A DNA stretch of 64,000 bases from Strigamia acuminata (taxonomy: Eukaryota > Arthropoda > Chilopoda > Geophilomorpha > Linotaeniidae): NCBI GenBank assembly GCA_949358305.1, contig OX442315.1, positions 14,100,427 through 14,164,426 of the forward strand, in the 5' to 3' direction. How positions within the stretch are numbered: the first letter of the stretch is position 1; every line of letters starts with the position of its first letter. The position numbers and the translations under genes were made by a program. This document shows, one piece after another, positions 1-64,000 of the stretch. The notes below the pieces were generated by a model. The model was given only the letters and a program-made list of their open reading frames with translations, had not been told where the DNA came from and searched no databases.

Positions 1-1817
1 TACATTACATCCAGATGATGCCTTTGAACACATGAAATGGCTATTCTGGGGGTTAAGGAAATGTGAATGTGGTTTGGATTCAATTTGTGGGTTTTTAAAG
101 TTGGGTTTTGACAAGAAAATCCTAATTACTTCACACATTGTTACCAAGAATGATAAAAAAAATGAAAACAATGGTTTGTGAGTCAGTTATCACCATTTTA
201 TTGGCTGTAATTGATTTGACCTTGAGATGTTTCATTCAGGTCATTGTGATGTCACCTTAAAAACCTGTAAAAATTATTAGAAACAATTATGCAATTAGGT
301 TGTGTAGAGAAAATAATGAAATTAATTTGTTGTTACAACTTTAGAATGTGTTTTCAGCTTGTTTCCTGTCTTGTTTTATTTTTGCAAGGTGAGTTTGGAA
401 ATAGAAACATATTTATATTTCTCCAAAATGTGATGTCAATTATGTAGGCAAAACAAACTCACTGTAAGAACATAAGGAAAACAATTTTTTCCATTCAATA
501 ACTCATGTTTTGATGTGTTTTGGGTTTTTTTTGTTGTTGCTGCACAGCATTAGAGTTAGGTTGGCTTACCTGCATTACTAATGCAGCGAGCATCATGCTA
601 ATGAAAATAATAATTACAGCTATTGGCGAATTATTACTATTATTATTTTATTCTTTATGGGGGATATGGAGCTGAGTATATGAAAACTAGTGTGGGAGCA
701 AAAGGGTAATGCATCGAGTTGTGCAGGGAAGCCAATATCGTGGCGGCGCTTTTGTGCACGAGATCGGATGACGCATAAACGGAAATCTAGTATTTAGTCA
801 TATTTTCTCAATTATAACCTTTTGTTCCTGTTTTAAGAAATGTAAACCCTTTTTTTAACACAATAAATCTTGTCTTTACCGGCAAAATATCAAGTTGAGT
901 CAAAATTTCAATCAGTTTTTCATCAGAGATTGCTTTATTTTTATTACAAGTATTCAAAAAGTAATTCCTGTTAGGTTTAATTGTTATAAGTTATCATTAG
1001 TTTTACGTGTTGAAACAAGTTTGTTTATCTGATGCAATTAACCGTTATTGTTTCAATAGTGCATGATGCAAAGATGTATTCTTATTTCATTTATTGTCTG
1101 ATGAAATAGCGCATTGTTATTTGCTAAGAACCTGTTACTTAGAGTTACACAGTTACATTGTTATAAAGTCGTTAACATGACTATTATGTATTCGCTTCTC
1201 ACTTGCTTCCATATATGCCGAACAGTAAAGACGTGTTATTTTGTGTTCCATAAAACGTGTGTTCTCACTTCGATTCGAACTTTCGAAATACAACAATTCC
1301 TAATGTAAAATTAATAGTAACAATGCATTCATGGAGCTGGGACAGCAAGAAATTGAATATATCAGCATGTGGGAAAATTGCAAATTTGTTTTTGGTAATT
1401 TAATAGTTTATCAGCGGGTGTGGACTGAATGAAGTTTTTTGATTTTATCTTGAGAAATTTCTGCGACAAGGTCGGATAAAGGTCATTAAGGTTTGATTTT
1501 TTACTGGAATTAATATTGTTGCGTGAAAAAGTCGAATGGTGGAAGGAATTGCTGATTAAATCGAATTTTCTGCTCTTGTGGATGATTTTCTGTAGTTTTT
1601 TGACATGAAAATCGATTGAGAAAATCATAAGTGGGAGTTTTGAAGGAAATTTGTTTATTTTTGGTGCCATGTGGCGCGTAGATTCGACAGGAATGGCTCG
1701 TGTGTTGTAGGTTGCGTGTGGGTTCGGGTGACGTTTAATTCGAAATTTTTAAATCAAGTTGAACATGAAACAATAAAAGAAATATGGAAAAGAATCTTGT
1801 GATCTTTTATCGTGGCA
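1..1817. other. AT-rich non-coding DNA
   Basis: I see no gene here. The short open frames have no domain, signal peptide or codon bias. A less AT-rich patch around 700-780 could be regulatory, but nothing in it is specific. Confidence 0.5.
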
Positions 1818-2330
1818 TCGAATTTGCAAAGATTTCTATAGATTTGCAAGGATTTCTATGGATTTTTAAGGATTTTTATGGATTTGCAAAGATTCATATG
1901 GATTTGCAAAGATTCATATGGATTTGCAAAGATTCATGGATTTGCAAAGATTTCTACGGATTTTACAGGATTGCTATAAATTTTCAAGGATTTCTATGGA
2001 TTTTCAAAGATTAGTATGGATTTTTTAGGATTTATATGGATTTTCATGGATTTCTACTCGATTTCTATGGATTTTCAAAGATTAGTATGGATTTTTAAGG
2101 ATTTATATGAATTTTTATGGATTTATATGAATTTTCATGGATTTCTACTCGATTTCTATGGATTTTCAAAGATTTTATAAATTTTTAAGGATTTCTATAG
2201 ACGTTTAAGGATTTCTATGGATTTTCAAGGATTTATATGGATTTACAACGATTTTTGTGAATATGCAAAGATTTTTAAGGATTTCTGTGGATTTCTGTGG
2301 ATTTATTATGATTTCTGCAAGAATATCAAT
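1818..2330. repeat. Degenerate ~20-bp minisatellite
   Basis: Tandem variants of GATTTGCAAAGATTCATATG (20 bp) and shorter half-units ending in ATGGATTT. The best copies are near 1880-1940. The open frames across it on both strands follow from the repeat and are not genes. Confidence 0.85.
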
Positions 2331-3860
2331 TGATTTGTTAAGGATTTCTATTAATTTATTTTGATAGAAAATCATTAGTGGGTGGGATTGGTAAATCCTG
2401 TGCTTAGAATTGTAGATTTGCAATTGATTTGCATATTTTATATGTAAGGTATATTTTCATATAGATTTCTAGAGAAGAAAAAAACATAAAAACTCGAGCA
2501 AAAACATTATCCAATAATGCTGATTTCTTTAAAATGTTTTGCTTGTGTAAAGCTACTTTTATGGATTTTTAAGGAATTCCATTCATTTTCATGGCCTGTT
2601 GTGGAATTCTATCCATTCCCATGGATTTTCATGAAATTCCACCCACATGTTTCATTCATTTCATTCCAAACCTTAAAACGAACGGATTAAACACAGCTTT
2701 TCACTTCCAAAATTAAATTAATTAAATATCACACAACCATCTTATATTAAATCCCAAACCTTTAAAAAAAATCCACAATTCCCAAAACCCAACACAAACA
2801 AAACAACAAACCCCACAAACTTTAATCCCCAACAAAAACCCCCCATTCTTAAATCACACATAAATAAATAATTCAAAATCCAAAATTTAAAATTAAAAAA
2901 AAAAAAAAATTATCTAAAACTTAAAATTCCAAAAAAATAAAAAAAAATCCAAAACTTAAAATTCCAAAAAAAAAAATGTCAGCAAATTACCACCACATTT
3001 CCATCTCTTATTCATCCCTTTTTTGCATAAATTACACTTTATTTCACCCATTTTCTCACGAAAGAAAAAAAAAAACCCCTTCCATTGAAAATCTGTCGGA
3101 AATGTTAACCCCACCTTGATTCTACCCCTACCTGAAGACGAGTGAAGACGAGGGGCTTGCAGCTCGCAGGTGATGGTCAACTTAGCAGAAAAGGGGAAAC
3201 TCGAAAAAAGGGGGAGAAAGACATAACCAGTTAATATATATGGGTTAACAGTTGGCTAACCCTAGCCCGCTTGCATATTCCTTTTAACAAAAACCGGTTA
3301 TGATAAACGAAAAGTGTTGGCTGAGCCTCCTGTTCCGCGAGGGTTGAGTCGCGTCTACCCCTTGGTTTCTCTAACCCCCTTCCACGGTATTGTGAGCAAT
3401 TCATGAATGTGAAGGGGGAGAAATACTCCTTTGATGTAGTAAAACCCCGTCTGCTCCGAGCCGGCGACAAAGGCGAGTTGGGGTTGATCGGTTGAGGAAG
3501 AAATGGAAAAAACGAAAGGGGGAGGGAGGGAGGCTGCTCTGCAACAATCCTTTGGGGACGTGGAAGTGTGTTGGAATGATAGGGTTGTGCGAGTGTTTTT
3601 GTCGTCAGTGTTTTGAGGCTCGTGGCATTATTACACCTGTTGTTGTGGGGTAGGTTGTGGGGGTTTGTGGGGTAGGCGTGTGAGTGGTGTTAAGGGTTAA
3701 TGCGCGTGTTTAAAGGGGTCGTGGGGATCGGTATTTTTCGACGGGCGGATGGTGCCAGGAATTTATCCGGGGTGATTTGCTGTTGAAATGAATAGTAATA
3801 AATAGAAATAGTGAGAAACATAAGGAAGTGGTGGTTAAGGGGATTTAGAATATTGTGGAT
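2331..3860. other. Non-coding; A-rich tract then a less AT-rich patch
   Basis: 2700-2970 is rich in A runs. 3100-3560 is clearly richer in G+C than its surroundings and could be a promoter or untranslated exon. I found no convincing splice sites or coding frame in it. Confidence 0.35.
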
Positions 3861-5050
3861 GGATTTAGGGGCCCTTAGACGCATGAAAATGGACTTTTGG
3901 AACTATTAAACTCGTGAAAATGGACTTTTGGGGCCCTTAATTACATGAAAATAGACATTTGGGGCCCTTAAATATGCGAAAATGGGCTTCTGGGGCCTTT
4001 AAATACATTAAGATAGACTTAAATACGTGAGAATGGACTTTTGGGGCCCTTAAATACGTAAAAATAGACATATGGGACCCTTAAAAACATGAAAATAGAC
4101 ATTTGGGTCTCTTAAATACATCAAAGTGGACATTTGGGGCCCTTAAGTACATGAAAATGAACTTCTGGGGCCCTTAAATACATGAAAATAGACATTTGGG
4201 GTCCTTAAATACATCAAAGTGGACATTTGGGGCCCTTAAATATGTGAAAATGGGCTTCTGGGGCCTTTAAATACATTAAGATAGACTTAAATACGTGAGA
4301 ATGGACTTTTGGAACCATTAAACACGTGAAAATGGACTTTTGGGGCCTTTAAATACGTGACAATGGACTTTTGGGGCCCTTAAATACGTGAAAATAGACA
4401 TATGGGATCCTTAAATACATGAAAATGGACTTTTGGGGCCCTTAAATACATGAAAATAGACATTTGGGGCTCTTAAATATGTGAAAATGGGCTTCTGGGG
4501 CCTTTAAATACATTAAGATAGACTTAAATACGTGAGAATGGACTTTTGGGGCCCTTAAATACGAAAAAATAGACATATGGGACCCTTAAAAACATGAAAA
4601 TAGACATTTGGGTCTCTTAAATACATCAAAGTGGACATTTGGGGCCTTTAAGTACATGAAAATGAACTTCTGGGGCTCTTAAATACATGAAAATAGACAT
4701 TTGGGGTCCTTAAATACATCAAAGTGGACATTTGGGGCCCTTAAGTACATGAAAATGAATTTCTGGGGCCCTTAAATACATGAAAATAGACATATGGGGC
4801 CCTTAAACACAGGAAAATGGAATTCTGGGGCCCCTGCAAAACTGTAAGGACTTATTGGGCTCTTCAAATAGTATAAATTTCTGGGGCTCTTTAAAAATTT
4901 TGATTTCTGGGGCCCTTCAGAACAGAATGAACTTTGGGGTTTGAAATAATAAATGATATTTCTAGAAAAATAAGGATGGACTTCTGGGGTCGAAAAAAAT
5001 TGGAATAAAATTTTGGGGTCCATTGGGGGCCCTTAAAACATGAGAATGAT
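3861..5050. repeat. 31-bp minisatellite, about 30 or more copies
   Basis: The unit is about 31 bp. It contains CTTAAATACATGAAAAT followed by a GGACTTTTGGGGCC-like half. Copies vary (ATAGACATTTGGGG, GGGCTTCTGGGG), and larger blocks of several units recur (for example 3960-4060 resembles 4240-4340), so there is higher-order structure. The GGGGCC ends decay after about 4830. Open frames on the minus strand here are repeat-derived. Confidence 0.9.
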
Positions 5051-6060
5051 GATTTATTGAGGCCTAAAAATCTCCAGAGCAAAAAAAAATAATATATGAT
5101 TTTTTAAGCCTTTATTTCTTATTTTTGTCTGATAAAACTTCAATTTATCACCTTGAAAAACACTTTTCTATCAAATCTAATGATTCATTTCTTTAACCTT
5201 GAATTTTTTTTTTAACTTCTAAATTTAATCTCTGTATTTTTATTTCTTATCTAACTCATATTGATTAATAGGCCTACACTTGAAAACCATATTTTTATTA
5301 TTATTATTATTATTTTTTTGATATAATATTTATTTATTTTTTCATTTTTATTTATTGAAAGTCAAAATAAATAATAATAATAAAAAAAAAAGATAAGAAA
5401 ACCGATAAATTTTACACATTTTTACCAACTTTTACTAGAGAAAAAGCTATAAATTTTACACATATTTCCACCATCTTTTACTACCATACCACTGCTTATA
5501 TTTGACTGAAAACAGCATTAAGTAGCAGAAAAAACAGCAGAGCAGATAACATCAAACAATTACTAAACTAACCATATACATCATACATAAAGGAACATGT
5601 TTTTATAGTCGCAGTTTTATATCTGCACTAAATCTTGATAAAAACCAATTAGTAGAGCCGCAGATTAAATATGATGATAGCAAGTTTTCAAGATTAAGTT
5701 GGTGTAAAATTGACATAAGGTGGCGGCGGTTGCTCCACATAATAACGAAAATTCGTGCAAGCTGCAGGAATTCGCGAGATGCATTCCTAAACAGTTTTAG
5801 AGGTCGCAATTATGGCCACTCTCGATAAACGCGGGCTAAGGGAGAGGGGAAATTAATGAGCAACATTGTATCCATCTCGTGCACTTCTATAAAGTTGTGT
5901 AATAGGTCCCATGACGGGCTGGCTCGCGCACATATCACCCAATACCTTTCTACCAGCTTCTGTACTACACTATGGCCTCGACAATTCTCAGTTAACAGCA
6001 AAACTACCGAACCAAAATGACTATTCCAAAAATAAATATTAAAAAGGCGAAAAAGTGTGG
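5051..6060. other. Non-coding interval
   Basis: AT-rich, with (ATT)n near 5295. 5700-6000 is more balanced in composition, but I see no recognisable protein, RNA gene or element. Confidence 0.4.
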
Positions 6061-6225
6061 AAAATAATGAAAAAATAATGAAAAACAATGAAAAACAATG
6101 AAAAACAATGAAAAACAATGAAAAATATAATGAAAAACATTGAAAAACAATGAAAAACAATGAAAAATTAGAAAAAATTAAGAGAAAATTATGAAAAACT
6201 GAAAAATAATGGAAAATAATGAAAA
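6061..6225. repeat. 10-bp simple tandem repeat
   Basis: Repeated GAAAAACAAT (10 bp), degenerating towards 6225. The minus-strand frame rich in Phe and Ser across it is repeat-derived. Confidence 0.85.
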
Positions 6226-6399
6226 ATTATGTTTTTAATTTGTTTATTATTATTTATAAGGAATTTTAAATTTAAAAAAAAAAAAATTTTTTTTAACGAC
6301 AATTTTATTGAAAAGAGTTTAATGTTTATTCGTTTTATTATTTATTTTTTAAATTGCAAATTGAATATTAAATTGGGGTTAAAAAAGTCTTTTGTTGTG

Positions 6400-6660
6400 A
6401 ATGTATGTGTATAGTAGTCTCGTTCTGGAATTGATCCAAAACCAGTTGAACCTTCTCCCTCTGGTGAGTGGAATAGACTCGACTCTGATGCTGGTTGGGT
6501 TTAGATGAATGCAGCTCTTCCTTGTAGGTACCACTTGGTTGAGCCCTCTCTCTGCACACACACACACAAATACACCCTAGTCATTTTGGTGTTGACTGCT
6601 GAGTGTTTGCAGTGCTTTGCTATGTGTTATAATGTGCATCTGGTGTTGGATCATCTCATG
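6400..6660 (+). other. Candidate untranslated first exon
   Basis: A patch of higher complexity ends in a strong splice donor, CATG followed by GTAAGT at 6661. An initiator-like TCATTT lies near 6589. It could be a 5' UTR exon of the sulfotransferase gene downstream, since that coding exon opens with a splice acceptor at 20861-20862. This is inference; no coding frame supports it and other promoters are possible. Confidence 0.25.
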
Positions 6661-9600
6661 GTAAGTGATGGATTTTTCACATTTTTTATTTTTTAATTAA
6701 TTTGGATTTTTCTGCTTTTTGGGGGGGGGGGGGTGTAAATGGAATGGATTTTTTGATTTTATGGGTTTTAATATTGTTTTGGGGTTTTTTTATCATTGGG
6801 AGACGGTTTAATTGGGTAGTTTGGTGGGTTTTGAGTGATGGGATTGGAAAAAATGTGGAGAAAATGTTGGTTTTATGTAATTTTTTTTAAAATTGGAAAA
6901 ATGTATTAAAATTATAACATGTAATTTTTTTTTAAAAAAAAAAAATTTTTTTTAGTCTCATTAGACAGAAATTAAATTGTCGCAAAAATCGATTCATGAC
7001 TGATTTGATTAAACTGTTTGATTGGGATTGAATTTTTCAATTAAAAAGTTGTATTAACTAATTACCTAAAAAAAATATAAATCAATAATATCCCTTTCTT
7101 AGTGACAAATTGATTCCAATTGTCAATTATGTAAAGCGGAACCCAGATGATCAACGGAGGGGAATTAAATAAGCGCCGTAATAGCTTGCGATTTATTATT
7201 TCTAATCGATTTTTTTTTGGGGTTTGATTTAACGGGAAAACCGAAACTTACCAAAATAAGCAACAAAATGGAATCGAGATGTAAAAAAAAAAAAATTCTT
7301 TTTTCTAGTGTTTTGAGGTTTCTAAGCATTTATATAAAAAAATATTTTTCTACATTTTGGAGAACAAGTCGGATGCAAAATGCCGGTCGTGAATTTTGTT
7401 TGGTTTGCGTGAAATTGAAGGCAAGGCGTGGCCGTGTTGTAAATCAATAAGTTGGTCGTACGAGGCTTGAATTACCAAAAATGTATCGTCATCAAAATTC
7501 GCAAGCAAGATGCAATCGCATGACTTAATTTTCACCATTTTATGTAACCTGTCAAAGGCTTCTCGTGTCATCGCGTGATTGCATAACAAAATAAATATTC
7601 ATTCTCTAAAGTTTTATAATTTGCTCATTTTTATGAGAATGATAAAGATAACGATTGTGAACTGAAAATAATATAAGATCACTGATTGCTGGAGTGTTGA
7701 CTCATGTGTGGCTTTTTTTTTTTTTTCTAAATAATTTTTTCTTCTTCTATTTCCTTTCCCCCTCTCTTGAATGGATTAAAAAATTATATAAATCAAGTTA
7801 GTTCAGTAGCTAAATAAATTGGGGATGGTAAATTTGCACATAAGAATTATCATCATTTGTAATTTAAGCTGAGTGGATTTTTTTTTTGGTGGAAACTTAT
7901 ATAAGAACATATTTTATTAACAGGATTATCTTCATTAAATATTATCCTTGTGGTTTCTTGCTGAGCTGTCACCATAAGCAGCTCATGGTTGCATTTATTT
8001 GGCAAGGAAAAATTAGAAAAAACTAATTTATTTTTTTTTTGTTATAAATTATTTAGTGATTTTTTAATTTAAAAATTAAATATTATTTTTTTGTGAGAAA
8101 ATTTTGACTTAATTTGTTTTTGTTTCTAGTTTGGTTTAGCTTAATTGGTTGCGCCATACTACACTTGGCTTCACTGCACTACACTACGCTCATGACTGCT
8201 TGAGTAAACAAAGCAATGTTAATCAATGGTTATCTTGGTTACCAAGAAAATCCTTTCGTTATCGAATAACGAGTGTTTAGTGAATCTGGTCCCTCGATTG
8301 GTTTGGACCATCCCATTGACATGAGGTATAAATGGTGGGAAACCGAGGAAGCCACCTTGTGTTAAAACTAGAATTCAAATCCTGCACCAATTGATGTTCT
8401 ATTTTAATTGCTCAAAGTCAAACACTCAGACTGCACAATTTCCATGACAAATCTCTGTCTAGCTTCATTCTACTTCATATAAATTCAAATTGGTAATTTT
8501 AATTTTTTTTTTTTTATATAAATGAAACAAAACTTAATTTTCTTGAAGTATAGTGAGGTTTCAAATTGACAATATTTTTTTTTCTTGCCACATTTTTTTT
8601 TCTTCCATTTTTCAGTGTGCTGAATTGAAATTTAGCAGAGAGAGAGAGAACATTTTTTTTCTTGCAACTTGAGATTGGAATTCTTGCTCTCATTCCTTTA
8701 AAGATGAGAATAAACTAGAAACAGTGTTTGCAGATGCAAGCTAAAGACACACTGGCAGCCATATTGCCTTAATTGAGCTAACAAGAGAGGGATATTGCAT
8801 TTTTTTCTTTTTTTTTTCTTCCTCTTCCACTTTTACCTGGTTTTATTGCAATAGGATTTTATTCTTTGATGGTTCAGGTCATTGAACTAAAGTAATGGAA
8901 GTGAAACTGTGATTGGAGGAAGTACTTTTAGCAAAGGCTTATCAGTCTCTTGAGAGATAGAAGCAAAACAAGTCAAATTGTCTGTAGCAAAGTTAAGTAG
9001 ATTGGGTGTGGGTTAACTCTAGAAGTGTTACAGATGTCAGGTACACTCAAGTCTGTAAAAATGTGGTGAGGTTAGTTAAATGAGCTACATTTAGCCCTAT
9101 CTACATAGAAAAGAATCAACTTTATTTAGTCTTTTATTCATGAGATTGGGGACTGGCTGTTCAACTTCTCTCATTTGAATCTGACAGAAAAATATTGAAG
9201 ATTCTGTGCAATTAAAATAGACCAGATAAATGAAGTATTAGAATATGCTATAGTGGAATTTTTGCTTTATCATTGGTAAAAACCACTTTGGGTTGATAAG
9301 TTTGTCAAGTTTTTAAAGCGTAATGAAACGGATTGTTATTTTTTTTATTTTTTTTTATTTTTTGGAAATTAATCTACTAAAAGAGTGGCTTAAATTTCTC
9401 AGTTTAAAATGAAAATGGAAGTAGAAGTTGGGGTGAATTGAAAAATATTGAGGCTTGAATGAAATAGCAATTCAATCATGTTGAATGAATTGAAGGTTTT
9501 TATTATTATACCAGTTAGTTAGATGTATAATAATAAGGAAGTAACACTTCCATGAAATGATTATTGAGAAATTTTTAGTGTTCCAGGATGAAATTTATAT

Positions 9601-10637
9601 CAATTAATTGTTGAACAAGTCAAAACACTCACAAGACAGCGTTGTAGAGTTTCAAACTCCATCTATTGGCAAAATATTAAAGAAATGGCTGCAATAAAAA
9701 TTGTTTGAGAAAAATAATGATGTCATGACCTCCACTAGAATGAAGATAACTTATAGGAAGACATGATAAATATTTATCTAGATAAATAGCTGGATTTTTA
9801 TGCTTTAAAGACATTTTGGATAGGTGTGGAAACAGATAAATTCACCATTTTCACAATTTTTTCTTCTTCTTACTTTTGCATCAGTTAAAAAAAATCTAGA
9901 GAATCTAGGGCTAAAAATCCCAAAAAGTTTTTCCATATTTTTTGTGGTCATATTTATGGGATACCATCTCTTTCCTTCCTTTCATCCCACTATCTTTTAG
10001 ATAAAAGTTTTCCATTACTGTTGCCTGGAATGCAAGTCACACTTTACTAGCAAGCTTAGCTAATTTTTTTTCTTTCCATCCTTGTTTCTTATCTAGCAAC
10101 AAGGTAAACTCATCTCTCATATCTTTTTTTGTGTCTTGAAATTGAATCCTTTTTTATCCTTTTGTCTCATGGCACTTTTACAACATCAGCAGTTCAATGC
10201 ACCCATTTTGTTGAAAAAATTATTCCAGTCTTGTTTCTTGTTTTTCTGCTCTTTGACAATTTGAATATGATGTGATTGTTTTAGGTCCTGTTTTGGATGG
10301 GTCATAGGTTAAGGTGTTCTCAAGGGGAAGGTGAAGGTGAATACTAAATTATTCCAACACCAGGGGGACAGGCAGTAATGAATGAGGGAAAGCAACACAT
10401 TAGCATATCTTTAGTTTGTGAAAATGACAAGCAAACAACACGCCCTTTGGTACTTCAATATATGACAATACTATCTTGTTTTTAAAAGTTTTTAGTTAAT
10501 TAACACCAGACAGTGTCTAGACTTGGAAAAACTTGCATGATATCTGAATATATTAGCTCGCTTTTCCATTTTTGGTGACAAGAAAACTTTGAAAAATGAG
10601 TATGTTGAGACTGTGTTAAAGGAATTGGAAAATTCTA
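6661..10637. other. Non-coding, presumably intronic or intergenic
   Basis: AT-rich DNA with homopolymer runs (a G run at 6720, many T runs). No coding exon, RNA gene or bounded transposable element was recognised. Confidence 0.4.
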
Positions 10638-10695
10638 TGCACCTAACCCAACCCAACCTAACCTAACCTAACCTAACCTAACCTAACCTAACCTA
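10638..10695. repeat. Interstitial telomere-type repeat (CCTAA/TTAGG)n
   Basis: About ten tandem copies of CCTAA, the complement of TTAGG, with two variant copies (CCCAA) at the left edge. TTAGG is the ancestral arthropod telomere unit. The tract is short and lies deep inside the window, so it is an interstitial tract, not a chromosome end. Confidence 0.9.
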
Positions 10696-13600
10696 ACCCG
10701 AGTAATATTAAAAATCAAAAATATCTAGATGCAATGTTGAATTGTTCATTGTGTTACTAGGGTAAGTGTTATATTGTGGAATGATCAGACAAAACCAAGA
10801 CCAAATTACATGGTAACTAAGAATGATTTAACGCTAGACTGTGTCCTGCAGTGAAGCAAAAACATAAAAAGCTAACTAACATAAAAACTCACTGTCATTT
10901 TGCTTTGCTGGACATTTTCATCCCTCTTGAAAGCTTTGGTGTCCTCTTCGTTTGCTTTGTCGTGTGATTTGATGTCTTAAAGGTATATTTTTACTTAATC
11001 AATCAGAGTAAGTGCAAGTGGTTTGATGATGTGATGATGCTTAAATTAAAATGCTGAATTGGGATTTGATGGAAACCAGCCTCTCTGTCTTTGTCCCAAC
11101 AGTGTTTCTAGTATTCCTAATTAAAATTTCAACATGATGGCATGAAAGAATTATGAAACATGTATAAGACCTTTGCAAGTTTTTATCTCACTGAAATTAC
11201 CATATTCATCTTGAATACATTTGTCAAGTCCCTTTTACATAAATTCACTGCTTTTAAAACATAAAATTGTCAATTCAGCTTATCTTTTTCCATGCCCATC
11301 TCAAATCATTGGATGATAAGCATGACAGAACCTGTAATTAGCAAAGAAAGACACTCCAATCACAGGCTGTTATCCATTTCATCAGCACACACTGGTGACA
11401 GGCGGCTGAAATAAATCTGGTAAAAAAAGATAAACTTTAATTTGGCATGAAGGGACATAAATAATTTAAAAGCCCACATTTTACATTTTTTCTCCTCTCC
11501 CTATCATACCCTCAAGTGAAAAGTACATCTAAATGTGTTTCTTATTGACTTAATACCTTATCAATAGATAATTTATTCATAGATGAGTGCCCAGTTACTG
11601 TATAATACTCCAATCAATTCCTACCGTCGAGTACTGAATTTTAAACTGCATGAATTACACTGCAAGCAAAGACACACTCCCTTTTGTATCTAAATTTAAA
11701 CTATAGGGGACTATAAAATTTGATAGTTCTTTTTAGTGTGTTTAAAGACACAAAAGGCCTTAACCACAAGTGTTTGCTTTGTATCATAAAGGTTGACAGT
11801 GAGTATTGTGCCAAAATATAAGATTGGCAAGTAAAATGGGGATGGTTTAGATATTAAAATGAGGGACCGGTGGAACATTGTGAAATAAAGATTGATTAAA
11901 GTGCAAATTTATTGAAAGTGTTTGCATCATGTGCTGTTTTGCATCATTTGATATGTATCAAACTTGGCTGCTTTAAGATTGGAATCATTGGTTGTTAAAT
12001 CAATTTATTGACTGCATTAATAATGCAAGGTTTTTTAATTGATGGCTTGGAATAAATTTAAAGGAAAGTTAGAAATTCTAAGTGAGATCAACAAAGTCTA
12101 TCAAAATGTATACAGGAAAAATTCAGTTTAGGTTTTGGCACCTTTGAATGTTATTATTACTGTATTGACACTGACAAAGCAAATGCTAATGACTTAAATG
12201 AGGATTAAGATGAAACCTTTGACTGTGCTTCTACTTGACTTGACTGCTCAAATTTGAAAATTGACTCTATTGTCATACTGCTAATAGAATTGTGACAATA
12301 TAAAATGATCTGTGCATATGATTTCTAACTTTTACTTCCTTCCTTGCTTCTTGTTTTACTACTGTACTTTGCTTTCTCCCACAATGCACTTTGTTCTGCA
12401 TTACTATTTCTTATTGCTTGTATTAACACAGTATGAGCCTAGCAGAAGGCATTTTGTGCATTGAATAGAGATAGATTTTTATCTTTACTATCTTTATGCA
12501 GATGCAAATTCACTAATGCTTTTCATTGATTGAATGCATTTATCACCATAAATGTTATTGCAACTCTGGCTTTGCTGAATTAGGCTTAAATTTACAATGT
12601 TTGCACAACGTTGTATATTGCTATCGGCCGACATTTGGTTGTCGATAATCGGTATCGGCGATATTCTAAAATTTTGATATCGGTCAAAGTCTACATTAAT
12701 GTAGCTTTAAGAAAATCATTATGAGTATTTTTTTTAAAAGATGAATCTGCTTAATTCAAACATTGTTTATGCTACGGCGAGTTTATAATTTGATTTAGTA
12801 AATTAAATTAAATTTATGACCTTTTGCTTGCCATCTATTAGAAGACTATTAATATTTGGAAGCTGCAATAAAACACTACAGGTGGTAGTGTTTATGTACT
12901 TTGATGGTTTTAGTAATTTTCCAATGTTTTTTTTTGTTTCTATATCCTGTCTTTGTTTGCAACTCAATAACAATTCGAAATCCATCTAGTTATTATAGAA
13001 TTATAGAGTGGGAAGTCGAAATTTTATTATGGCAACCATCATGTGTACATAAAAATGGCAGCTGTGGGCGTTTTGCCATTTCCATTTTTTCTGCAGGTTG
13101 TTTGTGGGAGAGGGTATAAGGGAGAATGAGCAAAAAATTGATTTCTTGTACTGTTTTACCTCTTTGGTTTAAACCAAAGCTCCTGGTGAGAATGGAAAGT
13201 AAAAAAAAGAAAAATAACATTATATTTTTTTTTGTTTTTTGTATTTTTTTCCACTTTCTTTTTGCTTTATTTATAAAAATAGGATAAAAAATTCAAAGTA
13301 TAGAGAAGAAAAGAATGCCAGCAACTAAAAATAGACACTGGTTTGTAGTTCACAGACTTTTTCAATATCCTCTTGTTGTTTTTTTATATTCAAAACATTA
13401 GGCACGTTGCAGGTTTTAGACTTTATTGCTACTCATGCTAGATTAAGTTTTGAGTTGATTCAATAATTTAAAATCAGAACTGGTTGTATTATTTGATAAA
13501 TGAAGTTTAGTGGCACCCAAACCATCCACCAAACAAACCTGAAACTAGTGTTGTGACATGTAAAATGCAAATCGACCTGGCGGCTGACAAGACCACTGGA

Positions 13601-15067
13601 AAGAAAGTGACGTCATTAATTTTGACAAGACACTGGAGACCTGGCAAACATGAGTGTTGAAGAAGACACCTAAGTGAACTCATTTTCTGTGTATATTATA
13701 ATGTTCTTCCACTTGGGCGTCTTGCTTTCAACAATTTTTATTTTTATTACACGCAATAGTTTCTTTAACAACTTTTAGTTAAAGTTATAACAAATAACAA
13801 TAATGAGGAAAAGTCAACTTTAATTAGAAAACAAATTACAAGCCGCATTCAAAACTAAAAATACAATTTTAGTTTAAGTGTATTTTAAGTTTAAATTTTG
13901 ATTTATTATAATAACTGTAATAAGTATATTATAAATATAATTAATATAGTTTAAATTTATAAATAGGACAGGAAATGATGTCATTTTTGTTTTAAAATTG
14001 AAGTAATTCACTAAATATTTTAACTTTTGAATGTCGCTAGTGAGATTTTGTATTTTTGTTTTATAATTTATACTACTTTGGTTTTAAAATTTTATAATAA
14101 TTAAGCTTATTATCGCGTTACTTTTATCATTTTGTTTCGGTGTTAAATTTTACAATATCTTTACAAGTTTGGTAAATTCCGACATTGCAAAACAACGCAG
14201 TATGCTTCTTTTCTGTTATTAGCAAGGAACATTGCAACAGCATTTCTACTTGAAGTATTTATTTCACCTGCTTACTTTGTCCAGGTGTTACTTTTGCAAT
14301 TATACCTGGTGGCTAATGTCAGTATTTTGCCACCTCTGTCTCCCTTCTATGTCTTCAGTCCCTCTTGAAGCCTGAGTAAAGTGCCGCCCCATCAGCTTGC
14401 CACCCAAAGCGGAGATGGAGGGTAGTGCTTGTGCTATTGCCATTGCACCGGCCCTGTTGGCAAATTGCTAAAATGCTCTTACTCCGACACGACAAGACCG
14501 GGGACAAATGTTCTCATTTCAAGTCTTTCGCACTGAATCTTTTCGGGCTTCAACAAATATGAGAATCAGACAACGTACAAGAAACAATGAGCAACAACCG
14601 TGGTGACAGAAAATGTGACTTGCAAAAAGGAACGAACATTTTATGCAACCACGATTGTCTGAGATTTGGATTTTATCATTATAATAATTTTATACTGTAT
14701 AATAATGTTGTCATAGTATCAGAGTGTTAAATTCTGACATCTGAAGTAAGTTATGTTTATTTTTAGCTGTATTATGTGCATCAGATGTATTGTTCTTTTT
14801 CTGCCTCAAGTTTACATTTTGGATTGAAACATTGCATCTGTGCAGTTGCTGCTTGTTTTTGATCACGTAAAAATCTAAAAGATATTTGTCCCGAAAAAGA
14901 GACTTCAAATTATTTTGACTTAGTTTTCATTAACCAAATAATAACCCACAACGAGAAGTACCGGATTACCACAATTGTGCATGTATTAGTGTGCTTTATG
15001 ATTAAATTAAAGCACACCACTGATGATGATTGCAAGATCAAAAGATCTTTAGTGAAAAACTATTTCG
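10696..15067. other. Non-coding interval with repeat fragments
   Basis: Mostly unique AT-rich DNA. 12610-12690 has GATATCGG-type repeats of unknown origin. 13838-14010 is the reverse complement of part of the element at 43090-43260. 14330-14530 is more balanced in composition, but no frame or RNA gene was recognised. Confidence 0.4.
13838..14010 (-). repeat. Partial copy of the CGGCTTTAAGCGGC-type MITE
   Basis: The stretch containing TAGGACAGGAAATGATGTCA and the preceding AT-rich tract matches, in reverse complement, the core of the element at 43011-43318. No terminal inverted repeat is visible at either edge, so the copy is truncated or rearranged. Confidence 0.65.
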
Positions 15068-15451
15068 TATACTCAAGTTAACTCCAAGATTATCCTTTCT
15101 CCCATTGGCCGAGCCATTTTACTTGTGTAGTGATCCAAAAAAATAGACCCAAACACCAGAATTGCATAACAATGTACAGACATTGTAATCGATCACCTAT
15201 TATTAGGAAATTGTTTGCTTTCCTGACAACCAAAACAGATAAAACATGATTTTTAAATTAAAAAGTGCATAAAACTTAATTTCCTAAATGGAAATAACAT
15301 TTTATTATAAAATACAATTAAAATAATATCAATTTAAATGATCATAATAACCATAGAAATAAATAAAAATAAAAACTACGTCTCCTGGTGGTAGTATACA
15401 GTCTAGAGTTAGGAGTAATGAGGCTCGGCCGATGGGAGAAAGTTGAGTATA
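15068..15451. mobile_element. MITE, TATACTC ends (diverged copy)
   Basis: A 384-bp element bounded by TATACTC and GAGTATA. It shares TTTCTCCCATTGGCCGAGCC, GTAGTGATCCAAAAA and ATAGACCCAAACACCAGAA with the copy at 19363-19773. The right end has lost part of its inverted repeat. It has no coding capacity. TA flanks suggest a Tc1/mariner-type mover, which is an inference. Confidence 0.8.
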
Positions 15452-16151
15452 GTAGTTTTATTTTGTATTTGCGCCATATCGTGTTTGAGTTGACCGCAAA
15501 GCGACAGACATTAACTTTAACTAATAATAAATGGTGTAATCCTCTTCTTCGAGGAAAATCCAGAAGAAATTCCGTCAGTTGAAGCTGAGGGCAAAGGCAT
15601 CGGAGATCCCACGAGTCAATTTATGAACTAAACATGACAGTAATTCATAACAGATGTTTGTAGAAACTGTTTACTTTGGAGATTTACAACTCATAATTAA
15701 TTACTGGCCAATGAAATCACACACAGTTGTAATTAAATTATTTTGTGTGGAAAATTAAGCTTCTTGAAAATTAACTTCTTGAAAATAAACATTGTAGCAA
15801 TTAAAAAGGCTAAAGGATTGTGGGAGACCACAAGTAGTATGACTGAACTTTGGTTCATTGAATCGCACAAAATGGCGACAGGATCGTCGATAATGAAATC
15901 GAATTAAAGGTCAAGTGCACTCACTGTCGATCGAATTGTTTCCAATTTAAAGTTGACAATAAAAGATTAAAGAGCTAAGAGCATCTAGTATTATTTGGGA
16001 ACTATTTTCTCCATTCCACTGCCAATTGACTTCAATGTGATTGATTAAACAAATCTAAAGTATTTATTGGTTTACGGAAACGAGCAAAACACCAACCAAA
16101 ATTCTTGTAGCAACATTCAACAATATTGGGACTGTTATCTGGTGGTTTTAG

Positions 16152-16165
16152 CCACCAGATGGCAC
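16152..16165 (+). promoter_or_regulatory. CTCF-like motif
   Basis: CCACCAGATGGCAC fits the CTCF core (CCASYAGRKGGCR). It forms the right arm of a 9-bp perfect hairpin. Sequence match only. Confidence 0.35.
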
Positions 16166-17036
16166 TTATTTAATTGTATTACTTATTTTTTTTTTAATTT
16201 TAAATACAATTAGTGACTTTTTTGTATATTTGTTAGGCAGATTGATTTGACCTTTGATTTTAGAAACTAATTTAAAGAAAATGAATTTAATTTAAATTTT
16301 TAATTAATTTTTTTTGTATGTTTTTTTTTGCATTTTTTTATATGGCATTTTTGCGGTCTAATTAGAGTGCATTTTGCTGGCCATTTACTGTCTACATAGT
16401 GGCGCCACTGTCAGCTAAAAAGAAAAGAGTAGTGCCAAAGTGAGGTTTGGTTTCTGGCGTGTGGCCAACTTGTTCATCAATGCCATTACAGGTTTGCTCA
16501 GAATAGGTCTGGAGTTTGTCCATATGTGACGCTTCAGCTTTGTAGCTAGTAAATTTTAATATACTTTAGCTATCTATCAAAACAAGCAGTGTAACAGATA
16601 AATAAATTAACTACAAATTGTTTCCTCCCACCACCCTCTTGACAAGGTGTGGAGGGGAAGCCCACTTCTGGATTTGGATTGCAAGGTTTGTGGATGGAAA
16701 AATGGGGAGGGGAAAAAGTTTTCTACTTATTAGTGGAAAGGCTGCTGAGTTCATTTTCTGACGACTGGTACAGCTGTTCTGGTGCGTTTAATTTAATTAT
16801 TAAATTATTATAATTTGTGATTCGTTTGGTGTTGTGTTGTTTTTGATTTTTCCTGCAGTGTGTTGCACTTTAAAATGAGCCGAGTTGATGAAAAGTCGAA
16901 ATTGATTCGTTCCAGCATTCATTTGTTGAGGTTTAATGTCGATTTAAAACTTTCAGGTTTGTTGACTTGGAAATCTGGCAACTTGTCACATTAGTTGGAG
17001 GAAATGAATGCTCAACTTACAACTGATTCCTTTTTT

Positions 17037-17050
17037 ACACTAGAGGGCAC
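17037..17050 (+). promoter_or_regulatory. CTCF-like motif
   Basis: ACACTAGAGGGCAC fits the CTCF core. Sequence match only, with no evidence of occupancy. Confidence 0.35.
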
Positions 17051-17560
17051 TCAGAGGTCATATTCAACTTTTCAATTATTATTTTGACAATTTTAATGAT
17101 TTAAAAAAAAAAAAAAAAATTTTAAAGATCATCTCTATATATCTTTTATTATTTTTTTTATAAATTGTTAATGACAAACAAAACTATATCTCATGACCCC
17201 ACAATTAAGCCTTAACTGTGAGAAAACTAACAGCTGGGCATGTTTTTAATCTATAAATCTTGAAATAACTTTTTTATGGAATAAAAAAATGAAAATAAAA
17301 TAAATATAAAATGCCATAAAAATCACGAGCAGAAACAATAAAACGGAAATTATTACAACTGGACTTGTGTGAATGTGTATCTTGATGTATGTGCATCATA
17401 TGGTGATGTGATTACTCACCAGGAAAGCACTTTAGACTTAAAAAAGGCTGAAAAATTTATTGGTGTTTGCATTATCAGGATTTTGAAGTGAAAATAGGGT
17501 TATTAAAAAAAGATGATTTAATGCTGTGCTGACTTGAATATTTCTTTTATTTATTTGCAG

Positions 17561-17652
17561 AAAAGATAAAAGAAAATTCCTTCCTGTGCCTAGAAGCAAT
17601 GCAAAAAGCAGTGGTGAATGCAAACTAGTCATCTGACTTTAAAAGTTTTTAG
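17561..17652 (+). other. Candidate 92-nt untranslated exon
   Basis: Bounded by a good acceptor (TTTATTTATTTGCAG ending at 17560) and a strong donor (AG then GTAAGAG at 17653). It has several stops in frame, so it would be untranslated. It could belong to the 5' UTR of the sulfotransferase gene at 20.87 kb. The splice sites are seen; its use is a guess. Confidence 0.3.
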
Positions 17653-19362
17653 GTAAGAGTTTGGATTTATTTTTAACTACCTAAACTATTTCATTGACCT
17701 AATATATCCAGCAAAACTAATCAACATAATAATCCATATGGTTTTAAAATATATTGTTTCCGACTTAATGAATTACAAAATGAATAGCATTTCACTTAAT
17801 TATGCATGTCATAATACAATACTAATACAAATAATTTTGTATGCATTTCAAATTACATTACAATTACAATACATTGAAATATAATTTCAACTGTATTTTT
17901 TAACCATATGGGAAATGCTTTTTATTTTGTGTGGAAATTGTTGATAAACAATCTTGACATCATTACAATAATAGCAAAAAGCTCTATTCATTTTGTTGCC
18001 ACCATTTTGGTGATAAAACTATTTACAAAAGTAGTTTATAATGTTTCCTTCAATAAATGTGTGATTAATGATGTGCAGAAAAAAAGTTGTTATGTGAAGG
18101 AATTAAATGGGATTGTTGTTGTGACATTTTGCACCTTTTATCCAAATTAACATAAAGCAAAAACATTATGACAAGGTGACATTTTGTTGAAGTCTAAACA
18201 GTTTTAATTTTCTAAATGTGTATAAAATATCAAGGTTTGTTTTGAAATGTGCTGAAAGAGTTTAGCATGTTATTAGAAGGAAGGAACCAGGTGGGTAAAC
18301 TGGTTCCATAATCAACTTGAAAGGTCTTTTCAAATTGAATACCATTGAATGGCAACTCAATTTTGTTTGGGCTTTGGCTCTGTGCTGCAAAGGGTTGCAT
18401 GTTGTTGTTTAGTTGCAAAAAAAAGAGTTGCTTTTATTTCTGTCAACATTTTTTACCCACTTTTTTTTGTTGTTGAAAATCCCAATGGAGATTCCAGTAG
18501 TGAAAGAAACATGTATGGAAGGGAAGAGACAGAAAGAAAGGAGTGGGTTTGGTGAGAGGGAGTGGAAGGAGATTGAATTTCATACAATTCCATTGGAATC
18601 TTGATTTGCTGAAATGATAAACAAATTTTCTGACTCATCCACTTGACTGCATCAGAGAGATAAAACTGAACAGAGGGAATAAAAATGAGAGTAGGAAGAA
18701 GGACATTTAATTGGTTAGTCATAAAAGCTGAAAAGTTGAGTTTGCTCCACTAATTGAAAGGGATTTATTCTGTGTTTTAATTCTTTCCATCAATTAACAA
18801 TGATAAACCCCAGAGGATTTCACACATGTCTGTGTGATGAGATTAAATTGACCTAAGTATACATAGCTTTGCTTGAAATTTTAAACAGTTGTTGGTCTTT
18901 TCAGTGTGGGATTATTCTATTTCTCAAAGCTTTGTGACAAAATTCTCATTTTTATTTTTATCTTCTGGTGTGTTTGCAATCTTTGTACTGCATACTTTTC
19001 TGTGCAGTGATTTTTAACATAATTCTTTGCAAAGTGTCCAGTCCTGTTTGGTTTTTATACGGTACTAAAGTTTTATTCTCTTAAAGATGCTTTCGTGTGT
19101 CTGACATCTTTGTATTGATAAGTTTAAAGTTTAACTATTGCAAAGCCCATTTAATTTAAATAAATTGTGTCAGGGTTTTATTCTTTTTGATAACTCAGAC
19201 TGTTGTGTTTTTCTGATGGTTTTTCTTTATGCTGAATAGTCTCATTTGATTACTGAAGACTGTAAATGAAAGTACCGTATGTGAATTACAGTGATTTGAG
19301 AATTCATAAAACATAAACAAATATAGGAACAAAACAGAAAATGCTATACTATAAATCACTGC
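17653..19362. other. Non-coding interval
   Basis: No recognisable gene or bounded element. Overlapping short frames near 18350-18720 on both strands show no domain or conserved motif. Confidence 0.4.
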
Positions 19363-19773
19363 TATACTCTTGTTCGACTCAAAAGGGTGGCCTTCTCCCA
19401 TTGGCCGAGCCGTATCACTGGTGTAGTGATCCAAAAATATAGACCCAAACACCAGAAATGCATTACAATGTACAGACATTGTAATCAATTGCCTAGGTAA
19501 CCGCCAAAATGTCAAAATTGTTTGCTTTCCAGACAAAGCAACCAATAAACAGAACAAACATGAGTTTAACATTTATATGTGCATAAAACTATATTTCATA
19601 AATGGAAAAAACATTTCTTTATAAAAATAATCAAAATTATATCAACTTACAATCACAAAACATAATAAAAATAAAAGCTACTTCTCCTAGTGGTATTAAT
19701 ACAAACTGGAGTTAGGAGTAATGCGGTTCGGCCAATGGGAGAAGGCCACCCTTTTGAGTCGAACAAGAGTATA
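19363..19773. mobile_element. MITE, TATACTC ends, near-perfect ~50-bp inverted repeats
   Basis: 411 bp. The left end begins TATACTCTTGTTCGACTC and the right end is its reverse complement for about 50 bp, with one visible mismatch. It has no coding capacity. The near identity of the two ends suggests recent activity. A more diverged copy lies at 15068-15451. Confidence 0.9.
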
Positions 19774-20282
19774 GACTACTACAGTTTCGGTGATCACGTG
19801 ACATGTTTAACGTAAGGATAATTTTATAACTATAACCTGCAATCTAATTTTTTTTAACTTTTTTGTTACACTAAATATAGTGTAAAAATATAAGGGCAAA
19901 GTGCCTGCCGCAAACTGTGTATTGAGTCAATTCTTTGTGATATAATTTTCAATTAATCCTCATCTGATGTCCTGTGATAAAACAACCTGGATGCTCTGTC
20001 GAAACGCAAATGCAGAAACTTGTATAAGCTTCTAGTGTTTGCAGATGGCATTATGCCACTCACAGTTGGTGGTTGCCACAAGCTCGAGAGCTTTTACTAA
20101 AGTACGGAGAAGCTTAGTCTTAGGTTGGAAATACCAAGAGACAGAAAATTGCAAGCTCAATATCTTAAGCGAGAAAAAGAAGAAACAAAGAACGTGTACA
20201 AAATCGGGAGGCAGAATGTTTTGCGACCAGTTTCCGGTCATGGGCAGGGCAACACAGTTCTCAAATGGCCCTCTAGTACAAC

Positions 20283-20600
20283 TTAACCACGCCAGGAGGA
20301 GTTCTGCTTCCAGAAGTTACCTTCCCTAACCAATGGGAAAGCTGAAAGGCTCAACAAAGGTTGGACCACAGTCTTGATAAGACTACCATAAGACCAGAGT
20401 CTTAGTCCTTCTCCGCTCTTGTTCATTATGGTGACACTTAGGGAATGTACTGTTAAGCTATTTCCAGTACCGTGAGCGACACGTGGGTAGGGCCTCCAAC
20501 CCACACGAACAAAGGAATTTCAACCACGCTGCCCAGACGGTTGTAACAATACAGTGCAAGCAATGGGAAAAGGCATAAAACATTGACTCTTGGACACTGA
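20283..20600 (-). repeat. Interspersed repeat, copy 1
   Basis: In reverse complement it matches 56590-56860. Shared blocks include CTTAACAGTACATTCCCTAA and GGTACTGGAAAT. It lies just upstream of the sulfotransferase exon. I see no tRNA-like promoter boxes, so I do not call it a SINE. Confidence 0.7.
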
Positions 20601-20867
20601 ATAAAAGGCCACAAACCATTAATACAGTTTCTTGTGTCATTTTCTATACGTGTGTTGTTCCGGCTTTTAATAATCGATCAATTACTCGTAATAAGAGTAG
20701 TCTAATTGGTTTAATTGGTGCGGAAATTATAGACCTTCTCCGGTTGATGGAGTTGACACTTTTGGTTCTGGCATTCGAAGGAAGTGCGCGAAGAGATTGT
20801 TTTTGATGATTTGTTTGATTCTGTAATTCCTCATTGTAAGACAATTCATTTTTCCGTTTCAGGTGAG

Positions 20868-22058
20868 ATGACCAACAAGAATTATGACCACCCACCCCCA
20901 GTACAAACGGAAATCAACCACAAATGGCATCCACTCGAGCCAGACTCGGTGACGTGGACCAAAGTGGAAATCAGTGGCGCGGGATCCGCCGAGACGCCCT
21001 TCCTGGACCGCTCTTCCCCCTTGCGATGTCGCTTGCTGGTGTTGTGCGCGCTCACCAGCGTCCTCTTCGCCAGCATGCTTCTCCGCCTCGTCTACTTCCA
21101 CGCGTTGGACGCGTCGAGTGCAGAACTATGTTCAATTAAGGTGGCGGAAAGCCATCCTCAGGTGGCGCCGTACTTTACCCCACTCACGTCGCCCAGTAGT
21201 GTGATTAGCAGCGAGAACGATTCGTACGTGGCAGTCGGGGGTGCTCGGCGGGAAAAAATGCATTTTTCCAGGACGAGACGCCAACTGCCACAGTGTATCA
21301 TCATCGGCGTTCGCAAATGCGGCACCAGGGCGCTTTTGGAGTTCCTCAACCTGCACCAGCGCATCCAGAAAGCCGCGGTCGAGATGCACTTCTTCGACGA
21401 CGACCAGCGGTATCGATTGGGGCTCGAGTGGTACAGGAAACGAATGCCCTACTCGTTCGCCGACCAGATCACGGTCGAGAAGAGTCCGGCCTATTTCGTC
21501 ACTCCGGCGGTGCCGGAAAGGATTAAAGCGATGAATTCGAGCGTGAAATTGCTGCTGATTGTGCGCGATCCCGTGACGAGGACGATATCGGACTACGCGC
21601 AGATTCACAGCAACAAACTGACCAAGGGCAAGCCGCACGAGCCTTTCGAGGCGTTTGCGCTCACGCCCGACGGTCAGGTGAACACGCAGTACAGAGCAAT
21701 ACAAATTAGCATCTACGTCAAGTATTTGAAAATGTGGTTCGACGTTTTCGGGCGAGAGCAGATCCATATTGTGGACGGGGATCAGTTGGTGGACGATCCG
21801 TACCCGGAGTTGCAGAAGATTGAGGATTTTTTACGTTTGGAGCATCGCATCACGAGAGAGAATTTTTATTTCAATAAGACCAAGGGATTTTTCTGTCTAA
21901 GGAACGAGACGACGGAGAAGTGTTTGGGTGATACTAAGGGGAGGAAGCATCCGCAGGTTCCCGCTCATGTCGTGCACAAATTGAGGCAGTTTTTCCAGCC
22001 CTATAATCAACATTTTTACGACGTCATTGGACGCAATTTGGGCTGGCCCACCGAATGA
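20868..22058 (+). CDS. HS3ST5: Heparan sulfate glucosamine 3-O-sulfotransferase (HS3ST5 type)
   Basis: A single exon of 396 codons. The enzyme transfers sulfate from PAPS to the 3-OH of glucosamine in heparan sulfate, in the Golgi lumen. The open frame continues upstream, but the first ATG lies five bases after a splice acceptor (TTTCCGTTTCAG ends at 20862), so I place the start at 20868. Topology is type II: a short cytosolic tail, a membrane anchor near residues 52-77, then a stem and the sulfotransferase domain. Visible are the 5'-phosphosulfate loop GVRKCGTR with Lys150, the catalytic-base motif EMHFF with Glu172, EKSPAYF (205-211), the 3'-phosphate motif RDPVTRTISDY with Arg233 and Ser241, and the conserved Cys343/Cys352 pair before GRKHP. 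Similarity seems closer to vertebrate HS3ST5 than to HS3ST1-3, a judgement from memory. Its codons are much more GC-rich than the flanks. At least one upstream untranslated exon must exist. Confidence 0.95.
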   Translation: MTNKNYDHPPPVQTEINHKWHPLEPDSVTWTKVEISGAGSAETPFLDRSSPLRCRLLVLCALTSVLFASMLLRLVYFHALDASSAELCSIKVAESHPQVAPYFTPLTSPSSVISSENDSYVAVGGARREKMHFSRTRRQLPQCIIIGVRKCGTRALLEFLNLHQRIQKAAVEMHFFDDDQRYRLGLEWYRKRMPYSFADQITVEKSPAYFVTPAVPERIKAMNSSVKLLLIVRDPVTRTISDYAQIHSNKLTKGKPHEPFEAFALTPDGQVNTQYRAIQISIYVKYLKMWFDVFGREQIHIVDGDQLVDDPYPELQKIEDFLRLEHRITRENFYFNKTKGFFCLRNETTEKCLGDTKGRKHPQVPAHVVHKLRQFFQPYNQHFYDVIGRNLGWPTE

Positions 22059-22396
22059 GGATCGAGAGAATCATACAAATGATACAAAGGAATATTTCTT
22101 TTTTTTTATACATAACTTACATATATATATATTTTTTTTTTTAAAAAACTGAACCATTTTTTTTTAAATTAATCAATTCTTCAGAATAATAATATTCATG
22201 TACATTTCATCATTTTACATCATTGCAATAAGATTTCAGTTTTTCAGGTATATTGTTGTGTTGTTTTCGGTTTTAAAGAAGCAATTTAGTGAGAAAAATA
22301 TTAGTTGTGGAAAAATATTTTGTGTTTTGTTGTTGGATAAAGCGGAAGTTCTTAAGTTTGGTTTGAATGACCGGTTTGGGCCAACCTGCTTAGTTC
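22059..22396 (+). other. Probable start of the sulfotransferase 3' UTR
   Basis: AT-rich sequence after the stop at 22056-22058. No unambiguous AATAAA appears before a repeat copy begins near 22397. A clear AATAAA lies at about 22901, so the UTR may be longer. Confidence 0.4.
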
Positions 22397-22690
22397 AAAA
22401 ATACATTGAAATTATATTGCAACGTTTTTTTTTTTTTGGAAAAATGCATTGGGTTTTGCGAGAATGCTTTTTGTAATATATTTTTGCGTGCTATTGGTCC
22501 GCAAATGATGCGAATGCGTCCCTAATATTATTTTTTGTCAAATACCGTATGAATGCATTGTCAAATTTTGTATTACGACATGCATTACTTAATATACTTA
22601 ATTTCGCGAAATGCTATACATTTTGGAAAGCAATATATTGTAAAATATATTTTTGAACCTTGTGGGAATGCTAGTAACGACGTTCAATCT
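22397..22690 (+). repeat. Interspersed repeat family, copy 1
   Basis: Shares AATACATTGAAATTATATT and GCATTGGGTTT.GCGAGAATGC with 53873-54300, where the second copy is interrupted by another element. Type unknown. Confidence 0.6.
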
Positions 22691-24222
22691 TTTCGTCGCC
22701 ATTTTTTGCAACGAAATGCTTGTTTGATTTCTTTCACTCTTTTTCGCTTTCTATGTCCTAGTTGAGGCGTGGTGGATGCAAACTGAGCATTAACAATTCT
22801 GTTAAAAGCCAAGTCGACCGAGGTGACAAAATGATCTTTGTACAACACAAAAGCAGGAGATCAAGTTCAAAGAAATTTACTGTTGTTTATTTGGCAATAA
22901 ACGAAAAAGTGGCTTAATTGCTTCCATAGAACAAACTATAAAAAAACTGCACACCAAACAAAAAGCCGGTGAATAAATGTTTGGGCCACAAACACCATTA
23001 AAGAAGTCTTTATGGTATTAGTTTCCCAAACTCTTAAAACATTGCTAATTAGCAAACAGAGCAAATGATGCTCTCTACTATGATGCTACTATGCAAATAT
23101 CTGTTAGCAAATGATATTCTCGTGAATGTTTGCATGACCAAATGTTGCACACAATGCATATCTTGATCTGGATTATCCAGGTCATTTATTTTTTCCACTA
23201 GAGTGAGTGTAAACAAATATTAATGTTGCCAGCATCAATAAGGATTTGTGTGAGATCTAACATAGATATTATTGATTTTTATTTGCTTGTTTTTGGCAAT
23301 GCCAAGCTGACCAATGAAAGAATATATATTTATGAATTTCATGCTGCCACATCGTACCAAACCTCTAAGTTGATTGACATTAATGCTTTATCCAGCAATG
23401 AATCACATCATCTCATCCTTTTTATTACTAAATATACTAGGGTATGTCAGTAGCCATTTTGTTTTTTACTTAATAACAAAGTACTTGTATTTTTCTTTTA
23501 AGTTAGAAATATCTTATGGCGTGGAAACAAAATGGCCATTATTCTTTAATGGCGTTCCCTATGGAGATAAGCAATGCAATGAATGAAAGGATTTAGAAAA
23601 TAATATTTGGATTTCAATAAGACAATCACATAATGAGAAATGGAAAAAAAAGAAATGGTTGATCCAATTTGTTGTTTTTTCTTCTTCGTGCAACAGTTGC
23701 AATGCAAATTGAAAACAGATTTTGTTTTAACTGCTCAAAAAACAACAAGACATTTTATCTACGTTGGCCTATCACTTAACTTGAATAAATACCCTCCAAA
23801 CCTAAATACTTACTGGTATTTTTAAATTTAACTATTATTTTCTCTCTTGTTATTCCTAGTCTTTGCCATCATCAATGCAATTTTTTTATGGATCCATTTT
23901 TTTATAAACATTTTTGGCGGATTTTCAATGGTTAAAAACATTAAACATGAAGGATCATTTAGTTACAAGTTCTAAATGCATCTAATTAAATGGTAATTTA
24001 AATTAGAAGGAATTGGACCATGACAATCAAATTAGCATATTTTTTTGTTCCCAATTTGAAAGTGAAAAATAATTTTCAAAATCAATTCAAAAAGCTTCAT
24101 TTAAAACTATTGTGTCAATCACGACAAAAGACATTTTTGTTTTTGTTTGTTTTTTTTTTTTTAATAGAAATTTTTATTTAAAAAGAAAATTTGTTTTTTG
24201 AAATTTTTTCAAAGAAAATGTC
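22691..24222. other. Non-coding intergenic DNA
   Basis: No gene recognised between the sulfotransferase and the hAT-like element. Contains AATAAA near 22901. Confidence 0.4.
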
Positions 24223-24230
24223 ATGTAATT

Positions 24231-24689
24231 CAGTGCTGGATTAAAACCCTCAGGTTCTAACGATTCTTTAAATAGTCATCGGACGAACTACAGCAACGTT
24301 GTGGGGAGCTTCGACTTTATGGAGGACGTTTAAACAACGTTGTGTAGCATTATCCACAATGGAAGCTGAATACATAATTATCCCACTTTAGCGGCATGCC
24401 GCTGTAAGTGAAATTACCAACTTTTGGAAATTTCTCTTACGAATGCCGGTAAAGACGGAGTTTACCGACAGTCCGGTCAAACCCGCGACATTCCGCTCAG
24501 AGTGGAATAATGCGGTGTCTTTGGGGCCCTCCTCATAATGTTTAGCGATGTTGCCTAGTAACCAAAGTCACATAGTATCAGATGTGAAATTGCTGCCTAT
24601 GTTAATCTGAAGGGACTGGGGAGATATGATGGTGCCCCTAAAGCTTGGGGGGGGCCCATGGTTTGTGCCTCTTGGATAATCCAGCACTG
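24231..24689. mobile_element. Non-autonomous hAT-like element with exact 8-bp TSD
   Basis: 459 bp. The ends are CAGTGCTGGATTA and TAATCCAGCACTG (inverted). It is flanked on both sides by ATGTAATT (24223-24230 and 24690-24697), the 8-bp duplication typical of hAT transposases. No transposase is encoded. It contains a fragment of the CGGCTTTAAGCGGC-type MITE at about 24376-24516, so it is a composite. Confidence 0.9.
24376..24516. repeat. Fragment of the CGGCTTTAAGCGGC-type MITE inside the hAT element
   Basis: Shares GCCGGTAAA, AGTCCGGTCAAAC and GCGGCATGCCGCT with the full copy at 43011-43318. Confidence 0.6.
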
Positions 24690-24697
24690 ATGTAATT

Positions 24698-25923
24698 TGA
24701 TAGAACTACACAAGATAGATAAGTTTGTCCATCAAAGTTGTTCCATTTGCATTTGCTCCCCTGATAAAAGATTGTATACGGATTTCTTGTGTAATGTTGA
24801 CATGTAATTGCTTCAAAATTTTGCTTTGAGTAGGTTTTTAAAAGTGTAAAACAATTTATCAGGACATCAGTGTGGCTTCCTTCATCAATGAAAAACAAAA
24901 ACAAAAAACAACAAAAAAAAACATTTGTTTGTGAAAGTGGTCTCTCTTCTCTCTCTCTATCTCTTATCTTAAACTATATCTATATATATATATCAACAAA
25001 ATATATAAATATATATATTATAAATATTATGTAAAAAAAAAGAAACATAAATATTGACATGTGTATATTTCTAATTTTCATTCTTGTACCAAGTGTAAAT
25101 ACTGGCCTAACCAATTTATTTGGCCTTCCTTTACACCACTCATTTCTAAGTGCTCTCTAAGAAAAAAAAAAGATTAAAAAAATGGAAAAAAAAATCTTTT
25201 TATTATTATAAAATATTAGCTATCCAAAGATATTAATTTTTTTGTCATAATTTAATTCACACTGTGGATTTGTTTGGTACAAATTCGTGGTATAGCTCAC
25301 CCAAATCAATGCAGTTTGTCACAGATAATGCAGATTAATGTCACATGATGGCGTCTTTTTGTTTGAAGAAACATATTATTGTGTAAATAGGTTGGAAGAT
25401 TTATCATTTTGGAATTTTTTTGGTTTCAAACTGTATTTTTGTATGATGTATATATATATTTTCCAGAAAAAAAAATACAATTTCTCTGTCACTGTTTCCA
25501 AGAAACAAAAAAAAGTATAGTCCATAATCAGTTTAATCTTTTAATTTATTTAATTTAATCCCTTTTTAAACAAGTCTTATTATTATCAAAGTTTTGCTAT
25601 GTAACTGTGAACATTTTGGCATAAAAAAAGTTGTAAATGTATATCAATAATTAAAAAAAAAAAGAAATGAAAAAAAAATACAGAAAAATGAGTTTAAAAA
25701 GTACAAAAAGTTATAAAAATAAATTGTATTGTGGTATTGCATCTGAAAATCCATCAATTCTCAATTTTTATCACATGTAGATACAAAATTATGTCCATTA
25801 GCTGCCATCTATCAGTGGCTTTTGGAATTATCAACAAGTTATGTTGAGTTCATTGACTCATTAAGTCAGTGGCGCCATCTGTTGAGTGGGTTAAAACTTA
25901 AACATTGAATTTGAGGATGAGGT
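24698..25923. other. Non-coding; includes the 3' flank/UTR of the Spaetzle-like gene
   Basis: AT-rich, with (CT)n/(TA)n near 24940-25020. On the minus strand an AATAAA (TTTATT at about 25540) lies about 380 nt beyond the stop codon of the Spaetzle-like gene and could end its transcript. Confidence 0.4.
25869..25880 (-). promoter_or_regulatory. CTCF-like motif
   Basis: AGATGGCGCCAC on the minus strand fits the CTCF core. It sits about 45 bases beyond the stop codon of the Spaetzle-like gene. Sequence match only. Confidence 0.35.
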
Positions 25924-26104
25924 TCAAGGTTGATGAGCTAAAGATCCTATATTTATGCTGATCTTTGGTGTACATACACACCCACTTTCAACAAGAATGT
26001 AGTCTTGTCCCATTAAAGTTACTGGTCCCATTGGTAGCACAAAAAACAATTGAGGGATATACGTTTGTGTACATTTTCCATGCACAATATCACATTCATC
26101 AGAC
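25924..26104 (-). CDS. spz: Spaetzle-like, last coding exon (end of cystine knot)
   Basis: Opens after TTTCTATTTACAG and ends at TGA (25924-25926). It holds the last four knot cysteines: SDEC, HGKCTQTYIPQLF and ESGCVCTPK. The first base completes a Leu codon begun in the previous exon. Confidence 0.85.
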
Positions 26105-27469
26105 CTGTAAATAGAAATAAACAAGAAATAAATGTAACAATTTGGGCTTTAATTTAGAAAAATTGGATTTCTATTGCCAAAACATTATTGTGGACATTTG
26201 TCTACACCTCCTGTTGCAATTTCTCCAGTAATTACCACTTAGTGTTGTTATTGGAGAGGAATAAGCAGCTAAATTGTGTTTGCAGAAACCACATGCAATA
26301 TTCACATTAGTTTTTTAGGACAAATGACTCATCAAAAGTCGTGATTGAAATAGTTACAAGAGTGGGGAGGGAACTGTCATAGCATAACCATGTGTGAGTC
26401 ATTTTGATTGTTTGTGGCTGTAATAGTGGTGTTTTAATGGGGGCATTCAGTGCTGACTCACTTGTGGGGATTACAACACCATCTTGAATTTTGTTTGATT
26501 GAGAACAGGACACATTTGAAGTAATTCCTTCAGATTACCATCATAATCCTGTTAATTATGATCCACAATCCAACCAGTGGATTGTGCGTTAGAGATATTC
26601 ATTTGCTGATTTAAATCAGATTAAAACTTTGTAATGAGTGCAATGATGGATTGGAGTTGACGAACCAACAACTTGGCTACCTCAATTACCTGACATTGAT
26701 CAGATAAAGATTGGGTGTTTAACGAGCAACCAATGGCGCTCATGTTGAAATTCATACATAAAATGTTTCAGTTGCTTTGTGCATACTTTTCATTCAAAAG
26801 TTAAAATTAAGTTCTATTGATGAAAATTAAAACTTATCGATTCCCTACGCAAGATAAAAAATATCTAAACGCAGTCAGTACTAACAGTTTCTTTTATAGT
26901 ACAGTCAAATTCTTTATAACGAATCGCGATATAACGAATTATCGATATAACGAATACAGTCGAAACTCTTTATAACGAATCGCGATATAACGAATTATCC
27001 ATATAACGAATACCTAAAAATGGCTGATTTGGTTGGCTGGCCATAGAACACCATGTTAGAAAAATTCGATATAACAAATTCTCGTTATAACGAATCGATT
27101 TTTCAGTCCCTTGCGATTCGTTATAAAGAGTTTTGACTGTACTTAAAAATGGCTGGTTTGGTTGGTTGGCCATAAAACACCATGTTAAAAAAATTCGATG
27201 TAACGAATTCTTGTTATAATCTTCGGGTCCCTTGCGATTCATTATAAGGAGTTTCGACTGTATATTCATTCCAAATGGGTACATTGGCTTCTGGATATCC
27301 CGTATATATCAATTTTGAGTGCCCCTATTTGTATAACGACTAACAAAAGAATGCGTACAATAGATTGCACTAAGATTTGTAAAAACAAAATATTTTATAT
27401 TAAAGTCAAGTCAAACTGTCAAATTTGACCAGAAGAGAATACAGAAAGGATAAAAATTTGCTAACTTAC
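26105..27469 (-). other. Last intron of the Spaetzle-like gene
   Basis: The donor GTAAG is at 27469-27465 and the acceptor CAG at 26107-26105 (minus strand). It contains a tandem or nested pogo-like MITE at 26899-27262. No other feature seen. Confidence 0.7.
26899..27262. mobile_element. Composite pogo/Tigger-like MITE (TATAACGAA ends)
   Basis: Begins TACAGTCAAATTCTTTATAA and ends GGAGTTTCGACTGTA. TA flanks and a CAGTCGAAACTCTTTATAAC-type end are typical of pogo/Tigger elements. There is a second left end at about 26955 and an internal right end at about 27141, so one copy seems inserted in, or tandem with, another. Related pieces lie at 49286-49340 and 58470-58602. Confidence 0.75.
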
Positions 27470-27596
27470 AAACATTCTTCATAGACAATCTGCTGAAGGA
27501 GATTGGGAAACTTCTGGACAATGGTAACAGGTTCACCCGATGTCATGGAAATGCCATACATAGGCACAGTGGTATTGAACTCAGTTTGACACAATC
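27470..27596 (-). CDS. spz: Spaetzle-like knot exon, 3' part (left of the insertion)
   Basis: Reads LCQTEFNTTVPMYG... to QQIVYEEC on the minus strand and ends at donor GTAAGT. Positions 27593-27596 are the target-site copy AATC. The other 23 bp of the exon lie at 42461-42483 beyond the retrotransposon. Confidence 0.85.
27593..27596. repeat. Target-site duplication, left (AATC)
   Basis: AATC directly before the LTR's TG. The same four bases follow the right LTR at 42457-42460. Confidence 0.9.
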
Positions 27597-27805
27597 TGTG
27601 GTGGCCTGTGGTCACCAGGGCAGGGGAAAACAGGAGTAACATTCACAGAGTTGATCTGAAGTTAATATTATTTTAGCATTTTATTATTTTAGAAGACTGA
27701 GACAATAAGTTCTTGTCTAGGGCTGGTTGCCAGGGCAACCAGACAAACAGCTGAGGGGTTGGCAGGAAGTGCTTCCTGTCAACCAGGAAGAAAATACAGA
27801 TTTCT

Positions 27806-27811
27806 TCAGTC
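27806..27811 (+). promoter_or_regulatory. Candidate initiator (TCAGTC) in the 5' LTR
   Basis: Fits the arthropod Inr TCAKTY. There is no TATA box 30 bases upstream and no clear DPE, so it is only a candidate start site. Confidence 0.25.
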
Positions 27812-27911
27812 TAATACAAAAACCTTTGCTGAACAACACTGAAAATAATTACTCCTGGATTTCTACTGTCAAAACCGGATTAATTTGTGCCTTCAACCGA
27901 GGATTGGACTC

Positions 27912-27945
27912 ATTCTTGTGATACAACACATTGTGTCACGGGAAT
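27912..27945 (+). other. Strong 15-bp leader hairpin in the LTR
   Basis: Arms ATTCTTGTGATACAA and TTGTGTCACGGGAAT pair throughout with four wobble pairs, around the loop CACA. A second hairpin follows at 27955-27972 (CCGTCAA/TTGACGG, loop GACA). Both precede the six-hairpin array. Confidence 0.75.
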
Positions 27946-27989
27946 TTCATCTTGCCGTCAAGACATTGACGGAGGGATTTCATGCAACA

Positions 27990-28299
27990 GTCGAGCCATT
28001 CAAACTACGTCGCGGACGCCATTTGAACCACTCGACGATCGTAACCAAGCCATTCCAACTACGTCGCCGACGCCATTGGAACCACTTGGAAGAATAGAGC
28101 GAGCCATTCCAACTACGACAGAGTCGCCATTGGAACTACTCGTGAGGAGAGGGCCATTCGGACTACGATATCATCGCCATCCGAACTACCCGGAGAAGAA
28201 GTAAAGTTAATCCGAACTACGGTTCTACCGCCATTTGGGTTAACACGGTGCCGAAGTAACGCTGCTCGAACTACGACTCGGTCGCCATTCGAGCAAGCG
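27990..28299 (+). other. Array of six covarying RNA hairpins in the 5' LTR
   Basis: Six units, at 27990-28036, 28045-28089, 28099-28143, 28151-28191, 28206-28244 and 28260-28299. ACTA begins at 28004, 28058, 28112, 28162, 28216 and 28270 (steps 54, 54, 50, 54, 54). Each unit is outer stem, ACTA, 4-bp inner stem, triloop, inner stem, CCAT, outer stem. Inner stems are CGTC/GACG, CGTC/GACG, CGAC/GTCG, CGAT/ATCG, CGGT/ACCG and CGAC/GTCG. Triloops are GCG, GCC, AGA, ATC, TCT and TCG. Outer stems are TTCAA/TTGAA, TTCCA/TGGAA (twice), TTCGG/CCGAA, GTTAATCCGA/TTGGGTTAAC and GCTCGA/TCGAGC. Units 1-4 also have a second loop (CCA facing CCA or CTA) and a distal stem (GTCGAG/CTCGAC, CCAAG/CTTGG, GCGAG/CTCGT, GGG/CCC). 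The ACTA/CCAT loop never changes while stems change in compensating pairs, so selection is on RNA shape. Role unknown; packaging, translation or Gag/ORF3 binding are possible. Confidence 0.88.
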
Positions 28300-28400
28300 T
28301 GTAGAAGAAACCGAAATTGATCGGTCAGAGATTGAAGAAACTGCGATTGAGCAGCCACAACGAGAATCATCAGTTGTTGCTGCCGAGAATCGGGAAAACT

Positions 28401-28406
28401 GTAAGT
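28401..28406 (+). promoter_or_regulatory. Splice-donor consensus in the 5' LTR
   Basis: GTAAGT preceded by AAAACT. If transcription starts upstream, this could be the donor joined to the acceptor at 38638-38639 to make a subgenomic mRNA for the third ORF. The same site is present in the 3' LTR at 42031. Confidence 0.4.
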
Positions 28407-28601
28407 GAAGAATACGTTATTCGGACGAAGCAGTACGGAAACGTCGCGTCGACGGGACGAACGGAGCCGGAGACGCCATTTTTATTCCTATTTTCCATTT
28501 TCATTAATAATTCGTTAATTTCTAGTCATTATGTATAATTTTAATAGTTTAATCATTGTAAATCGTTTTTATTAGAGAGATAACTTTATTCAAAGAGCCA
28601 G

Positions 28602-28607
28602 AATAAA
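28602..28607 (+). terminator. Polyadenylation signal AATAAA (5' LTR copy)
   Basis: AATAAA followed by GAGAGTGTGTTTTT, a GT-rich downstream element. The functional copy for the genomic RNA would be the 3' LTR one at 42232-42237. Confidence 0.6.
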
Positions 28608-28828
28608 TGAGAGAGTGTGTTTTTAAGACAGAAGTTGGTTTATTGAATCGGTTGATTTGTTCAATTGTAAAATTGGATAAATCAATTGTTGAGTTAGAAT
28701 AGTTAGAAGCCTTAGTTATTTATTTGAGTTTAAAATATAAGACCCGTCGGGGCATTAAGTAATTTCCACAGCTTATTTTTGATAATTTGAGTGAGGTTTT
28801 ATTAAGAATAGGCCGGGATTACTACACT

Positions 28829-28841
28829 TGGGGGCCTGGCC
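28829..28841 (+). promoter_or_regulatory. Candidate primer-binding site (tRNA-Pro-like)
   Basis: TGGGGGCCTGGCC begins two bases after the LTR. It matches the TGGGGGC start of known tRNA-Pro primer sites and about 10 of 13 positions overall, from memory of the retroviral tRNA-Pro site. Confidence 0.5.
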
Positions 28842-28945
28842 ATAGTATTTGAACCTAAACAGCTAGTCATTTAGTTGAGGGACATAACTTTGGGTTCTTG
28901 TTTAATAGTTAGGTCTGTTTCTTTCTACCTTGTCTTTTATTAACC

Positions 28946-31900
28946 ATGCCTTGGCCACGAGAGCAACTGCGAGGACAGGGCGGCCCGCGACGTATTAAGA
29001 CGCGAGGAGGACGTGATGACAGACGAGCGAGATCGTTGTCGCCTTCCGATCATGAAGAAGGCACCACGCGCCAATTTAGCCAAGACTTTTGGCTCAAGTC
29101 CGACAGTCCCACGTCGCAGAAATCTACGCCGGTACACAACGCCCCACCTAGTGTGAAGTCAACACCGCGCTCGAAAATTGACATTTCATTGCTACCTCGT
29201 GACAAGCTTATAGCCGTCGCTACACGTCAGGGTCGTCTATTACGCGGTTACCAGGCGGCAGCAGCCCAGAAAGCGGCGGACAGCGCACAGTCATCGGGCG
29301 AGAATTCACCAATTCGACGTAAATTAAAAGAAGTTAGACAACAGATGCAAGACATTCTGCAAGAAGCTGAAGACAGCCTAGAACGGCAACGCATTCGATA
29401 TCAACAAGGCGGTCCAATTTCCGACGATGAAGTCGACGCAATCGCCGCAGCATCGGCGGACCGAAGCCGACGGTTAGCAGAAGCCCAGGAAGAGGAATTC
29501 CAGTTAGTGAAGCGTCTTCGGTTGGAGGAACTTCAAGCCCAGCAAGCTAAACATGAGTACGAAATTCTCAAACAGACTTTGGATGAGGAACGACGACTCG
29601 AGAAAGAGCAAATTGCAGCAGCAGAGGCACACCTCCAATCGGAACGGCAGGCGGAAAAAGAACATCTCGAAGCTACGAGAGTCCGCTTAGAGGCGGAACG
29701 CCTGGCGTTGGCATCGAAACTAACCGAAGTGGAAACGAATGCGAACCAAGAAAACGCACATCTTCGCCAGGAAGCGTTACGCGCGCAGGAAGAAGCTCAT
29801 AGAGCAAAAATGGCGCTAGAAGACGCACAGTATTTGGCGCGAGTGCAATACCCGATTGCGCAGCCTGACGCAGCGAATCGGGACCCGCCAGAAGTAGTAT
29901 TAGTTTCAGAGTCTGGAACGAACCCTCTGAAAAGGGGGAGAGAAGGTGGGGATGAGCGTGGCGACAGAAAACGATCGTCACCTCCCATGCAGAACAGAAA
30001 AGTATTTGACGTAATTGATCAACGCAATCAACAGCGTGGAGCTGCCAATCGATTTGACCAACCAAAGAGTAACACACTGGGACCGATGGACATTCCAAAA
30101 TGGAAAAATCTGCCAAGAACGGTAGATAAAGATGGCAAATCACGCCCGACGGAACCATTGCATCCAAGTGAAACGTCCCAAACCGAGTGTGTCACAATTC
30201 CTGCGTCAAAACGAGAGGATAGACGTTCAGTTTATTCACCAAGTGAGCCAACTGATTATTATAATAAGTTGACAAAAGTTGCTGATTTCCAAGAACGTTG
30301 GATAAATGAAATCGAGAATTGGAAATCTGAAAGATATCAAGACTCCTCAGCCAATAAAGATACTGGCAACAGCGACAGAGCTGAAAGAGAGAGGAGTGAA
30401 CGTCACACATCTTGGCAAGATCAAGAAGTTCCAACGCATGAATTCTCAAGAGATAATTCACGTTCTGCAAGACAAAACCCACAGTCAGGTAATCCTGCAC
30501 AGCAAGCTGAATATGAACCAACGGGTCAGAAAAGCCTGGGCGCAGGAAGTGCTAGTTACGAGAATACTAGCCGAGGAAATGACAGTCAAGGACGCGGCCA
30601 AGGTCGCCCCGACGGAGAGCGCCAGCAAAGTAACGAAAACCGTTACGAATATCGCCCAGGCGACGGAGAACGTTACGGCGGCCAACAACGTCAACAAGAC
30701 GAAGATCGCCGCAACGAAGAACAACGTCGCAGAGACGAACAGCGTCGAAAAGATGAGTACTATCGAAATGAAGAGCAGCGCCGACGCGACGAATTTTACC
30801 GCGAAGAAGAGCGACGCCGAAGAAATGATGATGCTCGCCAGCAAGGCACTCACCGAGGTGACGACCGTTACCAGAGAGACGATTCTCGTCAAAAAGATGA
30901 ATATCGCCATGGTAACGACCCGCGCCACGAACAGGAGTATCGTCGCAATGACGAACAACGTCGTAGAGATGAAAAACGTCATGACGATTACTCACGATGG
31001 AGTGAAGACTATACTGGTCGACAAGAAAGGAAATACTCGCAGTCTGAACACTTCCGCCACAATGACGCAAGTTACGCGGGTCAAACCGGAAATAGACAGG
31101 GCAGACCTGATAATTCTCAATATAGAGAACCGCCACCTGCTGCCAATATGTACGGTCCAACAGACAACACCATTAAATTGCAGGAGTACATTGAACAGCA
31201 GATAGATAAGCGCTTGGCAAAGATTCCATCCAGATCACAAGAGATGGAAGAGGTACTGCAAAAGCAAATCCGGAAATATTGCGTAGCAAATTGGACACAT
31301 GTCTTTGTTAACGCATCCCAAATAAAATGGGACCGCATAACACCCGACACATTTGATGGTAGTTGGTCAGTAGGAACGAAATTCCTAGATGAAGTGATGC
31401 AGATAGTGAGATGCCATGAAGCGGACCCCTACGACACGCTTAAGAGAATAATTCCGAAGATGTTGACGGGGGGAGCCGCGAACTGGTTCTATGAACACGC
31501 GTTCACACAATGGGATGCGTTTGTTCACGAATTTATGAAAGAGTATGGTGAGTCACATGCGACTTTGGTGGATCACTGGGACAATTTGCAACAGATGCTA
31601 GGTGAGGACCTCCGGTCGTACTTACGCAGGACGGAAGAACTGATAACTCACCTTCCAAACAAAGTTTGCAACTTTGCCGCTGATCGTCAATTTCGCAGAG
31701 GCCTGACGGAATTTTCGGAGAAGGTGCTGACAATGGTGAACGCACCGATGGCCAGCTCGTTTGACAGGTTAGCGCAGTTTATGCGCGATAACCAAATGTA
31801 TATCGAAGACAGATATATAAAATATTTGCCACCCGATGAGCAAAGAGCTCGGGATGAATTGCAACGGAAACGATCCGATCAGGCAAGGAGCAATCCTAAA

Positions 31901-32494
31901 ATGATGCAACCACCGCCATATATCTCGGCACAACGTAAAGAGAGTAACTTTAACCGGAATAGAGATACGGGTCAGACACCCTACCCACAGCCAAAAATTC
32001 CGATGCGTCCTTCGGCAAAGTTAGTGTCAGAAGTAGACGACAGGGGTGAATTCACGGGCAACCAAATGTTGTCAATGGACCTCACCGACCAACACATTGA
32101 GTCGATAGTGGAGGCAGTCGGCACCATGTACGCACGCAACAACCCAACAGTTGCAAAGTACAAACCGCCAATGCAACCAAAGGCGACATCTAAGTCTGAA
32201 GCGACAGAAAGTTCGACGAAAGAGTTGAAAACGTGCTCAATTGAATTGACAAAAAAGACTCCGCTTGAGGAGATAGCGCAAGCCGGGCAAGCTTCGACTT
32301 CCACTGTAAAATTGGAAGGAAACATAGAAGCGTCAACTCAACCCAGGTTGACTCCGGAGACAGCCCCTTGTCACAATTGCGGCCAATTAGGCCATTGGTC
32401 CAGGAGCTGCCCCCAGCCCAAGAAACAAGCGTCAAAGCCAAGCTATCAGCGGCTAATTGACGCCATAACCGAAGCCGTTCAAAAAAACATGTGA
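28946..32494 (+). CDS. gag: Gag polyprotein of the retrotransposon, unusually long
   Basis: 1182 residues; forms the virus-like particle and binds genomic RNA. The ATG at 28946 has a good context (TTAACCATGCC), lies 120 nt past the LTR and is the first long frame. Order of parts: basic N-terminus (1-50); alpha-helical, coiled-coil-like Glu/Arg/Ala-rich stretch (about 130-300); linker; Arg/Asp/Glu/Gln-rich low-complexity block (about 550-690) with repeats such as EEQRRRDE; capsid domain (about 800-960) with the retrotransposon-gag pattern around GGAANWFYEH, WDNLQQMLGEDLRSYLRR and FRRGL; and a single CCHC zinc knuckle CX2CX4HX4C (Cys1142, Cys1145, His1150, Cys1155). Gypsy-type Gag is usually 300-500 residues, so the 800-residue N-terminal extension is notable. 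The frame ends in TGA within the frameshift signal. An overlapping frame at 30306-31205 is a by-product of the low-complexity block. Confidence 0.93.
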   Translation: MPWPREQLRGQGGPRRIKTRGGRDDRRARSLSPSDHEEGTTRQFSQDFWLKSDSPTSQKSTPVHNAPPSVKSTPRSKIDISLLPRDKLIAVATRQGRLLRGYQAAAAQKAADSAQSSGENSPIRRKLKEVRQQMQDILQEAEDSLERQRIRYQQGGPISDDEVDAIAAASADRSRRLAEAQEEEFQLVKRLRLEELQAQQAKHEYEILKQTLDEERRLEKEQIAAAEAHLQSERQAEKEHLEATRVRLEAERLALASKLTEVETNANQENAHLRQEALRAQEEAHRAKMALEDAQYLARVQYPIAQPDAANRDPPEVVLVSESGTNPLKRGREGGDERGDRKRSSPPMQNRKVFDVIDQRNQQRGAANRFDQPKSNTLGPMDIPKWKNLPRTVDKDGKSRPTEPLHPSETSQTECVTIPASKREDRRSVYSPSEPTDYYNKLTKVADFQERWINEIENWKSERYQDSSANKDTGNSDRAERERSERHTSWQDQEVPTHEFSRDNSRSARQNPQSGNPAQQAEYEPTGQKSLGAGSASYENTSRGNDSQGRGQGRPDGERQQSNENRYEYRPGDGERYGGQQRQQDEDRRNEEQRRRDEQRRKDEYYRNEEQRRRDEFYREEERRRRNDDARQQGTHRGDDRYQRDDSRQKDEYRHGNDPRHEQEYRRNDEQRRRDEKRHDDYSRWSEDYTGRQERKYSQSEHFRHNDASYAGQTGNRQGRPDNSQYREPPPAANMYGPTDNTIKLQEYIEQQIDKRLAKIPSRSQEMEEVLQKQIRKYCVANWTHVFVNASQIKWDRITPDTFDGSWSVGTKFLDEVMQIVRCHEADPYDTLKRIIPKMLTGGAANWFYEHAFTQWDAFVHEFMKEYGESHATLVDHWDNLQQMLGEDLRSYLRRTEELITHLPNKVCNFAADRQFRRGLTEFSEKVLTMVNAPMASSFDRLAQFMRDNQMYIEDRYIKYLPPDEQRARDELQRKRSDQARSNPKMMQPPPYISAQRKESNFNRNRDTGQTPYPQPKIPMRPSAKLVSEVDDRGEFTGNQMLSMDLTDQHIESIVEAVGTMYARNNPTVAKYKPPMQPKATSKSEATESSTKELKTCSIELTKKTPLEEIAQAGQASTSTVKLEGNIEASTQPRLTPETAPCHNCGQLGHWSRSCPQPKKQASKPSYQRLIDAITEAVQKNM

Positions 32495-32527
32495 GCGCGG
32501 GTTCAGAAGATTCACTGAAACCCGCGC
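32482..32527 (+). promoter_or_regulatory. -1 ribosomal frameshift signal at the gag/pol junction
   Basis: The slippery heptamer A AAA AAC (32482-32488) is in the correct gag phase. A 6-nt spacer holding the gag stop follows, then a stem-loop: 5' arm GCGCGGGTTCAG (32495-32506), loop AAGATTCA, 3' arm CTGAAACCCGCGC (32515-32527) with one bulged A. Pol lies in the -1 frame, as required. The heptamer is the classic X XXY YYZ type used by several retroviruses. Confidence 0.93.
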
Positions 32528-35500
32528 CAGCAAATGACTCGGAAATTGCGCGAAAAAAAGAACTGGAAAAACCAACAGCTCCAGAACTTACTACAACAGT
32601 CCCAGAACCTACCCCAACTCCAGAACCAACAACGACTTCAGAAACAAAAACTGCTCCTCCGATAAGGAAAGGATCAGTAATTTACGAAATTAGTAAGGGA
32701 CAGATTATTGGCATGAAATTCCCACCTGTAGAAATGGCAGCCTTAGCTAAAATAGAAGAAATCGTAGGAATCTCAACAGCTGCGAAATCTATGGAAGCGG
32801 TCGAAGCTATAGAATCTACGGAGGCTACGGGAGCAGCAAACATTGCGGAAGCAGCAAATGCTGACGAAGTTCCATCAACATCGGAAGCTTGTGACGTAAA
32901 ACCCCAAGCGCTATCACTTGATGAAATGGAACTAACGCCTCCAGAGGCAATAGGTACCATGCAAGGAAAAGCTGACATGGAATACGACGTTAAGAAGGAT
33001 TCTGACGGTATGATTTTGTTTCCAACGACTGATTTGTCGGAAGTTCCCAAAACAGAGGAAATTACGCAAATAGATGCGGCATATTTCACGGCAGAAATAG
33101 ATCAAGCTCTCAAAAATGTGGGACTTGATGATGAGAATGAAGCCACGATTTTTTGGGCAAACGTGAGAAGCACGTACGAGAATGAGCCGTCTGAAGCTGC
33201 ATGGATGGTTGACACCCCGACGGAACCCGTAGAATGGGACCCATTCCTCAAGGAATTACCAATAATCGAACCCGAAGAAAAACCAAGGATTAGAGTTTTC
33301 AGAGCTCTCATTCCGGATCAAGATATGTTAAGTGGAATGACCACAATGGAAATTTCCACGGAAAGTGGAACAATAATGGGTACACTTGATTCCGGCGCAA
33401 ACCGAAGTTGTATCGCCTTACCTTTGGTCCAAGACATGGAAATGGAAGACCAGATTTCCAGAGTGGGGCCAAACATGGCCATTAATACGGCCGACAAGAA
33501 GGTACAACCGATAGGGTCGCTACGATTGACCTTTCGCTGGTCACACGGCATAATGATACATAACTTCCTTGTCTTGCCACATGAAATGAGATTCATGCTA
33601 ATGGGCAATGACATAATGAAGCGGATGCGGGTCCAACCTAACCCACTAAATGGTAAATGGAATTTTGTGCAAACACTTGAAGTTCCTGCGCCATATATCC
33701 ATCAAGATGTACTAGACAGACTAGAAAAGAAGTTGGAGGAGCCTGAGTCCTCATGGAACACCTTTGCAAAGCGATCGAGCTTCTGTGCTTTTGAGGCCCG
33801 ACTAAAAGTGGGTAATGGTGTCCATAATTTGGTCGAGGAGGCCAAGCTCCAACTAACGGAAGCCATGCAACTCGAGCATGTTCTCAAAAAATATGAGCAC
33901 ATCTTAACAAAGACGCCTGGGAGAACGCACGTGTTGCACCACACAATAAATCTCGACACGGATAAGCCGATAAGGGTCCCTTACAAAAGCTGGAACCCTC
34001 AAAAAAGAGAAATCCTCTCGAAACTATGCCAGGAAATGCTAGATAAAGGCTACGTGTCCCAAGCAGAAGGAGATTACGGTGCTCGCATTGTGCTAGTCAT
34101 GAAGCCAGGGTCAGAACCAAGGCTTTGCATAGACTATAGACCAATCAACGAGCATACGTTATATGACCCTCCGCAGATGCCTACGATCGACGAGATCCTA
34201 CGCGAATTAGGCGAGTTTAAGTGGGTCACGACAATTGACCTCACTAAAGGATATTGGCAGATCGAGCTGCGGCCCGAAGACCGACCAAAAACGGCCTTCT
34301 GGAGCCCGCTCGGTCGGCTGATGTTCAATGTAATGCCTTTTGGATTGGTGAACGCTCCAACAACCTTCCAAAGGCTAATCGAGAAAGTTCTTGGTGATGC
34401 CCACAGGAGATATGCCTGGGCGTACCTTGACGATATAGTTATCGTCTCGGCCACCTATGAAGAACATCTCCGGCACGTGGAGTCAGTTTTAGATAAACTC
34501 GACAAGGCGAACCTCCACATAAATCCAGAAAAGTCTAAATTTTGCCGGAAAGAGTTAAAATTCCTTGGCTATACGCTAGGAATAAATGGACTTAGTGTGG
34601 ACCCGAAAAAAGTGGCGGCCATCACACAGTTTCCAGCCCCAAAAGACCTGAAAGGCTTACAACGCTTTATGGGTATGGTAAATTTCTTCCATCGCTTATT
34701 GAAGGATTTATCTGCTGTTTCTGAGCCGTTACGTCCACTCTTAAAAAAGGGCATAGATTTCGTATGGACTGACGACCATCAAGCGGCTTTTGAAAAAGTG
34801 AAAAGGTTATTGGCTGACGCTGTCACATTGAAGTTGCCCAACCTGAATAAGCCGTTCATAGTCCACACCGATGCCAGTTATCAGGGGTTAGGAGCTGCCC
34901 TGATGCAGCAACACGAGATTGATGGTCAAACCGTTGAGGTTCCGTGCATGTATATTAGTCGTAGCTTGCAACAAGCCGAGCTAAATTATAGTGCAACGGA
35001 TTTAGAATGTCTCGCCGTGATCTGGGCCCTGCGCAAGTTTAGGCCGTACTTGGAATGCACCAAGTTTACGGTACAAACAGATCATCAGGCGTTGAAGTGG
35101 CTCATGGGACTCGACGAGCCAACGGGACGTTTAGCCCGTTGGCAGATGGAGCTCATGGGATATGACTTCAAAATTCATTACATCAAAGGCCCACTGAACG
35201 TATTGGCTGATGCGTTATCCAGAGATCCAGTCCAACTGATCTGTGATGAGGAAGATACCGGGGAAGCTGACGGGTTTATGTCTTATTGCCCGACCAACCA
35301 CCAGAAATGGACATTCAATAACTGGAACCAACTGCCAGTACCGGAAAGGCGACCAAATGAAGACGATAAGTTTGTGTCATATTGGTGCAATGCATACAAT
35401 TTAACGACGAATGAGTCGGAAGAGACGCGAGACTGTCAAGGCGAAGAGCCATGGCCATATGAGCCAGTGTCAGAGAATGAAATGATCAAAACATTCATTG

Positions 35501-37518
35501 GCAAAGTCACGTCTCAGTTGGATTGCAAACCGCCAACGCGCCAGGAGTTCATAGATCACCAGCAGAAGGATAAACATTGTTATGGTTTAAAAAATTACTT
35601 AGAAACCGAACAATTTCCGCCATGGGTGACTACGCGACTACAGAGGCGAAATTATAAGAAATTAGCATCGTGTCACCTTATCGAAAACGACCTACTGTTG
35701 AAATACAGCCCAACTATTTCAGACGAGTTCTCAGATGACAATCGCGCACTGAAAGTGGTGGTCCCGAAAACATTGCGATTTCGAATACTGTGGCTTAGCC
35801 ATGGACACCCATTGGCCAGCCACTGCGGCATCAGTCGGACACTATACCGGATGCGACGCATCTACTCATGGGAGGGCATGAAACCAGACGTAACAAGGTT
35901 TATCAAGCACTGCACAAGGTGCCAAGCGTGCAAGCCCCGTCCAAAGACCCAAGTAGAAGCCGCCGAAATCGGACCATACGCTCCATTTCAGTGCCTGAGC
36001 GTCGATTTGGTTGGACCACTGCCAAGAACGATAGAGGGCAATAATTATATCCTAGTGGTGTTGGATATAGCCACAAGGTGGCCTAAACTATATCCATTAG
36101 AAGACCCTACTGCGCAAACGATAGCCGATTGCATCTACGACACCTCGATGGACTGGGGTTTTCCGGTTAAGATAATATCGGACAATGGCCCACAGTTTAA
36201 GGCGCGGTTGTATCAGGAATTTTGCAAGAAGTTCAAGATTTTTCCAAAGTTCACCTCTCCATATCATCCGCAGGCCAACCCGGTCGAGAGGTTGAACCGG
36301 GATATCAAATATTCGATCGCCCTATACACTGCAATCCACTCCAGATGGGACGAATACCTCCGCGAGATCGCATTTAGTGTACGAACAACCGACACTAGAG
36401 GACGGGGATATTCGCCAGCGTACCTTAACACAGGGAGAGAGTTCCGAATCCCATGGGATCCGCGAGTCCTCGATGGCATAATGAAGATTGACCCTCAGAA
36501 GCCGCACGAATATGTGCAAAGGCTAGAGAAAGTGATACGGGACACCTATCAACATATGATGGCCCATATTGTTGACTTGCGCGAACGGGTGCGAAATCAC
36601 AAAGAAGACAAAAAGTTCGCTGATTTCAGAGTGAATGATTTGGTATGGCGAGAGAGCCACGTGTTGTCGCAAGCGGCGAAGGGAATTTCCGCCAAACTTG
36701 CAGACAAAAGGATGGGTCCTTACGTTATCACGCAGATCCACCAAGGTGGAGCCGCAAAACTGCGAAGACTGCGGGACAATAAGACATATAAGTCAATTCA
36801 CATATCTGAACTATCACCATATTTCCCTGAACTCAATCAGGAGGTATGGGTGAAAGGCCAAACTCAAAGTGACCCAAACGCTGAAGTGGTGAACACACTG
36901 CTCGATGATGAACCAGCACACGAGTCGGAAGTAGAAAAAATGTCGAAAAATACGACAAAAAAGCAAAACCGATCGACTGTAAAAAAGGGGGGAAATTTGC
37001 CAATTTCCCAAGAACAAATATCATCAAAAGATTTACCACAACAGCAAGAAACGTCACATGACGTAGAAAATTCACAAGAAATTCCACGCGACGCCGACGA
37101 AATTCAAACACCGTCGACGATGCGAGAAACGCCACAAGACGTCGAAGGCACGTTCGACACGTGGGAAACTCAAGTGCAAGACTTGGAAAATTACGATATC
37201 GATTTTCAGCGCAATCTACAAACTTCACCAGAAAATGAAGCAGCAGAATTGCGCGAAGAAAATTCGATTGCTAAAGAAATGGAAGCAACTCCATTATTTT
37301 TCCCGGATGAATTTATTTTGGAAACTGAAGAACAAATAAAATCATTTTCCAAAAAGGGGGGAAGAGTGGTGGAGAAGCCGAAAATCAAAAAGAAATATTC
37401 AAATGCAGTTGATAGACACCAACAAACATCAAAACAAACTTCGTTCGAGAAGAAAAATACATCAAAATATGTATTACGAGACAGAACGAAGATAAAGACT
37501 CCAAAACGGTTCGAATAA
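32491..37518 (+). CDS. pol: Pol polyprotein (protease, RT, RNase H, integrase)
   Basis: About 1675 residues counted from 32491, where the open frame begins with GTG. It is not an independent start: pol is reached by -1 frameshifting at 32482-32488. Order: Glu/Thr/Pro/Ala-rich linker (1-250); aspartic protease with LDSGANRS (Asp300); reverse transcriptase with LDDI active site (YLDD 645-648); RNase H with Asp794, Glu839 and Asp864; integrase zinc finger HX4HX29CX2C (His1106, His1111, Cys1141, Cys1144) and catalytic Asp1172, Asp1231, Glu1266 in a D-D34-E spacing with PYHPQANPVER; GPY motif at 1409-1411; then a 260-residue charged tail without recognised domain. The tail contains two KKGG-coding purine tracts (36981 and 37351). 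All catalytic residues are present, with no stop or frameshift. Confidence 0.97.
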   Translation: MSAGSEDSLKPAPANDSEIARKKELEKPTAPELTTTVPEPTPTPEPTTTSETKTAPPIRKGSVIYEISKGQIIGMKFPPVEMAALAKIEEIVGISTAAKSMEAVEAIESTEATGAANIAEAANADEVPSTSEACDVKPQALSLDEMELTPPEAIGTMQGKADMEYDVKKDSDGMILFPTTDLSEVPKTEEITQIDAAYFTAEIDQALKNVGLDDENEATIFWANVRSTYENEPSEAAWMVDTPTEPVEWDPFLKELPIIEPEEKPRIRVFRALIPDQDMLSGMTTMEISTESGTIMGTLDSGANRSCIALPLVQDMEMEDQISRVGPNMAINTADKKVQPIGSLRLTFRWSHGIMIHNFLVLPHEMRFMLMGNDIMKRMRVQPNPLNGKWNFVQTLEVPAPYIHQDVLDRLEKKLEEPESSWNTFAKRSSFCAFEARLKVGNGVHNLVEEAKLQLTEAMQLEHVLKKYEHILTKTPGRTHVLHHTINLDTDKPIRVPYKSWNPQKREILSKLCQEMLDKGYVSQAEGDYGARIVLVMKPGSEPRLCIDYRPINEHTLYDPPQMPTIDEILRELGEFKWVTTIDLTKGYWQIELRPEDRPKTAFWSPLGRLMFNVMPFGLVNAPTTFQRLIEKVLGDAHRRYAWAYLDDIVIVSATYEEHLRHVESVLDKLDKANLHINPEKSKFCRKELKFLGYTLGINGLSVDPKKVAAITQFPAPKDLKGLQRFMGMVNFFHRLLKDLSAVSEPLRPLLKKGIDFVWTDDHQAAFEKVKRLLADAVTLKLPNLNKPFIVHTDASYQGLGAALMQQHEIDGQTVEVPCMYISRSLQQAELNYSATDLECLAVIWALRKFRPYLECTKFTVQTDHQALKWLMGLDEPTGRLARWQMELMGYDFKIHYIKGPLNVLADALSRDPVQLICDEEDTGEADGFMSYCPTNHQKWTFNNWNQLPVPERRPNEDDKFVSYWCNAYNLTTNESEETRDCQGEEPWPYEPVSENEMIKTFIGKVTSQLDCKPPTRQEFIDHQQKDKHCYGLKNYLETEQFPPWVTTRLQRRNYKKLASCHLIENDLLLKYSPTISDEFSDDNRALKVVVPKTLRFRILWLSHGHPLASHCGISRTLYRMRRIYSWEGMKPDVTRFIKHCTRCQACKPRPKTQVEAAEIGPYAPFQCLSVDLVGPLPRTIEGNNYILVVLDIATRWPKLYPLEDPTAQTIADCIYDTSMDWGFPVKIISDNGPQFKARLYQEFCKKFKIFPKFTSPYHPQANPVERLNRDIKYSIALYTAIHSRWDEYLREIAFSVRTTDTRGRGYSPAYLNTGREFRIPWDPRVLDGIMKIDPQKPHEYVQRLEKVIRDTYQHMMAHIVDLRERVRNHKEDKKFADFRVNDLVWRESHVLSQAAKGISAKLADKRMGPYVITQIHQGGAAKLRRLRDNKTYKSIHISELSPYFPELNQEVWVKGQTQSDPNAEVVNTLLDDEPAHESEVEKMSKNTTKKQNRSTVKKGGNLPISQEQISSKDLPQQQETSHDVENSQEIPRDADEIQTPSTMRETPQDVEGTFDTWETQVQDLENYDIDFQRNLQTSPENEAAELREENSIAKEMEATPLFFPDEFILETEEQIKSFSKKGGRVVEKPKIKKKYSNAVDRHQQTSKQTSFEKKNTSKYVLRDRTKIKTPKRFE
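37349..37372 (+). repeat. Relic of the polypurine tract/LTR junction inside pol
   Basis: Matches 22 of 24 positions of the functional junction at 41211-41234: CCAAAAAGGGGGGAAG then AGTGGTGG here, against CCAAAAAGAGGGGAAG then TGTGGTGG there. It reads KKGGRVV in pol. A weaker second tract (AAAAAAGGGGGGAAATTT) is at 36981-36998. Confidence 0.7.
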
Positions 37519-37522
37519 ATAT

Positions 37523-37537
37523 CACCAGGTGGCGCCA
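37523..37537 (+). promoter_or_regulatory. CTCF-like insulator motif inside the retrotransposon
   Basis: CACCAGGTGGCGCCA fits the CTCF core well and lies five bases after the pol stop. The gypsy element of Drosophila also carries an insulator in its untranslated part (for Su(Hw), a different protein), so a functional site is plausible but unproven. Confidence 0.4.
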
Positions 37538-38113
37538 CTCGGAAGGCACAAACAAGCGCCCGACGTCACCAACTCACGTGATTGGAGGAGCAAGATTCAA
37601 CACCAACTTGTGAATCGCAACCAAAAGTCACGATCGATCGAAGTCAAAGAAAAGTTTGGAAAAACAACGAGAAAGCTGGTGAAAACTGTTGGATTTAAAG
37701 AAGAAAACGGCAAAAAACATCTCAACTTGTGATCAACGCAAGAAAAGCAGCCGAGATGGCCTCAACACGCCGATCGAGGCGAGAACAAGAAGCAGAGATG
37801 GAGGAGGTATTTTTTGTATCAAATATAAGATAAAACCAATTAGATTCCTCTCTTAACGATGTGTGAACGAGATTCCTGGATTGTTGGACTGAGAAAAGTA
37901 GTAATAAAGCGGAGAAAAGCTTTGAGAAATACATAAAGTAATTGAACGGAAACAGATCCGAAAAAATTCGAAAACATCGCTAAAAATAAATTAAAACAGC
38001 TAAAAAGGCTGTAGCAACATTTATTAAAACAATAAGAAATACTTTTTAGTGATAAAAGAAATAAAAAGTTAGTAAAAAGCACGTTTTGCGAAACACGATA
38101 ATTGAAACCAAGA

Positions 38114-38124
38114 GCGCCATCTTG
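38114..38124 (-). promoter_or_regulatory. YY1/Pho-like motif
   Basis: CAAGATGGCGC on the minus strand fits the YY1/Pleiohomeotic consensus. A second copy is at 38480-38490, and an inverted GGCGCCAAGATG lies at 38502-38513. Confidence 0.35.
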
Positions 38125-38607
38125 GAACCGCTATCGGAAATAAAATAACGAACTCAGTTGAATAAAACAAGGAAAATATTACACATTCGTGAGAGAGAAT
38201 CTTGATTGGAAACGTTGATAAAAATGATTTCTTTCGCTGACGTGTACCACGATTATTCGCTTGAGAATTCAGAAAATAATGGAGAAATTAGTCACGCCAG
38301 ACTCGAAAAGTTAACGGATAACCAATACGGAAATTGAGCCGGAAAAATTAGTGCGACTGAGCATAATAAAAAGCCAACTAAGAGCTGTAATGATTATACA
38401 CTCCATAGATGATTAATTTTAAGCGAAAGAAAAGTAAAAACTAAGTTCACGAAGCGTCTCAATCCAGCGCTGACCGAGAGCGCCATCTTGTAGCAATTAA
38501 TGGCGCCAAGATGTACGCAATTAAGCAAAAGAGCTAAATAAATCGGGTCACACATGGAAGAAAGAATATCTGTCAACATAAAATTAAAAATTCGACGGAA
38601 AATTAAT

Positions 38608-38639
38608 TTTTTTTTGGTTTTTATTTATCGAATATTTAG
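38608..38639 (+). promoter_or_regulatory. Splice acceptor just upstream of the third ORF
   Basis: A T-rich run (TTTTTTTTTGGTTTTTATTT) followed by ATATTTAG ending at 38639. The next exon would start ten bases before... specifically at 38640, nine bases ahead of the ATG at 38649. The layout mirrors env expression from spliced RNA. Confidence 0.55.
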
Positions 38640-38648
38640 CAAGAGTGG

Positions 38649-41153
38649 ATGTCATCATGGGACGAGCTTCCAACCACAGTTCGAGTACCATCTAACATCT
38701 TGCGAGGAAAAATCCCCGAGATAGTCCGACAAATCTTTAAAGCCCACGGCTACAGCGCTTGGAGAACACGCAAGTGGCTCTCCCAAGCTGCGACCCGAAG
38801 ATGGGGCACATACAAAAAAGTGAAGCATGGATTCAAGGAGTGTTTGTGGGAGCTTGTAAAGGATTTTCTCGAAACCATTGATCCACCCGGGATGTTGTGG
38901 AGTCCACTGCTCGCGGAGGATTTCCCGCTCACTTTCGAGGAGGAAAAGGACTATGGCATTTATTTCAAGCCAGGAACAAATAAATTCCTGTTTCTGCAGG
39001 AAATACGGGAGAGATTAAAAAAGGACATGATGACGGTTGCGGCTAGATTCATGGAGGAACAACAAAAGTACCAAGAAGCTCAAACCAATGCACCGGGCAA
39101 GATCTACGTCTACAGGCCGAACCCAGCAGCCCGCACGCAATACCAAATGCATCAGTTACATATGGCGGGTGCAATCGGCCAGAATTACGCACCACAAGAC
39201 CGACCACACACCACCGAGTATGGACCACTGGCTTTCGCCACTAAACCAAAACAGCCAAGGGAGCAACGAGAGTCACCATTCGGAGAAGGGACATCTCGTA
39301 GGAGTAGGAAGCGTCGTCAGATGCGTCAAGCAATTGAACGAGAAGTAACGATGTCGCAGGATGACAAAAATAGAATTTTGATTCAGATTAAGGGAAGCGA
39401 CGACCCCGACGCCCCAATCATCGCCCTCGACGAGTCTTGGCCTGACGAGCTGGTGCTTGTAGACGAAGCTTCATCCGAGAGCGAAGAAAATTATGAGACA
39501 CCGGCGGAATGGTCGCCACGACGGGAAACGACCGCGTCGTCAGAGCTATGGGATACCCCAACATTGGTCCCGCCGGTCCCACCCACACCCATGGATCCAC
39601 AAGAGGTGGAACCACAAGGAGCGGCAGGGACGAGCACTGGAGCGCGACCAAAACAAACGAAGGACGTCACTACGTCGCGAAAACGTCCGCAAGAGACCGC
39701 CCAACGACCAAGTCGTGACACGTCCCAAGACAGAAAAGTGTCGTCATCAGGACGAGAAGGCCAAGAGCGATCAAGTCGACGCGAAAAATCTCGCCGCCGT
39801 AGCAGCCAGGCTCGGGCTTCAAGCAAGAGCCAAACACGGCACTCGAGCCGATCACCATCACGACGACAGAGTCGATCACGGCCACCCAGCGAGCGAGGAA
39901 GATCGCCAGCTTGTCGGCCTAACCCTCACTTGCAACCAATGAGTGAATTTATTGCGCCGAGGAATCATGCCATTCCCGTGCCCGAGATAGCATTGTTGCC
40001 GTACGCTGACTCAATGGCGTTGCAACCATCGCCCAATTTTGATGCGGGGTATTATCAACTGTGGGATGACGTATTGGCGAACCCACACAGGGCACAGGAA
40101 GTACTATCTGCAAGTTTGGACGCATTTCAAGCGGCGCAGATAAATGAAGCGTTAAATGAATTGAGACGTCTGGCACTGGAGTTCCGCAGGAAACCGTTGG
40201 CAGAACAAACACAAAAATGGCTGCAAAGATTCCAAAAGCAGATGATCCCCATTTTGACCAGATTGCTGTTTCCAGGGGTATTCCCAGGCGACGAATCAGC
40301 GTTTGTCGCCATGAGCATTCTTTGGACGACGCCAATGGGGATCCCCAAAGAATTAATAGAGAACTGGGAGTCTGTCCAGTATGACCCCGTCCTATTAAGG
40401 AGTATGTTGATGTGTAGGATGTTGTCCAACGGGGAGGTAGCGTCGCAAAGCGCTTCCCGACTAAGGAATGAGTGGCACCAGAGGTTGGTTGAAATCGAGG
40501 CTCACAGAGAGGCGCAAGCAACCGGGAGTCAGGTGGTAAATTGGAGACCAGCAGGAGCACCGGCGTGGCTAGCTGCCCCACCTGCCGCCCCACCAGCAGC
40601 CCCAACGGCTTCAACACGCCAGCCATCTACAGACTACGTTCCTGCATCGGATACGGACATGTTTTATTTTCGTGCATCACCCAACGCAACATTGGTCGGG
40701 ACCAAACTCCCGATTGAACCAGAGCAGTCGTCACAACCCGAAAGTCAGGACGAGACAGTTAAGAAGGCATCGAAACCGGTCGTCGTGAGGAATGCCGAAT
40801 ATGGAAAAATCCGACACTTCTTCCCAAGATTGAACTTTTCCAGAGCAACTCGAGCGTTGCTAATTAATAATTCCACGCTCTGCCGAGAAGTCCACAAATG
40901 GCTGGAGAATGCAGCTAGAGAGCCGAGGAGAAAAGTTCAGCATAGACGAATCATCGCGGTCCGAAAACCACCAAGGACGGATAGAGATCGTTACGACATG
41001 CAGTACGAAGAAGTACTTCCACTAACCACGGGCATTGCACAGGTGTGGTTACACCTAAACGTTGGTATGGCGTCTGGCCCGACTCGTGGGCTCCCGAGGA
41101 TTTCTGTTTCTGAACAGGAAGTTCCGGAACCCGACGTCAACGAGAGCCACTAG
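38649..41153 (+). CDS. Third ORF of the retrotransposon, function unknown, RS-rich
   Basis: 834 residues, in the position where errantiviruses and retroviruses carry env. I do not recognise it. It has no signal peptide, no hydrophobic segment long enough for a membrane anchor and no furin-like cleavage site in an envelope context, so it is not a normal envelope. Parts: N-terminal region (1-110) rich in Trp and basic residues (AWRTRKWLSQAATRRWGTYK); acidic/Pro-rich linker (240-335); an Arg/Ser block (about 335-425) with SRRREKSRRRSS- and SRSPSRRQSRSR-like runs, as in splicing factors or nuclear RNA-binding proteins; a predicted helical part (about 450-640) with ALNELRRLALEFRRK; Ala/Pro linker; basic C-terminus (710-800). 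I infer a soluble, perhaps nuclear or RNA-binding accessory protein. Codon use matches gag and pol, and the frame is intact, so it is probably under selection. Confidence 0.8.
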   Translation: MSSWDELPTTVRVPSNILRGKIPEIVRQIFKAHGYSAWRTRKWLSQAATRRWGTYKKVKHGFKECLWELVKDFLETIDPPGMLWSPLLAEDFPLTFEEEKDYGIYFKPGTNKFLFLQEIRERLKKDMMTVAARFMEEQQKYQEAQTNAPGKIYVYRPNPAARTQYQMHQLHMAGAIGQNYAPQDRPHTTEYGPLAFATKPKQPREQRESPFGEGTSRRSRKRRQMRQAIEREVTMSQDDKNRILIQIKGSDDPDAPIIALDESWPDELVLVDEASSESEENYETPAEWSPRRETTASSELWDTPTLVPPVPPTPMDPQEVEPQGAAGTSTGARPKQTKDVTTSRKRPQETAQRPSRDTSQDRKVSSSGREGQERSSRREKSRRRSSQARASSKSQTRHSSRSPSRRQSRSRPPSERGRSPACRPNPHLQPMSEFIAPRNHAIPVPEIALLPYADSMALQPSPNFDAGYYQLWDDVLANPHRAQEVLSASLDAFQAAQINEALNELRRLALEFRRKPLAEQTQKWLQRFQKQMIPILTRLLFPGVFPGDESAFVAMSILWTTPMGIPKELIENWESVQYDPVLLRSMLMCRMLSNGEVASQSASRLRNEWHQRLVEIEAHREAQATGSQVVNWRPAGAPAWLAAPPAAPPAAPTASTRQPSTDYVPASDTDMFYFRASPNATLVGTKLPIEPEQSSQPESQDETVKKASKPVVVRNAEYGKIRHFFPRLNFSRATRALLINNSTLCREVHKWLENAAREPRRKVQHRRIIAVRKPPRTDRDRYDMQYEEVLPLTTGIAQVWLHLNVGMASGPTRGLPRISVSEQEVPEPDVNESH

Positions 41154-41212
41154 AGGAAGACCAAGACGGCCTGTACTTGGGGTGTATGGGTCAGTCTTAT
41201 GAAGACCTCCCC

Positions 41213-41226
41213 AAAAAGAGGGGAAG
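41213..41226 (+). promoter_or_regulatory. Polypurine tract
   Basis: AAAAAGAGGGGAAG directly abutting the TG of the 3' LTR; primes plus-strand DNA synthesis. Confidence 0.9.
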
Positions 41227-42456
41227 TGTGGTGGCCTGTGGTCACCAGGGCAGGGGAAAACAGGAGTAACATTCACAGAGTTGATCTGAAGTTAATATTA
41301 TTTTAGCATTTTATTATTTTAGAAGACTGAGACAATAAGTTCTTGTCTAGGGCTGGTTGCCAGGGCAACCAGACAAACAGCTGAGGGGTTGGCAGGAAGT
41401 GCTTCCTGTCAACCAGGAAGAAAATACAGATTTCTTCAGTCTAATACAAAAACCTTTGCTGAACAACACTGAAAATAATTACTCCTGGATTTCTACTGTC
41501 AAAACCGGATTAATTTGTGCCTTCAACCGAGGATTGGACTCATTCTTGTGATACAACACATTGTGTCACGGGAATTTCATCTTGCCGTCAAGACATTGAC
41601 GGAGGGATTTCATGCAACAGTCGAGCCATTCAAACTACGTCGCGGACGCCATTTGAACCACTCGACGATCGTAACCAAGCCATTCCAACTACGTCGCCGA
41701 CGCCATTGGAACCACTTGGAAGAATAGAGCGAGCCATTCCAACTACGACAGAGTCGCCATTGGAACTACTCGTGAGGAGAGGGCCATTCGGACTACGATA
41801 TCATCGCCATCCGAACTACCCGGAGAAGAAGTAAAGTTAATCCGAACTACGGTTCTACCGCCATTTGGGTTAACACGGTGCCGAAGTAACGCTGCTCGAA
41901 CTACGACTCGGTCGCCATTCGAGCAAGCGTGTAGAAGAAACCGAAATTGATCGGTCAGAGATTGAAGAAACTGCGATTGAGCAGCCACAACGAGAATCAT
42001 CAGTTGTTGCTGCCGAGAATCGGGAAAACTGTAAGTGAAGAATACGTTATTCGGACGAAGCAGTACGGAAACGTCGCGTCGACGGGACGAACGGAGCCGG
42101 AGACGCCATTTTTATTCCTATTTTCCATTTTCATTAATAATTCGTTAATTTCTAGTCATTATGTATAATTTTAATAGTTTAATCATTGTAAATCGTTTTT
42201 ATTAGAGAGATAACTTTATTCAAAGAGCCAGAATAAATGAGAGAGTGTGTTTTTAAGACAGAAGTTGGTTTATTGAATCGGTTGATTTGTTCAATTGTAA
42301 AATTGGATAAATCAATTGTTGAGTTAGAATAGTTAGAAGCCTTAGTTATTTATTTGAGTTTAAAATATAAGACCCGTCGGGGCATTAAGTAATTTCCACA
42401 GCTTATTTTTGATAATTTGAGTGAGGTTTTATTAAGAATAGGCCGGGATTACTACA
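41227..42456 (+). repeat. 3' LTR, 1,230 bp
   Basis: Same length as the 5' LTR (offset 13,630) with no difference found by eye. Carries the same hairpin array at 41620-41929, donor at 42031 and AATAAA at 42232-42237. Confidence 0.97.
41620..41929 (+). other. Six-hairpin array, copy in the 3' LTR
   Basis: Identical to 27990-28299. If it lies in R, it would also be in the 3' UTR of every transcript of the element. Confidence 0.85.
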
Positions 42457-42460
42457 AATC
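42457..42460. repeat. Target-site duplication, right (AATC)
   Basis: Follows the CA end of the 3' LTR and matches 27593-27596. Confidence 0.9.
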
Positions 42461-42483
42461 TTGCAGTGGTTATATTATTGCAA
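42457..42483 (-). CDS. spz: Spaetzle-like knot exon, 5' part (right of the insertion)
   Basis: Begins after acceptor GATGTTTCAG (minus strand) and encodes CNNITTAR with the first knot cysteine. It is cut off from the rest of the exon (27470-27596) by the retrotransposon. The intron upstream starts at donor GTAACA (42558). Confidence 0.8.
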
Positions 42484-42558
42484 CTGAAACATCATGCGAG
42501 AGCCAATTGCAATTGAGTCTGAGATTTATAGCAGGAGCAAAAAAGAGCCTTTTGTTAC

Positions 42559-42718
42559 CTGTCAACTGCACTTCTAACCATTCTCCAATTTCTATCCAGA
42601 CCATTAAATTTTTTGTAGGCTTGAAGCAGCTTTTCCTGCACTTGAATTGGATCTGACAGAGTCCTGCCATTCCTAAAGGGGTAGCCTGGCAGCTGACTGA
42701 CAAGACGATTTACCATAT
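42559..42718 (-). CDS. spz: Spaetzle-like exon 4 (prodomain)
   Basis: Reads MVNRLVSQLPGYPFRNGR.. to NWRMVRSAVD on the minus strand, ends with AG before GTAACA and joins in phase to the knot exon. The acceptor could be either of two adjacent AGs (exon from 42720 or 42718). Only 42718 keeps frame with exon 3 as modelled. Confidence 0.7.
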
Positions 42719-43010
42719 CTCTACATAGCAAACAAAAACATTCATCTCTTATTGCAGACTTAACATTTTTTGGAAAAACTCAACAAACTCAACAAAAAAA
42801 TATATATCAGCATTTTGTGTCATGCTTGGAAAATCCCAGTCACGAGTAATCGCTGTTCGAATACTAATCGTAAGCATACTACGCTTGAGAGATGGGGCCG
42901 GCAATAAATAAGGAGCCTGCATGAATAAAATCCATAAATGCACACAGCATAGACCTTTTATCATTTATTATTCACATTTCGGCCATTAAACAAAATGTTT
43001 CCTTATTGCC

Positions 43011-43318
43011 CGGCTTTAAGCGGCGTGTCGTTACAAGAGAAATTTTCACTTATAAATGACACTAGCTGCATTCTAAAGTTAAAGTATTTTGTGTTTTACT
43101 TCAATTTTAAAACAAAAATGACATCATTTCCTGTCCTATTTATTAAATTAAACTATATTAACTATTACGGAATACAATAAATCAAAATTTAAACTTAAAA
43201 TACACTTAAACTAAAATTGTATTTTTATTTTTGAATGCAGCTACTGAAAAGCCGGTAAAAACGGGGTTTGTTATAGTCCGGTCAAACTTGCGCTATAGCA
43301 GCATGCCGCTTAAAGCCG
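43011..43318. mobile_element. MITE with CGGCTTTAAGCGGC inverted ends
   Basis: 308 bp. The left end is CGGCTTTAAGCGGCGTG and the right end GCATGCCGCTTAAAGCCG. It lies in an intron of the Spaetzle-like gene. Fragments of the family are at 24376-24516 and 13838-14010. No coding capacity. Confidence 0.8.
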
Positions 43319-43530
43319 TTAATACAATGAGGGGCCGGTACTTGATAAAAAGTATCGTGTGAGACTAATGAGACTCCTGACTGAAGAGGAGCACTAGTAA
43401 AAAATATGTGTGTGCGTAAATATGTTGAGAAGTCGTCAACATACATCCATTTTCTTGGCCATAGGGCACCAATAAGTCTATTTCCGTCCCATCCGAAAGA
43501 TGATTCTTCTCTACTTTGATGTAGAACTAC

Positions 43531-43659
43531 ATCCAAGAGGACAATCTTTAGGCGGAAATGGAAACCAGTGCCAGGAACGGAAATAGTGACCAGCGCCAAC
43601 TCGAATTTTTGGGAATTCAAAATGCCATGATGGGAAACAATTCACATCAAGAGATGGTG
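43531..43659 (-). CDS. spz: Spaetzle-like exon 3 (tentative)
   Basis: After acceptor GTTGTTTCAG it reads PSLDVNCFPSWHFEF.. to PPKDCPLG, then GT at 43530-43529. Chosen because it is open, keeps phase with both neighbours and has Cys/Trp/Pro-rich content. The donor (GTAGTT) is weak. Confidence 0.45.
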
Positions 43660-44146
43660 CTGAAACAACGCACACTTTTTTTGTCAATGTTACCATTACC
43701 GGTGCACTCTACTTTTCAAAAAGTACTACATCTCGCATTACCTGAGATCCCGCGAGGCAGGGTCACTTCTTCGAATATCACTTCTCAGACAGTCACTTCT
43801 AAGACCACGTTTCTTGAATAGGTCGTTTCTCAGACAAATATTTTTCGAAGAAACGACCCATTCGATAAGTGATCATCTGAAAAATCACCCACAATTTCCA
43901 ATTTCCAATTTCCAACATATTCTAATCTTGTGTCGAAGTAATGAATGTCGAAGAAACAACTCATTTTTGCGAATTTTCGAAGAAATGAAATTCGAAGAAG
44001 TATGGGATACCAAAAAGAAATATAAAATGTAAAAAAAAATGCCCCACTTTAGGGCAGGGTTGACCTTTTTTGTTGGGTTTGTGTTTTTCCATTGAAATGT
44101 TCCAAATAAGCAAAATAAAAGTGTGAATACTTTGGATATTTTTCAC

Positions 44147-44276
44147 CATTTGGTCCCAGACATGTTGGCTCCAGTAGATAATCTCCCCAAATATTTCTCT
44201 GTCTTCGACCATTCCATTGCTGACACCTTTGCAGTGGCTCCACTAGTGCCGAGGTGAGGAAACACAATCCTAGGAT
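44147..44276 (-). CDS. spz: Spaetzle-like exon 2 (rest of signal peptide, prodomain)
   Basis: Acceptor TTTTCTTTTAAG; encodes ILGLCFLTSALVEPLQRC and on to EPTCLGPN; donor GTGAAA at 44146. If not spliced there, the frame would stop at 44049. Splicing is preferred because it gives a full-length in-phase model. Confidence 0.6.
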
Positions 44277-44413
44277 CTTAAAAGAAAAAAAAATAAATTG
44301 TAATAAAGGTGATTTGGTTGACAAATCGGAGTTTAAACTATCGAAGTTTGTGTTTTTACTCTGATTTTGGAACACAGAGAGCAAATGATGAAGTTTTTTT
44401 GCTAGAAAGTTAC

Positions 44414-44443
44414 CTGTAGAGTGAGTTGAGTAGTTGCCTTCAT
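44414..44443 (-). CDS. spz: Spaetzle-like exon 1 (start codon)
   Basis: ATG at 44443-44441 with context AATAATGAAG; ten codons (MKATTQLTLQ) then GTAACT. With exon 2 it forms a standard signal peptide. The hydrophobic run spanning the splice supports both exons. Confidence 0.65.
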
Positions 44444-45891
44444 TATTTTTCTTTCACCTGTTGCTTCGTGTGACCTGCTGCTCCAAGGCGACCTGAGCTC
44501 TTAAATGATCACTTGTGGTTCAGGTTGAATATGAACCAGTCTGATTTATCTATTCCTACTGGATGAAATGGGGCTGGTCATTAATGACGTCATTTTTTGA
44601 AGAAAATTCAAAATTTTAATTTTAATTTAAAAATAAATAAATTTAGGAATATTCTATTGGATAAAATTGATATGTAATTAAAATTAGATGTTATTTTGTT
44701 TTAAAATTGTTAATTTTTATATTCCGTACATAAAATAATTAAAATTGGAGATTTTAAAAAGAGTTTATAGTGTTTTTAGGTTTATTTTATTGTTTTTGTT
44801 ATTGTTTTTTTTGTAGTGGGGAAATGAAAACGATGTTTTTGGAATGTCGGAATTTGTTTGGTTTTCGACTTTTATTAAAAGGGGGAAGAGTGATTTTTGT
44901 GACGTCATTTATGAACGGCCACCCGCATTCTTATTTCTTTTGGGTTAACTTGACGACTGCTTAGTTTCCGGTAGGATATCCTTTTGCCCGATAGCTGCGG
45001 GCGAGAATCGAATTTCGAAAGAATTTAAATACTTTAAGTCTGACATTGAGGATGGTCTACCATCAGTCACAGGAAATTAGAAAAAATGGAGCAAAAATGG
45101 CTACCGATACGGCGATACCTGAACTCTAAAAATAAATTATCATCCAAACAAAAAAAAATTAAAATTAAAATTGAAAAATTAAAAAATAAATAAATAAAAC
45201 CTAAAATTCCATATAAACCAATTTCCCAAACTAATTTTATTTATTTTAATAGTTTTGGATTAATAAAAAAATAAAATAAAAATAAATTTCTCACTTTAAA
45301 AAACCGCCGCTAGATGGCAGCAAGCCCTAACGGCAAAACACTAAAACCGGCTAAAACCCCGCAGTATATAACTCGCCAAAAAACCACCCGTAAACGTGAA
45401 ATAAAAACCACAAAAATAGAATCGGTGTCATTGAAAACAAACTTTAAACTCTCGATCACTCGATAACAGATCAAACGATAAAAATTCCAACTCACACATC
45501 CAGGTATCCACCCATACCGCCACGAACTGACAAAACCACGTGATTTCCAAACAAGGCCATCCAAAAAACAAACAAAAACAAAATCCAAATCAAACGAAAA
45601 AAAATAAAAACACCAAAAATAAAACATCCAAATTTCTCCAAACCGCCAACATCCCACGAACAAACAAAACAAAAAACAACGAAAAATCGCCATTCGACAG
45701 ATTTGAAAAACCAACGCCAGGATACTTTTGGCGGGAATGTGTTATGAGAGTGCCTGCACTCTCCCCGTAGTAAAGTCGACTTTCCCTGAGTAGTTCCCAG
45801 TTGTGAGTCTTTTTGAGGATCGGGAAGAAGAATAGGTGCAGATAGTGTGTGTGTGTGTGTGTATGTTGAGTGTGGGTCACGTGGGTTTAAA
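44444..45891. promoter_or_regulatory. Head-to-head intergenic region, spz-like and laminin alpha
   Basis: 1.45 kb between the two start codons, holding both promoters and 5' UTRs. On the laminin side are a perfect palindrome GAGAGTGC/GCACTCTC (45746-45763), (GT)n at 45847-45864 and an E-box CACGTG (45878-45883). On the spz side a TATA-like TTTAAGAG lies at about 44500 (minus). A CTCF-like CTAGATGGCAGC is at about 45310. 44580-45300 is AT-rich and unremarkable. Confidence 0.5.
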
Positions 45892-45895
45892 ATGA
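45863..45895 (+). other. Upstream ORF overlapping the laminin start (ATGA)
   Basis: A 10-codon frame starting at ATG 45863 whose TGA (45893-45895) overlaps the laminin ATG (45892-45894). If included in the 5' UTR it could limit laminin translation or feed it by reinitiation. Confidence 0.5.
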
Positions 45896-45985
45896 AGAGC
45901 AGTCATGCCTCAACATCCCACCTGCATCCATTTTTCGTGCTCTGTTTGATGTGGCCATTGGTATTGGTCAATCCTCAAAGTGAAG
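45892..45985 (+). CDS. wb: Laminin alpha exon 1 (signal peptide)
   Basis: MKSSHAS.. to NPQSE plus one base, then GTAAGT. The phase fits exon 2 exactly (G + AA makes Glu). The upstream frame has no earlier ATG. Confidence 0.85.
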
Positions 45986-48900
45986 GTAAGTTATTCACTT
46001 TCTATTTAAATAAACACCTTGTTTTAATTTGTGATTTGTTTTTAAAGGGTCCAGGGACCCCTCAGGAACGCGGGTGGAGTTTTATGGTGAGTGAAAATGA
46101 TTTTTGGTTTTTTGTTTTTTTGGTTTTGGTTTTTTTGGTTTTGTTTTGGGTTAATGGGGATGGGATGATTGAATTTTTTGGATGGTTGTGGGAGGTCTGT
46201 TTACTATGTGTTGAGACTGGTTTGGGTGAACTTGATAGCCATTAAAATGGGCAAATACCTGTGTTTTATGTTGGGGATTGGTTTACAAAGTGTTTGATTT
46301 CACTCCATTGTTAATTTTGGTTGGTTTGTTTTAGTTGGCGGTGGAAATGGGGATTTTTTTTGGGTGGGAATGGTGGTTTTGGGTGGGAAGTTGGGGGTTT
46401 GTGAGTGGGTTGTGATTTTTTGGGGGTAAAAATGGTGTTTTTGAGAGAAAGTGGTGATTTTTTTGTTTTTATAAATGTAGATTTTTCGTTAGGAAATGTG
46501 AATTTCTTGTTTAAAATGTGGATTTCTTGTTAGAAAATGTGGATTTCTGGTTAGGAAATGGGAACTTCTTGTTTAAAATGTGGATTTCTTGTTAGAAAAT
46601 GTGGATTTCTTGTTAGAAAATGTGGATTTCTTGTTAGAAAATGTGGTTTTCTTGTTTAAAATGTGGATTTCTTGTTAGAAAATGTGGTTTTCTTGTTAGA
46701 AAATGTGGATTTCTTGATAGAAAACGTGAATTTCTTGAGAGAAAATGGAAATTTCGTGATAGAATATGTGCATTTCTTGATTAAAAATGGACTTTTTGGT
46801 AGGAAAAGTTGATTTTTATTGAAATGTGTTTTTATTAAAATGTGTTTTTAGGTTAAAATGATCCTTTTGGGATAGAAAATGTGGATTTTTGGAAAAAAAT
46901 GTGGATTTTGGCTAAAAAAAAATGTGGATTTTTGAAAAATTGTGAAAATTTTGGAAATTTTTTTGGATTTTTGTTAAAATTGTGGATTTTCGGTAAAATG
47001 GTGGATTTTTGGTAAAATTGTGGATTTTTGGTTAAAATTTTAGTTTTTTGGTTAAAATCTGTTTTTTTTTTTTGTTTAAAATGTGGTAAAAAATATGTAT
47101 TTTTTGGGAGAAAATTCTTTTTTTTTTTTGGTTAAAATGCTGAATTTTTTGGTTAAAATGCTGAATTTTTTTGGTAAAAAGTTGAATTTTTCGGCTAAAA
47201 TCTTCATTTGTTTGCTTAAATTCTTGATTTTTCGGCTGAAGAAATGCTTAAAAAGACCAATTAGTCCAAAAATTAATATTGACATAGTATAACTTTTATC
47301 AAATTGAGTGATAAAAAGCGATTTCTTATCACTTCACACCTTATAAAGTTCATTTCTTGGGTGAGGAGGTTTTTATCACAGGTGTAGGGACCTGAAAAGG
47401 TCACAAGGTGTTATAAAAAGCAACTGGAGCAGCGCGTCATTACGTTTGCATTCATTTCAAGTCCTCGCTTCATTTGGCGCTGTTAGCTAGTGACAACTTT
47501 TGTCCCTCCCAGACAAAATAACAAAAAATAAATAAAAATAAATACAAACAAATAAAAATGTCGGGAAAAATTTTTTTTTTTTAATTTAAAGGTAAAGTAA
47601 ACACTTAGAATGAGATTCTATTTCCATTCACACAAGTTGACCAAGGTTATTCTATCTTGTCTGGTCATGGACCTATGTCTGGTCGGCCTCAAGTCCTAAA
47701 AATGACGTCACATTTGATGACGTCACAAATTTGCTGTCAACACACGTGTTATCATTTACAAGCGGGGATTAAGAAAACGTGAAATTCCCAACCCGTAATC
47801 CGCTTTAAACCATACATTTCCAGATTTGCGAAGGCAATCTGTGCACGGTACATGTAAACATGTGATAAATCACATATTTAATTACAAATTAAAAAAACAA
47901 CCCAAACAACGCCCATGTTTCGTCTAGTGCAAGACCCGAACCGGAATCGTCTTTTGTAAACGAGCCGAAAATTTAAATTTAATTTTTTTAGATTTCCGCC
48001 GAAACCGAGTCGAATTTTCACTCAAATTGGTCGTTTTTATCACGAAAATGATGTATTTTTAACAGTTTTGGTTCGTGGGACCGTTTTTCGATCCCAAAAC
48101 TGCATTTTATTGCTAAAACGTGATTCCGCGCATGCGCAGAAACAAAAATGTGCGGCGCCCAGCATGTCGGGCAGTAAATCTCTGAAAAAGAAGCGCGTTT
48201 GAATTACAGGTGGACAGTATGGATTAGGAATCGCCAGAGACACAATGGGGGGTGAACACTAAACGGGGTTGACCATTGTCCACTAGAGGGCGTGAACAGG
48301 GGGCGGCATAGGCCAAAGGAATCTTGCAAACTATTCAACAAAAGAGGATAATTTATTACGTCATTGTTGGGTAGTAAAAAAAAAAAGAAATAGAAAATAA
48401 ATTTCATTAAAAATCGTTTCTTTTCTCTCGTTTGCACGACGTAACAAAAACAAACATAAATCGCTTGTCAAAACAAACCTAGTTGTCGAGTTTTGACTCA
48501 TTTCATCAACAGATGTCTTTTGTGCGGATAAATAACACTGGGTTCCGGTCTGCCTCTATCCACCCTCTGCTCGTTTAGTCGTTTGCAAAAGCATTTCGCT
48601 TCATCCCTTTGGTCACGCTTCTATCATTAATTCCTGCTGGTGGTCGTGAATTTTTCTCTTCCTCGTGCTCGTTTCAAATGAGCCAAATGTATTTCATGAG
48701 CACATTCAGCCATTGTTTTATTTTGAAAGAAAAAATGAAATTAATTTTTTTTGGTGTGGGGGGGGGGGGGGGGGGTGTGTTGGGTAATTGGGTATTGTAT
48801 TTAAATTTTTTTTTTTTTTTTTTGGTTTGAATGTTGTTGTGTAATTCGTTTGTGGGTGTTTTGGAATCTTAACAGGAATCTTGAGTTCTGTCAACATAAT

Positions 48901-51900
48901 ACAAGACATGTAATGTCACAAGTGGCACTTACAAGTGTCCTCTTGTCGATTAGTCAGACGAAGATGAATTGTACAGCACAAAAAGAGGGAGATTTTACAC
49001 TGTGGACTTTATGTGGTTTTAATAGGCTGGATTGAGTGCCAAGATGATGATGATGGTAAATTTTTTGTATTTTTTTTTTAAATTGAATTTTATTCTTTAA
49101 ATTTTAAATTTCAAATAAAAATTTACGGTAAGTTTTCAACATACGAACGAGTTCTAGTCCGAGAAGGTTTTCGCAAGTCGGAATTGTTCGTAAATTCAGA
49201 AAAGGTGTACAAGGTCGAAAAGTAGAAACCATATTTTACCGATTAAGAGTCGCCCTCGAATTGTAGCTACCCTCGAATAGTAGCCGTTATATCGATAATT
49301 CGTTATATCGCGATTCGTTATAAAGAGTTTCGACTGTATAGTGATCATCGTTCCACATTGTGGAGATATGTGTATGAAAATGTATGACACGACTACGGAA
49401 AGTTGTATTTCCATTATATTTACAGTACTGACATTTAGTTTTAGGTCTAGGGTTTTGGTTAAAGGGGAAAGACGTAGTTCTAGGTCAAAATATGTGTAAT
49501 TTAAATTGTGGGAAAGTGTTGTAGGAGATTTTCGAGTTTAAGTTTGAGTTCTAAGTCCATGGTTTAATTTAATGCTTGAGAAATCCCTTGGGAGTTGATG
49601 CTTGTTTGTGTTTATGTTGGGGTATAAGCTGGGAGCATTAGGCTTAATTTAGTTTTTATTATCTAGTAATTATCTTGAATGCTTCAGACATAAACAATGT
49701 AGAGTAAAATGTGGAGGAAATGGGAAAAAAGTGAAAGAAATGGGGAGAAAAAAGTAAAGGAAATGAAAAAAAAGTGAAAGAAATGAAAAAGTAAAGATAA
49801 AACCACAAAAAATCCTAAATGAAGGAAATATTTCAATAAAATTGAGGAGAAAAATGGAAGAAAAAATGGAAATAATGAAGCAAATAATAAATAATAACGT
49901 AAAAAAGGTGTGGGGGATGAAAAAAATTGGAATAAACCGAGTGAAATGACAAAAAAGGGGGAAAATGATGGAAAAATTATTTTAAAAATTGGGGAAAAAA
50001 AATTTTAAAATGAAAAAAATTGAAAAGTAATGAAATAGGTTGAGAAAATAAAGGAGAAAAGGTTGAAAAAAGTTGGCGACAAGTTGAAAATTGAAAAAAA
50101 TGAAATAAAATGAGAAAAAACATGAAAAATCTGGAAAAAACATGAAAAATCTGGAAAAAACATGAAAAATTTGTAAAAACATGAAAAATAAGGAAGAAAC
50201 ATGAAAAATCTGGAAAAAAAATGAAAAATTTGGAAAAACATGAAAAATAAGGAAAAAACATGAAAAATCTGGAAAAAACAAGAAAAATCTGGAAAAAAAA
50301 CATGAAAATAACATGAAAAGAAGTATGCAAAGTATAGAAATAACAATAAAAACTTTTTAAAAAAAATTAAGATAAAGTAAAAAAAAATTAATCCAAATAA
50401 ACCTACATCCAACTTAACTCTCCACACACCGCCAAACACATCACCTTGAGTAGCTAATCACCCAAAACCGACAGATTGGTGCCCTTATTCACCTCCCTAA
50501 CCCTCAGACCCCTTTATTTCCACAACGAATCCAATTCCTTTCAACTTGAATGACAAAATGAACGAAGGTGTGGCCCAAGCGCTCTACACACCTGGCAGGT
50601 ACAAAGGCCTTGCTCACATCTCAATTTACAATTTTGATAAATAGATCCACATCACTCCAAACTGCACAAAAATGCATCACACACACTTCTCTTCACCTTG
50701 TATTACTTTTCATTTCACAACCACATTTCATTTCTTTATTTCCACAATCTCAACTTCCAAATGTGAACCTTACACCCTCACCCACCATAAACCAAAAAGT
50801 GTTATCATAAACCTGCAATTTATGACACAACTAGATCAAAGTCTATTGGATTTCCTGTGAACCAAGCAGCAGCCATCTTTAATTTTATTTTTTCAATCTT
50901 GATTCCTGCCCCAGGACAGGGTGGGTTGTTGAAATGAAGTCTCAGGAATTTTTTTTCCATTTTTTTTTCTTTCTTTTTTTTTACACTCTTTCCTTCCCCT
51001 GTTTCCCATATATGGAAGTAATCTTGTCTTCCTCAGCCCTGTGGCACCAAAAGATATCACTTTTATGGCATTTCATCCTCTTTATATACACTTAGATATT
51101 TTAATAAAAAAATATTTATGTCATTTTGACTCGAAACCCCCCCAAATGTAAAGAAATGTCATTGGCATTTGACGAAGGATTAAAATTTAATACGGTAGAA
51201 CCTCGATTGTCGGAACACCAGTTATACGAATGATCGATTATCCGAACAGCACAAAGCAATTTTTTATCAATTTTTTACTGATTTTTATCGGTTTTTTAAT
51301 GTTTTTTGACGATTTTTATCCATTTTTGGTCTGTTTTAATGTTTTTTAACAACTGTATTTTACCGATTAAAAGTCACCCTCGAATTGTAGCCGTGGCAGA
51401 GACACCAAGAATACGGTATTTTTGCAAAAGTACGGTATTGTTTCGATACCGTACGATGAACATACGCTTGAACATACGAACGAACATACGCTTGAACGAT
51501 GAACATACGCTTTGTTTGTGACATTCAGACTTCGTTTGTAACATTAAACAAATATAACAAACGAAAAACCGAAATTGTAATTGCTGACAAAAATGGCAGT
51601 TTTGAATAAGAGCCGCGGCTCAACAAAAGTCATTAAAATATACCGTATTTTATCGATTAAAATGACTTTTTGTTTTTGTATGCAGTACAGTGTGTGTATA
51701 AACCTAATGTTCGATTATCCGAACAATTCGGTTTTATGAACACCCATGTCGGTTAATCGAGACTCTACTGTAAGTTTACGTGGACGTAGTTTTCTAGATA
51801 AGTCAAAAACTGAATTTAATTCATCGGCAAAACTGTGCGTAGCGTTTGTTTTCTGGTAGATGTGATGTCATATGTGACGGTGAAATTTGCACATTAATTA

Positions 51901-54900
51901 CCCATAATGCAGTTTGCTTATCTGGAATAATAAAATGTCTGTTGATCTGTTTAGAATCTTAAACAACTAAATTTAGCTCACCTAACTTTTCCCAAAAGCA
52001 AGAAGTGTTAAAATTTGTTGTAAAACCCATGAATTTCCGTTTATAATTTTTGCTATTTTTAATAAGGGAGCGAAATATCGAGGTAAGTACTGCATTTTTA
52101 TGCATGCATGGGTGTTTACATTGCAAATTGCATTGCGCAAAATGCCCAAAATCTACCTCGTCCAAGTGGAATTTAGTTTTTCAAATTAGCATGTCCTTTG
52201 CGGAAAAACTGGTTTGTTAGCGTGTGTAAAACAAAATTCGAATTTTTACTTTTCTGGAAAACTGTGACTGTGGAAACCTGGCGATTGATTTTAACTTTTA
52301 ATTGCCGCAAATTCGAAAATAAAATCCAGATGCAAGAAGGCAAGGGTAGGGTAGAGGCAAAAGAAGTGTTTTTTGATGAACCCGACTCACTCTCCCCTAG
52401 GAAAAAGCTATTTCTTGTCAAGTGGGTCTCAAGTGTGGGAGAAATTTTCTTCTTCAAGGTCAGTTCAGGTAGTAGGAGAAACAAAAGACACTTGCACAGT
52501 TGCACTTGTGTCTTGTCTTTATGGGATTTTGTAAGTGAACGAGGTGGATGGAGAAAAATAAGTGAATAAAAATTTTTATATTTATTTTTATTGCTTTATT
52601 TCTTTATTTTTTTGGGGATTAAAAAAGTCTTCCCTGCAGCACTGCTTGAGATAAACATCCCAGATGATGAGGCACCTTGTGGTGATTTGAAGTATTCATA
52701 ACAAGAGCCATAAAGGGGTGGACTTGATTTCATACCTGGTATTAAGTGGGTGGTATTACTTGATTAGGGAGACTTGGTCCTCAATTTGGTATATAATGTT
52801 TTATAACATGCTGTGGGAAAAGATTTAATTTAAAAAGGAAAAAAAATGAATTTACATTTCAATTTATAGGAATTAAAGGGAACAGGATCATAAAAGTTGG
52901 AATTTTAGCTCGAAAATAATTATTTATTTAATTTTTTTTTCATTTATTTCAAAGAAGTACTAAAAACATTTTGAAAACAAAATAATAACTGAATAAATTA
53001 ATTTTAATCGTGTAAAGTGACAGGTTTGTGAGAGATGAATTGGGCACCGTGCAGGCGGCATCATCGAAATAGGCCTAAATAGAAGTAAACCAATTCCAGT
53101 ATAGTTGTGAATTAGAAGATAAGTAATAATACATCCCACGTTTTATAACTACCCCGAAATAACGTTAAAATCTGAATGATAACAGTGCAAAAATATAAAA
53201 ATAATTATTTTTTTCTTGAAACATGAATTTTAAAATAATAAAACTTCCTTGCACATTCACTTCCAAGTTCCTACTCATCTCCTGTTCCGCTTCCTTGCCA
53301 ATTAACCGTCGTATGAAAGTCCTTGCGTGTGTGGAAAAGAAATGAAGCCACCGACCCCATCACATATATAAAACATTAACGTTTAATCTCTTTAATGCAA
53401 TTTAAAAATTAAAATTTAAAAAAAGGAAGAAAAATTAAAATAAAAAAAAAACCTGAGATTTTCCATTAAGAAAATGAGAAATGTAATCAAATTATTGGAA
53501 AATTCATCTGATAATTTAATACTTTTTTAAAAAAAAATATTTTTTAACTTTAGGGTTTGCTTTTTATTATTTGCTGTCGAAATGTGAGTTGTACTTTTAA
53601 ACATCAAACCATGGAAGTGGGTCCCAGTTAAAGACCCCCCTTGGAGAAAATTGGGACCTTGGTTCCTCCTTTTAGTGGTTAAAATATGGCGGTAGGTCTT
53701 TGCTAGAGGATAATTAATGGAGGAAGAGGACAAATGAATTTCAAGGAGAGTTCAGTTCAGTATTGTATGAGTGTACAGTGAAGTGTACACCTGGTATTTT
53801 TCAGCAATTTGGGTGCATTAAGTGTTAATTTGACTTCCTGTGAATGTTTATTCTAGGAAAAACATAAATGGGTAAAAAAAATACATTGAAATTATATTCC
53901 AATTTTGCGATGTCTTTTGAAGTGCATTGGGTTTCGCGAGAATGCATTTTGTAATATTGTATTTTATCAATTAAGAACCCCGGCTTTTATTCAAAACTGC
54001 CATTTTTGTCAGCAATTTTAATTTCGGTTTTTCGTTTGTTACGTTTGTTTAATGTAACATACAAAGTCTGAATGTCACAAACGAAGCGTACGTTCATCGT
54101 TCTTGAGGTTAAATACGGAAACAATATCGTACTTTTGCAAAAATACAGTATTCTTGGTGTCTCAGCGGCGGCTACTATTCGAAGATGGCTACAATTCGAA
54201 TGCGACTCTTAATCGGTAAAATACGGTACATTTTATTGGTTTGCAAATGATAATACATTTTGTAAAATATATTATGAAATGCATTATTTAATGTACAAAT
54301 ATATCTGTAAAATGGTATTTTTTGCATTTTCTCATGTAAATTGATGAAAATTTAATTGGAAAAATACAATTTTTAAAAAAAAATAAAACAAAAAATCAAT
54401 TATTTTTTAAGCGGTGAACATTTTATCAAAAAAAAAACCTCCGATTATTTTCTTGCTTTTTCTATTCACTTAAAAGCAGATAGCAATTATGTCATTTTTC
54501 TAAAACTACTCAACCAATTTCCTCCCATTTTAAATTAATATTTAAAAAAATAAATTAGAAAAAAACATTAAGGAACATCATTTTTCTTTTTTTTCCTTTT
54601 CTTTTTTTCTATCTTTTTATTTTTAAGTTTTTAGACAAAAAAAAAGATTGAAAAAAAGTTTGTTAATCTTTATAAAATGACAAGTCAATTACCTTTACTT
54701 TACACAATAGTGGAAGAGGGAGGGTTATCCATCATCATTTTTATCCCTGATTAGTTTTTTTCCAGTGCATTCTTTAACGAAAAAGGTCCACCACACCCAG
54801 TTTTATTTAACTGTTAAGATGAAAATATTCCTTCATTTTGAATGGAATTCTGAGACAAAAGAAAATGAGAGACGGTTTTCTAATTAGGTTTTTGTCGTAC

Positions 54901-57900
54901 AATGCATTTAAACAAGGAATTTCAGTTTGTAATTGTTTCAAAAATAAATTTTACACAACTGTTGCAAAAATGAATTTTGACAATTGTTTTCATTTTAATT
55001 GTTAAATATTCAAAATTGAATTTTTGACAATTGTTTTCGTTAAGCGCATTCTAAGTTTCGGGTTTTACTATTTCTATAAACGGAATGGACCTCAAGAACA
55101 GCCAAAAACCATTACCAAAAACCACAAAAACCAAAACTATGAACTGGAGTGGTTTATGAATCGGCTTATGCCGGGTTTTGGTTTTTACAATCGAATTCAA
55201 AATGGCCGCCTCGAGAGTAAGATCGACGGATCAGACTTTCAATGTGTCATAAACACTTTCAGGCGAAGCATGCATTTCCCAAAATGTGAGTAAATGGTAA
55301 ATTATATTAAATAAGGGGACACAACCACAATTCGTTGGTTAAATGAAAGAAAAATAAATATTTATGCACGATTCACTCGTGCAATTGCGACACAAAAATG
55401 ATACAACAAACGGGCCTAAAAACGAACACATTCGCGGTTAGGCACATTTTTGCGTACTATTTTGGCTGTTTTTATAAATGGCATAAACGGTATAAACCGA
55501 AACTGAACTCACCTAATGAGTTTTCTTTAATATATTGATTCATTTATTCAACAATTGTTTGCATTAATTATTGAATTTTGGTTTTTACTGATTGCTGAAA
55601 ACTTCTGGAATCATTTGTTAGAATGCAATAATCCATCAAACAAATGTTGTTTTTTGAAGTGAAATAAATAATCATCCTAAACTACATTTTGACTGCGTAA
55701 AATATGACAACCACAGTTTGCATGGTTTTTAAGTTGAGTTATGAAAGGGTAGGGAGAAAATCGTTGTCATTTATAATTCTGTAGCAGACATAAAGGAGGA
55801 AAAAATGAGTTTGTTGACTACTACTGTTGAAGGAAAAAAAATGTAAAAAAAAAAAAGTTGGAATTGATTTTATTCTCGTGACTTGATTGAAGTTTCTGAA
55901 TATAAAAAAAAAATCCCCCTCTAAAAAAAAAATTTAATTTGTATTTTAGAAAAAAAAATTTTGAATTAAAATTTTTATTTTTTTTATTTAAAATATCAAT
56001 TTAGAACCGTATTACAATTTGAACAACAAAGACGGCCATTTTGACGAACTAAGGGGTGTTTTCCCACCAACTCTCAACTTAGCATCAACTTCTGACATCA
56101 CTGCCAATGCCACTTGTGGCCAAGAAGGATCTGAGGAGTTTTGTAAACTGGTTGAACATGTTATTATGCGGTAGGAAAAATTGATTTTTATTGACATTTT
56201 CTATCCTCTCTTCATTCTGAAACAATTTCTTTTACAATTAGGGAGCCTCAGTGCGGAGTTTGTGACAGTAAGAGCCTGGATACAAGAAAAAGACATGACA
56301 TTACCAATGCTATTGATGGAACCCCCAATTGGTGGCAAAGTCCAACACTGCAAAACGGCAAGAAATTCGAATGGATCACCATCACTCTCGACTTAAAACA
56401 AGTAAATTATCGTTTAGGGCAGGGCTTCTTGAACCCATTTGGGGTCGCGTAACTGGATGTGGGAGTTGCCAAAATGTTTGATTTGTATTTACATTAGAGC
56501 GAACGTTAATGTGAATGCGTTCACATGGTCATGAACGCGAACTTGAACACATTCACAATTTAGTGAACGAGATACAATATAGAAAATGCTGGAGAGACTG
56601 TTTTATTCAGTTTGTCTAGGGGCCAGTGTCTCGTGCCTTCTTCCATTGCTTGTGCTGTATCGCACCTGCGACCAACATGCAGACCATCATAGGGCAGCGA
56701 GGTTGGATAGCCATTGTTCGTGCGGGTCAGAGACCCAGCCCATTCGTCGCTCATGGTACTGGAAATGGCTTAACAGTACATTCCCTAAGCATCACCATGG
56801 TGAACAAGAGTGGAGAAAGACCTAGATGGTCTTTTCTAGACTGATTGTTAAACCTAGGTTGAATCCTTTTATAGTCCACTCTTGTAACATTCCGCTTGTA
56901 ACCTTCCCATTGGTTCCTGAAGGTAATTTTCAGAACTTGCAAGTTTTCCAGGCATGTTGGAGTTGTTCTAAGTGCAAGGTACTGCATTGACTATGAGAGA
57001 CCAGTCACAAAATTTTGAAAAATGATAACTTCAGATTTGAATATTTTATTACCGTATATCTTCCATTTGTCCGCGGGCCTCTATTTGCCTGCGGACCTCG
57101 ATTAACGCACGAGAAAAAAATCGGCGGTGTAAATAGCGCGCGGACCTCTAACAACGCGCGGGTTCAAAACGTTTTGCATACGTTTCGGCCGAAAATTACC
57201 GAAACGTATGGAAAACGTTTCATTTGTGCCATTTTTTTGCTGTTTTTCGTTCAAATATGTTCAAAAAACCCAGCATCGGCCAATTGGCCAATGCCGGGTT
57301 TTTTGAACGTATAAATAACCCGCGGCCTCCAATTGCGCGCGGGATAAAAAAAAATTTGGCAAATAGCGCACGGGGGCGCTATTGGAAGATATACGGTACT
57401 AACTCTAAAATATGGTTTACATCAGCGGTCGGCAACAGGCGGACCACCGAAGGTCGAAAAATGGATCGCGGTAACGTTTTAGTGACGTTTTTTCCTCGGT
57501 TTCTTTGTTTTTTTTCCTTTTTTCAAGATTTTATTGGTATTTTTTGGGTTGTGTGTTTTAATGGGGGGGTTTATTTGGTTTTCAAGTGTTTTTTTTTCCG
57601 TTTTCTTAGGTTTTTAGTAAGGTTTTTAAGTGTTTTTTTTTTTCTGGACTTCGATAAAAATTTTCAATAGTATCTGGACCCCACTTAAAATTACTTGCCG
57701 ATCCCTGGTTTACATGTTTCAGAAATCCCCAGGTTGCCCCATTCCATTTTCTTGTAGCTAATCTCTTTGTTTTTAATTTTGTTAATGCTTTTCTTCGTAT
57801 GTTTATGTATCTTGGGAATATTTCCTGGAATTAATGCAAACAAATTCCCATCTAGGTTTGGAATTCATCATTTTCTGATGAAGATTTGTTGACATTTCAT

Positions 57901-60900
57901 CTTCTTTCTACTTGTTATTCTATTTATACTTCTTAAGACAATATTTTCCCACTTTAAATCTTGAGAACATTTTTCCTTTATCACCCAAACTCAAACCCAA
58001 GCTTTTATTAATATCAGAAAAATTATTATATTAAAAATTATATATATATTTATAAAATTGCTGCAAATTGGTGTAAACTTTTTATATTGTCACAACCATG
58101 GCATTTGATCTAAATACTTTGAAAACCACATTTCAAGTAAGACATGAAAAAAAAAAATATTTACATTTAAATTATGTCTTCTTATCTAAAAGTGCTTTCA
58201 CTTCACAACACGTAGCGAGTGAAAGTGCCTCTTGAATTGAGATTAGCAAGTGTCACATTTCATCACTGGAGAACTTGTGAAGCTCAGACTTAACTGAAAG
58301 TAAAAATAAAAAAAATAATAGTGACTTTTAAAGTGTTATAAAAAAGATTTTATTCCTTTTTGACGGTCTTTTAAAACACTAAACTTTGTGAAAATAAATT
58401 TAAAAGCGAAAAAAATAGCGCTTTTTGTGCAATTTTGATGATTTTTTTTTAAAAAAAGAAATAATATACATCGAGAATTCGTTATATCAAAATATTTTAA
58501 CATGGTGTTCTATGGCTAGCCAACCAAACCAGCCATTTTTAGGTATTCGTTATATCGATAATTCGTTATATCGCGATTCGTTATAAAGAGTTTCGACTGT
58601 ATATTTTTTTTCATAGTTTCTATTACTGTGTAACTTGTTGGTTTGGGTTATTTATAAGTGGCTGCATGTTTTCCTTGCTGTCAACAAATGCACAAGTCTG
58701 GTTTTATACAGTTTTGAGCTGCTCACTTTATCTTAATTGAGTAGGAGTGTCATGCAGCTGACTTATGAGCTCATTAAGAGTTTGAAGAGAAGGGCCAAAA
58801 ACGGAACAAGTTGGGTAAAACAATCCCACAACAGTGCACACAAACACTTGGGGTAAAAAAAATACAACTTACTGGATTTTTCCACCACTTTGTACAGGGG
58901 GAAAGTGAAAGAAAAAAGAAGTAGAAAAAAAGAAATGGCAACCAGGTGTGGTGCAGTGAAGCACAACTGATTCAAAGTTTAATAAACCCCAGTAGCAAGT
59001 TGAATCCCAATCTAATTAAACTGAGATTAAAGTTTGAAATTTTTTTTTATACACCAGGGAAAAAAATAAGCTAAAAAAGTAGAAAATAAAAAATAAAAAT
59101 TGGATCAAGATTTTATTAGTTTTAGTGGGGTCAAGATGTTGTGTTTTTTTTTCCGAAGTGGCTACGTTCACGTCCGACCTTTGCGAAAATACGGTATTCT
59201 TGGTGTCTCAGCCGCGGCTACTATTCAAGAACGACTCTTAATCGATAAAATACGGTATACGAAACCACAAAATAAGATCTTCAAAACGAAAACGAGTAGC
59301 AACAAGTAATTTAATATCACACCAACAAATTAAAACCCATCTAAATGTCTTTCCCATTAATTTACAACTCCAACCTCTACATTTATGATTTTTATGAAGC
59401 ACCAAAACTTCAGCTTTAAATTAACAAATTACAGGTTCTGCTTATCAAAGGACACTTTAATGATTCAAATAAAAAGTCATACTAAAACAACACTTTTTTT
59501 TATCTCCATAGATATCAAAAGTTTGAATGCTTTGATGTTTTCAATTTGCTGCAAATTGCAACCAGGCAAAAACTCAATGGCTTTGCATATCAGCTGCCCT
59601 TTGCTATAAAACTCGGTGCCCCTTGAGAAAAAAGGGTCCATGTAGACATCTACTTGTTTTTTTTATTCAACAAGATTGCTACTTCCGTTATGCTAGTTTA
59701 TATTTCTCTTGTTATTGAAATAAATAAGAATTTATGGCGCAGTGAATCATTCCTGTGTGTGTAACTCAAATACTCTTTGCCGTTTAATGGCGGGATTGTG
59801 GCTAAGTATTTTTTTATGGGAAACATAAATGGTAATAACACATTACAGATCGTTTTGGACGTTACGAAATACAGTTCTTTTTAATTGGATCCATTTAGGG
59901 GGTATTTTAGGTAGGGCTGGATTAAAGGGACCTATAGGGCCTTCTGGAATTGTACAAAATACGTTTTCTCAGAGAAAAATGCTTTATTTTGTTCAAAAAA
60001 GCATTTTTTGGTCTGAAAATGCATTTTTTTGGTCTGAAAATACATTTTTTTTGGTCTGAAAATGCATTTTCTCGCATTGAAATGCATTATTTTGTGTGAA
60101 AATGCAACTTTTTTTTAGCTCAAAATGAATTTATTCCCCATAAAAATTCATTTTTCTATTTGCAAATGCATATTTTTTGCTTGAAAACATTGTAAAAATG
60201 TCTTTTCTGAATATTCGTGGGCCCTCTCTTGTGGATGAATAAAACTAAAATTTTTTCTTGTTATTAACTTTTAGGTTTATCAAGTGGCGTATGTTATTGT
60301 TAAGGCTGCGAATTCCCCTCGGCCTGGCAATTGGATATTGGAAAGATCTGTGGATGGTGTTACGTACAAACCATGGCAATATTATGCAATCAGTGATGCT
60401 GAGTGTAGGGACGTGTATGGTGTTGCACCAACTGTTGGAAATCCAAGGTACATGAGTGATGATGAAGTGATTTGTACATCAATCTACTCCAAACTACTGC
60501 CACTTGAAAATGGAGAAGTAAGAACTTTTTAATTCTTCTATGTTATATATAAAAATAATTTTTATTTTATTTTTAAGATTTTTTTGTTGTTATTTCATAT
60601 ATTTTACTTCTCTTATAAATTACACTATTATTGCATTTGAAAAGTCATTTAGTTTGAACTAAGAGTTGCATCGAATACGAAAAAATCCGAAAGTACGAAA
60701 ACCGAACATTCGGTGCCAAATAAACTGCTGAATAATATTTCAAAACATGCAAAAGTTATGTAGAATTAAATGTCTGAAACTCGATTGAAACAAATCGATT
60801 AAAAACAACGGAAAAGCAAAAACTTACCACTTGTAGGATTTTCATTTTGAGTCATTCTTAAGCTGATCTTGTTGCGGATTAATATACATCCCCTTTAACC

Positions 60901-62479
60901 ACGTAACTATATATATATATATTAACACTTAAAAATACGTATTACTACTTGTAAATTAACTAGTAAATATGTTTTATCATTTAAAAACACGTTTTAACAC
61001 TAGAACGGCCGGAATTTCCGCCTACCTAGAACGGCCAAAACCGGTCAAAATGACCGGTTTTCAATAACGTGAACAATACGTGCACCAAATGTGCAAAATA
61101 CTTTCACAATACGTGCACAATGCGTGCATACAACGTTTTGACATCAAATGGATTTAGTAACACGCGAAATATGCGAAGAAAATACCAAAACAAAAATGGA
61201 TGGTTATTATAAAACCTGATAAAATTAAATTTCCGTTTTTAATTTTATCAGATTTTATAAAAACCATCAATTTTTGTTTTGGTATTTTCTTCGCATGTTT
61301 CGCGTGTTACTGGATCAGTTTGATGCCAAAACGTTGTATGCACGTATTGTGCCCATTTGGTGCACGTTTGGTGCACGTTTAGTGCAGTTTGGTGGACGTA
61401 TTGTTCAGGTGATTTCAACCGGTTATTTTGACCGGTTTCGGCCGTTCTAGGTCAATTCACTTTTTTTTTATTATTTCTTAAGATAAATGCAACTTTTGAT
61501 GATTTATGATATAAAGCATCATAAATCAGCTAAAGTCACAAATTAGCAGCATCGTAAACCCATTGGGTTTATTGCTGCAGCTGTTTTAAACAGCAGTTCC
61601 GGTCAAAATGACCGGTCTGGCCGTTCTAGTGTTAACTATTGAAAACATCTTTTATTAAATAGGCCGAATAACCGAATACAAACCGAATATTCCGTGCAAC
61701 GTTTTTGTGTGTAAATTTGGTATTTATTCGATCTGGCCACACGCACCAAGTTTAGGCACAAAAACAAGTTAAACTACAATTTGAAACATGCTTTTTGATG
61801 TTTGTTAATTTATTGCAGTTAAACGGCCTTTTGTCGGGCAAATGGCTGTCTGAAATATGCGTTTAGACTGGTTTAAATTAGATAGGCAAGACTAAACGAC
61901 GTTTCAAATGCAGCTAGTAAAGATAAAAAAGTATCGTTTCATTGAATTGCATATTTATTTGAAAACACTATGGTCCCAACAGGTGGGCGATTTTTATGGT
62001 TTTGTCTTGCTGGTGCCACTGGTATCATTTGCGGCATTTCTTAGAACTAACATCAGCGCCGCTGTGTGAGGAATCCATAATTTAAAAAGTGTATAAAAAT
62101 GTGCTGTTTTTTATGTCTTCATCAATCATGAGATTCTGAAGAATTCACCGAATTACGGAATGTGTTTTTTGTTGTTTCAGATTCATACCTCATTAGTGAA
62201 TGGAAGACCGGGAGTCAGTGGGCCGTCAGATAAATTAAGAGTAAATTACAACAAAACGTCGTAAAAATGACCAATGTCTCATTCCCTTATATGGTATGCA
62301 GGAATTTACGTCTGCACGTTACGTCAGACTCCGTTTACAAAGGATTCGAACGTTGTATGCCGATCTTATGACTTTGTCCACCAGGGATTCAAAATTTGTC
62401 GACAAATCTGTTACGCGACGAGTAAGCCTATATGTTCGTATTGCGGTTCCCTCCATTTTTATTTTTTATTTTTCAATTT

Positions 62480-62510
<31 letters not shown>

Positions 62511-64000
62511 TTGAAGTGAGACTTCTTTACCTGTAAGTGATGCTGATATAGTATGACGGAAGTAGTTAGAGCCATCTGTTGACAAACTTAAAAATTAAAA
62601 TTACAAAATTTCAAATCATTTTATTCAGATTTTCAAATGAGATTTTTAAAGACGTGAAGTTTCACTTCTATCATTTATTTTATTTATTTTTATTTATTTT
62701 TGTTTTGTTCGCATTACCTGCTTTTGCAGTGATTTAATTTCGTTTGAAAGTAAAATTATTTTTGATGTTTATTTTCATTTCTAGTATTTCTATTCGATCA
62801 AAGATATTTCAATTGGCGGCCATTGTTTGTGTTTTGGACACGCTAGTGACTGCCCGCAAGACCCAGTTACAAGTGTAAGTTTAACTTCTAACGGTGAAAA
62901 TGGATTGATGTAATTGTACAGCTATTTAAAACATAATACATTTTTTAGTATGTGATTTGATAATACAACGGCGCTTTTTAATAGGTGATGAAATGTAGAT
63001 GTGTTCATAATACATGCGGCGATAGTTGCGAGCGTTGTTGCCCGTTGTACAATCAAAAACAATGGCGATCTGGAACAACAACGAATGCGGGAATATGTGA
63101 AAGTGAGAAAAGAAATAAATCGATAAAATAAATCGAAATAAATCAAATTTTTTTTTTCCGTTTTAAATTTTAGAATGTCAATGTTTTGGTCACGCGGACG
63201 AATGTATTTACGATGTCGATGTTGACGAGCGAAAACAGAGTTTGAATACAGAAGGAAGATACGATGGTGGTGGAATTTGCAAAAACTGTAAAGTTAGTTT
63301 TTAAAAAAAGAATTAAATTAAAAATAAAATAAATTTAAGTGGACTAATTATTTTATTTTTAAATTAATTTTTTTTGTGGTGTTATTGAAAGATTTTCGTA
63401 TGTTTTGGGGTCATTGTATAGTGTTTATTTGTGGTTTTGGTTTATTTATGCAAGAATTCGTGTTTATTTTTGTTTTTTTATGAAGAATTTTGGTTTTTTT
63501 GTTTGTTTCTAGGTTTCTTTGTGCAAAATTTCGTGTTTTTTTGGTTTTTTTGTGCTAAATTTCGTGTTTTTTCAGTTTTTTGGTGCAAATTTTTGTTTTT
63601 CGTAATTTTTTTGTTTTTTGTGATTTTATTTTGTTTTTTATGCAAAATTTCATGTTGTTTGTGCAAAATTTCATGTTTTTTGTGCAAAATTTCATGTTTT
63701 TGTGCAAAATTTCATGTTTTTTGTGCAAAATTTCATGTTTTTTGTGCAAAATTTCATGTTTTTTGTGCAAAATTTCATGTTTTTTGTGCAAAATTTTATG
63801 TTTTTTGTGCAAAATTTCTTGTTTTTTGTGCAAAATTTTATGTTTTTCGTGTTTTTTCGGGATTATTGTGCAACTTTTCGTGTTTTGGCTTTTTTTGTGC
63901 AAGATTTTATGTTTTTTTCATTTTTTTTATTTGTGACTAACGTTTGCATTTCTATTTTAGCACTTTACAACCGGCATCAATTGCGAGAAATGCATCGACG
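45892..64000 (+). CDS. wb: Laminin subunit alpha (alpha-1/2, wing-blister type), 5' part of the gene
   Basis: Whole-gene span, running past the window. Ten coding exons give 403 residues with all splice phases consistent. Laminin alpha chains are secreted and assemble with beta and gamma chains in basement membranes; the N-terminal LN domain drives polymerisation. Order: signal peptide (1-30, [13 protein letters not shown] core); LN domain (about 40-288) with [74 protein letters not shown]; then laminin EGF-like repeats starting at [14 protein letters not shown], continuing through [17 protein letters not shown] and [10 protein letters not shown] to INCEKCID. The close match to the vertebrate LAMA1/LAMA2 N-terminus (from memory) and the LN start argue for the alpha-1/2 class, not the LanA/alpha-3/5 class. 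Confidence 0.93.
46460..46800. repeat. 21-bp minisatellite
   Basis: Tandem variants of ATTTCTTGTTAGAAAATGTG(G), about 14 copies, best preserved at 46570-46720. Confidence 0.9.
46860..47230. repeat. Degenerate 19-21-bp repeats
   Basis: Runs of GTGGATTTTTGGTAAAATT (19 bp) followed by GGTTAAAATGCTGAATTTTT-type (21 bp) units; probably derived from the neighbouring minisatellite. Confidence 0.75.
48280..48292 (+). promoter_or_regulatory. CTCF-like motif
   Basis: CCACTAGAGGGCG is an exact match to the CTCF core. Lies in laminin intron 1. Sequence match only. Confidence 0.4.
48758..48780. repeat. Poly-G tract
   Basis: A run of about 18 G, soon followed by T runs. It could form a G-quadruplex; its length may be affected by assembly error. 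Confidence 0.7.
49233..49340. repeat. Fragments of two MITE families
   Basis: 49233-49286 is a piece of the TACCGTATTTTA-ended family (ACCGATTAAGAGTCGCCCTC). It abuts 49286-49340, a pogo-like end (GTTATATCGATAATTCG to AGTTTCGACTGTA). Confidence 0.65.
50095..50325. repeat. 20-21-bp minisatellite
   Basis: Tandem CATGAAAAATCTGGAAAAAA (20 bp), about 11 copies. Phe-rich minus-strand frames across it are repeat-derived. Confidence 0.9.
51191..51772. mobile_element. Tigger/pogo-like MITE carrying a nested element
   Basis: Left end TACGGTAGAACCTCGATTGT, right end GGTTAATCGAGACTCTACTG then TA: inverted ends with TA flanks and TTATCCGAAC blocks near both ends. A member of the TACCGTATTTTA-ended family sits inside at about 51352-51665. 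Confidence 0.75.
51352..51665 (-). mobile_element. TACCGTATTTTA-ended MITE, nested copy
   Basis: Matches the reverse complement of 53957-54228: GAGACACCAAGAATACGGTA, GACAAAAATGGCAGTTTTGA. The right end is rearranged; a second, same-direction TACCGTATTTTATCGATTAA follows at 51641. Confidence 0.7.
53873..54300 (+). repeat. Interspersed repeat family, copy 2, interrupted by a MITE
   Basis: Matches 22397-22690 up to GTAATAT (53956) and resumes after 54228 with TATTGGTTTGCAAATGAT. The interruption is the MITE at 53957-54228. Confidence 0.65.
53957..54228 (+). mobile_element. TACCGTATTTTA-ended MITE
   Basis: Left end GTATTTTATCAATTAAGAA, right end GACTCTTAATCGGTAAAATA then CGGTA. No coding capacity. 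Other copies are at 51352-51665, 49233-49286 and 59155-59257. Confidence 0.75.
56005..56170 (+). CDS. wb: Laminin alpha exon 2 (LN domain)
   Basis: Acceptor TATCAATTTAG. Reads PYYNLNN.. [11 protein letters not shown].. ANATCG.. [10 protein letters not shown]. Ends CG before GTAGGA, completed to Arg by exon 3. Confidence 0.95.
56242..56401 (+). CDS. wb: Laminin alpha exon 3 (LN domain)
   Basis: Acceptor TTTTACAATTAG, donor GTAAAT. Reads [13 protein letters not shown].. [12 protein letters not shown].. [10 protein letters not shown]. Confidence 0.96.
56590..56990 (+). repeat. Interspersed repeat, copy 2
   Basis: Matches the reverse complement of 20283-20600 (GGTACTGGAAAT.GCTTAACA and following). 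Class unknown. Confidence 0.7.
57050..57398. mobile_element. MITE with TACCGTATATCTTCCA ends and a 50-bp palindrome
   Basis: 349 bp, left ACCGTATATCTTCCATTTGT, right ATTGGAAGATATACGGTA. Internal foldbacks: ACGTTTTGCATACGTTTCGG against its inverse near 57160-57210, and a nearly perfect palindrome at 57259-57308 (arms begin GTTCAAAAAACCC and end GGGTTTTTTGAAC). Confidence 0.8.
57423..57707. mobile_element. Non-autonomous hAT-like element with exact 8-bp TSD
   Basis: 285 bp with ends CAGCGGTCGGCAA and TTGCCGATCCCTG. Flanked by GTTTACAT on both sides (57415-57422, 57708-57715). The CAGNGGTCGGCAA end is typical of hAT elements. It starts 24 bp from the MITE ending at 57398. Confidence 0.93.
58470..58602. 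mobile_element. Pogo-like MITE fragment
   Basis: GAATTCGTTATATC.. through GGTGTTCTATGGCTAGCCAA.. to GAGTTTCGACTGTA. Shares its core with 26970-27140 in the opposite orientation. Confidence 0.7.
59155..59257 (+). repeat. Fragment of the TACCGTATTTTA-ended MITE
   Basis: Contains GTATTCTTGGTGTCTCAGC.GCGGCTACTATTC and the right end ACTCTTAATCGATAAAATAC. Confidence 0.65.
59983..60190. repeat. 20-22-bp minisatellite
   Basis: Tandem GCATTTTTTGGTCTGAAAAT with variable T run, about nine copies, ending 80 bp before laminin exon 4. Confidence 0.8.
60275..60517 (+). CDS. wb: Laminin alpha exon 4 (LN domain)
   Basis: Acceptor TTATTAACTTTTAG, donor GTAAGA. Reads [18 protein letters not shown].. [11 protein letters not shown].. 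DDEVICTS.. PLENGE. Confidence 0.97.
60998..61631. mobile_element. piggyBac-like foldback MITE flanked by TTAA
   Basis: 634 bp. Ends CACTAGAACGGCC and GGCCGTTCTAGTG, flanked by TTAA (60994-60997, 61632-61635), the target site of piggyBac transposases. 61003-61450 is a near-complete inverted repeat centred at about 61240 (for example ATAAAATTAAA against TTTAATTTTAT, CGAAGAAAATACCAAAAC against its inverse). A further 180 bp and a second CGGTCAAAATGACCGG precede the right end. It lies in laminin intron 4. Confidence 0.9.
62181..62240 (+). CDS. wb: Laminin alpha exon 5 (LN domain)
   Basis: 60 bp, acceptor TTGTTTCAG, donor GTAAAT. Reads [20 protein letters not shown]. Confidence 0.93.
62302..62421 (+). 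CDS. wb: Laminin alpha exon 6 (LN domain)
   Basis: 120 bp, donor GTAAGC. Reads [18 protein letters not shown].. TLSTRD.. SVTRR. The acceptor (ATGGTATGCAG) has a weak pyrimidine tract and the intron is only 61 bp. Confidence 0.93.
62478..62514. repeat. (ATTT)n microsatellite
   Basis: About nine copies of ATTT in laminin intron 6. Confidence 0.85.
62785..62874 (+). CDS. wb: Laminin alpha exon 7 (end of LN, start of LE1)
   Basis: Acceptor TTTCATTTCTAG, donor GTAAGT. Reads [16 protein letters not shown].. [13 protein letters not shown]. Confidence 0.96.
62985..63102 (+). CDS. wb: Laminin alpha exon 8 (LE1)
   Basis: Reads [20 protein letters not shown].. TTTNAGICE plus one base; donor GTGAGA. 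Confidence 0.95.
63174..63292 (+). CDS. wb: Laminin alpha exon 9 (LE repeat)
   Basis: Acceptor TTTTAAATTTTAG, donor GTTAGT. Reads [13 protein letters not shown].. [18 protein letters not shown]. Confidence 0.95.
63480..63930. repeat. 21-bp minisatellite in laminin intron 9
   Basis: Tandem GTGCAAAATTTCATGTTTTT(T), about 20 copies counting degenerate ones, cleanest at 63650-63840. The long Phe/Cys-rich frames on both strands are artefacts of the repeat. Confidence 0.93.
63961..64000 (+). CDS. wb: Laminin alpha exon 10 (LE repeat, cut by window end)
   Basis: Acceptor GCATTTCTATTTTAG. Reads [13 protein letters not shown], continuing the LE repeat of exon 9. Confidence 0.93.

Follow-up and report, generated by a model that had tools for sequence, protein, structure and literature searches.

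A tandem array of covarying hairpins in the long terminal repeats of a Ty3/Gypsy-type element of Strigamia acuminata

In the gypsy insulator, su(Hw) sites stand in tandem within the leader of a Gypsy element; they are DNA sites and are not known to have paired, covarying arms. In the 5' leader hairpins of TYMV, the internal loops are symmetric and consist of C.C and C.A oppositions, which can be protonated; the leader hairpins of tymoviruses were reportedly treated by Bink et al. in 2002. The 5' leaders of retroviruses and of Ty1 are structured packaging and dimerisation RNA bound by Gag (PMC4974528). Moreover, HTLV possesses an LTR-encoded stem-loop element, the RxRE, which is located in U3/R in HTLV-1 and in R/U5 in HTLV-2, is present in HTLV-1 on all viral mRNAs, and is bound by Rex, with its arginine-rich sequence (PMC3434621).

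The locus considered here lies in a window of 64,000 nucleotides of the Strigamia acuminata genome (GCA_949358305.1, contig OX442315.1), this being the whole stretch of DNA analysed, and its features are collected in Table 1. Two LTRs of 1230 bp each, without a single mismatch between them, are accompanied by a duplication of AATC at both outer flanks and by a purine tract, AGAGGGGAAG, preceding the 3' LTR, so that the terminal repeats, the short target duplication and the polypurine tract of a Ty3/Gypsy LTR element are all present. Within Pol, the domains RVT_1 (548-706), RNase H (769-901), H2C2 (1101-1160) and rve (1173-1270) were found, and this order, with reverse transcriptase and RNase H ahead of the integrase, is the Ty3/Gypsy one, from which the element is assigned to that type. 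The Gag and Pol frames overlap at 32461-32494, with a -1 shift between them. The third frame, of 837 codons, has its first ATG at 38649, and its product, ORF3, gave no match in Pfam (E up to 0.1) or in the PDB (E up to 1). Elsewhere in the window, an interstitial (TTAGG)n run is found at 10641-10698 (TRF unit ACCTA, 11.6 copies); TTAGG is the usual telomere repeat of arthropods, and the run is what an arthropod host would lead one to expect.

Table 1. Features of the element and of its leader, in window coordinates.
Feature	Position	Strand	Basis or remark
5' LTR, TGT...ACA	27597..28826	+	identical to 41227-42456 over 1230 bp
Initiator-like TCATTC inside conserved GGACTCATTC	27910..27915	+	putative start near 27912
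Type-2 hairpin 1, UCUUG ... CGGGA	27914..27943	+	hairpin scan
Type-2 hairpin 2, UCUUG ... AGGGA	27950..27977	+	sequence; also among 36 distinct hairpins
Type-1 unit 1, two loops	27991..28035	+	fold scan, covariation
Type-1 unit 2, two loops	28045..28089	+	fold scan, covariation
Type-1 unit 3, two loops	28099..28143	+	fold scan, covariation
Type-1 unit 4, two loops	28149..28193	+	fold scan, covariation
Type-1 unit 5, inner loop only	28203..28247	+	fold scan, covariation
Type-1 unit 6, inner loop only	28257..28301	+	fold scan, covariation
Donor-like GTAAGT, putative 5' splice site	28401..28406	+	GT[AG]AGT conservation
AATAAA, putative polyadenylation signal	28602..28607	+	sequence
Gag frame, one CCHC zinc knuckle	28946..32494	+	frame and domain search
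Pol frame: RT, RNase H, integrase	32461..37518	+	frame and domain search
AG behind T-rich stretch, putative 3' splice site upstream of ORF3	38638..38639	+	12/18 pyrimidines upstream
ORF3, arginine/serine-rich stretch	38649..41153	+	frame; no Pfam/PDB match
3' LTR	41227..42456	+	identity to 5' LTR, 1230 bp
Identical six type-1 units, 3' LTR	41621..41931	+	second copy of array

Each LTR contains six hairpins of one kind, designated type 1, whose inner loops start in the 5' LTR at 28005, 28059, 28113, 28163, 28217 and 28271. The unit-to-unit steps are thus 54, 54, 50, 54 and 54 nt in both LTRs, in agreement with the preliminary description, which had reported an array of repeated sites with six units at a 54-nt pitch and one step of 50; Tandem Repeats Finder reports just 2.8 copies for the array. 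All six units share a 6-bp stem and ACTA opposite CCAT, beyond which a distal stem of 4 bp is capped by a triloop. The inner stems (CGTC/GACG and CGAC/GTCG, twice each, CGAT/ATCG and CGGT/ACCG) and the varying triloops of units 1 to 6 (GCG, GCC, AGA, ATC, TCT and TCG) are those listed before. An internal loop of ACTA facing CCAT had also been proposed: the two motifs are indeed opposed in 6/6 units, but the loop itself is smaller, since the A of ACTA can pair with the T of CCAT, which leaves a 3x3 loop of CTA and CCA unpaired. Furthermore, the second symmetric loop claimed for four units is present in units 1-4 as a 3x3 loop (CCA on the left, CCA or CTA on the right) lying 6 bp outward of the first and followed by an outer stem, while in units 5 and 6 the same position is paired through. 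When the closing bases are counted in, the outer loop proves to be the inner motif reversed, 5'-ACYAC opposite 5'-GCCAU. The full type-1 hairpin is therefore two copies of one motif on a two-fold axis, separated by a 6-bp UNNNNA stem; each hairpin carries the motif 5'-A CYA C / 5'-G CCA U once or twice, and the oppositions within the 3x3 loop are, in the sense RNA, C.A, Y.C and A.C. In a related copy, L009 (minus strand), a long hairpin carries four such loops. Another relative, L078 (minus strand), shows direct repeats at about 600-760 containing GAGCCATTCGAACTACTC, which is self-complementary except for two 3x3 loops, so that its copies can pair mutually or across RNA molecules.

That the fold exceeds chance was established with a sequence-free scan for 6 bp, a 3x3 loop without a standard pair, 4 bp and a triloop. 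Six instances turned up in the array, whereas 2000 dinucleotide shuffles gave 0.001 on average and never more than 1. Over the whole window, the same scan gave 13 instances on the plus strand (six in each array and one elsewhere) and none on the minus strand. In the six window units, which came from the original finding and not from a pairing scan, 91.1% of the cells are paired and 11 of the 15 pairs are altered on both sides, neither value being reached in 500 shuffles; their 17 further pair types were equalled by eight of the 500. The earlier suggestion of an RNA structure under selection is supported by the fold counts and by these double changes.

The covariation extends to related copies, all counts of covariation and distribution being from this one genome. 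Thirty distinct units were aligned with MAFFT, without gaps and without use of the structure; 90.0% of their cells are paired, a percentage biased upward because the scan that chose them demanded at least 5/6 middle pairs and both basal inner pairs, and 86 cells are altered on both sides against 29.7 when shuffled. In slid registers, these values reach at most 44.0% and 20 cells. Neither the number of pairs altered on both sides in the 30 units (11, equalled by 114/500 shuffles) nor that of further pair types (25, equalled by 312/500) stood above the shuffles. RNAalifold recovered the middle and inner stems of the 30 units unaided and did not predict the outer one. A model derived from the units gave 101 matches from 20 sources, reduced to 58 distinct rows of some eight families, in an alignment that is fitted to the structure and includes some partial or off-register rows (at least L009:1065-1101). 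In these 58 rows, pairing holds for 99.1% of the middle-stem cells, where five of the six pairs are altered on both sides, for 94.5% of the inner-stem cells and for 67.4% of those of the much looser outer stem; related LTRs that lose the stems and keep the sequence were not found among them. Compensated changes can be followed at single positions: where the window has A-U as the third inner pair of unit 4, L009 has G-C, and where it has U-A as the fourth inner pair of unit 5, L009, L019 and L020 have C-G. The distal stem measures about 3 to 9 bp and the terminal loop varies freely, and the inner loop reads CYA on the left in 56 of the 58 rows and CCA on the right in 52. It is thus the loop and the spacing that stay constant, and the stems vary in sequence but remain paired.

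Arms could also be kept complementary in the absence of selection, by hairpin-templated mutation during copying, given that the templated correction of quasi-palindromes is a known process which would yield paired changes. The same correction, however, would erase mismatched loops, and the loops are precisely what varies least here, which leaves this explanation barely credible.

Immediately upstream of the type-1 array, two hairpins of 30 and 28 nt belong to a second class (type 2), of the form UCUUG-stem-loop-stem-YGRGA, which is also present, often in tandem, in the LTR flanks of ORF3-bearing families without type 1. A scan of the flanks L026-L045, counting G-U as paired and including a few off-register rows, gave 37 rows in 14 of the 20 flanks, whereas 20 shuffles averaged 1.85 rows (range 0-7); in antisense it gave four. 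Among 36 distinct hairpins, namely those of 58 type-2 candidates that end in [ACT]G[AG]GA, selected for at least five Watson-Crick pairs out of seven in the upper stem, 96.8% of the upper pairs form (51.6% with shuffled partners) and 128 cells are altered on both sides (shuffled maximum 55). In the genome, the pattern TCTTGN{19,21}YGRGATTTC has 294 matches, some of those listed not being hairpins, against six for a reversed control. This recurrence indicates that covarying arrays of leader hairpins are frequent in the lineage, the type-1 array looking like the version of one clade.

The strand on which the fold acts can be approached through its wobble pairs, as a G-U pair in the sense RNA is an A-C mismatch on the opposite strand. 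In the middle stem of the 58 type-1 rows there are 22 G-U, three of them from the off-register row L009:1065-1101, against 3 A-C; the inner stem has five of each and the outer stem 21 G-U and 14 A-C. For the 19 distinct middle stems, taken by a symmetric criterion, the figures are 15 and 4, or 12 and 3 after removal of the L009 rows 711 and 757, whose arms come from different hairpins. Type-2 upper stems show 14 G-U against 7 A-C in the 36 hairpins (p 0.09 for type 2 alone) and 26 against 9 in all 58 candidates. Pooling both types, with the 12/3 figure for type 1, gives 26 G-U out of 36, with a one-sided p of 0.006 that assumes independence, although the counts are not independent. An antisense RNA might nevertheless be the functional one, for instance as a structured antisense LTR transcript: it folds with lower energy and a stronger z (-6.64, against -4.03 in sense, none of 100 shuffles folding as well on either strand), and its loops turn into U.G, G.A or G.G, and G.U oppositions. 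Against it stand the excess of G-U over A-C in the sense middle stems and type-2 upper stems, the fourth base pair at the foot of the type-2 hairpins, which with a fixed left arm is mostly U.G in sense (36 of 58 candidates, with U-A in 5), and the initiator-like, donor-like and AATAAA sites, which are all in sense orientation. An antisense function is therefore very unlikely, and the sense RNA is likely, with moderate support, to be the functional strand.

The position of the array within the LTR was compared over 20 type-1 loci. In 20/20, the initiator-like GGRCTC lies just upstream of the leader hairpins and a donor-like GT[AG]AGT downstream of the array; nine of these loci belong to the window family and five to a second one, by our own grouping, and they thus amount to about eight families and not to 20 independent cases. 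With GGRCTC ahead of it and GTRAGT behind, the array is probably inside an R-region leader. On this sequence evidence, transcription would start near 27912, the R region would span the whole array, and ORF3 would be expressed from a spliced RNA.

Such a position would also suit hairpins that act without any dedicated protein of the element, by slowing ribosome entry or scanning, by supporting internal initiation or by affecting the use of the donor. Stable folds do lie near the putative start and shortly before the donor-like site, and upstream ATGs are few, just three preceding the Gag ATG in 27597-28945; stability alone, however, would fix neither the sequence of the loop nor the spacing, and this possibility is considered rather improbable. 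Alternatively, the array might act as DNA, offering binding sites to a transcription factor such as a YY1/Pho-like protein that recognises GCCAT, much as the gypsy insulator offers su(Hw) sites. GCCAT does occur 12 times in the sense strand of the LTR and leader, ten of them within the array, and ATGGC not once. The full site, which we take to be CGCCATNTT, is nevertheless found there once only, at 28474 and outside the array, and one-sided DNA sites need no pairing, whereas the arms vary and remain complementary, so that this reading is very improbable. The array of DNA sites, the mutation-driven palindromes and the antisense function are all weaker than the docking of a protein on the RNA. 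Independently of the array, CGCCATTTT at 28474 corresponds to a full YY1/Pho-like site; such a site follows the donor-like site in 16 of the 20 type-1 loci and occurs anywhere in 23 of 40 loci.

The distribution in the genome was studied by DNA searches with three arrays and with the type-1 pattern. The matches listed for the array of the window comprise 31 in the same genome, of which 14, the two of the window included, agree exactly with the query; this identity among genomic copies, together with that of the LTRs, speaks for recent movement of the element. The type-1 pattern had 113 matches, at least ten of them due to chance, against one for the reversed control, and beyond the known copies two further type-1 families, L075 and L078, were recognised. 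No type-1 hairpin was detected by the model (E up to 1) downstream of divergent ORF3 copies in any of 20 flanks, drawn from at least 93 ORF3 matches in the genome, so that type 1 as such is dispensable for ORF3 or for this lineage. The LTR-start motif is present in 16 of these 20 flanks, so four may be without an LTR; one of the four, L044, adjoins a truncated relative of the window family.

Some pattern matches were set aside. Nine matches of ACCACGTTTATAACGCCATTCGGA and that at C1:35338551 were attributed to chance and, on our reading, lie in coding sequence, the nine in RT-like sequence; there, model R1 matched only 19 positions, with 15.5-16.5 bits. Likewise, 28 viral contigs with one pattern match each were taken as chance because they had been picked by the pattern itself; on them, R1 matched 12 times (E up to 1), with one full-length match of 23 bits.

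Several arrangements of copies were also observed. Related array pairs about 20.4 kb (G000:C13:2027796/2048226) and 20.8 kb apart (G000:C3:33590643/33611431) are perhaps the LTR pairs of a much larger relative, and the ORF3 found at these pairs is about 50% identical across most of its length. On C1, three arrays in a row (G000:C1:46004989, 46018671 and 46031042), 13.7 and 12.4 kb apart, have the pattern of tandem elements with a shared LTR. Three ORF3 copies on C9 (G000:C9:4411194, 4430620 and 4450046), with a spacing of exactly 19426 bases, reflect either a tandem duplication or an effect of the assembly.

A constant loop and spacing, combined with paired stems that are free in sequence, is the signature of a protein reading an internal loop within a helix; the two-fold loop pair hints at a dimer and the tandem arrangement at cooperative loading. 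Our preferred reading, in which we have moderate confidence, is that the array is a selected RNA, read in sense, which forms part of a structured leader and docks a protein probably encoded by the element itself. Transcription would begin at the conserved GGRCTC right before the first hairpin, and the RNA would present two type-2 hairpins, six type-1 hairpins and then the splice donor. The hairpins would be carried on both the genomic RNA and the spliced ORF3 RNA and would recur at the 3' end. A probably dimeric protein, which the element itself probably encodes, would recognise the CYA/CCA loop and load cooperatively on the array, the candidates being the Gag nucleocapsid, with its knuckle, and the arginine/serine-rich ORF3. 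As for its purpose, loading might mark the RNA of the element for assembly, or for transport, splicing or translation control. Since the donor-like site follows the array, the hairpins are likely to be on spliced RNA too, which makes a packaging signal of unspliced RNA alone less likely.

A wider and rather improbable reading would see in the hairpin arrays of arthropod Gypsy LTRs a new RNA recognition code. Its identical, two-fold-related 3x3 loops of C.A, Y.C and A.C oppositions, one or two per hairpin and 6 bp apart, would be read by a dimeric ORF3 or Gag and might switch with pH; type 2 would be a more widespread, independent neighbour class, and the leader would be modular, hairpin types being gained and lost as docking cassettes.

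One genome with many diverged copies makes the structure readable from the sequence alone. What recognises the CYA/CCA loop, and how elements mark their own RNA, have thereby become directly testable; furthermore, the repeated, modular hairpins could be used, together with the protein that binds them, as a natural tag for RNA.

As regards known systems, the whole window had no Rfam match at the gathering score, and a literature search, largely without subscription papers, found no such element, so that within these sources the preliminary view that nothing like it had been described holds. A cis-acting leader RNA of an LTR element is a known kind; the loop motif and the array form, which we have not seen described, would be new. 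Retroviral and Ty1 leaders resemble the present one in being structured leader RNA of LTR elements; they are not known to carry a single covarying loop motif repeated in tandem, and a further difference is that the array here lies upstream of the putative donor. The gypsy insulator is likewise a tandem array in a Gypsy leader, whereas the arms here pair and covary. With respect to loop chemistry, the closest analogue is the packaging hairpins of tymoviruses, with which type-1 loops share symmetric C.A and C.C or Y.C oppositions; those hairpins are far fewer and belong to plus-strand RNA viruses of plants, and to our knowledge the sequences of the TYMV hairpins and of the array are unrelated. 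Finally, the closest working analogue is the RxRE, also an LTR-encoded structured element, which comprises 255 nt and four stem loops where the array consists of tandem copies of one loop motif; the RxRE is bound by Rex, and in the present element ORF3, with its arginine/serine-rich stretch, is a candidate.
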